From Desulfovibrio sp. (GTDB lineage: Bacteria; Desulfobacterota; Desulfovibrionia; Desulfovibrionales; Desulfovibrionaceae): a stretch of 64,000 nt of DNA. The notes beneath the pieces are model-generated. The model did not search any database. It was not told the origin of the DNA and saw nothing but the letters and a program-made list of their open reading frames with translations. How positions within the stretch are numbered: position 1 is the first letter of the stretch; every line of letters starts with the position of its first letter. Of the stretch, positions 1 to 64,000 are shown one piece after another. Position numbers and translations under genes: made by a program. The stretch is taken from assembly GCA_016208105.1 (NCBI GenBank), contig JACQYS010000009.1, positions 124,001 through 188,000 on the forward strand, written 5' to 3'.

Positions 1-77
1 TCATGCGCAAGCTCGGACTCAAGACCACTGCGGATTTCTTCCGCTACACCATCGAAAAAGGTGACTTCTTCCTCTAG
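1..77 (+). CDS. LuxR/FixJ-type response regulator, C-terminal fragment (partial)
   Basis: Only the last 24 codons are in the window; the frame opens before base 1 and ends with TAG at 75-77. The visible tail contains RKLGLKTTADFFRYTIEKG, which resembles the recognition-helix end of NarL/FixJ (GerE) helix-turn-helix domains, where an 'IMRKLGL..' helix is followed by an 'AELVRYAI'-like helix. The gene would encode a DNA-binding transcription regulator. The receiver domain, if there is one, lies outside the window, so the family call rests on this short motif alone. Confidence 0.55.
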   Translation, partial: MRKLGLKTTADFFRYTIEKGDFFL

Positions 78-184
78 CCCAATCGTGTCGGATTTTTCCG
101 ACAAAGTTGCTGTTACGGACATTGACGGTATCCTTGGCCCATGCATCCAGTGAAAGGGGGATTTTATTCCCTGGAGGTGAGGCC

Positions 185-334
185 ATGGAACGACTTCCAG
201 CCATGTTTGCAATAGCCGCTGTTGTGATTGCTGCGGTCGTGCCGCTGCTTGCTCTGCTCGCGCGCAAGGACGGCGGACGTATCCTTCCCCGCGACTTCGA
301 CTTCACCCATTACAAGAGGACCGAACATAAATGA
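185..334 (+). CDS. small single-span membrane protein, 49 aa
   Basis: The start is the ATG preceded by a strong GGAGGTGA ribosome-binding site at about 172-179; longer upstream readings of the frame lack one. Residues about 7-25 are a hydrophobic helix (AMFAIAAVVIAAVVPLLALL). A short basic and polar tail (LARKDGGRILPRDFDF) follows, so one membrane span with a cytoplasmic tail is likely. The stop TGA overlaps the ATG of the next gene (ATGA), so the two are translationally coupled. I do not recognise the family. The coupling suggests it works with, or anchors, the IscU-like protein downstream. Confidence 0.6.
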   Translation: MERLPAMFAIAAVVIAAVVPLLALLARKDGGRILPRDFDFTHYKRTEHK

Positions 335-702
335 GGGTCCAGAGTGAGGAGCTCACGCTCCTGGCCTTCGACCCGCCGCATATGGGCATTCCTCAGGGCG
401 CGGCATACTCGGCCAAGGTGTACGGCCCCGACGGCCGCTTCGTGGAGTTTTTTCTCGATGTCCAGGAAGGGATCGTGTCCCAGGCCGGCTTCCTCACGGA
501 CATCCCCTTTGTGGGAGTCCTGTGTGCGTCGTTCTGGTGCCAGAGCGCATTGGGCGCGGACCTGAAAACGGTCCGCGCCCTCTCACCCCGAAACATCCTG
601 GCCCGCTTCCCTTCCGGCTTCCCCGCGCCTGTGGCAACAGCAGAACTGTGCGTCAAAACTGGCCGCGAAGCCGTGAAAGCGGCGGAAGAGCAAAAGAGCT
701 AA
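331..702 (+). CDS. IscU/NifU-N-like protein with reduced cysteine set, 123 aa
   Basis: The frame begins in an ATGA overlap with the small membrane protein. The overall layout (a YSAKVYGPDGRFVEF strand pair, a cysteine segment LCASFWCQS, and a C-terminal PVATAELCVKTGREAVKAA helix) resembles IscU/NifU-N scaffolds, whose last cysteine sits in 'P..LHCS.LAEDAI'. The usual first cysteine (PACGD in IscU) is absent; that position reads PQGAAYSA. Three cysteines remain (in CASFWC and ELC). It may bind a metal or a cluster without being a standard scaffold. The assignment is by eye and moderately uncertain. Confidence 0.5.
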   Translation: MRVQSEELTLLAFDPPHMGIPQGAAYSAKVYGPDGRFVEFFLDVQEGIVSQAGFLTDIPFVGVLCASFWCQSALGADLKTVRALSPRNILARFPSGFPAPVATAELCVKTGREAVKAAEEQKS

Positions 703-932
703 TAATACCTCCACTCCCCCGGGCCTTCGCGAAACACCTCGTCCATCTCCTCGGAGATACCCACCCGAATCTCCTTGTCGCCCTCGGCAATGGTGACGTT
801 CTTGGCCGGGTCCAGTCCCTGGTCCAGAGCCACGTCCTCCCAGTGCTTCCGTATGGCTTGCGCGGCCTGCTTCACATCCGCCTCGTTGCCTTCCTTCTTC
901 AACCAGCGAGCCACCCAGATCCATGTGGTCAT
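699..932 (-). CDS. conserved small hypothetical protein, 77 aa
   Basis: The minus-strand ATG at 932 is preceded by GGAGGAACGTC, a near-ideal ribosome-binding site. The product begins MTTWIWVARWLKKEG, is rich in acidic and basic residues, and ends GEWRYY. No signal peptide or membrane span is evident. Its 3' end overlaps the stop of the convergent IscU-like gene by four bases, leaving no room for a terminator between them. The function is not recognised. Confidence 0.6.
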   Translation of the reverse strand: MTTWIWVARWLKKEGNEADVKQAAQAIRKHWEDVALDQGLDPAKNVTIAEGDKEIRVGISEEMDEVFREGPGEWRYY

Positions 933-1067
933 GACGTTCCTCCCACTTCATACGGATTTTGAAGAACGCCTTCAGCTTACGCCACACGAACCGTTCGAAG
1001 TCAATCCGCCTGGCTTGGAAAATGGTCCCCCCCATGCTACCTGGTTCCAGCCTAACCAGGAGACCCC

Positions 1068-1940
1068 ATGAGCGACCGTGCCAGCCTCATAGACACCCTC
1101 ATCGCCAACACGGCTTTTCGCCGCAACGTCTACGAGATGATTCCCCAAGGTGCGGACCGGATTCTGGACTTCGGATGCGGAGAAGGCGGCCTGGCCCTGC
1201 GGTTCATACGCGACAAGGGGTGCACCGATGTCCACGCCTTGGAAATCGATCCAAATAACGCTGAGCGTCTGGAAGGGTTGATGGAGCATGTCTGGCGGGC
1301 GGATTACGAGAAAGGGGAGACCCTGCCCGAGAAATTCGCCGGCTATTTCCGCCACGTCATCCTGCACGACGTGGTGGAACACCTTTTCGACCCCTGGGTG
1401 ACCCTTTCCAAAGTCCGGGAACTGGTGGCGGATGACGGGCGCATGATCGTGTCCACGCCCAACATCCACTACTGGATGTTCCAGTACGAGATCATGCGCG
1501 GCAGATTCCACTATGGTCCCGGAGCCTGGCACACCGGCCATCTTCGCTGGTACACCCCGGCCAGTTTGGTCGAGCTATTGACCATCGCTGGGCTCAAGAT
1601 CGAAACGTTGTACCTGGACATCCCGGACAAGGTCTCCTTTCTGCAAAAGGCCAGCGCCGGCACTGTGAACCAGGTGAGCTTCCCTCCCGAAGAGCTGGCC
1701 AACCTCTATCCGGACAAGCAGCCCATCACCGTGACCTATCCTGGGGACATAAAGAAATACTACCCGGCCTTTTTCGCTGGCAAGCTCATCGCGGTATGTT
1801 CCAAGGGCAGGCCACCCTTCGAGCTGACCAAGGTCACCTACAACTGCGGCTACCTGGAGGGCATGCGCCAGAAGCTGCGCCTGCGCCACGACATCTACTC
1901 CCCGCCGGACATGGTCCCGCTCATCGGGACTTCCCACTGA
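1068..1940 (+). CDS. class I SAM-dependent methyltransferase, 290 aa
   Basis: The ATG follows CCAGGAGACCCC. The SAM-binding motif I is clear: ILDFGCGEGGLA at residues 32-43, with the acidic motif II residue in HALEIDPNNAERL and a motif-IV-like HDVVEHLFDPW. This is the Methyltransf_11/23 pattern also seen in MetW and UbiG relatives. The sequence STPNIHYWMFQYEI and a GAWHTGHLRWYTP segment are typical of small-molecule or glycan methyltransferases of this type, so the substrate cannot be told. It is followed by about 140 bases without a gene, then a transport gene, so it may be transcribed alone. Confidence 0.85.
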   Translation: MSDRASLIDTLIANTAFRRNVYEMIPQGADRILDFGCGEGGLALRFIRDKGCTDVHALEIDPNNAERLEGLMEHVWRADYEKGETLPEKFAGYFRHVILHDVVEHLFDPWVTLSKVRELVADDGRMIVSTPNIHYWMFQYEIMRGRFHYGPGAWHTGHLRWYTPASLVELLTIAGLKIETLYLDIPDKVSFLQKASAGTVNQVSFPPEELANLYPDKQPITVTYPGDIKKYYPAFFAGKLIAVCSKGRPPFELTKVTYNCGYLEGMRQKLRLRHDIYSPPDMVPLIGTSH

Positions 1941-2078
1941 TTTCGGTTTTGTCACACTGGCCTGCCTTTTCTGTGTCGCTGCCCCTTTCTTTCGCGCGTT
2001 TCGTATCCAGGCCTGGCATTGCCTGGTCAGGGGCAAAGCTTGGAAAGTGCGCACCTCCATGCTAGAGAAGCCGGGCCC

Positions 2079-2999
2079 ATGAACGACTTCGCCTTCCTCC
2101 TTACGCTCACGCTCAAATCCTCCATGGCGGTGCTCCTGGCCGCCCAGGGCGAAGTGTTGGCCGAGCGCTCCGGGGTGATTAATCTCGGGCAGGAAGGTAT
2201 GATGCTTGTGGGCGCCCTCACCGGGTTCTACGTGGGCTTTTCGACAGGAAGTCCCGTCCTGGCCTTTGCGGCGGCCGGGACCGTTGGCGCCGCCCTGGCC
2301 TGCCTGCACGGGTTCTTCGCCATACGCCTTGGGGCCAACCAGCTGCTCTCCGGCATCGCCCTGACAATCCTGGGCACCGGCCTGTCTAATTACCTGGGCC
2401 GGGGCCTCATAGGAAAGATCGGCCTGCGGGTGCAGGAAATGCCGGTTCCGATACTTCAGGATATCCCGTTCATAGGTCCCGTGCTTTTTAAGCAAAACGC
2501 GCTGGTTTACCTTGGCTTCGCCATCACCCTGGTGTTGTGGTTCATCCTTGCCCGCACGCGTTGGGGGCTCATGGTGCGCGCCTGCGGGGAAAACCCCGCT
2601 GCTGCCGACGCCATGGGAGTCCCGGTGGCCCGCGTGCGCCTTGCCGCTCTGGCGGCGGGAGGATTTCTCTCCGGAATGGCCGGGGCATACCTGTCCCTGG
2701 TCGTCACTCCCGGCTGGAAGGAAGGAATAAGCTCAGGCCAGGGCTGGATAGCCGTGGCCATCGTCATCTTCGCGGGATGGCGCCCCCTGGCCGCCCTGGG
2801 AGGCGCGCTTTTCTTTGGTTTCCTCACCGCCCTGCAGTTCTTTTTCCAGGCCACGGGAATACATGCGGTTCCGCTTTATATGCTGCGCATACTCCCGTAC
2901 CTGCTGACCATACTCACCCTGAGCCTGGCCGCCTACCTGGGACACCGGGGGCATGCTCCAGCTGGGCTCGGCAAGCCCTATTTTCGCGAGCAATCATGA
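2079..2999 (+). CDS. ABC transporter permease, nucleoside/BMP-type (BPD_transp_2), 306 aa
   Basis: An integral membrane permease with about 8-10 hydrophobic segments. It contains the ERSGVINLGQEGMMLVGAL motif characteristic of the second permease of nucleoside/simple-sugar importers (YufQ, NupC-type BMP systems), and the coupling region GENPAAADAMGVPVARVR. The usual partners (BMP lipoprotein, ATPase, first permease) are not next to it: a methyltransferase lies upstream and a peptidase downstream. The ATG at 2079 is chosen because the conserved family N-terminus begins there; a TTG 60 bases upstream is possible but adds non-conserved residues. The stop overlaps the next start (ATGA). Confidence 0.85.
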   Translation: MNDFAFLLTLTLKSSMAVLLAAQGEVLAERSGVINLGQEGMMLVGALTGFYVGFSTGSPVLAFAAAGTVGAALACLHGFFAIRLGANQLLSGIALTILGTGLSNYLGRGLIGKIGLRVQEMPVPILQDIPFIGPVLFKQNALVYLGFAITLVLWFILARTRWGLMVRACGENPAAADAMGVPVARVRLAALAAGGFLSGMAGAYLSLVVTPGWKEGISSGQGWIAVAIVIFAGWRPLAALGGALFFGFLTALQFFFQATGIHAVPLYMLRILPYLLTILTLSLAAYLGHRGHAPAGLGKPYFREQS

Positions 3000-4261
3000 C
3001 CCACTACGACCACCGCTTTCACGTATTGGACAACGGCCTGCGCATAGCCACTGAACGCATGGGCAGCGCCCGCAGCGTAAGCTTCGGCATATGGATAGAG
3101 GCCGGTTCCCGCCATGAAGCGCAAGGCGAGGAAGGTACGGCGCATCTCTGGGAGCACCTGGCCTTCAAGGGAACAGCCCGGCGTACCGCCTTAGACATAG
3201 CCAAATCCCTTGACCTCCTGGGCGGGCACTCCAACGCCTACACCAGCCGCGAACACACCTGCTTTCACGCCCGGGTGGTGGATACCCACCTTGAGGACGC
3301 GCTGGACATCGTCTCGGACATCGTCTTGTCGCCCAAGCCCTCCGAGGAGGACCTCCTGCGCGAAAAGGACGTGGTTCTCCAAGAGATCGCCATGGTGGAG
3401 GACGACCCGGAGGACTGCCTCATGGAGGCCTTCTGGAGCGCCATGTGGCCGGGCTGCGCCATGGGACACTCCATACTTGGAGTGCCCGGAACCGTGCGCG
3501 GGTTCAAGCTTCCCGCACTGGAGAACTGGCGCACCGGACACTACCGCCCGGGCAGGATGCTCATCTCCGCCGCTGGAAGCCTGGAACACGACCAGATGAT
3601 CGGCCTGATAGAGCGCCGTTTCGGCGGGTTGGAACCCACAGTTCCCAGCCCAGCCCCGTGCCAAGGCAAGTACCATCCTCCACGGCTTTTCAAGGAGCGT
3701 GACACCGAGCAGAGCCACGTGAGTCTCTCTTTTCCAGGCATGGGCGCCAGCGACGAACGGCGCTTCGCCATGAGCATGTTAAACGCCGTGCTCGGGGGCA
3801 ACATGTCCTCGCGGCTCTTCCAGGAAGTGCGCGAGCGCCGCGGCCTGGCCTACAGCGTCTATTCCTTCGCCAACTCGCTTTCGGACCAGGGCGTGCTGCA
3901 GGTCTACGCCGCCGTGGAGCCGGACCGCACCGGAGAGCTGCTCGTCTGCCTGCGCGAGGAACTCGCCAAGCTGGCCCGCCACGGTGTCACCCCTGAAGAG
4001 CTCGAACACGCTCGGGACCATCTGCTCTCGGTTCTCTACCTGACCATCGAATCCAGCGAGGACCGCATGTCCAGACTGGCGCGCAACCAGCTCATCCTCG
4101 GCCGTTACGTGGCGCCCGAGGAGACCGCGGCCCGTTTCGAGGCGGTCACTCTGGACGAGGTGCGCGCCCTGGCCGCTGAGATACTGGACCCCGCCGGGGC
4201 TGGCATCGCGGTCATGGGGCCGGTTATCGACGAAGCCTGGACCAAGGCGTTCACGCCGTGA
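2996..4261 (+). CDS. M16 family zinc peptidase (processing-peptidase-like), 421 aa
   Basis: The inverted zincin motif H-x-x-E-H is seen as HLWEH at residues 50-54 followed by LAFKGT. The downstream zinc-ligand glutamate region reads EKDVVLQEIAMVEDD. A second-lobe signature RLFQEVRERRGLAYSVYSF, typical of M16B peptidases, lies in the C-terminal half. The protein is about 420 aa, normal for bacterial M16B members. The start ATG overlaps the permease stop, so a frame extending further upstream is out-of-frame permease sequence. In many bacteria such proteins act on peptides in the cytoplasm; the substrate here is unknown. Confidence 0.92.
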   Translation: MTHYDHRFHVLDNGLRIATERMGSARSVSFGIWIEAGSRHEAQGEEGTAHLWEHLAFKGTARRTALDIAKSLDLLGGHSNAYTSREHTCFHARVVDTHLEDALDIVSDIVLSPKPSEEDLLREKDVVLQEIAMVEDDPEDCLMEAFWSAMWPGCAMGHSILGVPGTVRGFKLPALENWRTGHYRPGRMLISAAGSLEHDQMIGLIERRFGGLEPTVPSPAPCQGKYHPPRLFKERDTEQSHVSLSFPGMGASDERRFAMSMLNAVLGGNMSSRLFQEVRERRGLAYSVYSFANSLSDQGVLQVYAAVEPDRTGELLVCLREELAKLARHGVTPEELEHARDHLLSVLYLTIESSEDRMSRLARNQLILGRYVAPEETAARFEAVTLDEVRALAAEILDPAGAGIAVMGPVIDEAWTKAFTP

Positions 4262-4800
4262 CCCGGTTCGAATTTCCTGCCGGCGTCCTGGGTCTGGCCC
4301 AGGGAGATATCGCCTCATGGCCCGCCCAGGCGGTGGTGAACGCGGCCAACTCCCGGTTGGCCGGAGGCGGGGGCGTGGACGGAGTGATCCACCGGGCCGC
4401 AGGGCCGAAGCTTCCCCATGCCTGCCGCAAGATCATCGCCGAACGGGGCGAGGTTTCCGCTGGCCAGGCGGCCATCACTCCCGGCTTCGATATGATTGCC
4501 CAGCACATCATCCATGCCGTCGGCCCCATCTGGCGCGGCGGTCGCTATGGTGAACCCGAGGCCCTGGCCTCGGCTTATCGAACCAGCCTGGAGTTATGCC
4601 ACATACACGGCATCCTCACCGTGGCCTTCCCGGCCTTAAGCTGCGGCGCTTACGGCTACCCCGTGGAGCTGGCCGCTCCCGTCGCCCTTGGTGAGCTTTC
4701 TCACGCCGTTCGCAAAGGCCTCGTCCGCGAGGCCTGGATGGTGCTCTTCTCCGAGCAGGCTTACGAAACCTGGCTGGGCATCGCCCGGCAAATCCTGTAG
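4258..4800 (+). CDS. macrodomain protein (O-acetyl-ADP-ribose deacetylase-like), 180 aa
   Basis: GTG start in a GTGA overlap with the M16 peptidase stop. The macrodomain signature is clear: [18 protein letters not shown], then [17 protein letters not shown] forming the ADP-ribose phosphate loop, and a second loop SCGAYGYP (GxFGFP in most relatives). The length equals one macrodomain. It probably hydrolyses O-acetyl-ADP-ribose or removes ADP-ribose from protein. It lies between a peptidase and the HslVU protease, which hints at a protein-quality role but does not show one. Confidence 0.9.
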
Positions 4801-4810
4801 GAAACCAAAC

Positions 4811-5350
4811 ATGGACATTCACGGCACCACTATTCTGGCCGTGCGCGACCCCAAGGGCGTCGCCATGGCCGGGGACGGACAGGTCACCTTCGGACAGGCG
4901 GTGGCCATGAAACATTCGGCCCGCAAGGTCCGCCGTCTGTACAAGGACCGGGTGTTGGCCGGATTCGCCGGCTCCACGGCCGACGCCTTCACCCTCTTCG
5001 AGCGCTTCGAGGCCAAGCTGGAGGAATACTCCGGCAACCTCACCCGCGCCGCCGTTGAGCTGGCCAAGGACTGGCGCAAGGACAAATTCCTGCGCAAGCT
5101 CGAGGCCATGCTTCTTGTTGCGGACGCAACGTCGATTCTTATCCTCACCGGCGCAGGCGACGTGATCGAGCCGGACGACGGCCTGGCCGCCATCGGCTCA
5201 GGCGGAGCTTACGCCCTGGCCGCTGCCCGCGCGCTCGCGCGCAACACCGAGATGTCGGCCGAGGACATCGCCCGAAATGCCATGGACATAGCCGCCGAAC
5301 TGTGCGTCTTCACCAATTCGAACATCGTGCTGGAGACTGTGGACAGATAA
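4811..5350 (+). CDS. hslV: ATP-dependent protease subunit HslV (ClpQ)
   Basis: Threonine protease subunit of the HslUV proteasome-like complex, 179 aa. The propeptide MDIHG precedes TTILAVR, so Thr6 becomes the catalytic N-terminal residue after processing. The family segment [11 protein letters not shown] follows, then [24 protein letters not shown]. An in-frame opening extends upstream into the macrodomain gene, but homology begins at this ATG. Its stop overlaps the hslU start (TAATG), which fits equimolar expression. Confidence 0.97.
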
Positions 5351-6717
5351 TGAATACGCTCACCCCCCGGGAGATCGTCTCGGAACTCGACAAATACATC
5401 GTGGGCCAGAACGCGGCCAAACGCATGGTGGCCATCGCCATGCGCAACCGCTGGCGCCGCCAGCAGCTCGACCCCGTGCTGCGCGACGAGATAGCCCCCA
5501 AGAACATCCTCATGATCGGCCCCACGGGCGTTGGCAAGACCGAGATTGCCAGGCGCCTAGCGAAGCTGGCCGGATGCCCCTTCCACAAGGTGGAGGCCAC
5601 CAAGTTCACAGAGGTGGGCTACGTTGGCCGCGACGTGGAGTCCATGGTGCGAGACCTCATGGAGATCGGCGTGCAGCTCATCCGCCAGGAAGAGGCCGGC
5701 AAGGTGCGCATCAAGGCCGAGCATGCCGCCGAGGAACGCCTGCTGGACCTCTTGCTGCCGGCTGCCAAGCAGTCTCCTCCTTCGTACTCCGCCGGTTCCC
5801 AGGCGGCCATTCCCCTGGGTGAATCCGACGAGGCCCAGTCCACCCGGGAGAAGCTCCGCCAGCTCTGGCGCAAGGGAACTCTGGACGACAAGCAGGTGGA
5901 GATGGAGGTCACCGTGCCCTCTCCCAGCGTGGAGATCATGGCCATGCCGGGCATGGAGGAACTGGGCAGCCAGTTCAAGGACATGTTCTCCAAGGTGTTT
6001 CCCCAGAAGAAAAAGACCCGCAAGCTCAAAGTCCGCGAGGCCTACGACATCCTCATAGCCGAGGAGTCCGAAAAGCTGGTGGACATGGACAAGGTGGCCG
6101 AGACCGCCAAGGAGCGAGTGGAACAGACCGGCATCCTGTTCATCGACGAGATCGACAAGATCTGCGGCCGTTCCTCCCAGGGCGGCTCAGGCCCGGACGT
6201 CTCCCGCGAGGGCGTGCAGCGGGACCTCCTGCCCGTGGTGGAAGGCTGCGTGGTGAACACCAAGTACGGCATGGTGCGCACCGACCACATCCTGTTCATC
6301 TCGGCCGGAGCCTTCCATTTCTCCAAGCCTTCGGATCTTGTGCCCGAACTGCAGGGCCGCTTCCCGCTGAGAGTTGAACTTTCCGCCCTGGGCAAGGACG
6401 AGTTCCTGCGCATCCTCACCGAGCCCCAGAACTCCCTGACCATCCAGTATGTGGCCCTGCTGGCCACGGAAGGCGTCACCATCGAATTCCCTTTGGAAGG
6501 CCTGGACGAAGTGGCGGGCTTCGCGCAGAAGGTGAACGAGGAGACCGAGAACATCGGGGCGCGCAGGCTCTACACCATCATGGAAAAAATCGTGCAGGAC
6601 CTCTCCTTCGATGCCCCGGACCGGGGCGGGGAGACCGTGGTCATCGACCGCGCCTACGTGCGTGACAAGCTTCAGGACGTGGCCGAAGACCGCGACCTGA
6701 CCCGCTACATTCTTTAG
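5350..6717 (+). CDS. hslU: HslU (ClpY), ATPase subunit of the HslUV protease
   Basis: AAA+ unfoldase of 455 aa that feeds substrates to HslV. It starts [20 protein letters not shown], the family N-terminus. Walker A is GPTGVGKTE near residue 59, followed by the [19 protein letters not shown] stretch. The intermediate I-domain spans roughly residues 110-245, Walker B is ILFIDEIDK, and the C-terminus ends RDLTRYIL, the tail that inserts into HslV. It is immediately downstream of and overlapping hslV. Confidence 0.98.
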
Positions 6718-6727
6718 GGGAACAGAC

Positions 6728-7618
6728 ATGGATAGCTCTGCCGCAAGCCAGGCCCGGGTGCTGCTCGAATCTCTGCCGTATATCCGCAAGTTCCACGGCA
6801 AGACCGTGGTGATCAAATACGGCGGCCACGCCATGAAGGACGACGCCCTGAAAAGAAGCTTCGCCTTAAACGTGGTGCTGCTCAAGTACATTGGGGTGAA
6901 CCCGGTCATCGTGCACGGCGGCGGCCCCCAGATCGGCCAGATGCTCACCCAGCTTGGCATCGAGTCCCATTTCCGCGAAGGCTTGCGGGTAACCGACGAC
7001 GCCACCATGAACGTGGTGGAGATGGTGCTGGTGGGGCGGGTGAACAAGGAGATCGTGAACCTCATAAACCTGCACGGCGGCACCTGCGTGGGGCTTTCCG
7101 GCAAGGACGGCTGGCTCATCAAGGTGCGCAAGCTGGAGATGGTTCTCGCCAAGGAGGACGCCCCGCCCGAACTGATCGATCTGGGCAACGTGGGCGAGCC
7201 CGTGAGCGTGAATGCAGGGCTCATAAGGACCCTGACCGATTCCGGGGTCATCCCGGTTATCGCGCCTGTGGGCGTGGACGAGCACGGCACCACTTACAAC
7301 ATAAACGCCGACACCGCCGCCGGGGCCGTGGCCCAGGCTCTTGGGGCCAAGCGGCTGATCCTTTTGACCGACGTGGCCGGAGTGCTGGACGCCGGAGGCA
7401 CGCTCATCGAGTCCATGGACCTTCGCGAAGCGAGCAAGGCCATCGAGGACGGCGTGGCCAAGGGGGGCATGATCCCCAAGCTCAAGTGCTGCATGGAAGC
7501 GGTGCAGTCCGGCGTTGAAAAGGCGCACGTTATTGACGGGCGCGTGGAGAACTCACTCATCCTGGAGCTGTTCACCAAGTCCGGGGTCGGCACCGAAGTC
7601 ACCCACAAGAAACCGTGA
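6728..7618 (+). CDS. argB: acetylglutamate kinase
   Basis: Catalyses phosphorylation of N-acetyl-L-glutamate, the second step of arginine biosynthesis. The protein (296 aa) shows [12 protein letters not shown] with the phosphate-binding lysine, the [11 protein letters not shown] loop, [22 protein letters not shown], and the NAG/ATP-binding [20 protein letters not shown]. Ribosome-binding sequence AGGGGAAC lies just upstream, ten bases after the hslU stop, so it is probably in the same operon. Its stop overlaps the start of the exported TPR protein. Confidence 0.97.
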
Positions 7619-9210
7619 CGCCTGTGCGCGTCTTCCTGGCACAGCGGTCCCTGCTGGCCGCCATCCTGGTAGCTGTCCTTCTGTTGCCAAGCTTGGCCAG
7701 TGCCGAAGAACGCGCCATCGTCCTTCCCCTGCAGCCGGCTCAAGGCACCGAATACGACGGCCTGGGCCCGGCCGTACAGAACGTCATTGAAAACCTTCTG
7801 GCCCTTCACCCGGCTTGTGAGGAAACCTATCTTCTGCGCCACATGCGCCTCCCCTTCCCCACCTCCGGAGATCTGCAATCCTACATCCTGGGCAAGCGCC
7901 CCCCCCAGGAACCCCTGGCCGGACTGGTCAGGGAGGGCGCGCGCTTCGTGCTGGGCGGACGCATCCTGCCAGGTCTCCTGGCAGAGGTGTGGATAGCGGA
8001 CCTCACTACCGGCAAATCCTCCGTTGCCGTCCTGCCCATAGACGCCAATGGGGGGCTCCTGGGACTGCGCCGGGGCGTTATCGACCTGCTGGGCAGAATG
8101 GACGGCCTTGCCCTTGCTCCGGCTCAAGCCGCCAAGATGCTCACGCCAGACAAGACCACCGGCAACGCACTACGCGTCTTCGGCCGTTCCTACGGCTCCT
8201 ATCTGGTCTTGTCCCACCTGGGAACCCGCTCCGCCCTGGATCTTGCGCTCTCCAAACGGGCCGTTGATCTCGCACCGCAATCCTACCTGGCAACCAACAT
8301 GCACGGCTGGATGCTCTATGCCTCACGAAAGCGTGAGGATGCCATCCATTTTTTCCGTGCTGCCCTGAAGATCGACCCTAACGGCGTGGATGCCCTGGAT
8401 GGCATGGTACAGACGTCCCTGCGACAGGGTGGCCTCGACGCGGCCCTGCCCTGGACCCTGCGCAAGGCCCGCACCCGCGGCACGGACACCGGACCAGGGC
8501 TTTCCGCCATGCACATGGTGCTCGGAAACGCGGCCAGCAACGACAAGCATCAGGCTGAAGCAGCCTGGCACTTCCGAAAGGCGGCGGCTCTCTACCCGCA
8601 GGCCGAACAGCCCCCCATGAGCCTGGCCCTGGCCCTGCACGCCCTGGGCAAGGACGTCCCTTCCATGTCGGCGCTCGACACGCGCCTTAACCGTCCCGCA
8701 ACGCCTGCCGTCCGCTCCATCCTGCTGAACTTCAAGGCCCGTATGCTGCGCTGGACCGCACAGGAGCACCGTAAACAAGGCCAGGACATCGAAGAGAAGC
8801 AGGCGCTCGAGCTGGCCTACGCCAGCCTCAAGGCAAGCCCCTTTCCGGATTTGAACGAGCTGTCGTTCACCCTGCAGCGCCTCGCCCTGATCGCCCTTTC
8901 CCGGCAGGACTTCACTTCGGCTGCGAAATATGTGGAATTGATTCAGCCTGAAAAGGGCACGGATCCGCTTCTGGTGGATACCATGCTGACCTTCTTGCGC
9001 ATGCAGACAGCGGAGAACACCGACGCCAAGGAACATGTCAGGATATGCTTAAACGCCGTGGCCGAGCGGATGCGCACCCACGAGCCCGTGCCGCAGACAG
9101 TGTATGGGCTGCTGGCGAAATCCTTCGAAATGCTCGGGGAGGAAAAACTGGCGGAATCGATAAAACGCCTTAGCGAAGAACGTACGCCCCCAAAGCCCGA
9201 CCCGAGCTGA
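7615..9210 (+). CDS. exported TPR-containing protein with TolB-N-like N-terminal domain, 531 aa
   Basis: GTG start in a GTGA overlap with argB. A signal peptide is evident ([18 protein letters not shown], cleavage near residue 30). Residues about 31-145 have the layout of a TolB-N/FlgO-type domain: [10 protein letters not shown], then a [10 protein letters not shown] strand and [12 protein letters not shown]. The rest is helical with TPR-like units, for example residues about 200-330 ([19 protein letters not shown] and [14 protein letters not shown]). The likely location is the periplasm or outer-membrane face, with a protein-interaction role. The exact function is not recognised. Confidence 0.75.
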
Positions 9211-9346
9211 CGGACTCGGCGACAGACGTCGCCCTGGGTTGCGCTTCCTGAGCAGTGTGTAAAGGGAACGGCAAACGAACTCACGGTTTGCGCTGCAGCT
9301 GACTGTGCCCCCCGGGTGCATGCTTCGCAAGTAGATGCTGAATCGG

Positions 9347-9709
9347 CTATTTTCCCAACCCGGCTTGTTCCTGGCACTCCGTCACTATGGCCTCAAGCTT
9401 TTTCGCTGTCTCGGGATCAATGGCGCTGCCTGAGCGTATGGCTTTATCGAACTTCGCGAACTCATCGTAGGGAATTCGGACCATAACTTTTCTCAGACTG
9501 CACTCGCAGTAGGTCTTGGCCTGGTCCTCCGTGTTCTTCCCCCCCGCCTTGTGGTTCTCGGCCAGCTTCTCCCGGGCCGCTTCCAGGCAGCTTGCCATGA
9601 ATCCTTCTCGGGCGGTCTGCGGATACTCACGGTCCGTGGAAGAGCATCCCCCGGCCAGGCAGAGGCTCCCCCAGGCGATCAGGAGCGCAGGGACTAAACC
9701 GCGCTTCAC
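9347..9709 (-). CDS. small lipoprotein, 120 aa
   Basis: A lipoprotein signal peptide is visible: basic MKRG, a hydrophobic core LVPALLIAWGSLCLAG, and the lipobox LAGGC, with lipidation expected on Cys22. The mature part holds four further cysteines (SCLEA, YCECS, TECQE), suggesting disulfides in the periplasm. The start ATG overlaps the pyrR stop. The family is not recognised, although the helix-rich, cysteine-paired layout is common in periplasmic hypothetical lipoproteins. 9211-9346 between this gene and the convergent TPR gene shows nothing clear. Confidence 0.7.
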   Translation of the reverse strand: MKRGLVPALLIAWGSLCLAGGCSSTDREYPQTAREGFMASCLEAAREKLAENHKAGGKNTEDQAKTYCECSLRKVMVRIPYDEFAKFDKAIRSGSAIDPETAKKLEAIVTECQEQAGLGK

Positions 9710-10254
9710 GCTTCCGCTTCCTCGCCAGCGAGGCGGACCTTGTCCTCTCCGTCCAATTCCTTCACGTACACGTCCACCCGTTCCTCAATGGAGGTAGGCA
9801 GCTGCTTGCCCATGTAGTCGGCCTGGATGGGCAGCTCCCGGTGGCCACGGTCCACCAGAACCAGAAGCTCGACCTTTTTGGGCCTGCCGAAATCCAGGAT
9901 GGCCTCCAGGGCGGCCCGCACTGTGCGTCCGGAATAGAGCACGTCGTCCACGAGGATGAGCTTTCGCCCGTCGATTGCGAAGGGGATCTCAGTCTGGTTT
10001 ATCTTGGGCTGATGAGCCAGATTGGTCCAGTCGTCCCGGTAGAGGTTGATGTCGAGCTTGCCCAATGGCAGCTCGCACCCCAGCCTCGACTCGAGAATCT
10101 TTTTCAAGCGCTGGGCAAGTTCCACCCCTCGGCGCTGAACGCCGATAAGGGCAAGCTCGGTGCATTCACCATGGCGCTCCAAAATTTCGAAGGCCAACCG
10201 TTCCAAGGTGCGCGACATTTCCTTGCCATTCATCACTATTTTCTGACGCTTCAT
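9706..10254 (-). CDS. pyrR: PyrR bifunctional protein: pyr regulator / uracil phosphoribosyltransferase
   Basis: The protein (182 aa) has the type I PRTase PRPP motif LILVDDVLYSGRTVRAAL and the PyrR hallmark segments ALIGVQRRGVELA, KLDINLYRDDW and LVDRGHRELPIQADYMGK. PyrR binds pyr mRNA leaders in response to UMP and has uracil PRTase activity. No pyrimidine biosynthetic gene lies beside it, so any regulation would be in trans. A separate upp/uraA operon is present at about 40.5-42.4 kb. The ATG sits at the conserved N-terminus MKRQKIVMNGKEM. Confidence 0.95.
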   Translation of the reverse strand: MKRQKIVMNGKEMSRTLERLAFEILERHGECTELALIGVQRRGVELAQRLKKILESRLGCELPLGKLDINLYRDDWTNLAHQPKINQTEIPFAIDGRKLILVDDVLYSGRTVRAALEAILDFGRPKKVELLVLVDRGHRELPIQADYMGKQLPTSIEERVDVYVKELDGEDKVRLAGEEAEA

Positions 10255-10336
10255 GGACCTTCCAGATATTGCTGTTTTTTATCGCTCCTATCCAATTTCC
10301 CCACACATGGCAAACCAACGCATCACACATTCATAT

Positions 10337-10365
10337 TTGACCGTCCACAACACCGTACTTACTAG
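10337..10365 (+). promoter_or_regulatory. candidate sigma-70-type promoter for the Cys-type HesB-like gene
   Basis: TTGACC at 10337-10342 is separated by 17 bases from TACTAG at 10360-10365. It lies 32 bases upstream of the start codon, in the intergenic region divergent from pyrR. The -35 box is good; the -10 box is weak. The same geometry recurs upstream of the second HesB-like gene. Confidence 0.4.
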
Positions 10366-10396
10366 TATCGTCAGAATCACTTCCATGGAGGATTAC

Positions 10397-10720
10397 ATGG
10401 TTACAGTTACACAGCCCGCCAAAGACCAGCTCGACGCATATTTCGCTGAAAACGAGAAAGCGCCCATCCGCATCTTTCTTGCCAGCGGTTCCTGCTCGGG
10501 CCCCAAGCTGTCTTTGGCATTGGACGAACCCAAGGACACGGACGACGTCTTTGATACGCAAGGGTATTCCTTCGTTGTGGATAAAGACCTCCTGACCCAG
10601 GCCACCCCGCTTACAGTGGACTTCGCCGGTTGCGGTTTCAGCATTGATTCGAGCCTTGAGCTCGGAGGCGGCGGATGCGGCGGCGGATGCTCCTGCTCCA
10701 GCGGAGGCTGCTCCTCGTAG
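10397..10720 (+). CDS. HesB/IscA-like protein, Cys form, 107 aa
   Basis: HesB/IscA superfamily member (Fe-S or metal-binding beta fold). The start ATG at 10397 is preceded by GGAGG at 10387-10391; an in-frame ATG at 10385 would bury that site in the coding region. Cys33 lies in SGSCSGPKLSLALDE, the position occupied by in-frame UGA in the neighbour gene. Another cysteine is in FAGCGFSI near residue 78. The tail is a Gly/Cys-rich string of LGGGGCGGGCSCSSGGCSS type, which gives many extra thiols. It is not a canonical IscA, which ends CGCGESF. By eye it is roughly 60 % identical to the downstream paralog. Confidence 0.88.
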   Translation: MVTVTQPAKDQLDAYFAENEKAPIRIFLASGSCSGPKLSLALDEPKDTDDVFDTQGYSFVVDKDLLTQATPLTVDFAGCGFSIDSSLELGGGGCGGGCSCSSGGCSS

Positions 10721-10795
10721 ACTGATGCGCTGTGCGGGCGCGCTTTGACTTTTCCATGCGCCTCTGCCAGCCTGAGATCGTACTGCCCACAACCA

Positions 10796-10835
10796 GAGGG
10801 CCCGGTCCGGTTCGAAGCCGGATTCGGGCCCTCTG
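10796..10835 (+). terminator. long GC-rich hairpin downstream of the Cys-form HesB-like gene
   Basis: AGAGGGCCCG at 10796-10805 pairs with CGGGCCCTCT at 10826-10835, and an inner CCGG/CCGG pairing extends the stem. A T-run does not follow directly, so this may be a factor-assisted terminator or an mRNA-stabilising stem separating the two hesB-like units. Confidence 0.5.
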
Positions 10836-10870
10836 CTTGTGTTGCCAGCCTTCATAGGCTTTTCCAGCAT

Positions 10871-10899
10871 TTGACAAAGCCTCTTATGGAGCTTACCTA
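10871..10899 (+). promoter_or_regulatory. candidate sigma-70-type promoter for the Sec-type HesB-like gene
   Basis: A perfect -35 box TTGACA at 10871-10876 is followed after 17 bases by TACCTA at 10894-10899. It is 33 bases upstream of the start codon. This gives the second paralog its own promoter with the same spacing and distance as the first. Confidence 0.5.
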
Positions 10900-10931
10900 T
10901 TCGAACGACCCCGACACCTCAGGAGGCTCCA

Positions 10932-11252
10932 ATGTTTACGCTTACCGAAGCTGCGAAAAAGCAGCTTGATTCGTACTTCGCGGATAAGGACAAGTCCCCC
11001 ATCCGCGTGTATCTCTCCTCCGGTGGCTGAGCTGGCCCCCGGCTGGCATTGGCTCTGGATGAGTCAAAAGAAACTGACGATGTGTTCGATACCGATGGCT
11101 ACAAGTTCATTGTCGACAAGGAACTCATGAGCAAGGCCCAGCCCATTACGGTGGACCTCTCCTACATGGGCTTCCAGGTCCATTCCAGCATGGAACTCGG
11201 CGGTGGCGGATGCGGGAGCTCCTGCTCCACCGGCTCCTGTTCCAGCCAGTAG
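10932..11252 (+). CDS. HesB/IscA-like selenoprotein, in-frame UGA (Sec33), 106 aa
   Basis: ATG at 10932 follows AGGAGGCTCCA. The frame runs to TGA at 11028-11030 (codon 33), then continues without break to TAG at 11250-11252. Translation with Sec gives LSSGG-U-AGPRLALALDES, where the Cys paralog just upstream has LASGS-C-SGPKLSLALDEP; codon 33 aligns exactly with Cys33. Both flanks stay homologous over the full length, including the Gly/Cys-rich end LGGGGCGSSCSTGSCSSQ. HesB-like selenoproteins with Sec at this position are known from computational selenoproteome surveys. The alternative is a nonsense mutation (TGC or TGT to TGA) in a dying duplicate. Ordinary gene calling would give only a truncated product or the fragment from about 11049. 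Confidence 0.85.
11028..11047 (+). promoter_or_regulatory. UGA codon and candidate bacterial SECIS hairpin
   Basis: Directly after the UGA, 11031-11037 can pair with 11041-11047 in a seven-pair stem (two G-U pairs) with a CCC loop. Bacterial SECIS elements lie immediately downstream of the UGA inside the coding region. This stem is closer to the UGA and has a smaller loop than the Escherichia coli fdhF type, and I could not compute alternative folds. Confidence 0.4.
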
Positions 11253-11263
11253 CATAGCCTTAC

Positions 11264-11294
11264 AGGGCGGCGGCGCGAGCCGCCGCCCTTTTTT
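11264..11294 (+). terminator. rho-independent terminator after the Sec HesB-like gene
   Basis: AGGGCGGCGGC (11264-11274) pairs with GCCGCCGCCCT (11279-11289) around a GCGA loop, followed by a run of six T. This is a textbook intrinsic terminator and closes the hesB-like unit. Confidence 0.92.
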
Positions 11295-11378
11295 AAGAAT
11301 CAGTCGCAGCCCTTCACCTTCCCGGATAATTGTCGTAAGCAGAGATTCCTCCCATGCACCTCTGCCAACGGAACACTG

Positions 11379-11768
11379 ATGCCCGGCAAGATTCTCATCG
11401 TTGACGACGAAATCCACATCCGTATGCTTCTTGAGCAGACCCTCGAAGATCTTGAGGAAGAGCAGGGCATAACCATCCTGACAGCTGCCAACGGTCAGCA
11501 GGGCTTGGCCCTCATCAAGCAGGAAAAACCCGACGTGGTTTTCTTGGACATCATGATGCCCAAGTTAAACGGCTACGAAGTCTGCCGGAAGATTAAAGAG
11601 ATGCCCGAGCTCTCCCACAGGCTGAGCATTGTGCTGCTCACAGCCAAGGGCCAGGAGATCGATCGCAAGCTGGGCCTTCAACTGGGTGCCAAACTCTACA
11701 TGACCAAACCCTTCGATCCCGACGAAGTCCTGGAAACCGCCAGGTCCTTGCTCGGCATATCCAGGTAG
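11379..11768 (+). CDS. stand-alone CheY-like receiver protein, 129 aa
   Basis: A single response-regulator receiver domain with no output domain. The acidic pocket is in ILIVDDEIH, the phosphoacceptor is Asp57 in VVFLDIMMPKLNGYEV, the conserved Thr is in LLTAKGQ, and the Lys is in YMTKPFDPDEV. Twenty-three bases separate it from the HD-GYP gene, so the two probably form one operon and a phosphorelay-to-c-di-GMP module. The ribosome-binding site is weak. The cognate kinase is not adjacent. Confidence 0.93.
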   Translation: MPGKILIVDDEIHIRMLLEQTLEDLEEEQGITILTAANGQQGLALIKQEKPDVVFLDIMMPKLNGYEVCRKIKEMPELSHRLSIVLLTAKGQEIDRKLGLQLGAKLYMTKPFDPDEVLETARSLLGISR

Positions 11769-11791
11769 CGCCTTCCGGAACGTAACAGCTC

Positions 11792-13537
11792 ATGGTTCTT
11801 AGCAGATTTTTTAGAAATCACGACATTACACCACTTTTTGAGAAAGCCAAGGCATTGCTCGAGCCCGGCTGGGGCGTGGGAGTCGTGCAGAGTGGAAAGC
11901 TACTAGTCTCTCTGGGACTGACTGATGACCATCTGGATCGTCCCGGCGCCATGCGTTTCAGCTCTTCCTTCTCGATCAACGGGCATCCCGAAGGCCATGT
12001 GGTTGTTGCCCCCACCCAAGCCAACGGCGGTCCTTTCCTTGCGGGCGGCGTCCAGCAGGTTGCGGACATCCTTGCTCAAAGCCTGGAGATGCTTCTTCGC
12101 CAAGAAGATGCCCGTCGGGCATTGGCTTCGGACACGCTGCAAAAATACCGCGAACTGGCCCTGCTGCATCGTGCCACCGTTGGTTTGAACGCCTCTCTGC
12201 GCCTGCGTGAGGTTGGGCGAGAGCTCCTGGCCGAATGCCAGTCCGGCGCGCTTCCCACGGAAATGGGCATGATCTTTCTACGCGACCAGAATGCGAAGGC
12301 GCCGTTGCCTCTGGCCTCATTTGGCTTGGCCAAGGAGTGCCAACTGGACCGGATTACCGGCAGCGCGCTGTTCGCCGACATCATGCGAGGGGGCAAAGGC
12401 GAGGTCATAAGCGACCTGGGTTCAGACATCCGTTGGAACGGCGAGGTTTCGGGCGTCACAGCCCTGCTCATCGCCCCCATTGTGGCCGGGGATTCCTGGG
12501 CCGGAGCGCTGGTGCTGGCCACGACCAAGGATGTCCATATCGAGGCCAAGCATCTTCAATACGTCACCACGCTGGCCTCGGTCGCAGGCACGGCCATGGC
12601 CAACGCGTCGCACTTCGAGGGCATCCAAACTCTCCTCAAGGCGCTGCTCCAGGCCCTGGCAACAGCCATCGACGCCCGGGATCCTTTCACTGCCGGGCAT
12701 TCCCACCGTGTTGCCCGGCTGGCTGTTGCTTTGGCAAGAGTGGTGCATCAGGACCGGTCCTTCTTCCCGGAAGCATCCTTTGATTCCGTGGCCCTGACAG
12801 AAATCTATTTTGCGGGACTTCTGCACGACGTGGGCAAGATTGGCGTACGCGAGCAAGTGCTCACAAAGGCGACAAGGCTGCCTTTGCAACATATGCGGAT
12901 CATAGGCATGCGCATGGCCCTGCGCTCCGAGCTCACAGGCGAACCCTGGCAGGAGGCATTCGCCCAGCTTGAGCGGATCAACCGCTCGGACACCATCAGC
13001 CGCGCTGACGCGTCCTTCGTTGTGGACGTATCCAAGCAGGAAATTTCGGCCTACGGCGAGGCTGTACCGATCTTAAGCGAGGACGAAACCCATGCGCTCC
13101 TGGTTGTCCGGGGCAACCTGCTGCCTGAGGAAAGGCGTGAGATAGAGCGCCATCCTTCAGAAAGCTTCCGCATCCTCCAGCACATTCCTTTCCCCAAAAC
13201 CATGAGCAACCTGCTGGACATCATCTGTCAGCACCACGAACGCCTCGACGGTTCCGGCTATCCGACAGGAGTGAAGGCCGACGGGATATCGCTTATGACC
13301 CGCATGCTCATGATAGTGGACATTTACGACGCCATCACCATGGAACGCCATTACAAACCCGCCCTGCCCAGGGAGAAAGCTTTGCTCGTGCTCCAGGACG
13401 AAGTGGGACAGGGCAAGCTGGACGAACGGCTGGTGCGCCTCATGACGGAAAATATCGACGCCATAGAGGAAGATTCAATGCGGATGGCCATGGAAAAGGA
13501 CTTCGACTCCATCATCAACCGCAACAGCCCTGCTTAA
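11792..13537 (+). CDS. GAF-HD-GYP protein, probable cyclic-di-GMP phosphodiesterase, 581 aa
   Basis: The N-terminal ~100 residues are unassigned. Residues about 115-275 look like a GAF sensor (YRELALLHRATVGLNASLRLREV, then ALLIAPIVAGDSWAGALVLATT). An HD-GYP domain follows: GHSHRVARLAVALA, HDVGK at residues 345-349, and HHERLDGSGYPTG from residue 481. The catalytic HD and GYP motifs are intact. About 130 residues separate HDVGK from HHE, longer than the usual ~60, so there is an insertion (about residues 355-450). Likely a soluble c-di-GMP-hydrolysing enzyme controlled by the upstream receiver. Confidence 0.9.
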   Translation: MVLSRFFRNHDITPLFEKAKALLEPGWGVGVVQSGKLLVSLGLTDDHLDRPGAMRFSSSFSINGHPEGHVVVAPTQANGGPFLAGGVQQVADILAQSLEMLLRQEDARRALASDTLQKYRELALLHRATVGLNASLRLREVGRELLAECQSGALPTEMGMIFLRDQNAKAPLPLASFGLAKECQLDRITGSALFADIMRGGKGEVISDLGSDIRWNGEVSGVTALLIAPIVAGDSWAGALVLATTKDVHIEAKHLQYVTTLASVAGTAMANASHFEGIQTLLKALLQALATAIDARDPFTAGHSHRVARLAVALARVVHQDRSFFPEASFDSVALTEIYFAGLLHDVGKIGVREQVLTKATRLPLQHMRIIGMRMALRSELTGEPWQEAFAQLERINRSDTISRADASFVVDVSKQEISAYGEAVPILSEDETHALLVVRGNLLPEERREIERHPSESFRILQHIPFPKTMSNLLDIICQHHERLDGSGYPTGVKADGISLMTRMLMIVDIYDAITMERHYKPALPREKALLVLQDEVGQGKLDERLVRLMTENIDAIEEDSMRMAMEKDFDSIINRNSPA

Positions 13538-13824
13538 TTTTAGCGCGATTCCAAGCCATTTCCCGCTTATCCCCTGGCACCAATGTGCCTTCGTTTGCCC
13601 CTCAAATCTTTATTGTATCAAGCACTTTAGATGATTGAGCCTTCCAGAACCACCAGACTTCATGTGTCGAAAAGCATTTCGCCCACATCCTGATTGCCAG
13701 GATGCGGGCGAAAACTGTTCGCGAAACCAGGAAGACGTGCCGACAGCTCTATGAGCACTTGGCCTGCGCCTGACCATCTCCCGCGCGAACAACACTTCAA
13801 ACGCGCAATGAGAATTCGATTTCT
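13538..13824. other. convergent intergenic region with a long inverted repeat
   Basis: No supported gene. It lies between the HD-GYP and fabZ stops. TTTCGCCC-CATCCTG at 13677-13692 pairs with CAGGATG-GGGCGAAA at 13698-13713, one mismatch, five-base loop. Neither side has the T-run of an intrinsic terminator. Confidence 0.6.
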
Positions 13825-14277
13825 TTAGATCCTTGCTCTGTCCACCACGGCGGCGGTCAGTTCCGCCTGGCAGGCCAGCTCGCCGTTGACCATTGCCCGG
13901 CCCTGCATACGCCACAGGGTGAGCTTCTGCTTCACGTCGGTGCAGGTCAGGGTCAACTGATCGCCGGGCACCACTGGTTTGCGGAACTTGGCGTTGTTTA
14001 TACCCGTGAACATGAAGAGCTTGTCGCCAAGTCCCTCGCGCGACAAAGCCAGGAGCAGAGCCCCGGCCTGGGCCATGGCCTCCAGCAGGAGCACTCCCGG
14101 CATGACGGGCATGTCCGGAAAGTGTCCCTGAAAAAAGGGCTCATTGATGGTGACGTTCTTTATGGCCGTAAGCGACGTGTCCTTCTCGAAATCAAGGACC
14201 CTGTCCACCAGCAGGAACGGATAGCGGTGCGGAATGAGCTTGAAAATTTCGGTGATTGGCAAGGGCAGTTGGACCAT
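13825..14277 (-). CDS. fabZ: 3-hydroxyacyl-[acyl-carrier-protein] dehydratase FabZ
   Basis: Dehydrates beta-hydroxyacyl-ACP in type II fatty acid synthesis; also supplies lipid A. 150 aa from the ATG at 14277, preceded by GGGAGGCCAAC; the upstream in-frame extension falls in a terminator hairpin and is rejected. The active site is NEPFFQGHFPDMPVMPGVLLLEAMAQ, with catalytic His in GHFP and Glu in LEAMAQ. It is the last gene of the envelope operon. lpxD and lpxA, which often sit with fabZ, are absent here. Confidence 0.95.
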   Translation of the reverse strand: MVQLPLPITEIFKLIPHRYPFLLVDRVLDFEKDTSLTAIKNVTINEPFFQGHFPDMPVMPGVLLLEAMAQAGALLLALSREGLGDKLFMFTGINNAKFRKPVVPGDQLTLTCTDVKQKLTLWRMQGRAMVNGELACQAELTAAVVDRARI

Positions 14278-14294
14278 GTTGGCCTCCCGGAGGT

Positions 14295-14330
14295 AAAAAA
14301 AAGGCGGCTCCCCCGGCAGGGAAGCCGCCT
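14295..14330 (-). terminator. intrinsic terminator between ompH and fabZ (minus strand)
   Basis: Read on the minus strand, AGGCGGCTTCCC pairs with GGGGGAGCCGCCT around CTGCC, followed by eight T. It lies between the ompH stop and the fabZ start, 18 bases before the fabZ ATG, so fabZ is expected to be expressed by readthrough or from its own start. Confidence 0.85.
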
Positions 14331-14346
14331 GATACAAAGCGGATGA

Positions 14347-14868
14347 CTATTTTCCGCGCTTGGCGGCAGCTTCGAAGTCCTTGGTGATGTCCGCGGTGAC
14401 GTCCATGCCACTTCCCACGAACAACACGGCCCGGCGCTCGACGATCAGATTGAAGCCGTTCTTCTTGGCGTAATCAGCCACGACCTGATCGAACACCTTC
14501 ATCAGCGGCTCAAGGACCTTGGACTGCTCCTGTCCCATCTGCTGGTTGAAGTTGTTCTGGTCGTCCATCATCTTCTTGAACTTGGTCTCCATCTCGCCCT
14601 GCATCTTGGCCCGGGCCTCGGCGGAGAGTGTGACGCTCTGCTTGCGGAAGTTCTCGTCCATCTTCTTGAGCTCTTCGCTCTGACGGGTCAGCTCGCGCTG
14701 CTTGGCGTCGGCCTTGCTCTGCAGGTCCTGCATGGCGCGTTTGCCTGCATCGGAATTCATGACCACATCCTGGGAATTGACCACACCGATCTTGTCAGCC
14801 GCCTGGGCGAGGACCGGCATGGCCATAACCAAGCAAGCAAGCAGAACGTATTTCAGCAAGTTAGGCAT
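14347..14868 (-). CDS. skp: OmpH/Skp-family periplasmic chaperone
   Basis: 173 aa from the ATG at 14868, which has AAGGAGAAAGAGAC just upstream; the longer reading adds 18 residues without a signal. Signal peptide MPNLLKYVLLACLVMAMPVLAQA, then mature ADKIGVVNSQDVVMNSDAG, the usual OmpH opening. A long coiled coil of alternating charged residues fills about residues 50-140, forming the tentacles that hold unfolded outer-membrane proteins. It lies directly downstream of bamA, the expected order for the OMP assembly operon. Confidence 0.92.
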   Translation of the reverse strand: MPNLLKYVLLACLVMAMPVLAQAADKIGVVNSQDVVMNSDAGKRAMQDLQSKADAKQRELTRQSEELKKMDENFRKQSVTLSAEARAKMQGEMETKFKKMMDDQNNFNQQMGQEQSKVLEPLMKVFDQVVADYAKKNGFNLIVERRAVLFVGSGMDVTADITKDFEAAAKRGK

Positions 14869-14975
14869 TTGTCTCTTTCTCCTTTGATAACCGAGCTGTT
14901 CGCCGGCACCATCGCCGGACATTCGGCCCTGCGGCGATGCTCACATACCCTTTTGCGTCGAAAGTCAAGTCCTTC

Positions 14976-17669
14976 CTAGAAGGTGTTCCCCATGGTGAAG
15001 CCGATCTGGAAGTGCTGCTGGCTGTGCTGGATCTCGTCCAGGCCATAACCAGCCTCGACGCGAATCAAGCCCATGGGCGAGAACCAGCGCACTCCGGCGC
15101 CGATGGACTTCACAAAAGACAGATCGAATCCATCGCGCATGCGCCAGATGCTGTTGCCCGCGTCGAAGAAGCCCAGGCCGTAGACACCGTACTGCTTGCT
15201 GATGGGGAAGATGTACTCAATGTTGGTGAAGTACGTGGTGTCACCGCCGATACGCTCGTTGGTGCGGTGGTCCTTGGGGGAGATCTTGTCGGTCTCGTAG
15301 CCCCGGACGTTGCCTATGCCGCCCAGGTAGAAGCGCTCGAACACAGGCACGTCGCCGAAGCCGTTCTCGAACAGGAAGCCGGTCTGGGCGCGCACGTGGA
15401 ACACGGTCTCCCAGAACAGGGGATAGTAATAGTTGAAGCTGTAGTAGGCCTTGATGAAGCCCCGGTCGCCGCCAAGACCAGCGTATTCCAGGGACACATC
15501 GTTCAATGTTCCCTTGGTGGGCTTGGTCCGGCTGTCGGTGGTGTCGCGCGCGGCGCCAACCAGCACGGAACTGGTCCAGTGAATGCCCTTGGACTCCTGG
15601 ATGAGATAGGAGGGATTGATGTTGGTGTGGTACACGTCGTCGCGGGTCAGGCGATAGTCCCAACGGAGGGTGGTATACTCGCCCAGGGGATAGCCGAACC
15701 TGAGCACCGCGCCTTGCGACTGTTTGTAGTAGTCGGAGTAGCGGCGGAAGGTGCTGAATGCGTCCACCCCACCCGAGACGTTGGAATCGTAGATGGCCGG
15801 GTTGGTGAAGGAGAGCACGAAACGGTTGGTCACGCCGGAGAACATGCCCTGGAACTGGGCGTTGTACCCCTTGCCGAAGAGATTGCGTTCCGTGACCGAG
15901 CCGCCCACGAACACGGAGTCGTAAGTGGAGTAGCCCACACCGGCGGAAATGGAGCCGGTGTTCTTGTCCTTGACCTTGACCCGGACGTCCACCTCGGTGG
16001 GGTTCTCGGTGGGCACGGTCTCCACGTCAACCTTTTCGAAGTAGTCGAGCTTGTTCAGGCGCTCGTTGGAGCGTTTGAGCTTGGTGCCGGAGAACAGGTC
16101 GCCGTCGGAGAGCCGGAGCTCGCGGCGGATGACGTTTTCGCGGGTGCGATCGTTTCCTTCCACGGTCACGCGGCGAACGTAGACCTTCTGGCCTTTTTTC
16201 AGGTTGTAGACCACGTCGACGATCTTTTCCTCGCCGCGTTTGTTCATGTCGATGTCGGTTTCGGCGAAGGCATAGCCCTGGTCGGAATACAACTCGTTCA
16301 ACCTGGTGATGTCGTCACGCACCACGGAGCGGTCGAAGAATTCCTTCTTCTTGGCCAGTTCGGTCAGCTTGGCGGTCTCGCGCAGCTTCTTGTCGTCAAG
16401 AAGCAGGTCGCCCTTGAAGTCCACATTGCCGACCTTGTAGCGGTCGCCCTCTTCCACCTGGACGGTGATGTAGATGCCGTCGTCTTTGATATCCACCTGG
16501 GGCTGGCCAACACGGGCGTCAATGAAGCCCCGGTTGGTGTAGTAGTTCTCGATGGCGGCGGAGTCACGGTCGAGCAGTTCTTCCTTGAGCACACCGGTCT
16601 GCAAGAGCCAGGAGAGGAAGCCCTTTTCCTTGAGCCCCATCTGGTCCTTGAGGTCGGAAGGATCGACCTGCTTGGCACCCTGGATGGTGATCTTCTTGAT
16701 GTAGAGCTTCTGCGCTTCCTTGACCACGATATTGAGCCTGGCCATGCGCGGGTCGGTCTGCTCGAGCTTGTACTCGACCGACGTCTGGTAATAGCCCTTC
16801 TTGCGGTAGAGCTCGCGGACTTTTTCCAGATCGTCCGCCAGAACCTGCATGTTGAGCACCGAACCTGTCTTGGTGCCCATGGCCTCCAGGATGTCGTCCT
16901 TTTTGATCTCGGAGTTGCCGACAACGCTGACCGCCTGAATGCGCGGCTTTTCCTTGACCACGAAGACCACGCGCTTGCCGCCACGGGCATCTTCGATGCG
17001 TATCTGCACGTCCTCGAAATAGCCGAGTTCATAAAGACGCTTGAGGTCGTCGTTGACGGTCTTGGTGTCGTAGGGTTCGCCAGCCTGGGTCTTGACCTTG
17101 AGCAGGACAACGTCCTTCTCCAGGGCGTTGTTGCCCTCCACGTCAAGCTCGACGACTTTGTCGCCAGAGGCGGAAGGAGTGACGTCGGGCTTTAACTTCT
17201 GGGCAAGCTCGTCGATGGCCGAAGCCAGGGCCATCACGCCGGGACGGGTGACGTAGGCGGCGGCGGGCTCGCCGGAGCCTGAGACCGCCACGGACTTGGC
17301 GTCGATGGAAATGGCGTCGCCAGCCTGGTTGACGGTGCCGAATATGGCTGCCGAGGCGCCGGCGGTGCGCGCCGCCTGGCGGGCTTCGGACACCGAAGTG
17401 ATGTCCTTCTTGCCTTTCAAAGCAGCCGCGGCCGCGGCGGAATCCACCACGGCCACGCCCTGCTGTTTCAGGCGCTCAACAAGGAGCTGGTTGACGCTTT
17501 TGCGCAACGCCTCCTTGTCGCCCGGGGCGTTGACCGCAAAAGGAAGCACCAGCACCTTGCCCCCACCAGCCTGAGCAAACGCCGAAAGGGCAACGCCCAG
17601 GAGCGAGGTGGCTAGAAAGGCGAGGATCAAACCGATTCGCTTATGGCCGCGCAAAGAGTTCTCCGCCAT
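14976..17669 (-). CDS. bamA: outer membrane protein assembly factor BamA with N-terminal extra domain, 897 aa
   Basis: Central component of the Bam complex that inserts beta-barrel proteins into the outer membrane. Signal peptide IGLILAFLATSLLGVALSAFA. Residues about 37-165 are an extra TolB-N/FlgO-like domain (KVLVLPFAVNAPGDKEAL, then GASAAIFGTVNQ), not present in E. coli BamA. Five POTRA repeats span about 170-550 (for example VVELDVEGNNALEKDVVL and RVTVEGNDRTRENVIRREL). The C-terminal barrel includes ERFYLGGIGNVRGYE (the VRGY loop) and ends GFTMGNTF with the terminal aromatic. The start lies inside lolD (29-base overlap). Confidence 0.95.
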   Translation of the reverse strand: MAENSLRGHKRIGLILAFLATSLLGVALSAFAQAGGGKVLVLPFAVNAPGDKEALRKSVNQLLVERLKQQGVAVVDSAAAAAALKGKKDITSVSEARQAARTAGASAAIFGTVNQAGDAISIDAKSVAVSGSGEPAAAYVTRPGVMALASAIDELAQKLKPDVTPSASGDKVVELDVEGNNALEKDVVLLKVKTQAGEPYDTKTVNDDLKRLYELGYFEDVQIRIEDARGGKRVVFVVKEKPRIQAVSVVGNSEIKKDDILEAMGTKTGSVLNMQVLADDLEKVRELYRKKGYYQTSVEYKLEQTDPRMARLNIVVKEAQKLYIKKITIQGAKQVDPSDLKDQMGLKEKGFLSWLLQTGVLKEELLDRDSAAIENYYTNRGFIDARVGQPQVDIKDDGIYITVQVEEGDRYKVGNVDFKGDLLLDDKKLRETAKLTELAKKKEFFDRSVVRDDITRLNELYSDQGYAFAETDIDMNKRGEEKIVDVVYNLKKGQKVYVRRVTVEGNDRTRENVIRRELRLSDGDLFSGTKLKRSNERLNKLDYFEKVDVETVPTENPTEVDVRVKVKDKNTGSISAGVGYSTYDSVFVGGSVTERNLFGKGYNAQFQGMFSGVTNRFVLSFTNPAIYDSNVSGGVDAFSTFRRYSDYYKQSQGAVLRFGYPLGEYTTLRWDYRLTRDDVYHTNINPSYLIQESKGIHWTSSVLVGAARDTTDSRTKPTKGTLNDVSLEYAGLGGDRGFIKAYYSFNYYYPLFWETVFHVRAQTGFLFENGFGDVPVFERFYLGGIGNVRGYETDKISPKDHRTNERIGGDTTYFTNIEYIFPISKQYGVYGLGFFDAGNSIWRMRDGFDLSFVKSIGAGVRWFSPMGLIRVEAGYGLDEIQHSQQHFQIGFTMGNTF

Positions 17670-18324
17670 GCAATTCCATCCGTCGGCCCATGAGTTGGGC
17701 CAGGTTATGGTTATGGGTGACCACTACCAGGGTCATGCCAAGTTCGGCGTTCAAATTTGCCAGCAGTTCACCGACCCGCTGGCCGGTGGATTCGTCGAGG
17801 TTGCCGGTGGGCTCGTCGGCAAGGAGCGCCTTGGGACCAAGAAGTACGGCCCGAGCAATGGCTGCACGCTGCCGTTCGCCTCCGGACAGGGTAGTTACCC
17901 TGTGATGCAGTCTTTGTTCAAGCCCTAAAAGCCCTAAAGCTTGACGAGCTTTTTCAAAAGCCTCTTCCTTGGCCATTCCGGCTATGAGGCCGGGCATGGC
18001 TGCGTTCTCAAGCGTGGTGAACTCCGGCAGCAGGTGGTGGAACTGGAATACGAAACCAATATCTTTGTTTCGAAGCTCCGCTGCTTCCGACTGTTTGAGG
18101 GCGGAAATGTCGCGTCCGCAAAATTCCACCGTCCCCCGGCTTGGAACGTCCAACGCCCCAAGGATGTGCAGGAGCGTGGACTTGCCGGACCCCGACGAGC
18201 CGAGAACAGCCACTGATTCGCCGGCAGCGATGTCCAAATCTATCCCGCTGAGCACGCGCACGGCCTCTCCCGGCCCGGGATAATCCTTGCCCAGCCCTCG
18301 CAGACTGTACAGGGGGCTAGTCAT
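17641..18324 (-). CDS. lolD: LolD, lipoprotein-releasing system ATPase
   Basis: ABC ATPase of 227 aa that powers LolCDE release of lipoproteins from the inner membrane. Walker A GSSGSGKST, Q-loop GFVFQFHHLLPEFTTLENA (the LolD/MacB signature), ABC signature LSGGERQRAAIARA, Walker B ALLADEPTGNLDE, and H-loop VVVTHNHNLA. It overlaps the lolC-like permease upstream by eight bases and bamA downstream by 29 bases, so it is part of the envelope operon. Confidence 0.96.
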   Translation of the reverse strand: MTSPLYSLRGLGKDYPGPGEAVRVLSGIDLDIAAGESVAVLGSSGSGKSTLLHILGALDVPSRGTVEFCGRDISALKQSEAAELRNKDIGFVFQFHHLLPEFTTLENAAMPGLIAGMAKEEAFEKARQALGLLGLEQRLHHRVTTLSGGERQRAAIARAVLLGPKALLADEPTGNLDESTGQRVGELLANLNAELGMTLVVVTHNHNLAQLMGRRMELHGGELFARP

Positions 18325-19546
18325 GCCGCAAGGCCTCCACGGGCTTCAATGCGGCCGCCTTGCTGGCCGGATACAGAGTCGAGACGAAGCACAGAACAAA
18401 CGCCGTGACCCCGATGAGCGACAGGTCGAGCCAGTCCAGGCGCACCGGGATGGTGTCCATGGGATACACGTCCGCCGGAAGCTTGATGAACTGAAATTCC
18501 TTGAGCAGGAGCGCGGCGCCGATTCCGAGAACGTATCCCATTACTGTGCCCACAGCTCCTATGATGCATCCCTGGAGCAAAAAGATACGCCTGATGGAGT
18601 CCGCAGTGGAGCCCATGGACATCAAGATGGCGATATCGCGGGTTTTTTCCATGACCAGAAGCACAAGCGAAGTGATGATGGAAAAGGACCCCACCAGCAC
18701 GATCATGAGAAGCACCACGAACATGCCCGCCTTTTCCAGTTTGAGCGCGGCGAATATGTTGCCGTTCATGTCGATCCAGGTCCGCGCGTAGTAAGGCATC
18801 CCCCCAAGCGTCTTGACTATCTCCGCCCCGATCCTCGGAGCCTCGTCCGGGTCCTTGAGGCGAACGTCCAGGTACATGGCCGCGTCGGCCTTGAACCCGA
18901 GCATCTCCTGGGCAGCGGCCAAGGACACAAAGGCGGAGGAGGAGTCGTACTCGTACATGTGGGTCTTGAATATGCCCACGACCTGGAAGACCTTGACCTT
19001 GGGGGAAAACCCCACGGCCGAGCCACGAAGCGAGGGGGTGAGCACGTTGACAGTGGACCCGACCACCAGGCCCAAACGCGAGGCCAGCTCCGATCCCAGC
19101 AGGATGCCCGGCACTTCCGCCGGCTTGGCCAGATCCTCCGCGCTGCCGTCCACCATGTCCTTCTGAATGGTCAGGACGTTCCGCGCCGAATCAAGGTCGA
19201 TGCCCCGAAGGATCACCCCTTTGGGCGCCCCGGCCTTGGCGAGCATGACCTCGGAATAGATGATGGGAGTGACCGCCTGGACGCCCTCGACCGCGCCCAC
19301 CTTTTCCATCTGGGCAGGATAGTTGCGCAGAGGCGCGCCAGCCACCCCTGTGATGACATGAGAGGAAAGGCCCAGAAGCTTGTCTCGAAATTCAGTGGTG
19401 AAGCCGCTCATCACGGACATGGTCACGATAAGCGCAGCCACGCCGAGACCCACCCCCAGCACCGACATGAGCGAGATCACGGATATGAACGAGTGCTCGC
19501 GCTTTGTGAGCAGATACCTGAGGGCGATGAAGAGTTCGAATCTCAT
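18317..19546 (-). CDS. lolC: LolC/LolE-family lipoprotein-releasing permease, 409 aa
   Basis: Inner-membrane partner of LolD. N-terminus FELFIALRYLLTKREHSFISVIS is typical of LolC/E, followed by the first membrane span (SVLGVGLGVAALIVTMSVMSG). A large periplasmic domain covers about residues 50-265, and three C-terminal spans follow (GMFVVLLMIVLVGSFSIITS, a helix near 315-335, and VTAFVLCFVSTLYPASKAA). A single permease gene is present, as in many bacteria that make a LolC/E homodimer. It overlaps the lysS stop. Confidence 0.93.
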   Translation of the reverse strand: MRFELFIALRYLLTKREHSFISVISLMSVLGVGLGVAALIVTMSVMSGFTTEFRDKLLGLSSHVITGVAGAPLRNYPAQMEKVGAVEGVQAVTPIIYSEVMLAKAGAPKGVILRGIDLDSARNVLTIQKDMVDGSAEDLAKPAEVPGILLGSELASRLGLVVGSTVNVLTPSLRGSAVGFSPKVKVFQVVGIFKTHMYEYDSSSAFVSLAAAQEMLGFKADAAMYLDVRLKDPDEAPRIGAEIVKTLGGMPYYARTWIDMNGNIFAALKLEKAGMFVVLLMIVLVGSFSIITSLVLLVMEKTRDIAILMSMGSTADSIRRIFLLQGCIIGAVGTVMGYVLGIGAALLLKEFQFIKLPADVYPMDTIPVRLDWLDLSLIGVTAFVLCFVSTLYPASKAAALKPVEALRHD

Positions 19547-21138
19547 TCGGTGGCAGCGGCCTCCGGTTTGAGAAGCGGGAAAAGGATCACTTCGCGGATG
19601 GAGGCCGAATCGGTCAGGAGCATCACCAGCCTGTCGATGCCGATGCCCTGGCCCGCGGCCGGGGGCATGCCGTATTCGAGGGCCCGGACGTAGTCCTCAT
19701 CCATATAGTGGGCCTCGTCGTCCCCGGCGTTCTTCTCGGCCACCTGTTCCTCGAAGCGCAGGCGCTGGTCCACCGGGTCGTTGAGTTCGGAAAACGCGTT
19801 GGCCATTTCCCGGCCTGCAATAAACAGTTCGAAACGGTCGGTGATCTCGGGATTGGCCTCGTTGCGCCGGGACAAGGGGGATATGTCCGTGGGGTAGCCG
19901 TAGATGAAATGGGGCTGCACGAGTTTGGGCTCCACGAACAGGTCGAAGAGCTTGGCCTGGAGCTTGCCCAGCTTCTCACCCTTGAGCACTTTCTCGCCGT
20001 GTTTGAGCACATGGGCCTTGCAGGCCTCGTAATCACGGAAAATCTCGGGAGGCACGCCACCGATCTTCTCGATGGATTCATAAAAATCGACCCGCTGCCA
20101 GGTTCCGGCCGTCAGGTCGATCTCTTGGCCCTGATACGTCAGCTTGGTGGTGCCGCAGACGGCCTGGGCCAAGCGCGAGAACATCTCCTCGGTGAGGTCC
20201 ATGAGGTCGTCGAACCGAGCGTAGGCCCAGTAGAACTCGCACATGGTGAACTCGGGGTTGTGCTGGGTGGAGATGCCCTCGTTGCGGAAGTTGCGCCCGA
20301 TCTCATAGACTTTCTCGAAACCGCCCACGAGCAGACGCTTCAAGTAGAGCTCGGGAGCGATGCGCATGTAGAGCTGCAGGTCCAGGGCGTTGTGGTGGGT
20401 CAGAAACGGTTTGGCCGTTGCCCCGCCCGGGATGGCCTGCATCATGGGCGTCTCGACCTCCACGAATCCGCGCTCGTCGAAAAAGCGGCGCATCTCGGAC
20501 ACTATCCGGGTCCGAATCTTAAAAATCTCTGCCGTGCGGGGTGTGACGATGAGGTCCACGTAGCGCTGGCGATAGCGGATCTCCACGTCTTTTAACCCGT
20601 GATATTTCTCGGGCAAGGGGCGCATGGACTTGGTGAGCAGACGAACTGCCTTGCATCCCAGGGTCAGCTCGCCTGTTTTGGTGCGGAAAAGCTTTCCTGT
20701 AACACCCACTATATCGCCGATATCGAATTTCTTGAACAAGGCGTACGGGCCTTCGCCCATGTCCTCGCGAGAGGCATAGCACTGCATCCGCCCCGAAGCG
20801 TCCTGCAGGTGGAAAAAAGCCACCTTGCCGAAGGAACGCAGGGCCACTATGCGCCCGGCCACGGAAAACTCCCTCTCAAGGGCCAGAAGGGCCTCCTCGT
20901 CCTTGGCCTCGTTCTCGGCCATGGTGCGGCCGATGTCCGCATCCTTGACGAAGCCGTTCGGATAGAGCGGGATATCGTTGTCCAAAAGCTGGCAGGCTTT
21001 GGCCACCCTGCTTTTGAGCACTTCATTCAATTCGTCGCGTTCGGCGAGGGCTTCAAGCAAGGGATAGAACCGCTCAACCTTGTCTGATTTCACTGGCAGC
21101 TTGAAATCGCGGCGGCGGGGTTTATCTTGAGATGCCAA
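19543..21138 (-). CDS. lysS: lysyl-tRNA synthetase (class II)
   Basis: Charges tRNA-Lys; 531 aa. N-terminal OB fold around residues 90-175 (VAGRIVALRSFGKVAFFHLQD), then class II motifs: FVEVETPMMQAIPGGATAKPF (motif 1), GRNFRNEGISTQHNPEFTMCE (motif 2), and GQGIGIDRLVMLLTD (motif 3). Start is TTG at 21138: GGAG lies 9-13 bases upstream and the family N-terminus fits; no ATG or GTG does better. It heads the lol-bam-omp-fabZ operon, four-base overlap with lolC. Upstream is tRNA-Asn on the other strand. Confidence 0.96.
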   Translation of the reverse strand: MASQDKPRRRDFKLPVKSDKVERFYPLLEALAERDELNEVLKSRVAKACQLLDNDIPLYPNGFVKDADIGRTMAENEAKDEEALLALEREFSVAGRIVALRSFGKVAFFHLQDASGRMQCYASREDMGEGPYALFKKFDIGDIVGVTGKLFRTKTGELTLGCKAVRLLTKSMRPLPEKYHGLKDVEIRYRQRYVDLIVTPRTAEIFKIRTRIVSEMRRFFDERGFVEVETPMMQAIPGGATAKPFLTHHNALDLQLYMRIAPELYLKRLLVGGFEKVYEIGRNFRNEGISTQHNPEFTMCEFYWAYARFDDLMDLTEEMFSRLAQAVCGTTKLTYQGQEIDLTAGTWQRVDFYESIEKIGGVPPEIFRDYEACKAHVLKHGEKVLKGEKLGKLQAKLFDLFVEPKLVQPHFIYGYPTDISPLSRRNEANPEITDRFELFIAGREMANAFSELNDPVDQRLRFEEQVAEKNAGDDEAHYMDEDYVRALEYGMPPAAGQGIGIDRLVMLLTDSASIREVILFPLLKPEAAATE

Positions 21139-21240
21139 AGGATTACTCCGTGGTCAAAAAAGAAGGTCGGATCGAATCGGCTTGACCTAAGACAAAAGGC
21201 CTGGAGCGTCAAGAAACGGTAACAGACCGCAAAAAAGGGG

Positions 21241-21268
21241 TTGACTGAGGGGGCTGCTTTTTCATAAA
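21241..21268 (+). promoter_or_regulatory. candidate promoter for tRNA-Asn
   Basis: TTGACT at 21241-21246 and CATAAA at 21263-21268 are separated by 16 bases and lie 38 bases before the tRNA. The downstream GC-rich stretch could be a stringent discriminator. Confidence 0.5.
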
Positions 21269-21306
21269 GGGACCTTCCCGCGCGGGTATCCCGTTCAGCG
21301 GCTTGT

Positions 21307-21382
21307 TCCCCGGTAGCTCAATCGGCAGAGCGGGTGACTGTTAATCACTAGGTTGGGTGTTCGAGTCACCCCCGGGGAGCCA
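21307..21382 (+). tRNA. tRNA-Asn (anticodon GTT)
   Basis: A 76-base cloverleaf. The acceptor strands TCCCCGG and CCGGGGA are perfectly paired, the anticodon loop is CTGTTAA, the T loop TTCGAGT is closed by GGGTG/CACCC, and CCA is encoded. The anticodon stem has one G-U pair. It is followed immediately by an intrinsic terminator and then an AT-rich patch. Confidence 0.97.
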
Positions 21383-21391
21383 CGAAGATCA

Positions 21392-21424
21392 AGGGTTCCA
21401 GACGAAATGTCTGGAACCCTTTTT
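21392..21424 (+). terminator. intrinsic terminator of tRNA-Asn
   Basis: AGGGTTCCAGAC (21392-21403) pairs perfectly with GTCTGGAACCCT (21409-21420) around GAAAT, followed by a T-run. Confidence 0.93.
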
Positions 21425-21586
21425 CGTTAGCAGGGGCGTTTGTCCGATTTCTCACCCGCGTTTGCTTATGAAGAAGGGAACGTATGGTGGAAAACATCAC
21501 GTTTTCGCTACAACAACTATAGAAGTAGTGGTGATATTTACGGAAACAAATGCAACGTCTCTACATAAGTACGATTCTCCAACAAA

Positions 21587-22189
21587 CTACTTGCCATTCT
21601 TAGTAAATGATATCTTCTTGAACGACTTCATCCAAGCTTCTCTGTACTCATTATCCATTATGACGATTGACACCGTGCGCTTGGAGTCTACACTTTGAAG
21701 TGTTTGCTCAATATGTTTCTCATAGTAGACCAGAAACACATTCCTGGAAAAATCCTCCCACAGATACCCTGATTCGAATACTCCCTCATCCTGGTTTTTG
21801 AACTTTCGATATCCATGAAATACTTTGTCTGGTGGTCCATGCCTGGATGTCAGCCATGAATACGCAGTCTTATTTTTCAAGCCGTCGAAATCAACATCAT
21901 ACAGAGTCTCAACTTCTATGCACTCAACGTTGTTTAGAAAATTCAACTTATAAACAACCTTACGAATCCTGATGTCCTCGGCATAGTATCCAAGCGGGAT
22001 GTTCGAATTAAAAAGTATCCTGCAATCATACCAAAGATCGTCGCGAGCCGAGAGAGCCAAATGGGCAAGCCTTCTGTCCAGAGCCTTCCCCAGTTTCGTC
22101 TCCCGGAAGCCGTCCGGAATTGGCTCGAAAGAAAGCGCCAGCCCAGGTGCGAGCAGCAGGTACGCCAGTAAGAGAAGGCTGTATTTCAT
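21587..22189 (-). CDS. secreted hypothetical protein in an AT-richer patch, 200 aa
   Basis: Signal peptide MKYSLLLLAYLLLAPGLALS. The mature part (SFEPIPDGFRETKLG...) contains aromatic-rich segments such as TAYSWLTSRHGPPDKVF and SGYLWEDFSRNVFLVYYEKHIEQTL, with two cysteines (DCRIL and VECIEV) that may pair. The base composition (about 40-45 % GC over parts of it) is clearly lower than neighbouring genes, so it may have been acquired. It lies just past tRNA-Asn, a frequent integration site, but no integrase or direct repeat is visible. The family is not recognised. Confidence 0.7.
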   Translation of the reverse strand: MKYSLLLLAYLLLAPGLALSFEPIPDGFRETKLGKALDRRLAHLALSARDDLWYDCRILFNSNIPLGYYAEDIRIRKVVYKLNFLNNVECIEVETLYDVDFDGLKNKTAYSWLTSRHGPPDKVFHGYRKFKNQDEGVFESGYLWEDFSRNVFLVYYEKHIEQTLQSVDSKRTVSIVIMDNEYREAWMKSFKKISFTKNGK

Positions 22190-22676
22190 AGGCTTGTTCC
22201 CGAGTTGTTCTCACCATTCACGCACTACATTTCCCTGGCTGCGCGAGCCGCACCCACCTAACCATACCATTTATCACTTCTCCTCCTTGATTCGCCATTC
22301 GGTGTCCTTACCGAAGGCCCTCCATTTTCTCGTAGAAAACCACGAATATCTCATCGGCCAAAACATCTCTTTGATCAGTGTAACAACCTCCCATGCTTTT
22401 TTCCACGCCTGCCTGGGACATCATCAGGTTTTGCATTTCCCTCTCACCCCACGGAGTCCACCTGGTCGTATTCATCCACGCCGCGCTCATCGCGCCCGAT
22501 TCCCCCCTTCGACCCGCCAGTCTGATCACTGTGAATACAGCACGCCACAAAGCCTTGGCCTGGCGCGCCAAGGCATTCGCAGTGTCCTTGCAAGCGCTTG
22601 ACTTTCAACTCATTCACATGTTTGGTTTTGATATCGGGCTGTTAGATTTCCCAGGAAGGAATCGCTGCAAGAGCCA
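22190..22676. other. region without a supported gene
   Basis: Mixed low-GC and normal-GC sequence between the secreted hypothetical (-) and the 1024-aa protein (+). Short open frames exist on both strands but none has a good ribosome-binding site or recognisable product. It presumably carries the divergent promoters; I saw no clear boxes. Confidence 0.5.
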
Positions 22677-25600
22677 ATGACAAAAACCAACGACAGTTTT
22701 TTCGACAGGTTCCTTTTCGACCACAAGGATTACGAGCTCTTAGGCATCGTAGGAGACGTGCTCGGCCGGGAAGACCTCTCCAGCTTCAAACACCTGCTCA
22801 CCCCATATCTCCATCCCCGCGGCGTGAAGGAACTGGCGGCGACCCAGGGCCTGCGCATCGCATACGCTGCCGCCAATCTTTTGGGATCTCTCGAAATCGG
22901 CAAGGCCCATGACCGCATCGTGGCTTTGCGTGCCTTGCGTGACGAAGTGATGAACGCCTCCATCACCTATCTCAGGCGCAACACGGCCCGGGTTCTCATG
23001 CAGATCATGAAGGAACTCGTGCGCACCACCGGCGACCAACGCCGCCAACTGGAACTGGCCCACGACTTCCGAATGGCCGCCACGGGCAAGCCGCGCATCA
23101 TCGCCCGCCAGCTCAAGCTCTACCGCCTCCTGCTCATGCCCGAGGACTGGGTCCAGATCTGCTTCGACAACCATGTCCACGACGCCAACACCAAGGGCCG
23201 CAAATCCGCCACGCACCTCATCATGGACGCATGGATCAAGGGTATCCGGCACCTCACGGTTATCTACTACAATTTCGTGCTTCCAAGCGTGGCCGAAGAG
23301 CTCCTCCAGGCCGCTGAAACCATGGGCATATCGGTGCGAATCGGCATCGAGTTCACAACAAGGTTCGGGGAGAAGCAGGTCAAGATCATCTGGGTGCCCC
23401 GGGGGTTCACCGGGGCTGCGGATTTCCTTGCCTTTCTGCTAAGGCCGGCCATCGCCCAATTCATGGGCCAAGGCAGAAATCTGGCAAAACTGCAGGAAGA
23501 GCAGTTGCTCCATATCCTGGAAGTGTTCAACGCCAATGTCCTGCCGGATTTCAACTCCTATTTCGGCCTGGAGATGCCTCCGGTGGACACCACGGGACTC
23601 CACGGGTCCATCGGCTCCGGACAGCCGTCGCTTATCCACCTGGGCAAGTACATACACGTCCACCTGATGCCGTTCCTTCGTGTGCGGTTTGAAGAACTGC
23701 AGAAGGAATTCTTTCAGGCCTCCTCCGTGGAAGACAAGGCGCGGATCGAGGGTTTGGTCGAAGAGATGAACTTCCTGGACGCCGAGTCCATCGTGGACGA
23801 CTACCTGGACGAGTTGGTCTTGCCCGACGCGCTTCCCAAAGGGGATACCAATGGGACAGGCCCTCTGTATTGTCCTGTCCAAACACCGGCGGGGTTGATT
23901 GACAGCGTTTCCGCGCTTCGCGTCGGAAGCCGCTTCATCCTGAACCTCCAAGGGCTCGACTCGGATGAAGTGATCGAGGTCCTGCATGCTTGTGCGGGCA
24001 AGATCACGCACCTCGAAATAGTGAATTTGAAGAACACGGCCCAGAAAAACGTCAAGGACAGCGACCGGATAGCCGAACTCCAGCAGGTCATAAACGCCAA
24101 GAGCGTCATCCCGCTCAAACGGTGGGTAATGACTCGGATTGCGGAACTGGGAGAAGACCCGTCTCCCCAGGCCGCCCAGCGTTTGGACAAGATGTCCGCA
24201 CTCCTGGAAGATGTCCCGGCGCTTCACTCCCATTACCGGGAGCGCCCATTGCGTACGTCCATCGGGTCCGATTCCACGGGCCAGACCTGCCGGGGACATG
24301 GCATGGGCCTGGTGGCCAGGGAAACGCTCCCGCCCAAGGCCGTCAGGGAAGACTGGGCGCTCCGCCAGGACATGCACCACGCAATGGTGGTTGGAATGGT
24401 TGTGGAACCGAGGGTGATCTATGAACCCAGGGAAAGCACCGACGAATTTCTGCAAGCCCTTTTCGAGTGGGCCCGCCGCCATCCGGCGCTCAGGGCAATA
24501 GGCTACAAGTCGAGAAGAGATTTCCGCTGCAAAGAGTTTGTGCCCACTCCCCACGGCGGGAGCAACATTCTCATCATGGGTGGAGTGAAAAAGGGCTGCG
24601 GGAACGACTTCGCCCTGCGGAACACGCCTTCCCAGGAAAAACACAAAAAGCTCGCGTGGCCGTACCTCAACAACCGATTCAAAAACATCCTGAAGGTAAC
24701 GGCCGGTTTTATCCCCGCCTTTCTGGCATTTTTCTTCACCAAGGACTGGTGGGTCCTCAGGTTCTTTGGCGCTTTCATCTGGTTCGCCATCACAGGGCTT
24801 CGAAACATCATCCAGTCCGTGCTTGGCGGCGGCGGGTTTTCCCGCACCCCCCTGCTCAGGTGGAACGACTACGTCAGCTGGAGCCGTCTGTCGGATTCCC
24901 TTCTCTACACCGGCTTTTCCGTTCCCCTGCTGGACTACTTCGTGAAAACCCTCCTGCTGGACCAAGGCATGGGCATCAATGTCACCACGAACTCCACGGC
25001 GCTCTACGCCATTATGGCCCTGGTGAACGGATGCTACATCTCCTCACACAACCTTATTCGCGGATTGCCCAAAAAAGCCGCCTTCTGGAACCTGTTCCGC
25101 AGCCTGCTCTCCATTCCCCTGGCCATGGGCGTGAGCGCCTGTCTGGGCTACGTCATCTCGCCCCATGACCCTCTGGCTGCCGGAGAGATTCTGCAGCAGT
25201 GGGCCGCGGTGATCTCAAAACTGTCCTCGGACAGCGTTGCCGGGATAATCGAAGGTTTGGCGGACCGCGACAACAACATGCGCCAGCGCCTGAGGGACTA
25301 CAAAGAAAAGATTGCGCAGATGCTTTCCGTCCAGGAAAAGCTCGAAGTGCTCTTTCCAAAAGCAGACGTGCTGGCCATGCTGGCTGACCCGAAGCAGTTC
25401 GTGAACACCCTGGTTCAGACCCGGGGAGATTTGGCCAACGCGGTCATCGTCAATTCCCTGGATTTTCTCTATTTCTGGATGTACCAGCCGCGCGGCCGCA
25501 GCGCGCTGGCCCGCATCATGCGCGAACTGGACGCCCAGACCAGGCAGATATTTTTGCTCTCCCAGTACGTTCTTCTGAGAAAACGCGAAATCAGCCAGCT

Positions 25601-25751
25601 CTTCCTGGACGGTCTGCTTGGAAAAAGCTTCTCCAAGGGGCTGGCATTCTACCTCGATTACGCCGACGGATACCTCGACGAGCTTCAGCGCCTTGCCTCC
25701 AGGACCAATTCCGCCGCCAACGGCAAGCCCCACGGACCCAAAACCCCCTGA
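22677..25751 (+). CDS. large PHP-like membrane protein of unknown function, 1024 aa
   Basis: Not a recognised family by name. Residues about 160-260 resemble a PHP phosphoesterase core: DNHVHDANTKG at 164 onwards (D-x-H-x-H), then IKGIRHLTVIYY, and LLQAAETMGISVRIGIEFTTRF, which matches the 'AA...GI.VI.GIE' strand. Further metal-binding PHP residues were not traced. The middle (about 390-640) is soluble with another histidine-rich piece (WALRQDMHHAMVVGMV). At least four hydrophobic segments follow around 675-715, 745-765, 780-795 and 805-830. The last ~170 residues are charged helix. It appears to be a membrane-attached enzyme. The start ATG lacks a strong ribosome-binding site but no better one is nearby. 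Confidence 0.8.
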   Translation: MTKTNDSFFDRFLFDHKDYELLGIVGDVLGREDLSSFKHLLTPYLHPRGVKELAATQGLRIAYAAANLLGSLEIGKAHDRIVALRALRDEVMNASITYLRRNTARVLMQIMKELVRTTGDQRRQLELAHDFRMAATGKPRIIARQLKLYRLLLMPEDWVQICFDNHVHDANTKGRKSATHLIMDAWIKGIRHLTVIYYNFVLPSVAEELLQAAETMGISVRIGIEFTTRFGEKQVKIIWVPRGFTGAADFLAFLLRPAIAQFMGQGRNLAKLQEEQLLHILEVFNANVLPDFNSYFGLEMPPVDTTGLHGSIGSGQPSLIHLGKYIHVHLMPFLRVRFEELQKEFFQASSVEDKARIEGLVEEMNFLDAESIVDDYLDELVLPDALPKGDTNGTGPLYCPVQTPAGLIDSVSALRVGSRFILNLQGLDSDEVIEVLHACAGKITHLEIVNLKNTAQKNVKDSDRIAELQQVINAKSVIPLKRWVMTRIAELGEDPSPQAAQRLDKMSALLEDVPALHSHYRERPLRTSIGSDSTGQTCRGHGMGLVARETLPPKAVREDWALRQDMHHAMVVGMVVEPRVIYEPRESTDEFLQALFEWARRHPALRAIGYKSRRDFRCKEFVPTPHGGSNILIMGGVKKGCGNDFALRNTPSQEKHKKLAWPYLNNRFKNILKVTAGFIPAFLAFFFTKDWWVLRFFGAFIWFAITGLRNIIQSVLGGGGFSRTPLLRWNDYVSWSRLSDSLLYTGFSVPLLDYFVKTLLLDQGMGINVTTNSTALYAIMALVNGCYISSHNLIRGLPKKAAFWNLFRSLLSIPLAMGVSACLGYVISPHDPLAAGEILQQWAAVISKLSSDSVAGIIEGLADRDNNMRQRLRDYKEKIAQMLSVQEKLEVLFPKADVLAMLADPKQFVNTLVQTRGDLANAVIVNSLDFLYFWMYQPRGRSALARIMRELDAQTRQIFLLSQYVLLRKREISQLFLDGLLGKSFSKGLAFYLDYADGYLDELQRLASRTNSAANGKPHGPKTP

Positions 25752-25781
25752 CGAGGTGCCCCACGGACCGGCCCCCTTCTC

Positions 25782-27209
25782 TCAGTCTTCCTGTGACTCT
25801 CCGGCCGGCCTGAACCTGGCCGCATCGATACTTAAGCGTTTGAGTATCTTCTGCAACGACACACGTTCCAGGCCAGACACCCGCGCTGCCTGGGTAACGT
25901 TGCCTTTGAACCTCTCCATCAGGTGCAAAATGTAGGTGCGGGTGAAATCGTCCAGCACGCGGTCCTTGGCCGCCAGATACGGCTCGAATCCGGACGACCC
26001 AGCCCCTGGAGCCTTCACCTGGGCGTCCATGAGGCGCAACTGCGTTCCGGTGATGAAATCCCCTGTGGAAAAGACTGCCGCTCTTCGCACGAAGTTCAAC
26101 AGTTCGCGGACATTGCCTGGCCATTGCCTGGAGCAGAGGAAATCCATGGCGTCAGGGGTCAGCTCCTTGCGGCAGGCATCCAGCTCACCGCAGGTGCGTT
26201 CCAAGAAGTGCATGGCCAGCAGGGGAATATCCTTGGAGCGCTCCCTAAGCGATGGGACATGAAGGGTGAGCACGTTCAGGCGGTAATAAAGGTCCTCGCG
26301 GAACCCCCCCGTGGTCATCTTGGCTTCCAGGCGTTGGTTTGTGGAAGCCAGGATGCGCGCGTCCACCCGGATGTTCTCGCTGCCTCCCACGGGCCTCACT
26401 TCCTTTTCCTGAAGGGCGCGCAGGAGCTTGGGCTGGATGTGCAAGGGGATATCCCCGATCTCGTCCAGAAGAAGGCTCGATCCGTCCGCGGCAAGAAACA
26501 GCCCCTGCCTGGCGCTCACAGCACCGGTAAAAGCGCCCTTCACATGGCCGAACAGCTCGCTTTCGAGAATCTGTTCGGACACCGCGGTGCAGTTCAAACT
26601 TACCATGGGCTGGTGACCACGCCTGCTCAACCTGTGGATGGTCCGGGCCACCATCTCTTTGCCAGATCCGGATTCACCGAGGATGAGCACCGTGTAGTCG
26701 TTCTGGGCAACGGCTTCTATTTCTCCGCGCAGTTGGCGGATTGCCGGACTCTCGCCAATAAGGCACTGACGCTGGTCTCCGGCGGCCACGGCCTCCCGCA
26801 GCTTCAGATTCTCCCGGGCCAGCGCCGCCCGGTCCAGGGCCTTGCCCACGGCCCGATAGAGTACGTCCTGGTCCACCGGCTTGGAGAGAAAATCATAGGC
26901 CCCGCTCTTGAGAGCCTTCACCGCGCTTTCCACGTTGCCGTACCCGGAAAGCATGACCACCGTGAGCGCCGGTTCCATGGTTATGGCTCTCTCCAGCAGT
27001 GCGAAGCCGTCCTGGTCCGGCATGCGGACATCCGTGAGCAACAAGGCGCAAGGTCGCTCCTCTATCACTTGCAGAGCTTCATCCGCATTGGAGCGCACCA
27101 CCACGGGATGGGACGGGAACCCTTTCTGGATCAACCGGGCGATGCCTTTGGCGAAATGCGCCTCGTCGTCCACCACCAGGATGGCGTCGCTGAAAATGCT
27201 GTCAGTCAT
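25782..27209 (-). CDS. NtrC-family sigma-54-dependent response regulator, 475 aa
   Basis: Receiver (residues about 8-125): ILVVDDEAHFA, phospho-Asp in LLTDVRMPDQDGF, Lys in DFLSKPVDQDV. AAA+ sigma-54 activation domain (about 145-370): Walker A GESGSGKEMVART, ELFGHVKGAFTGA (the sigma-54 contact loop is intact), Walker B SLLLDEIGDIP, and RQWPGNVRELLNF. A Fis-type helix-turn-helix at the C-terminus contains GNVTQAARVSGLERVSLQKIL. It overlaps the end of the sensor kinase gene by eight bases, so the two form a two-component pair. Confidence 0.95.
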   Translation of the reverse strand: MTDSIFSDAILVVDDEAHFAKGIARLIQKGFPSHPVVVRSNADEALQVIEERPCALLLTDVRMPDQDGFALLERAITMEPALTVVMLSGYGNVESAVKALKSGAYDFLSKPVDQDVLYRAVGKALDRAALARENLKLREAVAAGDQRQCLIGESPAIRQLRGEIEAVAQNDYTVLILGESGSGKEMVARTIHRLSRRGHQPMVSLNCTAVSEQILESELFGHVKGAFTGAVSARQGLFLAADGSSLLLDEIGDIPLHIQPKLLRALQEKEVRPVGGSENIRVDARILASTNQRLEAKMTTGGFREDLYYRLNVLTLHVPSLRERSKDIPLLAMHFLERTCGELDACRKELTPDAMDFLCSRQWPGNVRELLNFVRRAAVFSTGDFITGTQLRLMDAQVKAPGAGSSGFEPYLAAKDRVLDDFTRTYILHLMERFKGNVTQAARVSGLERVSLQKILKRLSIDAARFRPAGESQED

Positions 27210-29592
27210 CGATTACTTCCTTACCCACCATGAGGTGGATGGTGAACACCGCGCCGTGATCGCTCGCCACCTCGATATGCCCGCCCAGATCGCGCACCAG
27301 GCCGTAGACCACGGAGAGCCCCAGGCCAGTGCCCCGCCCCACGCTCTTGGTGGTGAAGAACGGATCGAAGAGGCGATTGACGTATTCGGCAGGGATGCCG
27401 GGACCGTTGTCGCGCACGATGAGCAGCACCTCAGTTGCGTCGCTTTGTTTTGCTTCGATGCGAATGCGCCCTGGCTCCGACCGTTCCTGTTCCTGCTGCT
27501 CTTCAAGGGCGTCCAGGGAATTGAGGATGAGGTTGCTGAGAATCTGCTCCAGGGCTGACGTATTGGCCCGTACCAGGGGCAGTCCCTCGGACAGGTCAGT
27601 TTCAATTGATATGCCTGTTTTGGAAGCTTTTCCCCGAAAAACCCTGGCGATGAATTCAACGGTCGCCGTCAGTTCCACTTCGCCGACGGTCTCGGGTTTG
27701 GGTCTGGCGAAACGCATGAGGTCTTCCAGTACCTTCTGGGCCTGGAGGGTATGGTGGATGATGATGTCCAGGTCCTTGGCGTGAGGGCTCAAGCCGTCAT
27801 CCCACAACAACCTGGCGTAGCAGAGGATGACGCCCAGGGGATTGTTGATCTCGTGGGCCATGCCGGCCGCAAGCATGCCCACGGCAACGGATTTCTCACT
27901 CTGCTGGAGCTTGGCCATCATGGTCTTTTCAGCGGTGTTGTCCCGGGCGTAGACGATGGTCCGCCCTGGTCCGGCTAGTCCCCCCATGGGATAGGCCCGA
28001 AGAGTAAGCGACCGCCCCCCCGGGAGCAGAGCCTCGCGCTGGATGGTGAGTTCCGGAGACCGCGCGGTCTCCGCGGCGAGGCTCGAAAATCCAAGGGCAT
28101 CAACGCTTTTCAACTCAGTGAGCAGCTGTTTCGCGCTCTCGTTGGCGTGGATCACATCGCCTGAAAACGAAAGCAGGAACACCGGGTCCGCAATGCCCTC
28201 CAGTATTGACTGCAACACGGTCTTCTGGCGCAGGAGATTTTCCATGGCTTCCAGGTTTTCCAGGGCGATGCCGAGCTGATGGCCGAAGGCCTTCAAGACC
28301 TCGCGCTCCTGGGATGAAAGCTCCACAGCGATATTCCATTGCAGCACCAACGCGCCGCGGACCATCCCCGCCGCATGAACGGCCACCACGGCCTTCCGGG
28401 CAGTGAAGGTCCCGCCTCCTTCGAAAAGAGCCGCGCGCTCCTCTTCCGCAAGATGCTCACACGGCTTGCTGAGCGGCCAGGAACGGGCATTCATGGAATA
28501 GAAGCAGCTGAAACTCGCTCCATCGGCCCCGAAGCGGCCGGCCGCCGCTTCCAGGGCCTTGTCCAAAAGGCTTGTCCGGTCGGTTCCTTTCACGAAGAGT
28601 TCCAGCACGTAGAGGAACAGGCGCACGTCCGACCCCCGGGCCTCGGCCTCGCGTCTGGCTTCGGCAGTGCGTTTGGAAACCTTGTCCTCCAGATTGCTGG
28701 CATAGTCGCGCAACTGCTCCTGGGCTTCACGCAGGTAGTCGGCGAAGCGTTCCATGTCCTCGATCATGCCCTCGATGTCGTCGCCGCGCCTCCCGGGCCT
28801 GCTATCCAAGGTTTTTCCCGCCTCGGCCGGGAAACGGCTGCGCATAAGCGCCGCCAGCCTGCCGATGTTCACCACTGTCATCCGGTCGAAAAAGAGATGG
28901 TTGCTGCCCAGGATAATCAGCGTTCCGCAGGCGAAGACCAGAATAAACCCGAAGAGAACTCGGTTGATGGCGTTGGCTTCGGTGTCCACGAGCATGATGA
29001 TGCTGTCCAGGCCGGCTATTTCGCCTTCATGCCGGCCGAAGCCTCTCGTTTCGCCATAACGAAGCAGCAGCACCTTCGGCGCGTCCGCCGGGTTGCCGTG
29101 GCAGGCCAGGCAGCTCTCATCGAAGACCACCGGCCGGGCCGTGATGTAATATTCCTCGTTGCCCACACGGTAGTACTTCTGCGTCTCCCGCTGCTCCGGG
29201 TTGTCCTTGAAGTGGGCAATGAGGCTCCGCTCCATCTCGTTGGCACCATATTCGGGGTTGCGCGAATCCAGTGCCACGCGGCGATAGGTGAATTTGTCCT
29301 TTGCGGTATTCAGGTCGCTCATGACCTTGCGCGTGACGTAGGAGGTGGACATGGCCTCCATGACAAACCCGTCATGGGGGAGGATTTCATACATGGTGGG
29401 GCGCAGGGTCTCACGCACGTAGGTCTGCATGGCCTGGAGGTTGGAAAAGATCATGTGCGCCTTATCAGCCACCTCGGTCTCTAAAAGAACCCGCAGGTAG
29501 TGGTTCAGTGATACCGCGAACAGCAGGCCGATGCCCAACAGCACAGCCAGCAGGCGCACATAGAGTCTCGTTTGAAGGGTGACGCGCTTCAC
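27202..29592 (-). CDS. haem-binding sensor histidine kinase (DUF3365/Tll0287-like, GAF, PAS, HisKA, HATPase), 796 aa
   Basis: GTG start with GGAG about 12 bases upstream. First membrane span at residues about 12-30, second near 213-232. The periplasmic region between them is a Tll0287-like domain with a c-type haem motif CLACH at residues 161-165, so a covalently bound haem is expected. A HAMP-like linker and coiled coil follow (about 235-315), then a GAF-like part (about 320-450), a PAS (about 455-560) and the kinase core: phospho-His580 in AGMAHEINNPLGVI, N-box NLILNSLDAL, and G1 DNGPGIP. It likely senses redox state or a diatomic ligand and phosphorylates the overlapping NtrC-type regulator. 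Confidence 0.92.
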   Translation of the reverse strand: MKRVTLQTRLYVRLLAVLLGIGLLFAVSLNHYLRVLLETEVADKAHMIFSNLQAMQTYVRETLRPTMYEILPHDGFVMEAMSTSYVTRKVMSDLNTAKDKFTYRRVALDSRNPEYGANEMERSLIAHFKDNPEQRETQKYYRVGNEEYYITARPVVFDESCLACHGNPADAPKVLLLRYGETRGFGRHEGEIAGLDSIIMLVDTEANAINRVLFGFILVFACGTLIILGSNHLFFDRMTVVNIGRLAALMRSRFPAEAGKTLDSRPGRRGDDIEGMIEDMERFADYLREAQEQLRDYASNLEDKVSKRTAEARREAEARGSDVRLFLYVLELFVKGTDRTSLLDKALEAAAGRFGADGASFSCFYSMNARSWPLSKPCEHLAEEERAALFEGGGTFTARKAVVAVHAAGMVRGALVLQWNIAVELSSQEREVLKAFGHQLGIALENLEAMENLLRQKTVLQSILEGIADPVFLLSFSGDVIHANESAKQLLTELKSVDALGFSSLAAETARSPELTIQREALLPGGRSLTLRAYPMGGLAGPGRTIVYARDNTAEKTMMAKLQQSEKSVAVGMLAAGMAHEINNPLGVILCYARLLWDDGLSPHAKDLDIIIHHTLQAQKVLEDLMRFARPKPETVGEVELTATVEFIARVFRGKASKTGISIETDLSEGLPLVRANTSALEQILSNLILNSLDALEEQQEQERSEPGRIRIEAKQSDATEVLLIVRDNGPGIPAEYVNRLFDPFFTTKSVGRGTGLGLSVVYGLVRDLGGHIEVASDHGAVFTIHLMVGKEVIDD

Positions 29593-30109
29593 GAAACAGG
29601 GTTCTCCAACATCATTTTAGTATCCCGCTTCGCCCCCGTTGACATGCACTCGGATCATCACCGTGAGCGTCTGGGCTTATCGAAACTAGACAGGGGGGTG
29701 ACCTCCCTGTCTGAACAGGCCAGACTCAGTGTCGTGGCCGTGATGGGTTCATGACGGACCGTGCAAGAAAACACCCCCCGCACGGGGGACTGTGTCATAG
29801 TGAGGCTGCAAGCCGCCTTCGTCAACACCCAGCCCGACCGCCAACTACAGTACACGCAGCAAATCGCGCGCCAACCTGCCCCCATCATCCAACCACTTGA
29901 TTTAGCATGACAATAGTACAAGTTGAAGCTGTGAGAGGTGCCAATTGGAACAGGCGTTGGCGCCAACACGAGTTAGCACCACGACACACGTTGGCCTCAT
30001 CCTCTCTTGTTTGCATTCCGAACGTTTTCAAATATATGCTTTCAACGATGATTTGAGCGAACTTGGCCCTTCACGTTGATCGTTGAATCAACCCTGACAT
30101 CGGGGCGTC
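29593..30109. other. divergent intergenic region with three dyad elements
   Basis: No gene is supported. It separates the kinase (-) from the GGDEF-EAL gene (+). AGACAGGG/CCCTGTCT at about 29690-29714 forms a hairpin. GTTGGCGCCAAC at 29956-29967 is a perfect 12-base palindrome. TTCAACGAT at 30041-30049 is repeated inverted as ATCGTTGAA at 30079-30087, just upstream of the GGDEF-EAL start. These are candidate operators; none is recognised. Confidence 0.5.
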
Positions 30110-32974
30110 ATGCGGGAGCTCATCGGATACCAAGGCGACTTCAATGCCTGCTTCTGGAACCTTTTCGACAAGGTGCCGGACGCTGTTTGCGCGTGCGCCG
30201 CGGACAACACCATTATCGCTGCCAACCCGGCCTTCGTGCGCCTCTTCGGGTATTCCCAGGAGGAGATGTCTGGCAGGACTATTTCCGACTTGGTCATCCC
30301 TCCAGACAAGAAACACGAAGTAGCTGGCTTGATCGCGGACATTGACCAGAACGGCATAGGCAGGGTCGAAACCACCCGTTGCCGCAAGGACGGCAGCCTC
30401 ATCCAGGTGTTGGTCACGCGGTTCAAAGCTTCGAACACGCCAGACGACCGAACCCATTTCGTCGTCTATACGAATATTCAAGAGCTGCGCGACACCAAAA
30501 TCAATCTAAAGCTGGCGCAAGACAAATACAAAGCCATCTTTGAGGAAGCGGTGGACGGCATCTACCAAACCAGCCTGGACGGCCGGTTTCTCGCGGCCAA
30601 CCCGGCCCTGGCCAGAATACTCGGCTACTCGTCGTCCCAGGCGCTCATGGAATCCTCATTCGACATCCGGACGCAATTCTACCTGGAACCAGGCCGCAGG
30701 GACGAATTCGCAAGGATCATAGCCGAAACCGGGAAAATCAGCGGGTTCGAATCCCAGGCTCGCCGGCTGGACGGTTCTGTCGTGTGGGTCAGCGAAACGG
30801 CCCGAATGGTCTATGCAGACGGCGAAGTGGCCTACTACGAGGGCACACTCAGAGACATCACCTCCCGCAAGCAGGCCGAGGAGGCTCTCAAGGCCAGCCG
30901 GGAAAGATACCGGTCCCTGATCCGCTCCGCGCCTGATGGCATCCTCACCATCAAGGATATGATGATATCCGGGACAAACCTCAAGGCATTGGAGATGTTC
31001 GGCTACTCCGCTGGCGACATGCTCGGGCTTTCCATCATGGACATCTCTCCGCCGTTTCAGGCAGGAGGCATACCCTCATCCGAGTTGGCCACCTTATTAG
31101 AAGAGCAAGCCATGTCCGGGGAGACGCATAATTTCGAATGGATCCATAAACGCAAGGACGGTTCAATCTTCTCTGCCGAGGTTTCCCTCAACCGATTCGA
31201 CGCCCACGGCGAATCGTTCCTGACGGCTGTCATCAGGGATGTTTCCGCCAGAAAAAGAACCGACAGAGCCTTGGAACGGGAGCGAGCCCACCTGCGCATG
31301 CTTTTCGAGGCCTCGCCCCAGGCCATGGTGTTCCTGGACCCCGCCGGGAAAATCGTCAACGTCAACCAAGCCTTCACCAAACTGTTCGGCCACTCAAAAG
31401 AAGACGCATTGGATAATGATATCCGCAAACTCATCCTTCCCCAGATGTTGGAGGCGGAGGTCGAGGAGTCCCTGCGAACCGTGCGCACTGGCGCACCGGT
31501 GAGCAAAGAGACCGTGCGTTTGTCCAAAGCCGGGGGGCTCATTCCCGTATTCATTCACGGTTATCCCATTGTGATCGGCGCCGTGTTCGAAGGAAGCTAC
31601 TTCATTTACGAGGACATTACGGAACGAAAGAGTTTCGAAGCACAGCTGACCCATCAGGCCTTCCACGATTCCCTGACCGGCCTTCCCAACCGCAACCTCT
31701 TTCTCGAACGCCTGGGGCGAGCAATTGAACGCGGCAAACGTCGCCAGGGATACCAGTTCGCAGTGCTGCTCTTGGACCTTGACCGGTTCAAACGTATAAA
31801 CGACAGCCTGGGGCATTTGGCCGGAGACCTGCTGCTTAAGGGAATTGCCCGGCGGCTTGAAGCTTGTCTGCGCTCCGTGGATACGGTCGCACGTCTCGGT
31901 GGAGACGAGTTCGCCATACTTTTGGAGGAATTCGCTTCCGCCAGGGAGGTCATTCAGGTTGCGGACCGGATCCGCGAAGCTTTGGACCGCCCCTTCCAGG
32001 TATCAGGGAACGAGGTATACTGCGCGGCGAGCATAGGAATCGTGCTCAAGACGATGGGCTACACCAGCGCGGAAGAGATACTGCGCGACTCCGACATCGC
32101 CATGTACCGCTCGAAGGAATCCGGCAAGGACCGCCTGGCCTTCACCCGCAAAATGCACGAAATGGCCGTGGAAAACATGCGCATGGAGAACGAGCTGCGC
32201 CACGGCCTGAAAAATGGTGATCTCACTCTCCACTACCAGCCCGTGGTCAGTGTGAACGACGGCAAACTGCAGGGCTTCGAAGCCCTGGTCAGGTGGCACC
32301 ATCCGCAATTCGGCCTGATCCCCCCGGCCCGGTTCATTCCCCTGGCCGAGGAGACAGGGCTCATAGTTCCCCTGGGAGAATGGGTCATCAATCAGGCTCT
32401 GCGCCAGTTGTACCAATGGCGCAAGGAGACCGCCGACATCGAGAACCTTTTCGTGAGCGTCAACATCTCCAGCAAACAGTTCCGGCAACCCGACCTGGTG
32501 GATTCCATCCGGCGCAGCCTCATCGGCCACCATGTGGACTCTTCACTCCTGAAGCTGGAGATTACCGAGAGCGTGATCATGCAGGATGCGAAAAACTCCG
32601 TGGAAAAGCTCAACAAACTCAAGGCCCTTGGCGTCGAACTTCTGGTGGATGATTTCGGCACCGGCTATTCGTCGCTCAGCTATCTGCAGCGTTTTCCGAT
32701 CAGCGGACTCAAGATCGACCGGTCCTTCATCAGCGGGGGGGGAGACGAACGCGAGAACATGGAGATAGTCCGGACGATTATTGTCCTGGCAGCCAATCTG
32801 GGACTCGCCGTTGTAGCCGAAGGAGTGGAGACAAAGGAACAGTTGCAAAGGCTTCGGGCGCTCGGCTGCAGCAGCGCCCAGGGCTACTTTTTCTCAAGGC
32901 CGCTTGACGGGCCATCGGCAAGACGATTCATGGTGGAAGGCAAGCCCCCGCCTGAGTACGCACAGCGGGCCTAA
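30110..32974 (+). CDS. PAS(x4)-GGDEF-EAL cyclic-di-GMP signalling protein, 954 aa
   Basis: No membrane span. Four PAS domains in a row start near residues 15, 140, 270 and 395 (each with an 'AI.A.NPAF.RLFGYS'-type core, plus PAC-like TSRKQAEEAL and ISARKRT joins). The GGDEF domain (about 515-675) has intact GGDEF at residues 597-601 in RLGGDEFAILLEE. The EAL domain (about 690-940) has FEALVRWHHP at residue 723 onwards, LEITESVIM and DDFGTGYSS at 847 onwards, and VVAEGVE, so catalytic residues for both synthesis and hydrolysis are kept. A hybrid enzyme switched by the PAS sensors is likely. An inverted repeat precedes the start. Confidence 0.95.
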   Translation: MRELIGYQGDFNACFWNLFDKVPDAVCACAADNTIIAANPAFVRLFGYSQEEMSGRTISDLVIPPDKKHEVAGLIADIDQNGIGRVETTRCRKDGSLIQVLVTRFKASNTPDDRTHFVVYTNIQELRDTKINLKLAQDKYKAIFEEAVDGIYQTSLDGRFLAANPALARILGYSSSQALMESSFDIRTQFYLEPGRRDEFARIIAETGKISGFESQARRLDGSVVWVSETARMVYADGEVAYYEGTLRDITSRKQAEEALKASRERYRSLIRSAPDGILTIKDMMISGTNLKALEMFGYSAGDMLGLSIMDISPPFQAGGIPSSELATLLEEQAMSGETHNFEWIHKRKDGSIFSAEVSLNRFDAHGESFLTAVIRDVSARKRTDRALERERAHLRMLFEASPQAMVFLDPAGKIVNVNQAFTKLFGHSKEDALDNDIRKLILPQMLEAEVEESLRTVRTGAPVSKETVRLSKAGGLIPVFIHGYPIVIGAVFEGSYFIYEDITERKSFEAQLTHQAFHDSLTGLPNRNLFLERLGRAIERGKRRQGYQFAVLLLDLDRFKRINDSLGHLAGDLLLKGIARRLEACLRSVDTVARLGGDEFAILLEEFASAREVIQVADRIREALDRPFQVSGNEVYCAASIGIVLKTMGYTSAEEILRDSDIAMYRSKESGKDRLAFTRKMHEMAVENMRMENELRHGLKNGDLTLHYQPVVSVNDGKLQGFEALVRWHHPQFGLIPPARFIPLAEETGLIVPLGEWVINQALRQLYQWRKETADIENLFVSVNISSKQFRQPDLVDSIRRSLIGHHVDSSLLKLEITESVIMQDAKNSVEKLNKLKALGVELLVDDFGTGYSSLSYLQRFPISGLKIDRSFISGGGDERENMEIVRTIIVLAANLGLAVVAEGVETKEQLQRLRALGCSSAQGYFFSRPLDGPSARRFMVEGKPPPEYAQRA

Positions 32975-33180
32975 GCCGTATCGCCCTCGGGGAAAGCTCT
33001 CGAGGCCAGCTTCTTGCGTTTCTCCGCCAGCTTACCCAAGGCTGGTTCCCTGTCAGGAAGAACCTCCCGTCTGAGGATATCGCGAATCTCCGCCTGCAAT
33101 GACCTTCCATTCGATGACGCCCTCTGCCTGAGTGCCCCCAGAAGCTCGTCTTCGAGCAACTCGACTTTCATTCCGGCCAT
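32971..33180 (-). CDS. ribbon-helix-helix antitoxin-like protein (FitA/VapB type), 69 aa, no toxin partner seen
   Basis: The ATG follows AAGGGAGGTTCGCC. The sequence VELLEDELLGALRQRASSNGRSLQAEIRDILR matches the ribbon-helix-helix fold of FitA-type antitoxins, and a flexible basic C-terminal half would bind a PIN toxin. In such systems the toxin gene follows directly, often overlapping. Here the stop overlaps the end of the convergent GGDEF-EAL gene by four bases, so there is no place for it. It may be an orphan antitoxin or a small repressor. Confidence 0.75.
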   Translation of the reverse strand: MAGMKVELLEDELLGALRQRASSNGRSLQAEIRDILRREVLPDREPALGKLAEKRKKLASRAFPEGDTA

Positions 33181-33293
33181 GGCGAACCTCCCTTTCCGTT
33201 TGCCATAGTATCTAAACGCAGACGGTCAAGCCCTCGACCTAAATGCCGCGAAACGCTACAAGGATTCCATGTTTCGCTAATTCTGGAGGGACC

Positions 33294-33740
33294 ATGACCA
33301 AGCGGATTCTTGCTGCATTATGCCTTCTCTTGACCACCACAGCGGCCAGCGCCGAGGAGATCGACTGCCTTACCACTGAATGGAAACTTCTGGGGGCCAA
33401 CCACAAGGTCTGCGTCTACGCCTTCGACGATCCGGACTTCCCCTGCGTCACCTGTTACCTGAGCCAGGCCCGCAAGGGCGGTGTCTCGGGTGCGGTCGGA
33501 CTTGCGGAAGATCCTTCCGAATTCTCCCTGGAATGCCGCCAGACCTGCTCTTTCGCGCTTCCGGACAAAATGCCGAAAACCAAAAAGGTTTTCTCCGAGG
33601 GGACTTCGGTGCTTTTTAAGGACACGGAGATTACCCGCATCTACGACGCCAAGCGCAAGACCCTGGTCTATCTGGCCATCAGCCGCAAGGTGATCGCCGG
33701 CTCGCCCAAGAACGCCATCTCAACGGTGGTTGTCCGCTGA
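33294..33740 (+). CDS. creA: CreA family periplasmic protein
   Basis: 148 aa from the ATG at 33294, preceded by CTGGAGGGACC. Signal peptide MTKRILAALCLLLTTTAASA. The mature sequence has the CreA hallmarks: EIDCLTTEWKLLGANHKVCV, AFDDPDFPCVTCYLSQARKGG, GAVGLAEDPSEFSLECRQT, and a late STVVVR end. Function in any organism is not established beyond an association with the cre locus in E. coli; here no creBC genes are near. Confidence 0.9.
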   Translation: MTKRILAALCLLLTTTAASAEEIDCLTTEWKLLGANHKVCVYAFDDPDFPCVTCYLSQARKGGVSGAVGLAEDPSEFSLECRQTCSFALPDKMPKTKKVFSEGTSVLFKDTEITRIYDAKRKTLVYLAISRKVIAGSPKNAISTVVVR

Positions 33741-33855
33741 CGCCGTTCCATGGCGGGCACTGGTGCGCGTCAGGTTGGACACACGACGCGAACGCTTTAT
33801 TATCACTCACCGCAGGGTGATGCCCGCCAACCCCAGGTTCTTTGGGAGCGCAGGC

Positions 33856-35145
33856 TCAGGCGGTGCCTTCGAGCGAGTCGATCAGTTCCTGCGTCTGCTC
33901 CCCTGCCTGCATATAGAGCTTGGCTCCCAGACTCAGCGGGACTCCGACGCCATTGAGCAGCGACCGGGCCCCGTTCCAGTCGTTGCGCCAGATGGCGTCC
34001 AGCAGCATGACGAAACGGGACATGGGTTCCCTGGCGTCGCGCAGCAAGGCGCTTTTGATGGTGGGCAAAAGTGGCATGTCCTCCACCACTTCCTTCATTT
34101 TGAGCCCCATCAGGGCGTCCACTTTGCTCAGAAGACCAAGCAGGGAGAGAGTCTCGCGTTCCAAGCACATGCCATTGCAGTTGTCTGCCAAGAGCCCGAG
34201 AAACAAGGCTCCGTGCATGGTCCGGTAGGAGAGTTCGCTCCCCTTACCGCTGGTGTCGAGATCGGAGAGCGCTGCGGTCATGGCCCATTTTTTTAATGAA
34301 TTCACGCCTACCAGCGAAGCGGCCCGTTCCAGGGAATCGACCCTGTTTCCCCGTGAAAACGCGGCGGAGTTCACGAAATGCAAAAGCCTGACGCTCAGCG
34401 CCTGGTCCGTTGAAATGATGCCCACGATGCGGGAGAAATCGGCATTTTCGTCTGAGAGCACCCGGAGAAGGTTGAGCCTGGCCGCTTTATGGGAACTGAG
34501 CCTTCTTCCGACAATCTCTTGGGGGTACGAGAAAAAAAAGCCTTGAAAGTAATCGAAGCCTAGGAATTTGCACCCTTCAAACTCTTCCCAGGTTTCGATC
34601 CGGGATGCCACTAGCTTCCCCTCCCACCCGGGAAACGCCTTGCGGACTTTGGCCACGCCTTTCCCATCCAACCCCGAAACCGGCACCTTGATGTAATCCA
34701 TGAGTGGCACCAGTTCTTCCAGGCCCGAGCTTTTCGGGCCGTAGTTATCCAGCAGAAAACTATACCCCTTGTCCTTGATTTCCTTGCAGGCGCTCAAAAA
34801 TTTCCCGGTGGGCTTCGCATCGCTTGGGATTTCGAGGATAGCTCGGCCGGCTGGAAGGGCCATCACGTTTCCGCTCAAGATGTTTCCGCTGCCAACGTTG
34901 ACAGTCACTCTCCCGGCAGGACCGAGCCGTTTCGTGGCCAAGGCGAAACCATCCGCGATTATCTGATTGGTTGCGTCATTGAAATTGCTGATCACAGCGA
35001 CATCGTCGTCGCTGCATTTGCGAAAGAGAAGCTCATGCGCAAAAACGTCCATTTTTTTTGAAAAAATAGGCTGGGAAGCAATCACAAAGTCTCGGGCCAA
35101 GGCTCCTTCTCCAAACGTCTGATCGATGCACGCACTTTTGGTCAT
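33856..35145 (-). CDS. EAL-HDOD (YuxH-like) protein with degenerate EAL domain, 429 aa
   Basis: Residues about 20-215 form an EAL-like domain whose usual E-A-L motif reads HELLFR, and the catalytic loop carries LDNYGPKSSGLEEL instead of DDFGTG. It probably does not cleave c-di-GMP. Residues about 220-400 are an HDOD domain (LLRVLSDENADFSRIVGIISTDQALSVRLLHFVNSA), the non-catalytic HD relative. This two-domain plan is the YuxH/CdgJ type, known in motility control. It probably acts as a c-di-GMP-linked signalling scaffold. Confidence 0.9.
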   Translation of the reverse strand: MTKSACIDQTFGEGALARDFVIASQPIFSKKMDVFAHELLFRKCSDDDVAVISNFNDATNQIIADGFALATKRLGPAGRVTVNVGSGNILSGNVMALPAGRAILEIPSDAKPTGKFLSACKEIKDKGYSFLLDNYGPKSSGLEELVPLMDYIKVPVSGLDGKGVAKVRKAFPGWEGKLVASRIETWEEFEGCKFLGFDYFQGFFFSYPQEIVGRRLSSHKAARLNLLRVLSDENADFSRIVGIISTDQALSVRLLHFVNSAAFSRGNRVDSLERAASLVGVNSLKKWAMTAALSDLDTSGKGSELSYRTMHGALFLGLLADNCNGMCLERETLSLLGLLSKVDALMGLKMKEVVEDMPLLPTIKSALLRDAREPMSRFVMLLDAIWRNDWNGARSLLNGVGVPLSLGAKLYMQAGEQTQELIDSLEGTA

Positions 35146-35482
35146 ACCACTGCCCTCTGAATCAAATACGGATGAGTCATGCGCAATTCCCCTGTATTTC
35201 CCTATCGCACTCTTAGCCGCAATATCTCTACAATGACTCGCGTGCGGTCAAGAAAAAACCAACTCAGCCTTTCCGGAACGATTGGGCGCCGCACTGAGAA
35301 GCCGACGCCCGGATTCCCAACTGGCATGCGTCCCCAGCCGGTGGATCCCGGTAGGCAGTCGTGCGACTGGACGCATTTTTTCTGGATACCCTCCATCCGC
35401 GTCGCCCCCGTGTTCCTGGGGTTGCCTCGGTCGGCACGCTACGTTAGTTTTTGGGCTCCCAACAACAAGGAGACCTTCTCAC
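35146..35482. other. divergent upstream region, no supported gene
   Basis: Between the EAL-HDOD gene (-) and the 167-aa hypothetical (+). I see no convincing gene, terminator or promoter boxes; in-frame openings read through from upstream but lack start signals. Confidence 0.5.
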
Positions 35483-35986
35483 ATGGATCCTCGCCAGGCG
35501 GTTTTCCGCCTTCATATTCACAAAGTCCTCTATCAGCGTACGCTCGATTCCCAAGACGGACGCCAGGAAGCCATTCGGGAATTGCTCGGAGCCGTTCGGC
35601 CGGATCTCTCCCCGGACGCGGCGGCATGCGTGGCGGAGACAGTGCCGCCGCTTCTGCCGGAGCTGCACAGGAAATGGATCACCATGTTCGTGGACAAGCT
35701 CTTTGAAACCGCCGAACAGCAACAGGTGGAAATACTCTGCGACGGGACAGAGGAAAATAACGCTGCCCTGGCCCTGGCGTATGTTATGTTTCTGGAGTCC
35801 GAACGGATGGAAAAGGTGATCGCGCAGGATCTGGAAAGCCTGGAGTCGCTTGGCGGTCAAGGCATGGCCGAAATCGCGGCCTCGCTGTGCGCCCGGCTTT
35901 CAAGGGTCGAGGAATCCATCCTGGAGGCCAGACAGGCAAAAGCCAAAGAGTACCAGGAACGGATGGGCTCCCAAAAGACCCATTGA
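35483..35986 (+). CDS. conserved hypothetical protein, 167 aa
   Basis: The ATG at 35483 follows AACAAGGAGACC; longer in-frame openings are rejected for want of a ribosome-binding site. The sequence has no membrane span or signal peptide. It is helical, opening MDPRQAVFRLHIHKVLYQRTL, with a central RKWITMFVDKLFETAEQQQVEILCDG and an Arg/Glu-rich coiled-coil tail (LSRVEESILEARQAKAKEYQERMG). Family not recognised. A strong intrinsic terminator ends the unit, so it is transcribed alone. Confidence 0.7.
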   Translation: MDPRQAVFRLHIHKVLYQRTLDSQDGRQEAIRELLGAVRPDLSPDAAACVAETVPPLLPELHRKWITMFVDKLFETAEQQQVEILCDGTEENNAALALAYVMFLESERMEKVIAQDLESLESLGGQGMAEIAASLCARLSRVEESILEARQAKAKEYQERMGSQKTH

Positions 35987-36039
35987 CCGGGCGGCTCTTG
36001 ACCCAAGGTTCTTGCTGAGCTATTTTAAAAACCGGTCAA

Positions 36040-36075
36040 GCCCGGGGCCGAAAGGCTCCGGGCCACCCTTTTTTT
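36040..36075 (+). terminator. intrinsic terminator of the 167-aa hypothetical
   Basis: GCCCGG (36040-36045) and GCC (36047-36049) pair with GGC (36054-36056) and CCGGGC (36058-36063), followed by ACCC and seven T. Confidence 0.88.
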
Positions 36076-36115
36076 ATTTTCGCGTCCCCACGTGGGACTA
36101 GCCGAGGAATCGACC

Positions 36116-36601
36116 ATGCAACAGATACCTATCTCCATCGAAGGCTTCAGACGTCTGGAAAAAGAACTCCATGACCTCAAGAATGAACGTCCTGCCGTCA
36201 TACAGGCCATTGCCGAAGCCCGCGAAGAGGGCGACCTGAAAGAGAACGCCGGGTACGACGCCGCCCGCGACCGCCAGGGCATGCTTGAAGCCCGCATCCG
36301 CTATGTGGAGTCCCGCCTGGCCACCAGCCGGGTCATCGACCTGGCCACTCTCGAAGGCGACAAGGTCATATTCGGGGCCACAGTCGAGATAGAGGATGTG
36401 AACACCGGCGAGGTCAAAACATGGACCCTGCTCGGTCCGGACGAATCCGACCCCGCCAAGGGCAGCATCTCCATCCTCTCCCCTGTGGGCCAGGCTTTGA
36501 TCGGCAAGGAAGCGGGCGACGAGATCACTGTGGAAGCCCCGCGCGGCAGAATCCAATACGAGATTGTTTCCATCTGCTTCAACGGCCCTCAGCCCTGGTA
36601 G
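36116..36601 (+). CDS. greA: transcription elongation factor GreA
   Basis: 161 aa from the ATG at 36116 preceded by GAGGAAT. The coiled-coil finger has the acidic tip EAREEGDLKENAGYDAARDRQG, the loop that reaches into RNA polymerase to stimulate transcript cleavage. The C-terminal globular domain contains TWTLLGPDESDPAKGSISILSPVGQALIGKEAGDE. Terminators lie on both sides, so it is monocistronic. Confidence 0.95.
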   Translation: MQQIPISIEGFRRLEKELHDLKNERPAVIQAIAEAREEGDLKENAGYDAARDRQGMLEARIRYVESRLATSRVIDLATLEGDKVIFGATVEIEDVNTGEVKTWTLLGPDESDPAKGSISILSPVGQALIGKEAGDEITVEAPRGRIQYEIVSICFNGPQPW

Positions 36602-36623
36602 GCACTTCCCAGCTCACAACAAG

Positions 36624-36650
36624 GCCCCGGCAATTCCGGGGCTTTTTTTT
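36624..36650 (+). terminator. intrinsic terminator of greA
   Basis: GCCCCGG (36624-36630) pairs with CCGGGGC (36636-36642), loop CAATT, followed by eight T. Confidence 0.95.
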
Positions 36651-36854
36651 GCCCGGCCAATACACGTTCTGGCAAGCCAGAGTACAAGAGCCTGCCTCTG
36701 ATCATGACCACCCCAAAGCGCTGCCTGAAATAAACGGAAGCCATTGTCACCCACTTGCCACATTCACCCCCTTCCTATACGGGTTTTCGGTTTGCCCGCA
36801 CCACCGGGCCTAAAGTGGACGGATTGGCACCATACAATCTCTGAGGAGGCTTTC

Positions 36855-37643
36855 ATGAAACGTATCTGGATTCTCGCTCTGGCACTTCTTTTGTGCGGCT
36901 TCACCGGTATGGCCCAGGCCGGCGACGGCTCCTGGGACAAGGTCAAGAAGGAAGGCAAGCTGGTCATCGGCCTCGACGACTCCTTCCCTCCCATGGGTTT
37001 CAAGAAGGATGACGGAAAACTCGTCGGCTTCGACATCGACGCCGCCGAGGAGTTGGGCAAACGCCTGGGCATCCAGATCGTCTGGCAGCCCACCGCATGG
37101 GACGGCGTGATCCTGTCGCTCGATTCCAAGAAGTTCGACTGCATCTGGAACGGCATGACCATCACCAAGGAACGCGCCGAGAAGGTGCTCTTCACCAACC
37201 CCTACATCATGGACGGCCAGATCGCCGTGGTGAAGGCCGACAGCAAGCTCAAGGGCTTTGATGAACTCGGCGGGAAGGTCGTGGGTGTGCAGAAGGGTTC
37301 TCCCGCGCTGGAAGCCGCCAAGAAGCTCCCCAAAGCCGCTTCCGAGGTGAAGGAGTACGACGTCAACCCCAAGGCCTTCCTGGACCTCGATTCCGGCCGC
37401 CTGGCCGCCGTGGTCATCGACAACGTTTCCGGCCGCTACTTCGTGGCCACCACCCCCGGCAAGTATAAGGTCCTGCCCGGCTTCATCACCAAGGAGCCCT
37501 TCGGTATCGCCTTCCGCAAGGGCGAGGCGGACTTGAAGGACATGGTCCAGAAGACCATCGACCAGATGGTTGCCGACGGCACCATGGGCAAGATCAGCAA
37601 GAAGTGGTTCGGGGAAGACATCACCAACCCAAAGAAGTGGTAA
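36855..37643 (+). CDS. polar amino-acid ABC transporter substrate-binding protein, 262 aa
   Basis: The ATG follows GAGGAGGCTTTC. Signal peptide MKRIWILALALLLCGFTGMAQA. Family 3 solute-binding features: GKLVIGLDDSFPPMGFKKDDGKLVGFDIDAAEELGKRLGI, IWNGMTITKERAEKVLFTNPY, and KKWFGEDIT at the end. It delivers an amino acid, probably polar, to the permease and ATPase encoded just downstream. A perfect hairpin lies between it and the permease. Confidence 0.93.
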   Translation: MKRIWILALALLLCGFTGMAQAGDGSWDKVKKEGKLVIGLDDSFPPMGFKKDDGKLVGFDIDAAEELGKRLGIQIVWQPTAWDGVILSLDSKKFDCIWNGMTITKERAEKVLFTNPYIMDGQIAVVKADSKLKGFDELGGKVVGVQKGSPALEAAKKLPKAASEVKEYDVNPKAFLDLDSGRLAAVVIDNVSGRYFVATTPGKYKVLPGFITKEPFGIAFRKGEADLKDMVQKTIDQMVADGTMGKISKKWFGEDITNPKKW

Positions 37644-37669
37644 GAGTAAAGAATCGAGTATAAGAGAAA

Positions 37670-37705
37670 GCGGGGGGAAACTTTTTGAAAAAAGTTTCCC
37701 CCCGC
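37670..37705 (+). repeat. 17-pair hairpin GCGGGGGGAAACTTTTT... (terminator-like)
   Basis: 37670-37686 (GCGGGGGGAAACTTTTT) pairs perfectly with 37689-37705 around a two-base loop. No T-run follows, though the stem contains A and T tracts on both arms. It may be a bidirectional attenuator between the binding-protein gene and the permease. Hairpins of this look are common between genes in Desulfovibrio-type genomes (from memory). Confidence 0.6.
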
Positions 37706-37739
37706 ACCCCCTTCAAAAACTTTCAATGAGCTTCGCGTC

Positions 37740-38915
37740 GTGAGCGTCAATACCGTGGACCGCATTCCCGCAACTGCTTCCGCTCTTTTTACTCGTCGCA
37801 AAAACGACACGGCGATATCCGCTCACCCATCCGGGACGCGGGACGCGGCCCTATTGCGGGGTCCAGGGGGATCATCCCCCTGGCGGGTGCAGGGCGGAGC
37901 CCTGCCAAGGCGCCGAGCGACGCCCCGTCTCATCCTCACCGTGCTCCTTCTTCTCATGGCTTCTCTGGCCCACGCCACTGACTCCGAGACGCTCATGCGC
38001 CAGGGCCGCGACGCCATGGCCGAGGGACGCCTGGAAGAAGCCGAGGCCGCCTTTCTCCAGGTTCCGGCTCCGACATCCGAAGCCGACGACGAAGGCCTCT
38101 ACGCCAATGCCCGCATGCAGGTGGCCCGCCTGCGCATAGCCAGCAAGGACTACGACGGAGCCATCCAGGCCGCCCGCGACGTGCTGGCCCACTACACCGA
38201 ACACGCCGAAGCCAAGAACACCATCGCCTCCATCGAACGCGAACGCTTGCCCGCCTGGAAGCGTTTCTTCGAAGACTGCTGGCGGTTCTTGCCGTCGCTC
38301 CTTTCGGGCGCCGGCATGACCCTTCTCCTGGTGTTCTGCACAATTCTCATTTCGCCCATCGGCGGACTCATCATCGCCCTTGGGCGCATAAGCTCCATCA
38401 GGATGCTGCGCATCCCGTGCTGGTTCATCATCTGGCTTTTCAGGGGAACCCCGCTTCTTTTGCAGCTGTTCTTCATTTACTATGGTCTGCCATCGCTCGG
38501 GATAACCCTGAAGCCTCTGTCGGCGGCGCTTATCGGCCTTGGGGTGAACTACTCGGCCTATCTCGCAGAAATCATCCGCGCTGGCATCGAATCCATCTCG
38601 CACGGCCAGATGGAAGCGGCCAAAGCCCTGGGAATGACTTACGGCCAGGCCATGCGCCGGGTCATCGTGCCCCAGACCTACAAGAGGCTCATCCCCCCAA
38701 TCGCCAATGAATTCACCGCGCTCATAAAAGACACCGCCCTGGTGTCCACCATCGCCATGGTTGAGCTCATGCGAGCGGCGGACCAGATGTTCAACACGTA
38801 TTTCAACGTCACGGCCATCATTCTGGCCGGCGTGATCTACCTCTTCTTCACCACCGTGTTCACTTTCGTGTTCGAGCGCGTCGAGGCAAAGGTGGGAGTC
38901 TATGAACAGCGCTGA
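37740..38915 (+). CDS. polar amino-acid ABC permease with N-terminal TPR-like periplasmic domain
   Basis: Membrane permease of the His/Glu/Gln/Arg/opine family. Spans include LPSLLSGAGMTLLLVFCTILIS and IPCWFIIWLFRGTPLLLQLFFI; the coupling motif is GIESISHGQMEAAKALGMTYGQAMR. Before the first permease span there is a ~95-residue helical segment (LMRQGRDAMAEGRLEEAEAAFL, then ARDVLAHYTEHAEA) of TPR type, preceded by a signal sequence (LILTVLLLLMASLAHA). The start is uncertain: residues about 38-59 are encoded by a dispersed intergenic repeat. GTG 37740 is the longest; GTG 37887 (inside the repeat), GTG 37941 and ATG 37956 are alternatives. Confidence 0.75.
   Translation: MSVNTVDRIPATASALFTRRKNDTAISAHPSGTRDAALLRGPGGSSPWRVQGGALPRRRATPRLILTVLLLLMASLAHATDSETLMRQGRDAMAEGRLEEAEAAFLQVPAPTSEADDEGLYANARMQVARLRIASKDYDGAIQAARDVLAHYTEHAEAKNTIASIERERLPAWKRFFEDCWRFLPSLLSGAGMTLLLVFCTILISPIGGLIIALGRISSIRMLRIPCWFIIWLFRGTPLLLQLFFIYYGLPSLGITLKPLSAALIGLGVNYSAYLAEIIRAGIESISHGQMEAAKALGMTYGQAMRRVIVPQTYKRLIPPIANEFTALIKDTALVSTIAMVELMRAADQMFNTYFNVTAIILAGVIYLFFTTVFTFVFERVEAKVGVYEQR
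37856..37906 (+). repeat. dispersed intergenic palindromic repeat, copy 1
   Basis: GCGGGGTCCAGGGGGATCAT... containing CCAGGGGGA/TCCCCCTGG and GCAGGGC/GCCCTGC hairpins. Close matches occur at 40449-40498 and 57836-57886, all in the same orientation. This copy lies inside the reading frame of the permease. Confidence 0.85.
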
Positions 38916-39681
38916 CCCAAACGCCCTTATCGAGTGCATAAGCCTGCGCAAACGCTTCGGCGAGCACGACGCCCTGGACGATGTTTCCATCACCGTTTCG
39001 CGCGGCGAGAAGGTGGTTATCATCGGACCGTCCGGGTCCGGGAAATCCACCCTGCTTCGGGCAATGAACTTTCTGGAAACCGTGGACTCTGGCGAGATCC
39101 GCTTCGAGGGAAAAAGCGCGGGCTACCGGCACGTCGGCGGCAAGCTCGTACTGGACAAGCAGGCCAATCTCTGCGCCCTGCGCACCCAGATAGGCATGGT
39201 TTTCCAGCAGTTCAACCTCTTCCCGCACATGACCGTGGCCGGAAACGTCATGGAAGGGCCGGTCACGGTTTTAGGCCAGAACAAGTCTGAAGCCAGGGAT
39301 CTGGCCATGGAAGTGCTCGGCAAGGTGGGCATGGCCGACAAGGCGGACCGGTTCCCGGCCACCCTGTCCGGCGGGCAGAAGCAGCGTGTGGCCATCGCCC
39401 GGGCCCTGGCCATGCGCCCCAAGCTCATGCTTTTCGACGAGCCCACCTCGGCGCTGGATCCGGAACTGGTCGGCGAAGTGTTCGAAGCCATCAAGAATCT
39501 GGCCCATGAAGGCATGACCATGGTCATCGTGACCCACAACATGGGCTTCGCCCGCGAAGTGGCGGATACCGTGGCCTTCATGGAGGCCGGGCGCATCCTG
39601 CTGGCGGACCCGCCGGCCAAGTTCTTCGGCCACGACTGCGAACTGCCAAGGATTCGGGCCTTCATCGACAAGATCATGTAG
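38902..39681 (+). CDS. polar amino-acid ABC transporter ATPase, 259 aa
   Basis: Start overlaps the permease by 14 bases. Walker A GPSGSGKST, Q-loop GMVFQQFNLFPHMTVAGNV (signature of the GlnQ/HisP class), ABC signature LSGGQKQRVAIARALAM, Walker B LMLFDEPTSALDPE, and H-loop VIVTHNMGFAREV. It provides ATP hydrolysis for the preceding binding protein and permease. Confidence 0.95.
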   Translation: MNSADPNALIECISLRKRFGEHDALDDVSITVSRGEKVVIIGPSGSGKSTLLRAMNFLETVDSGEIRFEGKSAGYRHVGGKLVLDKQANLCALRTQIGMVFQQFNLFPHMTVAGNVMEGPVTVLGQNKSEARDLAMEVLGKVGMADKADRFPATLSGGQKQRVAIARALAMRPKLMLFDEPTSALDPELVGEVFEAIKNLAHEGMTMVIVTHNMGFAREVADTVAFMEAGRILLADPPAKFFGHDCELPRIRAFIDKIM

Positions 39682-39864
39682 CCAGGCCTTCGTCTACCGA
39701 CAGCTTGGCCGACTCATTTTCCCTTCTTCCCTTGAAAATGCCTTCGCCGCGTGACACGTGGCATCCCAGACAAGAGACCTCCGCGTTCCTGAAACCTGGC
39801 CTTGAACAGTGAATCGAAATGCCTTACTGACGCGCCATCTTTCTTGCCTACCAGGAGCACACGC

Positions 39865-40353
39865 ATGGCCGATTCCGAACGCTACCACCGCATGTACCCC
39901 GTGAGCTGGGACCAGCTTCACCGCGACTGCAAGGCCCTTTCCTGGCGCCTCATGTCCCTTGGTCCCTGGAAAGGCATTTACGCCATCACCAAGGGAGGGC
40001 TCATCCCGGCGGCCATCGTTGCCCGCGAATTGGACGTGCGCATCATCGACACCATCTGCGTGGCCAGCTACGACTGGCAGAGCCAGGGAGACAAGGTGGA
40101 CGTTCTCAAGGGCGTAACAGGCGACGGAGAGGGATGGCTTCTGATCGACGATCTGGTGGATACGGGCAGGACGGCCAAGGCCGTTCGCGAGATGCTGCCC
40201 AAGGCCCACTTCGCCACGGTGTACGCCAAACCCGAGGGAAGGCCCTTGGTGGACACCTTCATCACAGAGGTCAGCCAGGACACGTGGATACTGTTCCCCT
40301 GGGACTCCGAGCCCCAGTTCATCCAGCCCATCGCCAAGGCTACTAAGGCGTAA
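39865..40353 (+). CDS. gpt: xanthine-guanine phosphoribosyltransferase
   Basis: 162 aa from the ATG at 39865, with AGGAGCACACGC upstream. Transfers the phosphoribosyl group of PRPP to guanine or xanthine (hypoxanthine weakly), a purine salvage step. PRPP motif [17 protein letters not shown], early [17 protein letters not shown], and late [10 protein letters not shown], a usual Gpt feature. Downstream lies a cluster of repeats and no gene until uraA (-). Confidence 0.93.
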
Positions 40354-40366
40354 AAGCCTCCGGCGG

Positions 40367-40389
40367 CCAAAGGGGCAGTGCCCCTTTGG
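40367..40389 (+). terminator. hairpin after gpt (10 pairs)
   Basis: CCAAAGGGGC (40367-40376) pairs with GCCCCTTTGG (40380-40389), loop AGT, 14 bases after the gpt stop. No T-run, so it may be a repeat-derived stem rather than a classical terminator. Confidence 0.55.
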
Positions 40390-40400
40390 AATCCCATTTA

Positions 40401-40442
40401 GCGAAGGGCCTTTCGCCGGTTTACCGGCGAAAGGCCCTTCGC
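40401..40442 (+). repeat. 19-pair perfect hairpin between gpt and uraA
   Basis: GCGAAGGGCCTTTCGCCGG (40401-40419) pairs with its exact complement at 40424-40442, loop TTTA. It stands next to repeat copy 2 and could block transcription from either side. Confidence 0.7.
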
Positions 40443-40448
40443 GCTAAT

Positions 40449-40498
40449 GCGGGTCCAGGGGGATCATCCCCCTGGCGGGTGCAGGGCAGAGCCCTGCC
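40449..40498 (+). repeat. dispersed intergenic palindromic repeat, copy 2
   Basis: Nearly identical to 37856-37906. It is followed by GCCGGGG/CCCCGGC (40497-40522), a further hairpin. It lies between the ends of gpt (+) and uraA (-). Confidence 0.85.
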
Positions 40499-40541
40499 GG
40501 GGTCCGGGTCGAAGCCCCGGCAGAAACTCATCTTTTCGTCG

Positions 40542-41789
40542 TCAACTCTCGGCCCTGTCGCGTGGCAGCAGGGCATTGAGCAGCACACCGGCCACGCCTG
40601 CCAGGCCGATGCCTTCAAGGTGCACACCCCAGAACGAAAAGCTCATCTTGCCCATGCCCAGCACCACGATAAGGGCCACGATAACCATGTTGCGGGGCTT
40701 CATCAGGTCCTGGCCGTCCTGCACCAGGGAATTAAGCCCCACCACCATGATGGCCCCGAACAGAAGCAGCATGATGCCGCCCATGACCGGAGCCGGGATG
40801 GTGTGCAAGAGCGCCCCCAGCTTGCCGATGAAGGCCAGGCCCACGGCGGTGATGGCGGCCCAGGTCATGAGCGCCGGGTTGTAGATCTTGATGAGCGACA
40901 CGGCGCCCGTGACCTCGGCGTAGGTGGTCAGCGGAGGCCCGCCCAGGAAACCGGCCAGGGTGGTGGCCACGCCGTCTCCCATGAGGGAGCGGTGCACGCC
41001 CGGATTGTCGATGTAGTTCTTGCCGGTGACCGACCCGATGGCCAGGATGGAGCCGATGTGCTCGATGATGGGCGCGATGGCCACGGGCATGATGATGAGG
41101 ATGGCCTCGGCGCTGAACGTCGGGGCTACGAAGTCCGGCAGCTTGAACCAGGGGGCCTTGGCCACAGGGGCGAAGTCCACGATGCCAAGAGCCAGGCTGG
41201 TGGCGTACCCGGCCGCGATGCCGCAGATGATGGGGATGAGCTTCAAAAGCCCCTTGCCCTTGATGGCCACCAGCACGGTGACGGCGAGCGAGACCATGGA
41301 GATCAGCATGGCCTGGTTCTCGGGGTAGAGCACCACGGCCCCGTCCCCGGTCTTGCCCATGGCCATGTACACGCCCACCGGGGCCAGGATAAGACCGATG
41401 ACCATGATCACCGGGCCGGTGACTATGTGGGGCAGAAAGCGCAGCAGAAAGGCGGTGCCCTTGGCTTTGATGATGAGCGCGAAGAGCACGTACATCACGC
41501 CCACGGAGGCCAGGCCGCCCAGTGTGGCCGCCATGCCGTAGCGCTGCATGCAGAGCATGATGGGGGCTATGAAGGAAAACGAAGAGCCCAGGAAGATGGG
41601 AATCTGGAACTTGGTGAGCACCTGGTAGATGAGCGTGCCTATGCCCGCGCAAAAGAGCGCCACATTGGGGTCAAGCCCGGTCAGAAGCGGCACCAGCACC
41701 AGCGCGCCGAAGGCCACGAAGAGCATCTGGGCGCCCACGGGAAAATCGCGCACCCTGAGTTGGTAGTCCGTGGGAAGAGCCTGCGCCAT
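40542..41789 (-). CDS. uraA: uracil permease (UraA, NCS2 family)
   Basis: 415 aa, ATG with AAGGAG upstream. Many membrane spans. Family marks: QMLFVAFGALVLVPLLTGLDP near the N-terminus, KFQIPIFLGSSFSFIAPI in the first repeat, PVAIAPIIEHIGSILAIGSVTG (the conserved Glu-His-containing substrate helix), and GGPPLTTYAEVTGAV. It imports uracil with protons and is 11 bases downstream of upp, forming an upp-uraA salvage operon. Confidence 0.95.
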   Translation of the reverse strand: MAQALPTDYQLRVRDFPVGAQMLFVAFGALVLVPLLTGLDPNVALFCAGIGTLIYQVLTKFQIPIFLGSSFSFIAPIMLCMQRYGMAATLGGLASVGVMYVLFALIIKAKGTAFLLRFLPHIVTGPVIMVIGLILAPVGVYMAMGKTGDGAVVLYPENQAMLISMVSLAVTVLVAIKGKGLLKLIPIICGIAAGYATSLALGIVDFAPVAKAPWFKLPDFVAPTFSAEAILIIMPVAIAPIIEHIGSILAIGSVTGKNYIDNPGVHRSLMGDGVATTLAGFLGGPPLTTYAEVTGAVSLIKIYNPALMTWAAITAVGLAFIGKLGALLHTIPAPVMGGIMLLLFGAIMVVGLNSLVQDGQDLMKPRNMVIVALIVVLGMGKMSFSFWGVHLEGIGLAGVAGVLLNALLPRDRAES

Positions 41790-41800
41790 TGAAAACTCCT

Positions 41801-42427
41801 TTATTTCGTTCCGAAGATTTTATCGCCCGCGTCGCCAAGGCCGGGCAGGATGTACCCCACGTCGTTCAAGCGCTCGTCGATGGAGGCCACGTAGATCTGC
41901 ACGTCAGGGTGGGCCGCCTCCAGCTTGGCCAGGCCCTCGGGCGCGGCCACCAGGAAGAGTCCCTTGATCTTCTTGCACCCGGCCTCCTTCAAGAGGTCGA
42001 TGGTGGCGATGAGTGTGCCGCCCGTAGCCAGCATGGGGTCTAGAATGATGGCTGTGCGCTTGTGAATCTCCTTGGCCAGCTTCACGAAGTAGCGAACAGG
42101 GGCCAGGGTTTCCTCGTTGCGGTACATGCCCACAACGCTCACCTTGGCGCCGGGGATCATGTCCAGAACGCCGTCCATCATGCCAAGTCCCGCGCGCAGG
42201 ATGGGCACCACGGTGACCTTCTTTCCCTTTATCTGTTCCACTTCGACGTCGCCGGCCCAGCCCTTGATGGTTTTCTTTTCGGTCTTCAAGTCCTTGGTGG
42301 CTTCATAGGTGAGCAGCATGGACACTTCGTTGGCCAGGTCGCGGAAGTTCTTGGTGCTCACACCGTCCTCGCGCAAAATGCCCAGCTTGTGCCTTACCAG
42401 CGGATGATCGACCACGGTTACCGGCAT
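41801..42427 (-). CDS. upp: uracil phosphoribosyltransferase
   Basis: 208 aa; ATG preceded by AAGGAGCGGATC. Makes UMP from uracil and PRPP. PRPP motif [19 protein letters not shown]-terminal [25 protein letters not shown] (the family start), and [32 protein letters not shown]. It is the first gene of the upp-uraA operon. Confidence 0.97.
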
Positions 42428-42512
42428 GATCCGCTCCTTGGTTCATAATGTTTCAGTTTCGGCAAAACCTTCGGTTTGTTGCAGATGGGACCGGCAGGGG
42501 TCAAGGCCGGAG

Positions 42513-42540
42513 TTGACAAGTTTCAAAAAAGGACTACATA
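42513..42540 (+). promoter_or_regulatory. candidate promoter of the DEAD-box helicase with long leader
   Basis: TTGACA at 42513-42518 and TACATA at 42535-42540 with a 16-base spacer. It implies a 5' leader of about 180 bases before the TTG start at 42729, which would be unusual length for a housekeeping gene. The rest of 42428-42728 holds no gene I can support. Confidence 0.5.
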
Positions 42541-42728
42541 CCGCCCTGGCGCTCAGGCGCCCCCGGCATGCCTGCCTGCGAGGCGTGGGCCAGCTGCAAG
42601 CCCCGCCCGTCCCAATCAGACTGTTCTGCCGCACCAACTTGTTCCCCGAGTGAGCCTTCTTGACCGTGTATGCAGCTTTGCGCGGCACGCCTGCTCATCG
42701 CTTTGCAACACGAACCCAAGGATCTCCT

Positions 42729-44426
42729 TTGTCATTCGACGCTTTTGATTTACACGCTTCCATTACCGCCAACATCAAGGCCCTGGGCTACGAAGCCCCC
42801 ACCCCCATCCAGCGCGAAGCCATTCCGCATGTGGCCAGCGGCCGCGACGTCATGGGCCTGGCCCAGACCGGCACCGGCAAGACCGCGGCCTTTTTGCTGC
42901 CAATAATCGACAGGTTCTTAAAGAACCCCAAGCCGCTCAGGGGCTCGTGCCGCGCCCTGGTCATCGCGCCCACCCGCGAACTGGCCGAACAGATCCACGA
43001 GAGCGCCCGCGAGTACACCAAGGGCCTTCGCTTCCGCACCGTTACCGTGTACGGCGGCGTGGGCATGGGACCTCAAACCAACAATCTGCGCCGCGGCGCT
43101 GACATCGTGGTGGCCTGCCCGGGACGTCTGCTCGACCATGTGAACCAGGGCAACGCCAACCTCTCCTTTGTTGAAGCCCTGGTGCTGGACGAAGCCGACC
43201 ACATGTTCGACATGGGCTTTTTGCCAGACATCAAGAGGATTCTGGAGAGGCTTCCGAACGAGCGCCAGACCCTGCTCTTCTCCGCCACCATGCCCGATTC
43301 CATCAAGGGCCTGGCCAACGAGACCCTGAAGGACCCGGCCCTGGTGCGCATCGGCCGCTCCGGCCCGGTCCAGACCATCGAGCAGTGCCTGTACCCGGTG
43401 CCCCAGCACTTGAAGACCAAGCTTTTGCTGAACATCCTGGGCGACGCCAACGAAGGTTCCGTGCTGGTGTTCACCCGCACCAAACACCGCGCCAAGCGCC
43501 TGGCCGAGCAGCTTGGGCGTTCCGGCCACCAGTCCGCCTGCCTGCAGGGCAATCTGTCACAGGCCCAGCGCCAGAAGGCCATGGAAGGCTTCCGCTCCGG
43601 CCGCTACCGGGTGATGGTGGCCACGGACATCGCGGCCAGGGGCATCGACGTGTCCCGCGTGGCCCACGTGGTGAACTACGACCTTCCCGACACCCCTGAG
43701 ACTTACACCCACCGGGTCGGCCGCACCGGCCGCGCCGAGCGCGAAGGCCAGGCCCACTCCCTGGTGACCAGCGAGGACGTGTCCATGGTCAGGGCCATTG
43801 AGCGTCTGTTGGGCAAGTCCATCGAACGCCGCAAGATCGAAGGGTTCGACTACGCCTGCGCCGCGCCCGAGCGCGACTCCGAATTCCACCGCCCGCCGCT
43901 CAGCCAGAACCGCTACGGCCAGCCCCGTAACGGCCGCAACTCCTCCGAGCCCCAGCCCAGGTCCGGCAGGTACGCTTCCGGCAGCCAGGAGCGCGTCTCC
44001 GCTTACGGCGACCAGCCCAGATCTGGCCGCTACGCTTCCGACAGCCAGGAACGCGGCTCCTCTTACGGCGACCAGCCCCAGGCCAGGAATTCCAGGCAGG
44101 GCGTTTACGGCAACGCCGGCCGCTACGGAGCCGAGGGTTCAGGCAACGCTCCCAGGCAGTACGCTTACTCCGCCGAACCAGGCCGCGCCCGCCGCGACCA
44201 GGACGGCAACCGCGCCGCGACGGACAACCGCGATGGCGACCACTCCCGCAACAGGCAGCCCCGCGCCGCCAAGAGCTCCGGCGGCTTCTACGGCCGGGCT
44301 CCGGAGTCCGCTAATGGCAGCCGCAGTGGCGGCCAGGAAAGGACCTCGGGCAACTACGGCCAGTCCAGACCTCGCTCCCGCCAGGGTGGTGACCGCCAGG
44401 GCAATGGCAGCGATCAAGCCGCCTAG
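42729..44426 (+). CDS. DEAD-box ATP-dependent RNA helicase with repetitive RG-rich tail, 565 aa
   Basis: TTG start at 42729 has AAGGATCTCC in front and gives SFDAFDLHASITANIKALGYEAP; longer openings lack a site. Motifs in order: Q-motif PTPIQ, I AQTGTGKT, Ia PTRELAEQ, II VLDEAD, III SATMPDS, IV LVFTRTKHRAKRLA, V ATDIAARGIDV, VI HRVGRTGRA. About 160 residues after the core are low complexity with two copies of SGRYAS(G/D)SQER and YGDQP units, typical of RhlE-type tails. Likely roles are rRNA processing or cold tolerance. An intrinsic terminator follows. Confidence 0.94.
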   Translation: MSFDAFDLHASITANIKALGYEAPTPIQREAIPHVASGRDVMGLAQTGTGKTAAFLLPIIDRFLKNPKPLRGSCRALVIAPTRELAEQIHESAREYTKGLRFRTVTVYGGVGMGPQTNNLRRGADIVVACPGRLLDHVNQGNANLSFVEALVLDEADHMFDMGFLPDIKRILERLPNERQTLLFSATMPDSIKGLANETLKDPALVRIGRSGPVQTIEQCLYPVPQHLKTKLLLNILGDANEGSVLVFTRTKHRAKRLAEQLGRSGHQSACLQGNLSQAQRQKAMEGFRSGRYRVMVATDIAARGIDVSRVAHVVNYDLPDTPETYTHRVGRTGRAEREGQAHSLVTSEDVSMVRAIERLLGKSIERRKIEGFDYACAAPERDSEFHRPPLSQNRYGQPRNGRNSSEPQPRSGRYASGSQERVSAYGDQPRSGRYASDSQERGSSYGDQPQARNSRQGVYGNAGRYGAEGSGNAPRQYAYSAEPGRARRDQDGNRAATDNRDGDHSRNRQPRAAKSSGGFYGRAPESANGSRSGGQERTSGNYGQSRPRSRQGGDRQGNGSDQAA

Positions 44427-44453
44427 CGCCCAATAAAGCATCCAAAAAACAGG

Positions 44454-44481
44454 AAAGGGAGCCGTACGGCTCCCTTTTTTT
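44454..44481 (+). terminator. intrinsic terminator of the DEAD-box helicase gene
   Basis: AAAGGGAGCCGT pairs with ACGGCTCCCTTT and is followed by more T. Confidence 0.95.
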
Positions 44482-44605
44482 GTGCTGTGCCCCCTGCATA
44501 TCCCGGAAAAACCTGCTCTGCGCCGGGTTCGTCCGCATGGCAGTGCCAACTGTTTTGTCCCGACGGGATGAAACGGGCGGGAAAAACCGTTTTCATGTTT
44601 TTTGC

Positions 44606-45862
44606 TTACATTTTCTCTCCCAAAAGTTCCTGGCCAGCCCCTTCGCGCACAACCCACTTGCGCTCCGAAAGCGCCTGCTTGGCCCTGGCGCTCACCGTCC
44701 CGGTGACCCACAATTCCACTGCCGCTGGCTTGAATTTGTCCACCGCAACCTCGATTCCCCCGGAGAGTTTGCCCAAGGCCTTGGTCCAGCACAGGTTGTC
44801 CAACGGGAAACAGAGCACCAGCTTGCCCTCGTTGGTCAACGCCCCGACCAGGGTGCCCAGCTTCACGAAGCCCCGGATGGCGTTCACCTTGCGATGAAAC
44901 CCCGCATACATCAGGGCCATGCGCTGCCTGAAAAAGGCCTGATCCTGGTTCTCCGTGCGCGCGGCAAGGCGCACGAACGTATCCCGCCCTCCAGCCCGCC
45001 CCAGGTCCGACAGGGCCTTCACCAGAAGCGATTGCTGGGTGGGGGTGAACTCGTCATTGTCCATGAAGAACCGTGAGGATTCTTCCGGTATGCCCATGGC
45101 TTCAAGGGTCTTGCGATTGTGTATACGCAGATCCTGAGGCGGCTGGGCCAGATCGATCTGCCCCAGCCAGTTCACGCCGCTCACTGAGGATACCGCAATG
45201 CCCACTCCGCCGGGTATCAGGGCCTTGAGCCCCATGGTGGTGAGCCCTCCGGCGTAACCGGGCGCAGCCACGGCGCGCAGCTTCTCCTGGAGGCGCTCAT
45301 TGGTGGAATAAGGGTCCACACCGAAGGCCACGGCGTACTCGCGCCGGGTGGACGCGAAACCGGTGAGCTTGGCCCCGGTGGAATCCTCGTACTTGCTGGC
45401 CTTGGATCCGGATATGCTCTCGCCCGCCCGGCTGAACAGCTTGCCCACGCCGGACGCAGCACCCTCGAGGGTGTCCACCGGTGCCGTCACCAGGTTCTTG
45501 ACCCCTTCCACCATGCTCACGCCGCCTTCCCAGACACCCTTGCCGTACTCTTTGGCGCCGTTGGCCTTGTCCATGGCGTGCATGGCCGCGAATTCGTCCA
45601 CTCGTGTGGCCAGAAGCGCAGTGGATACGATTCTGTAACTGCCATAGCGGGAACGAACCGTGTAGATGTTCATGTAGCCGTCGTTCTCGACAACCTCTTC
45701 CACGCGATGGTGCGGCCCTGAGAGCAGGGCTTTGGGAAGGATGCGGGAGGCAGAAAGATTGTAGGGAATCTCAAAGGAATCCGCAGGCTGGCCCTGAGCA
45801 TGGATGTCATGACTCCAGACCAAGACCAAGAGGAGAAAACTGGAGGCGGCGAGCCATTTCAT
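44606..45862 (-). CDS. exported hypothetical protein, 418 aa
   Basis: ATG at 45862 starts a signal peptide MKWLAASSFLLLVLVWSHDIHAQ; an ATG at 45886 adds eight residues before it. The mature protein has no recognised domain. It has alternating helix and Gly-rich parts (YGKGVWEGGVSMVEGVKNLVTAP, then LKALIPGGVGIAVSSVSG) and a hydrophilic C-terminal half. The N-terminal ~100 residues hold YGSYRIVSTALLATRVDEFAAMHAM. It is transcribed away from buk, with which it shares the strand and is separated by about 55 bases. No function is assigned. Confidence 0.65.
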   Translation of the reverse strand: MKWLAASSFLLLVLVWSHDIHAQGQPADSFEIPYNLSASRILPKALLSGPHHRVEEVVENDGYMNIYTVRSRYGSYRIVSTALLATRVDEFAAMHAMDKANGAKEYGKGVWEGGVSMVEGVKNLVTAPVDTLEGAASGVGKLFSRAGESISGSKASKYEDSTGAKLTGFASTRREYAVAFGVDPYSTNERLQEKLRAVAAPGYAGGLTTMGLKALIPGGVGIAVSSVSGVNWLGQIDLAQPPQDLRIHNRKTLEAMGIPEESSRFFMDNDEFTPTQQSLLVKALSDLGRAGGRDTFVRLAARTENQDQAFFRQRMALMYAGFHRKVNAIRGFVKLGTLVGALTNEGKLVLCFPLDNLCWTKALGKLSGGIEVAVDKFKPAAVELWVTGTVSARAKQALSERKWVVREGAGQELLGEKM

Positions 45863-45917
45863 GCGGGTCCCCGGGATTGTTCGCATTTCTAGGGATAGGC
45901 GATGGACACCGCGAGAG

Positions 45918-47003
45918 TCAATTCTTGGGATCCCCCTTTTTCACAGGGGGATACGTTTGAACCTCGAGCTCTCCGGCAAGGGCCAGCAGCGCGCCCCTGG
46001 CCATGGCCTGCATCTCCTCCACTCCAGTGACCACCACCACGGGCCCCAAATAGGCCACCAGACGGGTGAGCTCATGGGTGAGCCGGGTGCTGCGGGCCAT
46101 GCCGCCGGTCACCACCACGGCCTCCACCCGGCCCTCCAGGGCCGGAGCCATCGATGCCACGGCCTTGGCGATGTTGTAGACCATGGCCTCGAAGACCAGC
46201 CTGGCCTTTTCGTCGCCCGCATTGATGCGGGCCTCCACCAGGCGCAGGTCGCTGGTTCCCAGATGGGCCAGCAGCCCCCCTCCCGTGGTTATGGCCGCCT
46301 CGAGCTGCCCGATGGAATACTGTCCACTCTCGAGAAGGCGCAGCACAGGTAAAAGAGGCAAGGCGCCGGAGCGTTCCGGGCTGAACGGACCCTCTCCGTC
46401 CATGGCGTTGGTCACGTCCACCACCCTGCCCTTCAGGTGTGCGCCAACGGAAATCCCACCACCCAGATGGGCCACGATGAACCGGCCGTGCCCGTAGTCG
46501 ATCCCCAGACGCGAAGCAGCCTCACGCGCGGCCCCGCGCTGGCCCAGGGCATGAAAGATGGTGCGTCTGGAAATATTCGGGAATCCGGTCAGCCGGGCGA
46601 CGTCCATGAGTTCGTCCGTAGCCACCGGGTCCACCACCAGGGCCGGACACTGATGTTTGTCGGCGAACTTTCTGGCCAGGAAGGCCCCCAGGTTGCTGGC
46701 GTGTTCGCCGTGCGGGGCCTGGCGCAACTCGTCGAGCATGGCCTCGCTCACGGCGAAGACTCCTCCAGGCACGGGCGCTAGAAACCCACCGCGCCCAACC
46801 ACGGCATCTAAGTGGCCAAGATCGCCCAGTCCGGCCCGCAGGCCGGAGGTCCTGTACTGGAGCTGGTCCATCACCCGTTCGAATCTGATCATCTCATCGC
46901 GGGTGTGCTCCAACTCAACGGTACGAACCGCCACGTCGCCCTCGAAAAGCACGGCCTTGGTGGAGGTGGACCCCGGGTTTATCGTCAGTATGCGTTTCTT
47001 CAT
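45918..47003 (-). CDS. buk: butyrate kinase
   Basis: 361 aa of the ASKHA fold. Nucleotide-binding start ILTINPGSTSTKAVLFEGD, phosphate-2 and adenosine motifs VAHLGGGISVGAHLKGRVVD and AVVVTGGMARSTRL, and ISRRTIFHALGQRGAARE typical of Buk. Length matches Buk (about 355) rather than acetate kinase (about 400). It interconverts butyryl-CoA-derived butyryl phosphate and butyrate with ATP, or acts on branched acyl phosphates. No ptb or butyryl-CoA dehydrogenase is adjacent. Confidence 0.93.
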   Translation of the reverse strand: MKKRILTINPGSTSTKAVLFEGDVAVRTVELEHTRDEMIRFERVMDQLQYRTSGLRAGLGDLGHLDAVVGRGGFLAPVPGGVFAVSEAMLDELRQAPHGEHASNLGAFLARKFADKHQCPALVVDPVATDELMDVARLTGFPNISRRTIFHALGQRGAAREAASRLGIDYGHGRFIVAHLGGGISVGAHLKGRVVDVTNAMDGEGPFSPERSGALPLLPVLRLLESGQYSIGQLEAAITTGGGLLAHLGTSDLRLVEARINAGDEKARLVFEAMVYNIAKAVASMAPALEGRVEAVVVTGGMARSTRLTHELTRLVAYLGPVVVVTGVEEMQAMARGALLALAGELEVQTYPPVKKGDPKN

Positions 47004-47171
47004 GGTGTAAGCGTGTTAGTTAAGCAAAGCGCCTGCCGGGTCAATACGTTTCAAACGTAGAGGCCCAGGATCCGGGGCAGTCCCACATGACGAGACATAC
47101 CACACCAACGACAGACGACTCACCAAACATGGGCAGAATAGCGGAGTTTGACCAAGATAATACACGGCCAC

Positions 47172-47216
47172 AAAAAAGCGCGCCGAGCGAGGGGATGTGT
47201 CCCCTGCCCGGCGCGC
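47172..47216 (-). terminator. intrinsic terminator of the first PLP enzyme gene (minus strand)
   Basis: On the minus strand GCGCGCCG...CGGCGCGC (47216 to 47178) encloses a second stem GGGGACACATCCCC and is followed by six T. It stands 25 bases past the stop at 47241. Confidence 0.9.
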
Positions 47217-47240
47217 ACGCCTCGGTATCGCCCCGTGCGC

Positions 47241-48626
47241 CTAGCCTTTCCGGTAACTCTCGATCAGCCGGTCCGTCTCGCTCACAAAAGCCCGTTGTCC
47301 TGCCCAGAAGTCCTGAGACTTGAGGGCATCGAGTTCCGCCACAGTCTTACCCTGTTGTTCGACCCATGTGAAGTATTTGAGGTTGTGCCAGCGAAGTCTG
47401 GCCTCGCGCGTGCCTTCCTGAATCCAGTCCTCTTTCTGGCCGTGGAAGATGCTTGTCAGCCTGTGCCCGGCTTCGGCTGAGTCCATCGCCCCTTTTTCCT
47501 GGGTGAGGTTTTTCAGCACCGAGTGGTATCTGGCGATGTTGTCCGTGCACACGGTGACCACCACGTCGTCCTTGCTAAAGCCATAGTGCTTGGCTGTCTT
47601 GATGGCCCCCAGGATGTTGCACACGCCTGAAATTCCAGTAATGGACGCCAGCTTGTCTGCCTGCCCGGGGGTGAGACCAGCAGCCTCCAGGACCTTGCGT
47701 CCTGCCTCCTCGACCAGGAGCTGTAAGCCGAGCTTGCACTCCAAGTCGTCCACACAGATCATGGCGTCCATGTTCATGACATTGTGGATCCAGGTGACGT
47801 GCTTGTCGCCGATACCCTGGATGTCGTGCCCGCCATGGCCGTTGATAAAAAGCGTGGGGCACTGGATGGGTTCGAGACCAACGATCTTGTGATCCGGCCA
47901 GCGTTCCTTGAGGGCGTCGCCTGCGCCGATGGTACCCGCCGAGCCCATGGCCGAGACAAAGGCCGAAGCCTTGCCTCTGCCAACTCCCTTGGCGGCCAAC
48001 TCCTCCATGAGGGCAATGATCGTGGGACCGGTGACGCACGAATGGAAGCGATAGTTACCGAACCGCTCGAACTGGTTCATGATCCGTATTTTGTCCGGAT
48101 CACCACCCGAGAGTTCGTGGCACTTGTCGTAGATTTCCTTGACGTTGGACTCGCAGCCCGGAGTGGCGATGATGCGCGAACCATAGGAACGGATCATCTC
48201 GAAACGCTCGGCGCTCATCTCCTCAGGGAGAACCACCACGGAGTCGAAGCCCATGCGTCCGCCAACCCATGCGCCGCCGATGCCGTAGTTGCCGGTGGAG
48301 GGCCACACCACTGTGTGTTCTCCGGCCTTCACCGCGCCACGAACCAGCTGTTCGATGAGCACCGAATAGGTGGCCCCCACCTTGTGGCTGCCGGTGGGGA
48401 AATCCTTTCCGTAGATGACCACAATCTCCGCGTCCACGCCGGTCAGGGCCTTGGGCAGCACCATGTGGCTCACCTGCCCGGCAGCGTCGCGCCAAGTGAT
48501 GTTGAAGAGGTTCACGGGATCAAGCGGAGCGTCCGTCCTGGCGGCCAGGGCTTTGCGGCGGATATCCGGGCCGATCTTCGAAGGATCGAGCATCTCGGCG
48601 AAGGTGGGGCCTGCGATTCTGGGCAT
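47241..48626 (-). CDS. PLP-dependent enzyme, fold type II (tryptophan synthase beta/cysteine synthase superfamily), 461 aa
   Basis: GAGGAACCAATAC precedes the ATG. PLP lysine in KDFPTGSHKVGATYSVL; phosphate-binding region WPSTGNYGIGGAWVGGRMGFDS; late GSAGTIGAGDALKERWPDHKIVGLEP. Unlike cysteine synthase it begins with ~90 extra residues and ends with ~80 more. Reaction unknown; a beta-elimination or beta-replacement on an amino acid is expected from the fold. The related next gene on the same strand shares the GSHK motif, so the pair may act in one route. Confidence 0.85.
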   Translation of the reverse strand: MPRIAGPTFAEMLDPSKIGPDIRRKALAARTDAPLDPVNLFNITWRDAAGQVSHMVLPKALTGVDAEIVVIYGKDFPTGSHKVGATYSVLIEQLVRGAVKAGEHTVVWPSTGNYGIGGAWVGGRMGFDSVVVLPEEMSAERFEMIRSYGSRIIATPGCESNVKEIYDKCHELSGGDPDKIRIMNQFERFGNYRFHSCVTGPTIIALMEELAAKGVGRGKASAFVSAMGSAGTIGAGDALKERWPDHKIVGLEPIQCPTLFINGHGGHDIQGIGDKHVTWIHNVMNMDAMICVDDLECKLGLQLLVEEAGRKVLEAAGLTPGQADKLASITGISGVCNILGAIKTAKHYGFSKDDVVVTVCTDNIARYHSVLKNLTQEKGAMDSAEAGHRLTSIFHGQKEDWIQEGTREARLRWHNLKYFTWVEQQGKTVAELDALKSQDFWAGQRAFVSETDRLIESYRKG

Positions 48627-48645
48627 GTATTGGTTCCTCGCTGGT

Positions 48646-50067
48646 TTAGCGGTTTATTCCGGTAAAGAAGAGGCCAACCCGGGCGGAGTCCTCCACGGCT
48701 CGGGCTTGCTTGAGAGCCAGAAGCCCGGCCAGGCCGGCCGACCCTGTGGGGGAGACGCTGACGGGCGTATGCTTAAGCGCCAGCTCGTGAGCCCTGGCGA
48801 TCAGGGATTCGGAGGCGATCACGGCCCGGCCGCCGGTGCGAAGCATGGCCCGGGCCAGAAAGTACCAGTCGTAGGTCTCATCGTCCAAGATGCCGTGGGC
48901 CAGGCTGTGCGGGGCCGGGCCGGGCCAGGCGCGCATGAAGCGGAGCGGTTCGTCAGCCGCCAGATCGAAGACGTTGCGAACCGGTTCGGAAGCGTAGTTC
49001 AGCCGGGCGTGCTCGACGGCTTGCGCAATAAGCCCATCGCGCTCCGACAGAAAAGCTTTCACCCCGTCCAAGCCTTCAGGCAACGGGAAATCCATCCCGG
49101 CGACTTTCGAAGTTTCGGCCAACAGAGCGAGCCAGGCCCGCACGAAGGGGAATGCGCCTTCGGTCTGGCAGGCATGAATCCTGGGCAGGTTTTCGAGAAT
49201 TCCGAGAGAGTGAAGGGTTTCGAAGGCCTGGGCCACCGACCTGGCCAAGGCCCCACCGCCGATCTGGAGTACCAGGTGCCCAGGCTCTCCAGCCAGGGCC
49301 CGCCATTGCAGCGCAGCTTCATACCCCAGACTGCGCCCGCCCTCGATGTTGGACCAGTTGTCGCGCCCGGAGCAGCAAAAGGGCACGGCTCCGTCGCGCA
49401 CCGCCTCGCGAAAGGCAAGATAGCACGGGTCTCCGCCCCCTGTGGACAGGCGCGGCACCACGACCACATCGGCCCCGCGCTCGCGCAGAAGCTCCGCCAC
49501 TTCCGGGCTCACGTCCTCGGGAACGAAGGTTTTCAAGCCATAGCCCGCGGCCCGGGCCACGCAGGCAGCAGCCAGGGCCGCGTTGCCGCAGCTGGAAATA
49601 GCCAGGGGACGTTTGGGCCTACCGCCCCGCAGGGCTTCCAGATAGAGCATGGTCCCGGCCAGATGGCGCACCTTGTGGGAACCGCCGGGCTGGCCCGTCT
49701 CGTCCTTGACGGCCAGAACGCCTCCGTGTCCGATAGCCTTCCCCAATTCCGGGACCGGCAGCAAAGGCGTTACGGCCAGGGACCGGCTTTCCAGGCGTGA
49801 CAGGCCTTCCTGAAGATCGGAGCGCAACCCGGCGAACCGGGGTCCGGCAACGCTTGACGCCGCGCCAAGGCAGGCGAAAGCCGCCAGAGGGTCCTGGCCG
49901 TGCCTGGACCAGGATGTGAGGAGTTCGTCAGCAAGCCTGGAGCTGGCTTCAATGTGTACATCGAGAATATGTTCCCGCCCATCCCCATATCCGGGGCAGG
50001 CGAAAAGGCCCTGTTCGAGTCCGTAGTGTTTCCGGCATGCCGGACAATAGGCATGCATGAGGTTCAT
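48646..50067 (-). CDS. PLP-dependent enzyme, threonine synthase-like, with N-terminal Cys motif, 473 aa
   Basis: N-terminus AYCPACRKHYGLEQGLFACPG resembles the zinc-ribbon leader of some threonine synthases, although only three cysteines are seen. PLP lysine in KDETGQPGGSHKVRHLAG, followed by ISSCGNAALAAACVARAAGY and IGGGALARSVAQAF. The C-terminal half is longer than standard (ADEPLRFMRAWPGP and onwards). Fold-type-II, likely an amino acid lyase or synthase, substrate not identified. It is upstream of the other PLP gene in the same direction with a 19-base gap, indicating an operon. Confidence 0.8.
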   Translation of the reverse strand: MNLMHAYCPACRKHYGLEQGLFACPGYGDGREHILDVHIEASSRLADELLTSWSRHGQDPLAAFACLGAASSVAGPRFAGLRSDLQEGLSRLESRSLAVTPLLPVPELGKAIGHGGVLAVKDETGQPGGSHKVRHLAGTMLYLEALRGGRPKRPLAISSCGNAALAAACVARAAGYGLKTFVPEDVSPEVAELLRERGADVVVVPRLSTGGGDPCYLAFREAVRDGAVPFCCSGRDNWSNIEGGRSLGYEAALQWRALAGEPGHLVLQIGGGALARSVAQAFETLHSLGILENLPRIHACQTEGAFPFVRAWLALLAETSKVAGMDFPLPEGLDGVKAFLSERDGLIAQAVEHARLNYASEPVRNVFDLAADEPLRFMRAWPGPAPHSLAHGILDDETYDWYFLARAMLRTGGRAVIASESLIARAHELALKHTPVSVSPTGSAGLAGLLALKQARAVEDSARVGLFFTGINR

Positions 50068-50385
50068 TCCGGGGGATGGATGAAGAATGTGGCTCTCATG
50101 GTTATCATTATTCCATGTTCTTACCTTTCAAGCAATTTTGTACTTCCCATCCAAGAAAGCTTGGCCCGCCCCCAGCACGTAAATCTTAAATAATTACCGA
50201 ATGTTAATGACTTTCATCGAAAACAGCACGCCTCGGTCCGTCCTATGCGAACCCCATGGATGTTTTCATGGATCACTCATGAGCGATGAGAGCATGGGGC
50301 GGTCCCGGACAAAGGTCCTTGGCATCTGCCCGGCCCCGCAGTATCCAAAACAAAGGATTACTAAGTGCTAGCAGGAGACAGGGCG
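50068..50385. other. intergenic region with a structured leader before the DUF362-ferredoxin gene
   Basis: No gene. CCCCATG at 50252-50258 pairs with CATGGGG at 50293-50299; inside are CATGG...CATG pairings and the near palindrome TCACTCATGAGCGA at 50273-50286. This could be an operator or a folded mRNA leader of the + gene. Confidence 0.45.
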
Positions 50386-51483
50386 ATGAGTACCGTTCTT
50401 ATCCACCCCGCCGATTACCAGGACTGTCAGCAGGCTGTGGAAAGGGCTTTCGAGCTTTTCCCCCAGAACATCGCAGGCAGGAAGGTGCTTATTAAGCCCA
50501 ACGTGCTTCGGCCCTCCCGGCCGGAAGAGGCCATCACCACCCATCCGGCGGTGCTGGAAGCGGTTGTCCGCAGTGTGGAGGCCCGCAACCCGTCATCGAT
50601 AGTTGTGGGCGACAACCCCGGGCTCATGGCTTACGGGGCCAACGAACAGAGTTTCGAGCGCTGCGGCCTCACGGCTGCTTGCCGCGGGCACTACCGCAAC
50701 ATCGGCATCGAGGCCGAGGAAGTCCCCTTCGATATGGCCTATGGCGGAAGCCTCTCTGTGTCCAAGGACGTACTGGACGCGGACGTGGTCATCTCCGTGC
50801 CCAAATTCAAGACCCACGGTTTGACCGGCATCACCGGGGCGATAAAGAACAGCTACGGGATTCTTCCTGGCGCCCAGAAAGCCCAGTTGCACCGCCTTTC
50901 CGGAAACCAGGCCCGCTTCCACGAACTCATCGTGGAGGTCTTCAGGCTTCGGGTTCCTGACCTGTTCATCATGGACGCCGTGCTCGGCATGCAGGGCAAT
51001 GGCCCGGCCTCCACCGAGCTTCGCTGGATCGGACGGATACTCGCCTCGGACAACGCCGTGGCCATGGATGCCGTGATGGCCAGGATGATGGGGGCCGACC
51101 CTGAGCATCTGGGATTTTTGAAAAGGGCCAAGGAGTTGGGGCTTGGCGATTATGAAGCGGACTCCATCACGCTGGAAGGCGAACTCATACCCATCGCGGA
51201 TTTCAAGGTTCCGCCGCTTGGTGAGGACGCCCTCTCCCATCTGTGCCATATCCAACGGCTCCTGGACGATCGCGCGGCCAGCAGGCCCGAAGCCGATCCG
51301 GCCCGGTGCACCGGCTGCGGCACATGCGTGGAGCAATGCCCGGCCCAGGCCCTGACCCAAGAAGGAGGGATTCCCGTGGTGGACGTCCAGGCCTGTATCG
51401 CCTGCTTCTGCTGCCAGGAGATGTGCCCGGAAAAGGCCATCACCCTCAAAAAACCACCCTGCGGATCCGGACAAGGCGCCTGA
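50386..51483 (+). CDS. DUF362 / 4Fe-4S ferredoxin-domain protein, 365 aa
   Basis: ATG at 50386 with GCAGGAGACAGGGCG upstream. The DUF362 region (about 1-275) shows KVLIKPNVLRPSRPEEAITTHPAVLEAVV, IVVGDNPGLMAY, VISVPKFKTHGLTGITGAIKN, and FIMDAVLGMQGNGP. The C-terminus carries two 4Fe-4S motifs, CTGCGTCVEQCPAQAL and CIACFCCQEMCPEKAI. Proteins of this build are common in anaerobes; their reaction is unknown, but redox transfer by the ferredoxin part is expected. Confidence 0.9.
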   Translation: MSTVLIHPADYQDCQQAVERAFELFPQNIAGRKVLIKPNVLRPSRPEEAITTHPAVLEAVVRSVEARNPSSIVVGDNPGLMAYGANEQSFERCGLTAACRGHYRNIGIEAEEVPFDMAYGGSLSVSKDVLDADVVISVPKFKTHGLTGITGAIKNSYGILPGAQKAQLHRLSGNQARFHELIVEVFRLRVPDLFIMDAVLGMQGNGPASTELRWIGRILASDNAVAMDAVMARMMGADPEHLGFLKRAKELGLGDYEADSITLEGELIPIADFKVPPLGEDALSHLCHIQRLLDDRAASRPEADPARCTGCGTCVEQCPAQALTQEGGIPVVDVQACIACFCCQEMCPEKAITLKKPPCGSGQGA

Positions 51484-51490
51484 GTTCCGA

Positions 51491-52159
51491 TCAGGACTGG
51501 GGCTGGCAAATCCTGTGCTTCACGTCCAGGCCTTTGACAATGAAGATCACGCTTTCGGCGATGTTGAAGCACCGTTCGCAGATGCGCTTGAAGCTGTAGG
51601 ACATGAACGAGAGCTGCAGTGCGCGTTCCACCGTGCGCTCCTTTTTGATCATGGCTTCTGTGAGGTCCCTGAAAGCCACCACGTGCCGGGTGGAGGCCAG
51701 CTCGAACGCTTCGCGGACCTCCATGGCCTGTTCAAAGGAGTTGTCCGCGAAGGACCGAGCGGCCTTGTCGAGCAGTTCCAGGGATGTCTCCCCCATGCTC
51801 CACACCGAGGGGATGTCGTCGAACTCGGGGCGCTCCATGAGAATCAGGTTGCGGTCCACCACGTTCACCGCCTCGTCGCCCATGCGCTCCAGGTTGGAGG
51901 CGATGCGCATGCAGCCTATGATAAGGCGCAAGTCCCGTGCTACCGGCTGTTTGAGAGCGAGCAGCCGAAGTCCGAGAGCCTCGTTCTGGCATTCCAGGAG
52001 GTCGATGTCCTCGTCTCCATCCATCACTTCCTGGGAAAGGATCCTGTCGCGCTGCCTGACCGCGCGCAAGGATTTGTCCACTGTCTCGCGAACCATATAG
52101 AACATGCGCAGCGTGTCGATGCGCAGCCGGTCCAGCTCATGATCGAATTCGGTAACCAT
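51491..52159 (-). CDS. phoU: PhoU-family phosphate signalling protein
   Basis: 222 aa from the ATG at 52159 with AAGGGGTGGGAC ahead; an in-frame start at 52207 is longer but less supported. Two tandem three-helix repeats carry metal-binding E/D motifs, for example RIASNLERMGDEAVNVVDRNL and RICERCFNIAESVIFIV. It modulates Pst phosphate uptake and PhoR signalling. No pst or phoBR genes are next to it. Its stop is only seven bases from the convergent DUF362 stop. Confidence 0.9.
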   Translation of the reverse strand: MVTEFDHELDRLRIDTLRMFYMVRETVDKSLRAVRQRDRILSQEVMDGDEDIDLLECQNEALGLRLLALKQPVARDLRLIIGCMRIASNLERMGDEAVNVVDRNLILMERPEFDDIPSVWSMGETSLELLDKAARSFADNSFEQAMEVREAFELASTRHVVAFRDLTEAMIKKERTVERALQLSFMSYSFKRICERCFNIAESVIFIVKGLDVKHRICQPQS

Positions 52160-52278
52160 GTCCCACCCCTTGGAAATAACTGCCCTGCGGGAGCTTCGCT
52201 CCCTCATCCAGGTGGAAGAATTCCTGGCATCCTGTCAACCACATCGAACCATCAATCGCGTACTTGCTGGAAAAAAAC

Positions 52279-52872
52279 ATGAAATTCGGACTCGCAGCCG
52301 TGGTGCTAGCCGCCGGGTTCTCCAGACGTATGGGGGTGGACAAGTTGAGCCTTGCCTGGCGGGGCAGGACGGTCCTCGACTGGGTCCTGAACGCCGCGTG
52401 CGCCCTGGACCACGTGGTGCTGGTGGGTGGTCCGGACAATTTAAGATACAGGCGTTCGAGCAAAGGCCAGGACTCGCCGTGCGCCATCGTCAGGGTTGAG
52501 AGCCCACTTGCCGGGAGCGGCCAGGCAGAGTCGCTGAAGTCCGGCCTGGCCGCGCTGCCGGAGGGAGTCCCCGGAGCAATGGTCCTGTTGGGAGACATGC
52601 CTTTGGTCACGCCTGAGCTTGTCGTGAGGTTGGCCGAAGGTTTCCGGGCGGGCCGTTTTCTCGTGCCATTATGCCAAGGGCGCAGAGGAAACCCGGTGAC
52701 CATCCCGGCCGAGTGGTTCCCGAAGGTCATGAACCTTGCGGGCGACATCGGGGCCAGGCCGTTTCTGGAATCGCCCGGTGCCCCGGTGGATTTTCTGGAA
52801 ACCAACGACCAGGCAGTCCTTAAGGACATCGATACGCCGGACGACTATTCCCGGCTCAAAAACCAGCCCTGA
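52279..52872 (+). CDS. mocA: MocA/MobA-like nucleotidyltransferase (molybdenum cofactor cytidylyl/guanylyltransferase type), 197 aa
   Basis: Signature AAVVLAAGFSRRMGVDKLSLAWRGRTVLDW (LAAGxSxRMGxxK) is the NTP loop; VLLGDMPLVTPEL is the metal-binding GDMP region. These match enzymes that load CTP or GTP onto molybdopterin for hydroxylases. An upstream TTG at 52264 would add five residues. It ends convergent with, and overlapping by 28 bases, yqeC, so it sits at the edge of the molybdenum hydroxylase cluster and probably supplies that cofactor. Confidence 0.88.
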   Translation: MKFGLAAVVLAAGFSRRMGVDKLSLAWRGRTVLDWVLNAACALDHVVLVGGPDNLRYRRSSKGQDSPCAIVRVESPLAGSGQAESLKSGLAALPEGVPGAMVLLGDMPLVTPELVVRLAEGFRAGRFLVPLCQGRRGNPVTIPAEWFPKVMNLAGDIGARPFLESPGAPVDFLETNDQAVLKDIDTPDDYSRLKNQP

Positions 52873-53573
52873 TGGGCCGAGCCGGACACTGTCTCCCAAA
52901 CAGGCTCCTGGGCACCCTTTTTACCTGGTGCCTGCTCGGGGCGATCACTCGCGACGAATTCATAGGCGTCGGCCTTGTTGTAAAAGGCCACTCTTCTGGC
53001 CTTGGCAGGGGTGTTCTTGAAGAGTCCTTCCGGATGAGCCGCGAGAGCCTTCAGGGAATCCGGGCCGATCTCCTCAGACGGGGCAAGCCCAGTCACATTG
53101 AGGAAGTGCTCAAGCCTGAAGACCATCTCCTCCTCAGCCGGACTTCCCAGAGCGTCCAGACCCATCACTCCGACAACCAGGTCGGCCGAGGACGGAACCA
53201 CGGGTTCATGCCCGGCAGGAGCCTTGACCGGCCGGCCGGCCGCACCGTCGGCTTCCACCAGCACGAACTGAGCCGCGAACCGTTCACGCAAGTGTGGAAT
53301 CTCGTCCGGGTGCACGCCCAGAAGCTTGCCGCTTTCCGGGTCGATGCATTTGCCCACGGTGAGGTGCTTGTAGAAGGGAATCGTGTTCACGCTCTCCAAG
53401 AGGAGGAGGTTGCGCGCGGGGGGATGCATCTTCGTGGTGGTGGTTACGAGCACCTTGTGCCCCCAGCCGGACAGCTGCCTGGCAAGGGTGTAGATGAGGC
53501 TCGTCTTGCCGCCCGCTCCCACGAACGCCACCACCCGTTCGTGCTCCTTGAGGAATTCCCGCAGGGGTCTCAT
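52845..53573 (-). CDS. yqeC: YqeC, selenium-dependent hydroxylase accessory protein
   Basis: 242 aa from the ATG at 53573; GAGGGCCGGAGA lies just before. A longer opening upstream starts with Arg/Ser-rich sequence without homology and is rejected. P-loop VVAFVGAGGKTSLIYTLARQL, then VLVTTTTKM, FVLVEADGAAGRPVKAPAGHEPVVPSSADLVVGVMGLDALG, typical of the YqeC family that occurs with YqeB in selenium-dependent molybdenum hydroxylase (SDMH) loci. It is likely the last gene of the operon. Confidence 0.9.
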   Translation of the reverse strand: MRPLREFLKEHERVVAFVGAGGKTSLIYTLARQLSGWGHKVLVTTTTKMHPPARNLLLLESVNTIPFYKHLTVGKCIDPESGKLLGVHPDEIPHLRERFAAQFVLVEADGAAGRPVKAPAGHEPVVPSSADLVVGVMGLDALGSPAEEEMVFRLEHFLNVTGLAPSEEIGPDSLKALAAHPEGLFKNTPAKARRVAFYNKADAYEFVASDRPEQAPGKKGAQEPVWETVSGSAHQGWFLSRE

Positions 53574-53697
53574 TCTCCGGCCCTCATCCGGGTCACTCCT
53601 ACCACGCCCAAGCACGGAGCAACTCCGGCGAAGAGAGCAATGGCGAGGTCTTCTTCGAGACAACCGGAGCGAAGATGCGCCAAAAAGGAGAAAACGA

Positions 53698-54468
53698 TCA
53701 TCCTCTATGAGCCCAGGAGGTGAACCGGCGCTCCAGCATGGCGAAGAATTCATACATGCCCACGCCCATGGCCGCGATGACCATGAGCCCGGCGAACACC
53801 AGTGGAACGTTGAACTTGGAACTGGCCGACATCATGAGGTAGCCGATGCCGGAATTCGAGGCCACGGTTTCGGATATGACCGAGCCCACAAAGGCCAGCG
53901 TCACCGCTATCTTAAGAGAGGCGAAGAAGAAGGGGAGCGAGCGGGGAATGCCCACCTTGAGGAGCACGTCCATTCTGGTGGCCCCGAGCACGCGCAGCAC
54001 GTCCTCGAGTTCCGGCTCCAGGGTGGCCAGGCCCGTGGCCACGTTCACCACCACAGGGAAAAACGAGATGAGAAACGCCGTGAGGATGGCCGGAACCGTG
54101 CCTATGCCGAACCAGATGACCAGGATGGGCACCAGGGCAACCTTGGGCACGGAGTTGAAGCCCACCAGCACGGGGTAGAAAGCGCGGTACACAATTTTCG
54201 AGGAGCCAACGGCCACACCCAGGAACATGCCGAAGCCAACGGCCAGGGCGAACCCCACGGAGGTGGTGTACAGGGTCTGCAGGGCGTGTTCGGCTATCGG
54301 GCCCTTGTAGGTCCACCCTTCGGCCAGAGACTGGCTTGGAGCAGGCAGAATGTAGTTTGGTATGCCAAAAAGCCTGACGACAAGTTCCCATAAGGCGAAC
54401 AGCCCCAGGGTCACCAGCCAGGGGGAGAGGCTCTCCAGGCGCTTGCGGCTCAGCGGCATGGGACGCAC
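53698..54468 (-). CDS. ABC transporter permease (SsuC/ThiX-type), 256 aa
   Basis: Six membrane spans of the BPD_transp_1 type. Coupling motif LEDVLRVLGATRMDVLLKVGIPRSLPFFFASLKIAV. N-terminus opens LVTLGLFALWELVVRLFGIPNYILPAPS, common in sulfonate, taurine and thiamine-precursor permeases. It overlaps the ATPase gene upstream by 19 bases and forms a three-gene importer inside the molybdenum hydroxylase locus. Substrate is likely the substrate or a precursor of that enzyme (inference). Confidence 0.92.
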   Translation of the reverse strand: MRPMPLSRKRLESLSPWLVTLGLFALWELVVRLFGIPNYILPAPSQSLAEGWTYKGPIAEHALQTLYTTSVGFALAVGFGMFLGVAVGSSKIVYRAFYPVLVGFNSVPKVALVPILVIWFGIGTVPAILTAFLISFFPVVVNVATGLATLEPELEDVLRVLGATRMDVLLKVGIPRSLPFFFASLKIAVTLAFVGSVISETVASNSGIGYLMMSASSKFNVPLVFAGLMVIAAMGVGMYEFFAMLERRFTSWAHRG

Positions 54469-55268
54469 TCCCTGCTGCCGGGTGCACAGCGTACGGCCTC
54501 GATCTGGTCGCGAAGCTCATGGACTATGTCCACAAACGATTTGTCATAGCAGCCGGCAAGGCTTCTCGGGCGGGGAATGTCCACATGCCTGGTGTGCACG
54601 ATGCGCCCCGGGCGGCTGCTCATAACGTGCACCGTGTCGGCCAGAAACACCGATTCCCGAAGATCGTGGGTCACCAACACCACTGTAAAAGGCTTTGCCT
54701 CCCAGAGGTCGCGCAGCACGCACCAGAGCTCCTCGCGGGTAAAGGCGTCCAGGGCACCGAAGGGCTCGTCCAGCATGAGGAGCCTGGGCTCGTGGATAAG
54801 CGCCCGGCACAGGCTGGCGCGCTGCTGCATGCCCCCGGAGAGCTGCCAGGGGTACTTGTCCTCCTGGCCCTCAAGGCCCACGGTGCGCAAAAGCTCGCGG
54901 GCCCGCTCCTCGTACAGCGCCCGCTCGCCACGCAATCGGGACCGGTGGGGCTCCACGATTTCCAGGGGGAGCATGATGTTCTCAATCAGGCGCCGCCAGG
55001 GAAGAAGCGTGGGGTTCTGGAAGGCCATGCCCACGAAAGGCAGCGGTCCGGAAACCGGTTGACCTCCAACTTCCACGATACCTTTGGTTGCAGGGCTCAA
55101 ACCGGTAACCAGCTTGAGCAGGGTGGACTTGCCGCACCCCGAAGGGCCGACAACGGCCACGAACTCGCCTTCGCCAATGGCCAGGTCGAGCCCCTGCACG
55201 GCCAGGGAAGCGGCATCCCCGTCATAAGCGAGGTCCACGCCACTTAGCCGGACGAACCGCTCATTCAT
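54450..55268 (-). CDS. ABC transporter ATPase (SsuB/ThiZ-type), 272 aa
   Basis: Walker A GPSGCGKST, MAFQNPTLLPWRRLIENIMLPLE (the TauB/SsuB class Q-loop), ABC signature LSGGMQQRASLCRALI, Walker B LLMLDEPFGALDAFTREEL, H-loop LVTHDLRESVFLADTVHVM. The C-terminal tail is unusually Cys-rich (CAPGSRECVPCR). It lies between the binding protein and the permease genes. Confidence 0.94.
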   Translation of the reverse strand: MNERFVRLSGVDLAYDGDAASLAVQGLDLAIGEGEFVAVVGPSGCGKSTLLKLVTGLSPATKGIVEVGGQPVSGPLPFVGMAFQNPTLLPWRRLIENIMLPLEIVEPHRSRLRGERALYEERARELLRTVGLEGQEDKYPWQLSGGMQQRASLCRALIHEPRLLMLDEPFGALDAFTREELWCVLRDLWEAKPFTVVLVTHDLRESVFLADTVHVMSSRPGRIVHTRHVDIPRPRSLAGCYDKSFVDIVHELRDQIEAVRCAPGSRECVPCR

Positions 55269-55301
55269 TCAGAGGTCCTCACGGATGATCTCGTCACTCG
55301 C

Positions 55302-56318
55302 CTAGAAGACCTTCCGGTCTTCCCTGGCGGGCATGAAGGAGGCATCGAACACGTCCTCGGGCTTGGGCACTGCGGAAAGACCGAAGCTCGCCGCGGCTTC
55401 CTGGGCGGCTTTGGCCAGGCGATCCTTGTCCACCTCTCCCATGCCGTTTTGCTTCACGAAGTCCGTGGCGATGCACATGTCCACGCAGAGTTTCAAGCGC
55501 TTCTCTTCCAAGGCGGGATCAATGAGTCCGTCACGCTCCTTCACGTAGGCGATGGCGGCCTTGGGGTCGGCTATGGCCTCTTTCCACCCCTTGGCCACGG
55601 CGGTGAGGAAGCCTTTCACCAGCTCGGGCTTCTTGGCCAGGGCCGGACTGATGATGATGGCGTTGCCGTAGAGCTTCACGCCGAAGTCCGGGTATTTGAA
55701 CACCGTGACATCCTCGGCCTTCACCCCGGCCTTTTCCAGGTTCAAGAGGCTTGTGAAGTAGAAGCCGGAGATGGCGGCCACGTCGCCTCGCATGAGCATG
55801 GGTTCGCGAAGCGGCGGGTCCATGGTCTGCCAGGTGACCTTGGCGGGGTCCAGGCCGGCGGCCTTGCAGAAAGCCGGAAAGGTCTTGCGGGGGGCATCGA
55901 AGATGGGCGCGCCAAGGGTTTTGCCCGCCAGGTCAGCGGGTTTGGCAATGCCTGATTTCTTGAGCGAAAAGATGGCAAAGGGAGGATAGTCGTACACCAT
56001 GAACACGGCCTTCAGGGCCTTGTCCGGGTTCTGGGCATTGAATTCAATAAGCGAGTTTATGTCCGCGAAACCGATGTCGTAGGCACCGGTGGCCACCCGG
56101 TTCACCGCCCCGGAAGAGCCGTTGCCGGAATCGATTTCCACCTTGAGCCCCGCATCCTTGAAATAGCCCTTCTTGTCCGCGATGAAATACGCGGCGGCAG
56201 GACCTTCGAATTTCCAGTCCAGGGTGAACTTGACCGGGGTCTGGGCCAGGGCCAGGGAGGACAAACAGTTCATGGCGGCCACAAGACAGGCCAGCCCGCG
56301 GATGGTCTTTCGGATCAT
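55302..56318 (-). CDS. NMT1/THI5-like substrate-binding protein, 338 aa
   Basis: Signal peptide MIRKTIRGLACLVAAMNCLSSLALA. Mature sequence VKFTLDWKFEGPAAAYFIADKKGYFKDAGLKVEIDSG is the THI5/NMT1/SsuA opening, followed by ATGAYDIGFADINSLIEF and PPLREPMLMRGDVAAISGFYFTSL. These proteins capture small aromatic or sulfonated compounds and pyrimidine-like thiamine precursors. In this locus a purine, xanthine or related N-heterocycle is a reasonable substrate guess. It is 33 bases upstream of the ATPase gene. Confidence 0.92.
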   Translation of the reverse strand: MIRKTIRGLACLVAAMNCLSSLALAQTPVKFTLDWKFEGPAAAYFIADKKGYFKDAGLKVEIDSGNGSSGAVNRVATGAYDIGFADINSLIEFNAQNPDKALKAVFMVYDYPPFAIFSLKKSGIAKPADLAGKTLGAPIFDAPRKTFPAFCKAAGLDPAKVTWQTMDPPLREPMLMRGDVAAISGFYFTSLLNLEKAGVKAEDVTVFKYPDFGVKLYGNAIIISPALAKKPELVKGFLTAVAKGWKEAIADPKAAIAYVKERDGLIDPALEEKRLKLCVDMCIATDFVKQNGMGEVDKDRLAKAAQEAAASFGLSAVPKPEDVFDASFMPAREDRKVF

Positions 56319-56416
56319 GTGTCAGGAGCTCCTCGTGTTGGAATCTCGTAAGCGTATTCGACAGAGCCTTGCCTGGCAAGGTGCGCTGCATATGGGGCGC
56401 AGGTCAGCCCCCCCGG

Positions 56417-56881
56417 TCACTTCTTGAGACAGCGTTCCACCGCGTCCACGATGGTTGTATAGCCCGTGCAGCGGCAGAGGTTTCCGGCGTGCCCGCGCCG
56501 GATGTCCTCGCGGCTCACGGTTTGGCCTTGATGCTTTTCCACAAACGCCGTGGAATTCATGATGAGCCCTGGAGTGCAGAAACCGCATTGAACAGCTCCG
56601 GCATCCAGATAGGCCTCCTGGACCGGAGAAAGAACGTTGCCCAGGGCTTCGCCCTCAATGGTCCGCACCGCCTTGCCTTGGGCCCATACGGCAAGGAAAA
56701 GGCAGGAATCCACAGGGAGCTGGTTTACCAGCACGGTGCAGGCCCCGCACTCGCCCACGCCGCAGCCCTGCTTGGTGCCCGTAAAGCCCTGGTCGCGCAA
56801 AAGATCAAGGAGCGACGTCCCGGGATGCACTCGGGCGCTCAGGGTCTGGCCGTTGACTGTGAAGGTTATTTCCACATTCAT
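56417..56881 (-). CDS. xdhC: molybdenum hydroxylase 2Fe-2S subunit (XdhC-type)
   Basis: 154 aa. Two clusters: KQGCGVGECGACTVLVN (plant-type 2Fe-2S with a further Cys in DSCLF) and AVQCGFCTPGLIMN with GNLCRCTGYTTIV (all-alpha 2Fe-2S). It passes electrons from the molybdenum centre to the FAD subunit. Length matches E. coli YgeU/XdhC (159). The start ATGA overlaps the xdhB stop and has GGGAGGAATCAG as its site. Confidence 0.95.
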   Translation of the reverse strand: MNVEITFTVNGQTLSARVHPGTSLLDLLRDQGFTGTKQGCGVGECGACTVLVNQLPVDSCLFLAVWAQGKAVRTIEGEALGNVLSPVQEAYLDAGAVQCGFCTPGLIMNSTAFVEKHQGQTVSREDIRRGHAGNLCRCTGYTTIVDAVERCLKK

Positions 56882-57756
56882 CTGATTCCTCCCCCGGCGC
56901 GTTGAACGGCCGTGCGCATGGCGCGTTCGGAAAGTTCGCGGATGATGTGCATACGAAAATCAGCAGGAGCCCGCCAGGATGTTCGTGGCGCCACGTCCAC
57001 TTCCACGGTTTTTTTCACGGCCTCGACGGTTTGGGCCGTCAACGGTTTGCCGGAAGCGGCCGCTTCGGCCGAAGGGCAGCGAACCGGAGTGGGTGCGGCC
57101 ACGGAAAAGGCCAGCTTGAGCCAGACAATGCTCTCCCCGTCCAGCAGCACGGAGGCCGCGCAGCCAATGGTGGTGATGTCCATGGCCCGGCGCATGGCGT
57201 ATTTTAAACTCGCCGCTGCGAAAGCGCCTCGGGGCGGCGCAGGCACAAGGACCTTCGTGAGAACTTCGGCCTGGCCCCTGGCCACAATGCCAGGGCCTGT
57301 ATGGAAACCGCGCAGCGGTGTTCGTCGCAGGCCCTCAGGACCGGCAAGCTCCAGTTCGGCATCCAGCACCAGAAGCGGCGGAACGGAGTCGGCGCAAACC
57401 GATCCGTTGCAGATGTTGCCGCCTATGGTGCCGACGTTTCGTATCTGTGGCCCGGCCACCCAGGAAGCCCCTTCGGCCAGCACCGGGGCATGCTCACGCA
57501 CCAGAGGCGACTCCATCACCTGGGTGAAGGTGGCCCCGGCCCCGACACACAGCGTTCCGTCCGTATCCAGGATGATGGACTCAAGCTCGGCCAAGCCGTG
57601 AACATCAACAAGGTTGGCGTACTGGCGATGGCCTTCGCGCAACTTGACCAGGATGTCCGTGCCGCCTGCGATTGGTATGGAAAATGGGTCTTCGGCCAGC
57701 AGTCGAACTGCATCAGCCACGCTTTCCGCTCTTCTGTACCGCTCAACCGCGAACAT
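56878..57756 (-). CDS. xdhB: molybdenum hydroxylase FAD-binding subunit (XdhB-type)
   Basis: 292 aa from the ATG at 57756 with AAGGAGCGGACATC upstream. FAD-binding motifs IPIAGGTDILVKLREG and QIRNVGTIGGNICNGSVCADSVPPLLVLDAELEL; C-terminal CO-dehydrogenase flavoprotein-type domain around residues 175-285. Length equals E. coli YgeT (292). Electron acceptor NAD or a ferredoxin is possible. The upstream in-frame extension contains no homology and is discarded. Confidence 0.95.
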   Translation of the reverse strand: MFAVERYRRAESVADAVRLLAEDPFSIPIAGGTDILVKLREGHRQYANLVDVHGLAELESIILDTDGTLCVGAGATFTQVMESPLVREHAPVLAEGASWVAGPQIRNVGTIGGNICNGSVCADSVPPLLVLDAELELAGPEGLRRTPLRGFHTGPGIVARGQAEVLTKVLVPAPPRGAFAAASLKYAMRRAMDITTIGCAASVLLDGESIVWLKLAFSVAAPTPVRCPSAEAAASGKPLTAQTVEAVKKTVEVDVAPRTSWRAPADFRMHIIRELSERAMRTAVQRAGGGIR

Positions 57757-57835
57757 GATGTCCGCTCCTTGCCCGCAGAGCTTTCGCCCCACGCGCCACA
57801 AAACCCGTCCCTTCCAGACAATAAGCTAACCCATT

Positions 57836-57886
57836 GCGGGGTCTGGGGGGATCATCTCCCCAGCGGGTGCAGGGCAGAGCCCTGCC
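57836..57886 (+). repeat. dispersed intergenic palindromic repeat, copy 3
   Basis: Matches copies at 37856 and 40449 with a few changes (TCTGGGGGGATCATCTCCCCAG in the first arm, GCAGGGCAGAGCCCTGC in the second). It sits between the xdhA and xdhB genes inside the operon; further G-rich sequence follows to about 57912. Confidence 0.85.
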
Positions 57887-57921
57887 GGGGGTTTGGGGGC
57901 GGCGCCCCCATCTCTCGCGGT

Positions 57922-60192
57922 TCATATCAACCCCGCCTGCTTGAAATGCTTAAAAAGCGCCTTGGGCGTCATGGGTATTTCGTCCACCCTTACTCCCGTC
58001 GCATCCCACACGGCGTTGCGGATGGCCGGAGCCGGGGAGAGAAGCGGCGGTTCGCCGAGCGACTTGCTGCCGAAGGCGGAGCTTGGCTCGTTGGTCTCCA
58101 CGAAATCCGCGCCCAGGTCCGGCAGGTCCATGCAGGTGGGCACCTTGTAGTCCAACAGGTTGTTGTTCAACACCAGGCCCGTCTTCTGGTCCACCAGGAG
58201 TTCCTCGGCCAGGGCCCAGCCGATGCCCATGGCCACGCCGCCATGCACCTGGCCTTCGGCCAACTGGCGGTTCATGACCATGCCCGCGTCGTGCACGTTC
58301 AGGATGTCCGTGACCCGGGCCCGGCACAACGGGATGTCCACCTCCACCTGGGCGAAGGTGCAGCCAAAGGATGGCGGATTGGCCTGGGCCTTGTGCGAGC
58401 ACTCGCCGAACAGCTGACCACCCCGGTGGACGTGATAGAAGGCGTCCATGGCAACTTCCTCAAAAGAGGCCAGGGCCTGCCCGTCGCCGACCACCACCGC
58501 GTCTTCAATGTCCAGGGAAGAAGCGTCGTGCCCGGTCATCTTGGCGGCGTGTTCCAGGATGCGATCTCTCAGCTGCGAGGCCGCGCCCTTGACCGCCGGG
58601 GCCGCTGTAAAGGTCTGGCGGGAGGCAAACGCGCCGGGATCGAAAGGCGTGAGGTCCGTGTCCTGGGTGGACACGACATTCACATGCCCTACTGGCACCC
58701 CGAGGACCTGGGCGGCCATCTGGGCAAACACGGTGTCCGCGCCCTGGCCTATCTCCGTGGCTCCGGCCATGAGCTGCACGGTGCCGTCCTGGTTCAAAAG
58801 CACGCGCGCACCGGAGATTTCGGCGGAAATCGGATACACCCCGGTGTTGAAGCTGAAGCAGGCTACTCCCACCCCGCGGCGCAACGGGCCCGAGCGCTGG
58901 CAGGCAACGCGGCGTTCATCCCATTTGAAGGCTTCGCGCCCCTTGCGCAGGCACTCTGCGATGCCATGGGTGGTAATGACCCGTTTGTTGAGCGGATTTG
59001 GCTCTCCCGGAAGCCCCACATTTTGAAGCCTGAATTCAAGCGGATCCATGCCGAGCTGGCGGGCGGCCTGCTCGGCCATGCAGTCCAGGGCGAAATGAAC
59101 CTGGGGCGAGCCGTAGCCGCGCATGGCCCCAGCCACGGGCAGATTGGTGTAGACCGTGGACGCCTTGAAGCCAAAGGCCGCGCGCGGATAGAGCGAAGGA
59201 CACTTAGCCCCCCCGGCGGACACGATGGAATGGCCATGGGAGGCGTAGCCCCCGGTGTTGGAGACAACGTCCAGGCTCACGGCGGTGATGCGGCCCTGGC
59301 TGGTAACGCCCAAACGGCCGGAAATGTCGAAGGCGTGGCGGGTGCGCGTGGCCAGCATGCATTCTTCCCGGGAAAGCGCCATCTTCACGGGCAGACCACC
59401 CAGCTTCACAGTAAGAAATGCCACGATGGGCTCGATCAACACGTCCTGCTTGGCCCCGAACCCGCCGCCCACGCAGGGTTTCACCACGCGGATCCGGCTC
59501 CAGGGCAGCCCCAAGGCCTGGGCCACCACCCGGCGGCAAATGTGGGGAATCTGGGTGGAAGACACTATGGAGATGCGCTTTTCGTCCTCCATCCAGGCAT
59601 AGGCGGTGTGGTTTTCCAGATGGCAGTGTTGCACCACCGGAGTGCGGTAGAACCCGGACACCGTCACCTCCGCCTGGGCAAGCAGGGCTTCGGGATCGCC
59701 ACCGCAGACGAACTGATGGGATTTGAGAAGATTCCCTCCCGGATGGATGGGCGAAGCCCCAGGAGCCAGAGCAGCTTCTGCAGTGGTCATCACCGGCAGT
59801 TCTTCGTACTCCACTTCCACCAGACGCGCGGCCTGTTCGGCCGTCAGCTCGTCGCGAGCCACCACCACGGCCACCTCGTCTCCGTGATGGCGGACGTGGC
59901 GGGTGAGCAAGAGCTTGTCCGCAACGTCGCGGTGCCCGGGATCAAGATGCCAGGGGTGGCCAGCGGTGGGAAACACAATGTCCGGCACGTCCTCGAAGGT
60001 GAACACCGCCTCCACCCCGGGCAGTGCCAAGGCTTTCGACGTATCGATTCGCCGGACCATGCCGTGGGCGATGGGGGAACGCACGAACTTGGCATGGCGC
60101 ATGCCGGGCATGGTCAGGTCGTCGGTGTAGCGGGCGCGGCCGGTCACTTTGGCCGGACCGTCCACACGCCTTACGGAATCGCCAACGGCCAT
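57922..60192 (-). CDS. xdhA: molybdenum hydroxylase catalytic subunit (XdhA-type), 756 aa
   Basis: Molybdenum-pterin subunit of the xanthine dehydrogenase family. ATG with GAGGAGGCCGT. Motifs: VGGGFGAKQD (pterin contact), GAMRGYGSPQVHFALD, GATEIGQGADTVFAQMAAQ, and near the end SKSLGEPPLLSPAPAIRNAV, containing the catalytic glutamate. Length matches E. coli XdhA/YgeS (752). It hydroxylates purines or other N-heterocycles. The locus contains yqeB and yqeC, which mark enzymes needing non-coded labile selenium on the molybdenum. Overlaps yqeB by 22 bases. Confidence 0.95.
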   Translation of the reverse strand: MAVGDSVRRVDGPAKVTGRARYTDDLTMPGMRHAKFVRSPIAHGMVRRIDTSKALALPGVEAVFTFEDVPDIVFPTAGHPWHLDPGHRDVADKLLLTRHVRHHGDEVAVVVARDELTAEQAARLVEVEYEELPVMTTAEAALAPGASPIHPGGNLLKSHQFVCGGDPEALLAQAEVTVSGFYRTPVVQHCHLENHTAYAWMEDEKRISIVSSTQIPHICRRVVAQALGLPWSRIRVVKPCVGGGFGAKQDVLIEPIVAFLTVKLGGLPVKMALSREECMLATRTRHAFDISGRLGVTSQGRITAVSLDVVSNTGGYASHGHSIVSAGGAKCPSLYPRAAFGFKASTVYTNLPVAGAMRGYGSPQVHFALDCMAEQAARQLGMDPLEFRLQNVGLPGEPNPLNKRVITTHGIAECLRKGREAFKWDERRVACQRSGPLRRGVGVACFSFNTGVYPISAEISGARVLLNQDGTVQLMAGATEIGQGADTVFAQMAAQVLGVPVGHVNVVSTQDTDLTPFDPGAFASRQTFTAAPAVKGAASQLRDRILEHAAKMTGHDASSLDIEDAVVVGDGQALASFEEVAMDAFYHVHRGGQLFGECSHKAQANPPSFGCTFAQVEVDIPLCRARVTDILNVHDAGMVMNRQLAEGQVHGGVAMGIGWALAEELLVDQKTGLVLNNNLLDYKVPTCMDLPDLGADFVETNEPSSAFGSKSLGEPPLLSPAPAIRNAVWDATGVRVDEIPMTPKALFKHFKQAGLI

Positions 60193-61025
60193 ACGGCCTC
60201 CTCCTCGCTGTTTTGGACGCCCGGACCTGAGTTGAACCTTTCCAGGACAGCTTCCAGCACTCCGCCGCCAACGGCCAGGGCCTTGTCCGAAACCCGGTCG
60301 CAGGCGACCTGGTCCCCCCTGGGGTCCACGTCCCCCACCTTGAGCCCGGCGGTAACCGGCGACAGATTGGGCAGTATACCCCTCAGCACCCCGGAGATCA
60401 CCGAGACCACGGGCCTTCCGGCCACCAATCCGACGGTTTCACCCGCCCTCACGGCGTGGCCGACATCCAGGCATGTCTCGAAAATTCCTTCAACGGGCGC
60501 ACGCAGCACGCGCTCTGTGGTGTAGCCCATCACCATGCCGGGGATTCCCGTATTAGGAAGGGCCGCGCCAGTGGCTACCACCCGGCCCAGGCCGGACCCC
60601 CGATGTGTCTCAACGACACGGTGGCAGTCGCTCCCCGCTGTAAAACCAGGGCCCAGACCGACCACAAGCGGCGCGTCCCGCATGGATGTCCCCAGGTTGC
60701 GCTTGGCCATGACCGCGTCCACCAGCACGTCGGGCTTCAGGAGTTCAAGCGAAGCGGCAAGTGGGTCCACCAGGATGGGCAGGTTTCCTTCAGCCAGCAC
60801 TCTGTTCACGTCCTCAACACCATGGGCCAATTCGGCCGTCATCCCTTCCACCGTGTGCCGCCCCAGACGTACGGCTTCACTAAACGATGCCATGCGCCGC
60901 ACGGCCATGGGGTTGTCGCGCTCCAGCATAACCAGGCGGGTGAACCCGGAACGAACAAGGCGCAGGGCCACTCCGGTGGCCAGGTCGCCAGCGCCACGGA
61001 TGACTATACGCAGTTTGTTCAGCAC
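60171..61025 (-). CDS. yqeB: YqeB, selenium-dependent molybdenum hydroxylase maturation protein (EF2563 family)
   Basis: 284 aa. Rossmann-like start IVIRGAGDLATGVALRLVRSG, then LVMLERDNPMAVRRMASFSEAV, DVLVDAVMAKRNLGTSM, VVGLGPGFTAGSDCHRVVET, and a lipoyl/barrel-type C-terminal domain (VLRAPVEGIFETCLDVGHAVRAGETVG). EF2563-type proteins are the genomic marker of selenium-dependent molybdenum hydroxylases, thought to insert selenium; Cys in SDCHRV is a candidate active residue. It overlaps ygfK and xdhA. Confidence 0.93.
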   Translation of the reverse strand: MLNKLRIVIRGAGDLATGVALRLVRSGFTRLVMLERDNPMAVRRMASFSEAVRLGRHTVEGMTAELAHGVEDVNRVLAEGNLPILVDPLAASLELLKPDVLVDAVMAKRNLGTSMRDAPLVVGLGPGFTAGSDCHRVVETHRGSGLGRVVATGAALPNTGIPGMVMGYTTERVLRAPVEGIFETCLDVGHAVRAGETVGLVAGRPVVSVISGVLRGILPNLSPVTAGLKVGDVDPRGDQVACDRVSDKALAVGGGVLEAVLERFNSGPGVQNSEEEAVWPLAIP

Positions 61026-63583
61026 GGCTCTCCCAGTGAAAAGGGCAACGCCCTGGAGGCGAGAACATACAGAACCGCCGTCTGGGCCGCCAGGGCCAGA
61101 TCAGCCTGTTCGACGCCAGGAAGAAGCTCCACCCGCAGGGCCTGGAACGATCCGTGGGACAGCAGCGCACGGGCCTCGGGAGTTGCCACGAGCAGGCCAG
61201 CAGCATCTTCATTGACGGTTACGCACCGCCTGTCCAGCAAAGCCTCCATCCGGCCTGGCCCGCTGAACCACGCGCCCTCGCCCGATGCCTCGAAGCTCGC
61301 CTTGGAGAGGTGCATGCGGAATTTGTCCTTGTAGGGCGCACCAGCAGTCGGGCAGAAACTCGCACAATTGCCGCACTCGTTGCAGAAATCCGCCAGGTTC
61401 ACCACCTGATAAAGCTGCGCTGCCGAAGCGCTCCCAAGGGTTTCGACACGCACTCCATCGCTTGATTGCACCGCCCGTTGCAGTGGGTAGACCAGGTTCC
61501 CGCCCGGCAGGGCGATGTTGGCCCTGTTGGGGCAGACGGTCACGCAGACGCCGCACACCTTGTCGCACCCCAGGCATCGCGAGGCCTCCATGCGGACATC
61601 GTTCGCTGTGTCAGCGGCTTGCCCGGCAAAACGGCGGGTAGCCTTGGCCAATGCCAAACCTTGGAAGTCAATGGTGGAATCTTCTCGTGGGGCCTCGGGC
61701 AAAACAGCAAGCAGGCCACGAGATTTCAAAAAACGCACGGCCGTTTCCCGCCCTCTGCCAACTGCCGCGGCCAGCCCTCCCGGCCCGTTGGCTGTGCCGA
61801 GAGTGTCCAGGGCGTTCTCGGGAGCGTCGCCCTGGCGTAGGGCGATGCCCAGGGACACGATGGCGTCCTTATCCTTCGCCCCCTCAGCGCCAGCCAAAAG
61901 CTTCGCGTCGCGAGACGGACATGGCCCGTACACGGTCACGTCCACCCCGGCCAAGGCGAGATAATACGCGCAACACAGACCCTCGATGCCTGAGCCTCTT
62001 AAGGCAACGGACACACCCGCCGGCTCGGCCCTGCCCTGGCGGGCGTCGTGTTCTTTAACCCTGGCCACACCCTTCTTCACCGCCCGGATGCGCAACGGTT
62101 CGTCGTAGTTGATGCGGGTGCAGCGCGGCTGGCAGAGCCGATCACACACGGAGCCCAGAAGGTTCGGGAACGGATTGGTGGCCAGTATGGTTGCAAGGGC
62201 CAGGTCGAACCGCCCCGCAGCCGCAAATCCCATGTACCGGGGAATATCCTGCCCGGCGGAGCATCCCTGCACGCACGGAGCCTGGGCGCAGTCGAACCGG
62301 GTGAGTTTCCGGCCTGATTTAATGAGCGGATACGGGTGAGCACTCTTGCGGTAGCGCGGGTCCTTGGCGGCACTCTCGGCATAGGCCGCAAGGTCCACCG
62401 GAACCGTTCCGCGCATAGTCTCCACGCACTGGCGCAGGCGGCCGTACCCTCCGGGTTTTAAAAGGTCCGTGCAGATGGTCACGGGGGTGAGCCCGGCTCC
62501 GACCACCTGAGCCACGTTGAAGGCGTCCACCCCGGCGCAGAAGGAGATGTCGAGATCGCCCGCGAAAACGTCGCGGAGCTTGGCGGCCAGGGCGATGCTC
62601 ACCGGGTGCAGGGCGCGCCCCGAGAGATAGAGCATCTTCTCGTTCTCAGGCAGGTTGCCCGGATTGACCACCTCCAGGGTGTTGGTGAGCTTCACCCCGA
62701 AATGCACCCCGGCTTTTCGAGCCACCTCCTTGAGCGAGGCGATGAGTTCCACTGCCTGGGCGAACTTCAGGTCGTGGGCAAAGGCCTGGTCCGGTATCTC
62801 CACCGGATAGCCCAGCTCGCCGATCACGAGCCCACGCACCTCGTCCGGCCCCAGGAGCGTGGGGTTTAGCTTAACGCAGGTGTGAAGGCCCCGGTCCTCA
62901 AGGAAATAGCGGGCGATGCGCTCTATCTCGTCCGGAGGGCAGCCGTGCATGGTGGACAGGGTGAGGTTGTCCGAAACCTTGTCAGGAAGGTCCATGCCAG
63001 CAAGCCCAGGATAGATGGGCGCCAAGCGATCCTTGAGTTCCCGGACCGCGTCCGGGCAGTGGGTCATGGCGTCCAGGAATTGGCCCATGGCAGGGCTTTT
63101 CACCCCGGCAAGATCGTAACCGGCGCTCATGTTCAGAATGAAACCAGCCTCGGGGCCCACATGGCCAAGATGCTCGCGCAACACATGCAGCAAGACCATG
63201 GCCGTCAGGTACTGCCCGAAGGACTGCCCAAGCGTAAGTTCCTGGGACCACTCGCAGTTGTAGCCCTCGTCCTGGGCCGCTATGCAGGGTTTGGTGACGT
63301 TTTGTTCATCCAAGACCTGAACGGTCTTGAGCTCGATGAACCTCGCCCCGCACAGCCAGGCGCTCACGATGTTCTGGGCCATCTGGGTGTGCGGCCCGGC
63401 AGCCACGCCGAGCGGGGTTTCCAACAACCTGCCGTAGCGCTGACACCGGAAGGGGTCGGAAGCCTTGGGCGTAAAGAAAAGACTTTGCGCCATACCGAAG
63501 ATTTCACCCTGCGAAAGACCGGAAAGTATCCAACGCAGAAGCGTTTCAGGAGACGCCGGGAAAAAAGCGTCGCGCTTTTTCAC
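61019..63583 (-). CDS. ygfK: YgfK-like Fe-S flavoprotein (annotated putative selenate reductase subunit), 854 aa
   Basis: GTG at 63583 overlaps the hyuA stop, with GGAGG six bases before. Longer upstream readings run into hyuA in another frame. Domains: dihydroorotate-dehydrogenase-like barrel (about 20-430: LETPLGVAAGPHTQMAQNIV, NMSAGYDLAGV, LTVSTMHGCPP-like LTLSTMHGCPPDEIERI); glutamate-synthase-like Cys region CVQGCSAGQDIPRYM...CDRLCQPRCTR; a dinucleotide fold GSGIEGLCCAYYLALAG; and two Fe-S motifs CLGCDKVCGVCVTVCPNRAN, CNECGNCASFCPTAG. E. coli YgfK is 1032 aa; here the part after the GxGxxG motif is much shorter, so the NAD(P)H half may be missing. Confidence 0.9.
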   Translation of the reverse strand: MKKRDAFFPASPETLLRWILSGLSQGEIFGMAQSLFFTPKASDPFRCQRYGRLLETPLGVAAGPHTQMAQNIVSAWLCGARFIELKTVQVLDEQNVTKPCIAAQDEGYNCEWSQELTLGQSFGQYLTAMVLLHVLREHLGHVGPEAGFILNMSAGYDLAGVKSPAMGQFLDAMTHCPDAVRELKDRLAPIYPGLAGMDLPDKVSDNLTLSTMHGCPPDEIERIARYFLEDRGLHTCVKLNPTLLGPDEVRGLVIGELGYPVEIPDQAFAHDLKFAQAVELIASLKEVARKAGVHFGVKLTNTLEVVNPGNLPENEKMLYLSGRALHPVSIALAAKLRDVFAGDLDISFCAGVDAFNVAQVVGAGLTPVTICTDLLKPGGYGRLRQCVETMRGTVPVDLAAYAESAAKDPRYRKSAHPYPLIKSGRKLTRFDCAQAPCVQGCSAGQDIPRYMGFAAAGRFDLALATILATNPFPNLLGSVCDRLCQPRCTRINYDEPLRIRAVKKGVARVKEHDARQGRAEPAGVSVALRGSGIEGLCCAYYLALAGVDVTVYGPCPSRDAKLLAGAEGAKDKDAIVSLGIALRQGDAPENALDTLGTANGPGGLAAAVGRGRETAVRFLKSRGLLAVLPEAPREDSTIDFQGLALAKATRRFAGQAADTANDVRMEASRCLGCDKVCGVCVTVCPNRANIALPGGNLVYPLQRAVQSSDGVRVETLGSASAAQLYQVVNLADFCNECGNCASFCPTAGAPYKDKFRMHLSKASFEASGEGAWFSGPGRMEALLDRRCVTVNEDAAGLLVATPEARALLSHGSFQALRVELLPGVEQADLALAAQTAVLYVLASRALPFSLGEPC

Positions 63584-64000
63584 ATGGCCTCCAGCGAGCG
63601 GGGAGTGAACCTCCCCCATGCGGGTTCTCCGGCAAACACTCCCTCCGAAACCACTTTCTTGCCGCGTGAGAGAACGTGGCGCGGCCACCCACGCGCAGCC
63701 ATGCCCTCGTATGGAGTGTAGTCGACCGCCTGGGTCAGGTTCGCAGCCCGTATCACCCTTTCGCTGTCAGGATCGAGCACGGTGATGTCCGCGTCGAAAC
63801 CGGGCTCCAGCCATCCTTTCCTGGTCAACCCCATGATGCGGGCTGGCGAGGTGCAGCATATGTCCACGAAACGCTCGAGCGTGATGCGCCGGGTCAATAC
63901 CCCGAACGTGAAGAGAAGCGGCAATCTGGTCTCGACGCCCGGAACCCCGCCGGGACAAGCGAAGACATCGCTTGCTCCCAGTGCGCGCTTGTCCTCCAGG
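63580..64000 (-). CDS. hyuA: cyclic amidohydrolase, dihydropyrimidinase/hydantoinase family (HyuA-like), 3' part
   Basis: The frame continues beyond base 64000, so only about the last 139 residues are seen. VFACPGGVPGVETRLPLLF near the window edge matches the 'SG.PG.ETRLPLL' motif of dihydropyrimidinases and hydantoinases. It is followed by TLERFVDICCTSPARIMGLTRKGWLEPGFDADITVLDPDSERVI, the usual amidohydrolase C-terminal domain. Ring-opening of a hydantoin-, pyrimidine- or xanthine-derived product fits the purine-degrading context. It is upstream of ygfK in a GTGA overlap. Confidence 0.9.
   Translation of the reverse strand, partial: LEDKRALGASDVFACPGGVPGVETRLPLLFTFGVLTRRITLERFVDICCTSPARIMGLTRKGWLEPGFDADITVLDPDSERVIRAANLTQAVDYTPYEGMAARGWPRHVLSRGKKVVSEGVFAGEPAWGRFTPRSLEAM

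Follow-up and report, generated by a model that had tools for sequence, protein, structure and literature searches.

The window analyzed here, a stretch of 64,000 nucleotides from an assembly assigned to Desulfovibrio sp., harbors a putative IscA/HesB-type selenoprotein gene on its forward strand (10932–11252), comprising 106 codons and ending with the stop codon TAG. Re-reading of the sequence reproduced exactly the frame given in the preliminary description, in which the sole interruption is a TGA at codon 33 (11028–11030, +). An AGGAGG ribosome-binding site can be read directly from the sequence five bases 5′ of the ATG (10921–10926, +), and an intrinsic-terminator-like hairpin of 11 pairs (10 of them G-C), followed by a T run, is located 3′ of the gene (11264–11289, +). 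A search for a sigma-70 consensus promoter for this gene found none. The mechanical list of open reading frames holds only a 67-aa remnant with a TTG start (11049–11252), in line with the earlier expectation that standard gene calling would lose the first 33 codons; a naive annotation would in this way miss one third of a conserved protein.

A paralog belonging to the same family and having Cys at position 33 lies immediately 5′ in the same orientation (10397–10720, +), and the shift-free alignment of the two genes noted in the preliminary description holds as far as the variable tail. The two genes are separated by a 17-nt inverted repeat (10788–10841, +; 94% complementarity, arms 20 nt apart), a possible terminator or boundary with no clear T run, which the terminator scan did not flag. 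With the Cys copy first and this repeat between the genes, separate transcripts for the two are possible. A divergent neighbor on the reverse strand (9706–10254), whose sequence resembles pyrR, lies on the other side of the Cys paralog.

For comparison, a family sample of 140 loci (L021–L160) was assembled, each chosen for a family match; these contain 249 family copies, of which 215 are distinct at the DNA level. Eighty named loci were kept from 241 confirmed stretches found by the peptide pattern GP[RK]LxLALDE, which biases the amino acids of its own stretch and leaves synonymous codon choice unbiased. At the aligned codon 33, 104 of the 215 distinct copies have UGA, 94 have Cys, and 17 have Ser, Glu, Ala, Asp or Leu, counts that do not represent independent events, since the loci are best search matches, many of them from related genomes, with possible overlap between the named and unnamed sets. 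The 17 copies with neither U nor C at this position were excluded from the codon, pair-count, tree and identity comparisons. Close orthologs of the window's gene keep UGA rather than Cys. In addition, nonsynonymous changes per site are fewer than synonymous changes 3′ of the UGA in all five comparisons with near relatives.

The presence of an intact Cys paralog next door, together with a gene that appears broken in the mechanical ORF list, is what would be expected if the UGA were a true stop or a point mutation in a decaying copy of that paralog. The probability of this explanation is close to negligible, given 104 distinct copies with UGA at the same codon, the nonsynonymous deficit beyond it, and the better conservation of the Sec copies: across 66 distinct loci, the mean identity is 0.577 for Sec copies and 0.486 for their Cys neighbors, and Sec identity exceeds Cys identity in 1892 of 2145 pairs of loci, which are not independent of one another. 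A pseudogene, a sequencing error and a chance open frame are likewise ruled out by the conservation of the UGA and the substitution pattern 3′ of it, and because of these same two observations chance is not a serious explanation.

In bacteria, the SECIS element is described as a stem-loop located just 3′ of the UGA, the small apical loop of which contains a G (available text of PMC1088965), and some known bacterial elements deviate from the consensus model (available text of PMC9312934). The compact hairpin directly after the UGA that the preliminary description pointed out is present (∼11031–11047), but the hairpin that is constant across the family is a separate, second one at 11051–11065 (+), composed of a five-pair stem (11051–11055 with 11061–11065) and the loop UGGAU (11056–11060). 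This second stem starts 20 nt past the UGA, its loop has a G within the first two bases, and in the window's copy two extra pairs extend it to 11049–11067; it thereby has the stem-loop position and apical G of a bacterial SECIS. The lowest-energy fold of the region 3′ of the UGA contains both hairpins, with a z-score of −2.25 (6 of 200 shuffled sequences are equally stable). The hairpin touching the UGA is less constant: 69 of the 104 Sec copies have, in their lowest-energy structure, a hairpin of four or more pairs inside the first 17 nt. It was set aside as the SECIS in favor of the second stem, which is pairable in all 104.

The same five-pair stem, at the same distance from codon 33, is possible in only 2 of the 94 Cys copies. 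When the 45 nt after codon 33 are folded, its inner four pairs are part of the lowest-energy structure of 100 of the 104 Sec copies and of none of the 94 Cys copies. Both bases of the outer pair differ among Sec copies (G-C in 87, T-A in 15, and A-T and G-T in one each). Codons 41 (GCT), 42 (CTG) and 44 (GAG), which contribute to the stem around the UGGAY loop, are invariant in the 104 Sec copies, whereas the Cys copies use several synonyms for the same amino acids, with entropies of 1.59, 1.45 and 1.0 bits, respectively. These copies provide a clean, natural data set on a bacterial SECIS: the synonymous sites of the stem are fixed in UGA copies and vary freely in the neighboring Cys copies. 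A SECIS motif search of the window, permitting up to two mismatches, returned 11051–11065 as its sole match; about one match is expected by chance in the window, and the motif match by itself therefore proves nothing.

The window's genome (31 contigs; listed completeness 99.99%) has the full set of genes for Sec utilization. The proteins selA (600 bits; cut-off 268), selB (366 bits; cut-off 242) and selD (334 bits; cut-off 125) are all encoded, and a Sec-specific tRNA (selC) was recovered at 79.4 bits against the Rfam cut-off of 47. The tRNA-Sec model also scored one tRNA-Ser of this genome above its cut-off and another just below, and it matched in all 14 control genomes (above the cut-off in five), so it is the ARAGORN call, SeC(tca), that tells this tRNA apart from tRNA-Ser. 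The selD gene (L018:1104–2153) has a single in-frame TGA of its own, and is likely a second selenoprotein of this genome. With all four genes above their cut-offs and UGA retained by close orthologs, the selenoprotein interpretation of 10932–11252 put forward in the preliminary description is well supported.

The co-occurrence of TGA copies and selB was examined across 199 genomes of the order. The NF038090 family is matched in 194 of 199 genomes, above the cut-off in 183. A TGA-bearing match occurs in 176 genomes, 171 of which have selB (at 1e-60) and five of which do not; among the 18 genomes that have the family with no clear TGA copy, selB is found in seven (two of these with weak TGA matches only) and absent from 11. 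TGA copies thus go together with selB (Fisher p = 4.2e-10, with relatedness among genomes uncorrected), the five genomes lacking a family match (two with selB, three without) having been left out of the test. Of the five TGA-bearing genomes with no selB match, two (G087 and G104) have selA, and completeness in the remaining three is 43, 82, and 77%; the missing selB may therefore be an assembly gap.

Taken alone, the sequence of the gene would also be compatible with decoding of the UGA as another amino acid by near-cognate reading. This is very improbable given the complete Sec machinery in the genome, the hairpin and codon fixation specific to UGA copies, and the association of TGA copies with selB. 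The assignment of the in-frame UGA, placed opposite the Cys of homologs, to selenocysteine is accordingly one that we hold with very little doubt. Decoding of the internal stop as selenocysteine is almost certain, and the product would be the selenium form of an Fe-S carrier-like protein.

The protein, with Sec written as C, matches the NCBIfam model NF038090 (IscA_HesB_Se) over its full length (profile positions 1–101 of 101) at 131.2 bits, where 85 is the cut-off; the Cys paralog scores 122.9 bits. It is an ordinary member of this family, differing from it in no tested feature. Against TIGR01911 (HesB_rel_seleno), it reaches only 34.6 bits where the cut-off is 66.35, and it is best viewed as a relative of that group and not a member, sharing the UxGP-type motif (here U33-A-G-P36) reported for HesB-like selenoproteins of TIGR01911 in the available text of a review (PMC13188914). 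The HesB/IscA-like label of the preliminary description thus stands with a small correction to the name, IscA_HesB_Se being the family that is matched and HesB_rel_seleno the one that is not. Both proteins pass the broader Pfam Fe-S_biosyn model (PF01521; 33.2 bits for the Sec protein, cut-off 26.3). The cut-offs of the IscA, SufA and ErpA equivalog models (TIGR02011, TIGR01997, and NF010147) are missed by the Sec protein (36.1 against 150.6, 33.8 against 136.2, and 29.9 against 117 bits, respectively), and the Cys paralog likewise falls below the cut-offs of TIGR01911 and these three equivalogs.

HesB-like selenoproteins have already been reported in Desulfovibrio, and the window's gene is a further example of a known protein family. 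The available text of two papers describes a HesB family protein with an in-frame TGA in Desulfovibrio vulgaris (DVU_1382; PMC1914089) and HesB-like selenoproteins in D. vulgaris and D. desulfuricans (Table 3 of PMC1794560). These resemble the window's protein in both respects, HesB family and in-frame TGA; for DVU_1382 the likeness is drawn from the published description, and the sequence comparison was made with the Sec copies of Nitratidesulfovibrio (L094 and L095). Both species would belong to a genus other than that of the window's organism. The nearest named relative of the window's protein is from Fundidesulfovibrio agrisoli (82% over residues 1–93), and the tree path from the window's protein is 0.14 both to F. 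agrisoli and to one same-genus genome; since the F. agrisoli protein is as close in the tree as that of a same-genus genome, the window's organism is most likely a Fundidesulfovibrio or very near to it.

None of the literature matches listed for NF038090, DVU1382 or the Sec/Cys pair is a functional study of the NF038090 subfamily; in the accessible portion of PMC2682760 selenocysteine occurs only in a reference title, and the accessible portion of PMC12013277 contains no mention of HesB. An archaeal HesB-like selenoprotein has been identified by mutagenesis and 75Se labeling, its function being called unclear, and nitrogen fixation was unimpaired in a disruption mutant, according to an unpublished observation (both from the available text of PMC11097638).

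The predicted fold of the Sec protein is IscA-like. An AlphaFold2 model built from a 14-row alignment has a mean pLDDT of 80, with a tail of very low confidence (residues 91–99 and 101–103 below 50), and its top Foldseek matches are 1x0g, an IscA with a [2Fe-2S] cluster (E = 4.6e-6, TM-score ∼0.6), further IscA entries and SufA. Residue 33 aligns by sequence with the conserved Cys of 1nwb, 2apn, and the E. coli IscA 1s98. The ligands of A-type carriers are three conserved Cys residues, a central one and a C-terminal pair, and the central conserved Cys of IscA is a cluster ligand. The candidate ligand positions in the window's protein are Sec33 in the center and, in the tail, Cys94, which is invariant in all 14 aligned rows, the remaining tail being variable. 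The IscA fold of the model and the Pfam Fe-S_biosyn match are features of A-type Fe-S carriers; the protein resembles IscA, SufA and ErpA in fold and in having Sec33 at the conserved Cys, but differs from them in missing their cut-offs, in bearing Sec for Cys, and in its Cys/Gly/Ser-rich tail.

In the mechanism that we propose from the genes and the RNA element, SelB would deliver Sec-tRNA(Sec) to UGA codon 33 when prompted by the hairpin at 11051–11065, and the resulting Sec33 would replace the central conserved Cys of IscA. Together with Cys94, Cys98, and Cys103 of the Cys-rich C-terminal tail, Sec33 would most likely bind iron or an Fe-S cluster, which would be held through an Fe-Se bond and then passed on. 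We infer that the protein's job is that of an Fe-S carrier. The Cys33 paralog could serve a similar function with no need of selenium.

The main functional rival is that the selenoprotein acts in selenol redox chemistry or metal binding, and not as an Fe-S cluster carrier. The majority of uncharacterized selenoproteins are likely redox proteins, as stated in the available text of a review (PMC13188914); no isc, suf or nif gene was noticed by eye among the ORFs listed around the window; the C-terminal tail is unlike the IscA tail; and C-terminal Cys is absent from two divergent Sec copies of another genome (L165 and L166). The predicted IscA fold, the alignment of residue 33 with the conserved Cys, and the invariance of Cys94 speak for the carrier, and a redox or metal-binding role, while a real possibility, is the less favored one. 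The full statement, namely a functional selenoprotein with an A-type Fe-S carrier fold and a carrier role, is in our judgment reasonably probable.

Less obvious than the selenoprotein itself is its recurrent pairing with a Cys copy. A Sec copy is present in 123 of the 140 loci, and in 83 of these a Cys copy is adjacent, always on the same strand (83/83), with Sec first in 66 pairs and Cys first in 17. The spacing from codon 33 to codon 33 is 342–715 nt in 82 pairs and 2255 nt in one. The Sec copies of the other 40 loci (five of which have a Ser copy) are unpaired, but may have a distant partner, as the loci span ∼1.5 to 3 kb per side and contig ends truncate some of them. We analyzed the phylogeny of 191 proteins with residue 33 removed (93 columns), using a quick tree with no mixture model in which 83 of 188 inner branches are open. 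This tree requires 23 Sec/Cys changes, of which the starred branches demand at least eight, and this lower bound suggests that the Sec/Cys pair is not one ancient split. Either gene conversion between neighbors or repeated duplication would explain the repeated changes.

One possible reading, which we offer tentatively and consider less likely than not to hold in full, is that the Desulfovibrionales maintain paired Sec/Cys A-type carriers, in which an Fe-Se ligand bond would give the Sec copy a distinct cluster chemistry, and the Cys copy would be an isoform that duplication or gene conversion, with a change between Sec and Cys, has regenerated several times and that perhaps serves under selenium shortage. 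The recurrent pair offers a route to testing the effect of selenium at the conserved Cys of an Fe-S carrier-like protein.

Among the neighboring genes, a homolog of the divergent pyrR-like gene occurs in opposite orientation at 50 of the 70 named loci with a Sec copy, while the neighbors on the other side of the Sec gene are conserved in only 8 and 9 of the 70. These figures are directed counts; neighborhood clustering was set aside, as it mixed real genes with overlapping-frame artefacts. The linkage of the pyrR-like gene to the Sec gene has no evident reason.

Several loci have further members of the family. A third tandem paralog with Glu, Asp or Ala at position 33 and the Cys-containing tail kept is found at L034, L036, L037, L038, L040, L041, L044, L085, L086, L087, and L089, and is possibly a form without the central ligand. 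At L094, L095, L096, L100, and L105 (Nitratidesulfovibrio and Desulfovibrio records), a Ser33 copy lies directly 5′ of the Sec gene. A weak relative in genome G142 (L168) carries a TGA in frame at the aligned position but lacks the common SECIS stem; either it belongs to a separate subfamily whose element is different, or it is not a selenoprotein. Genome G187 (L163, L165, and L166) has three extra, strongly diverged Sec copies, which retain the SECIS stem though LALDEP has become LALGEP or LAPGEP; in the two of these that have no C-terminal Cys (L165 and L166), what remains is Sec plus a Cys located two positions N-terminal to it.
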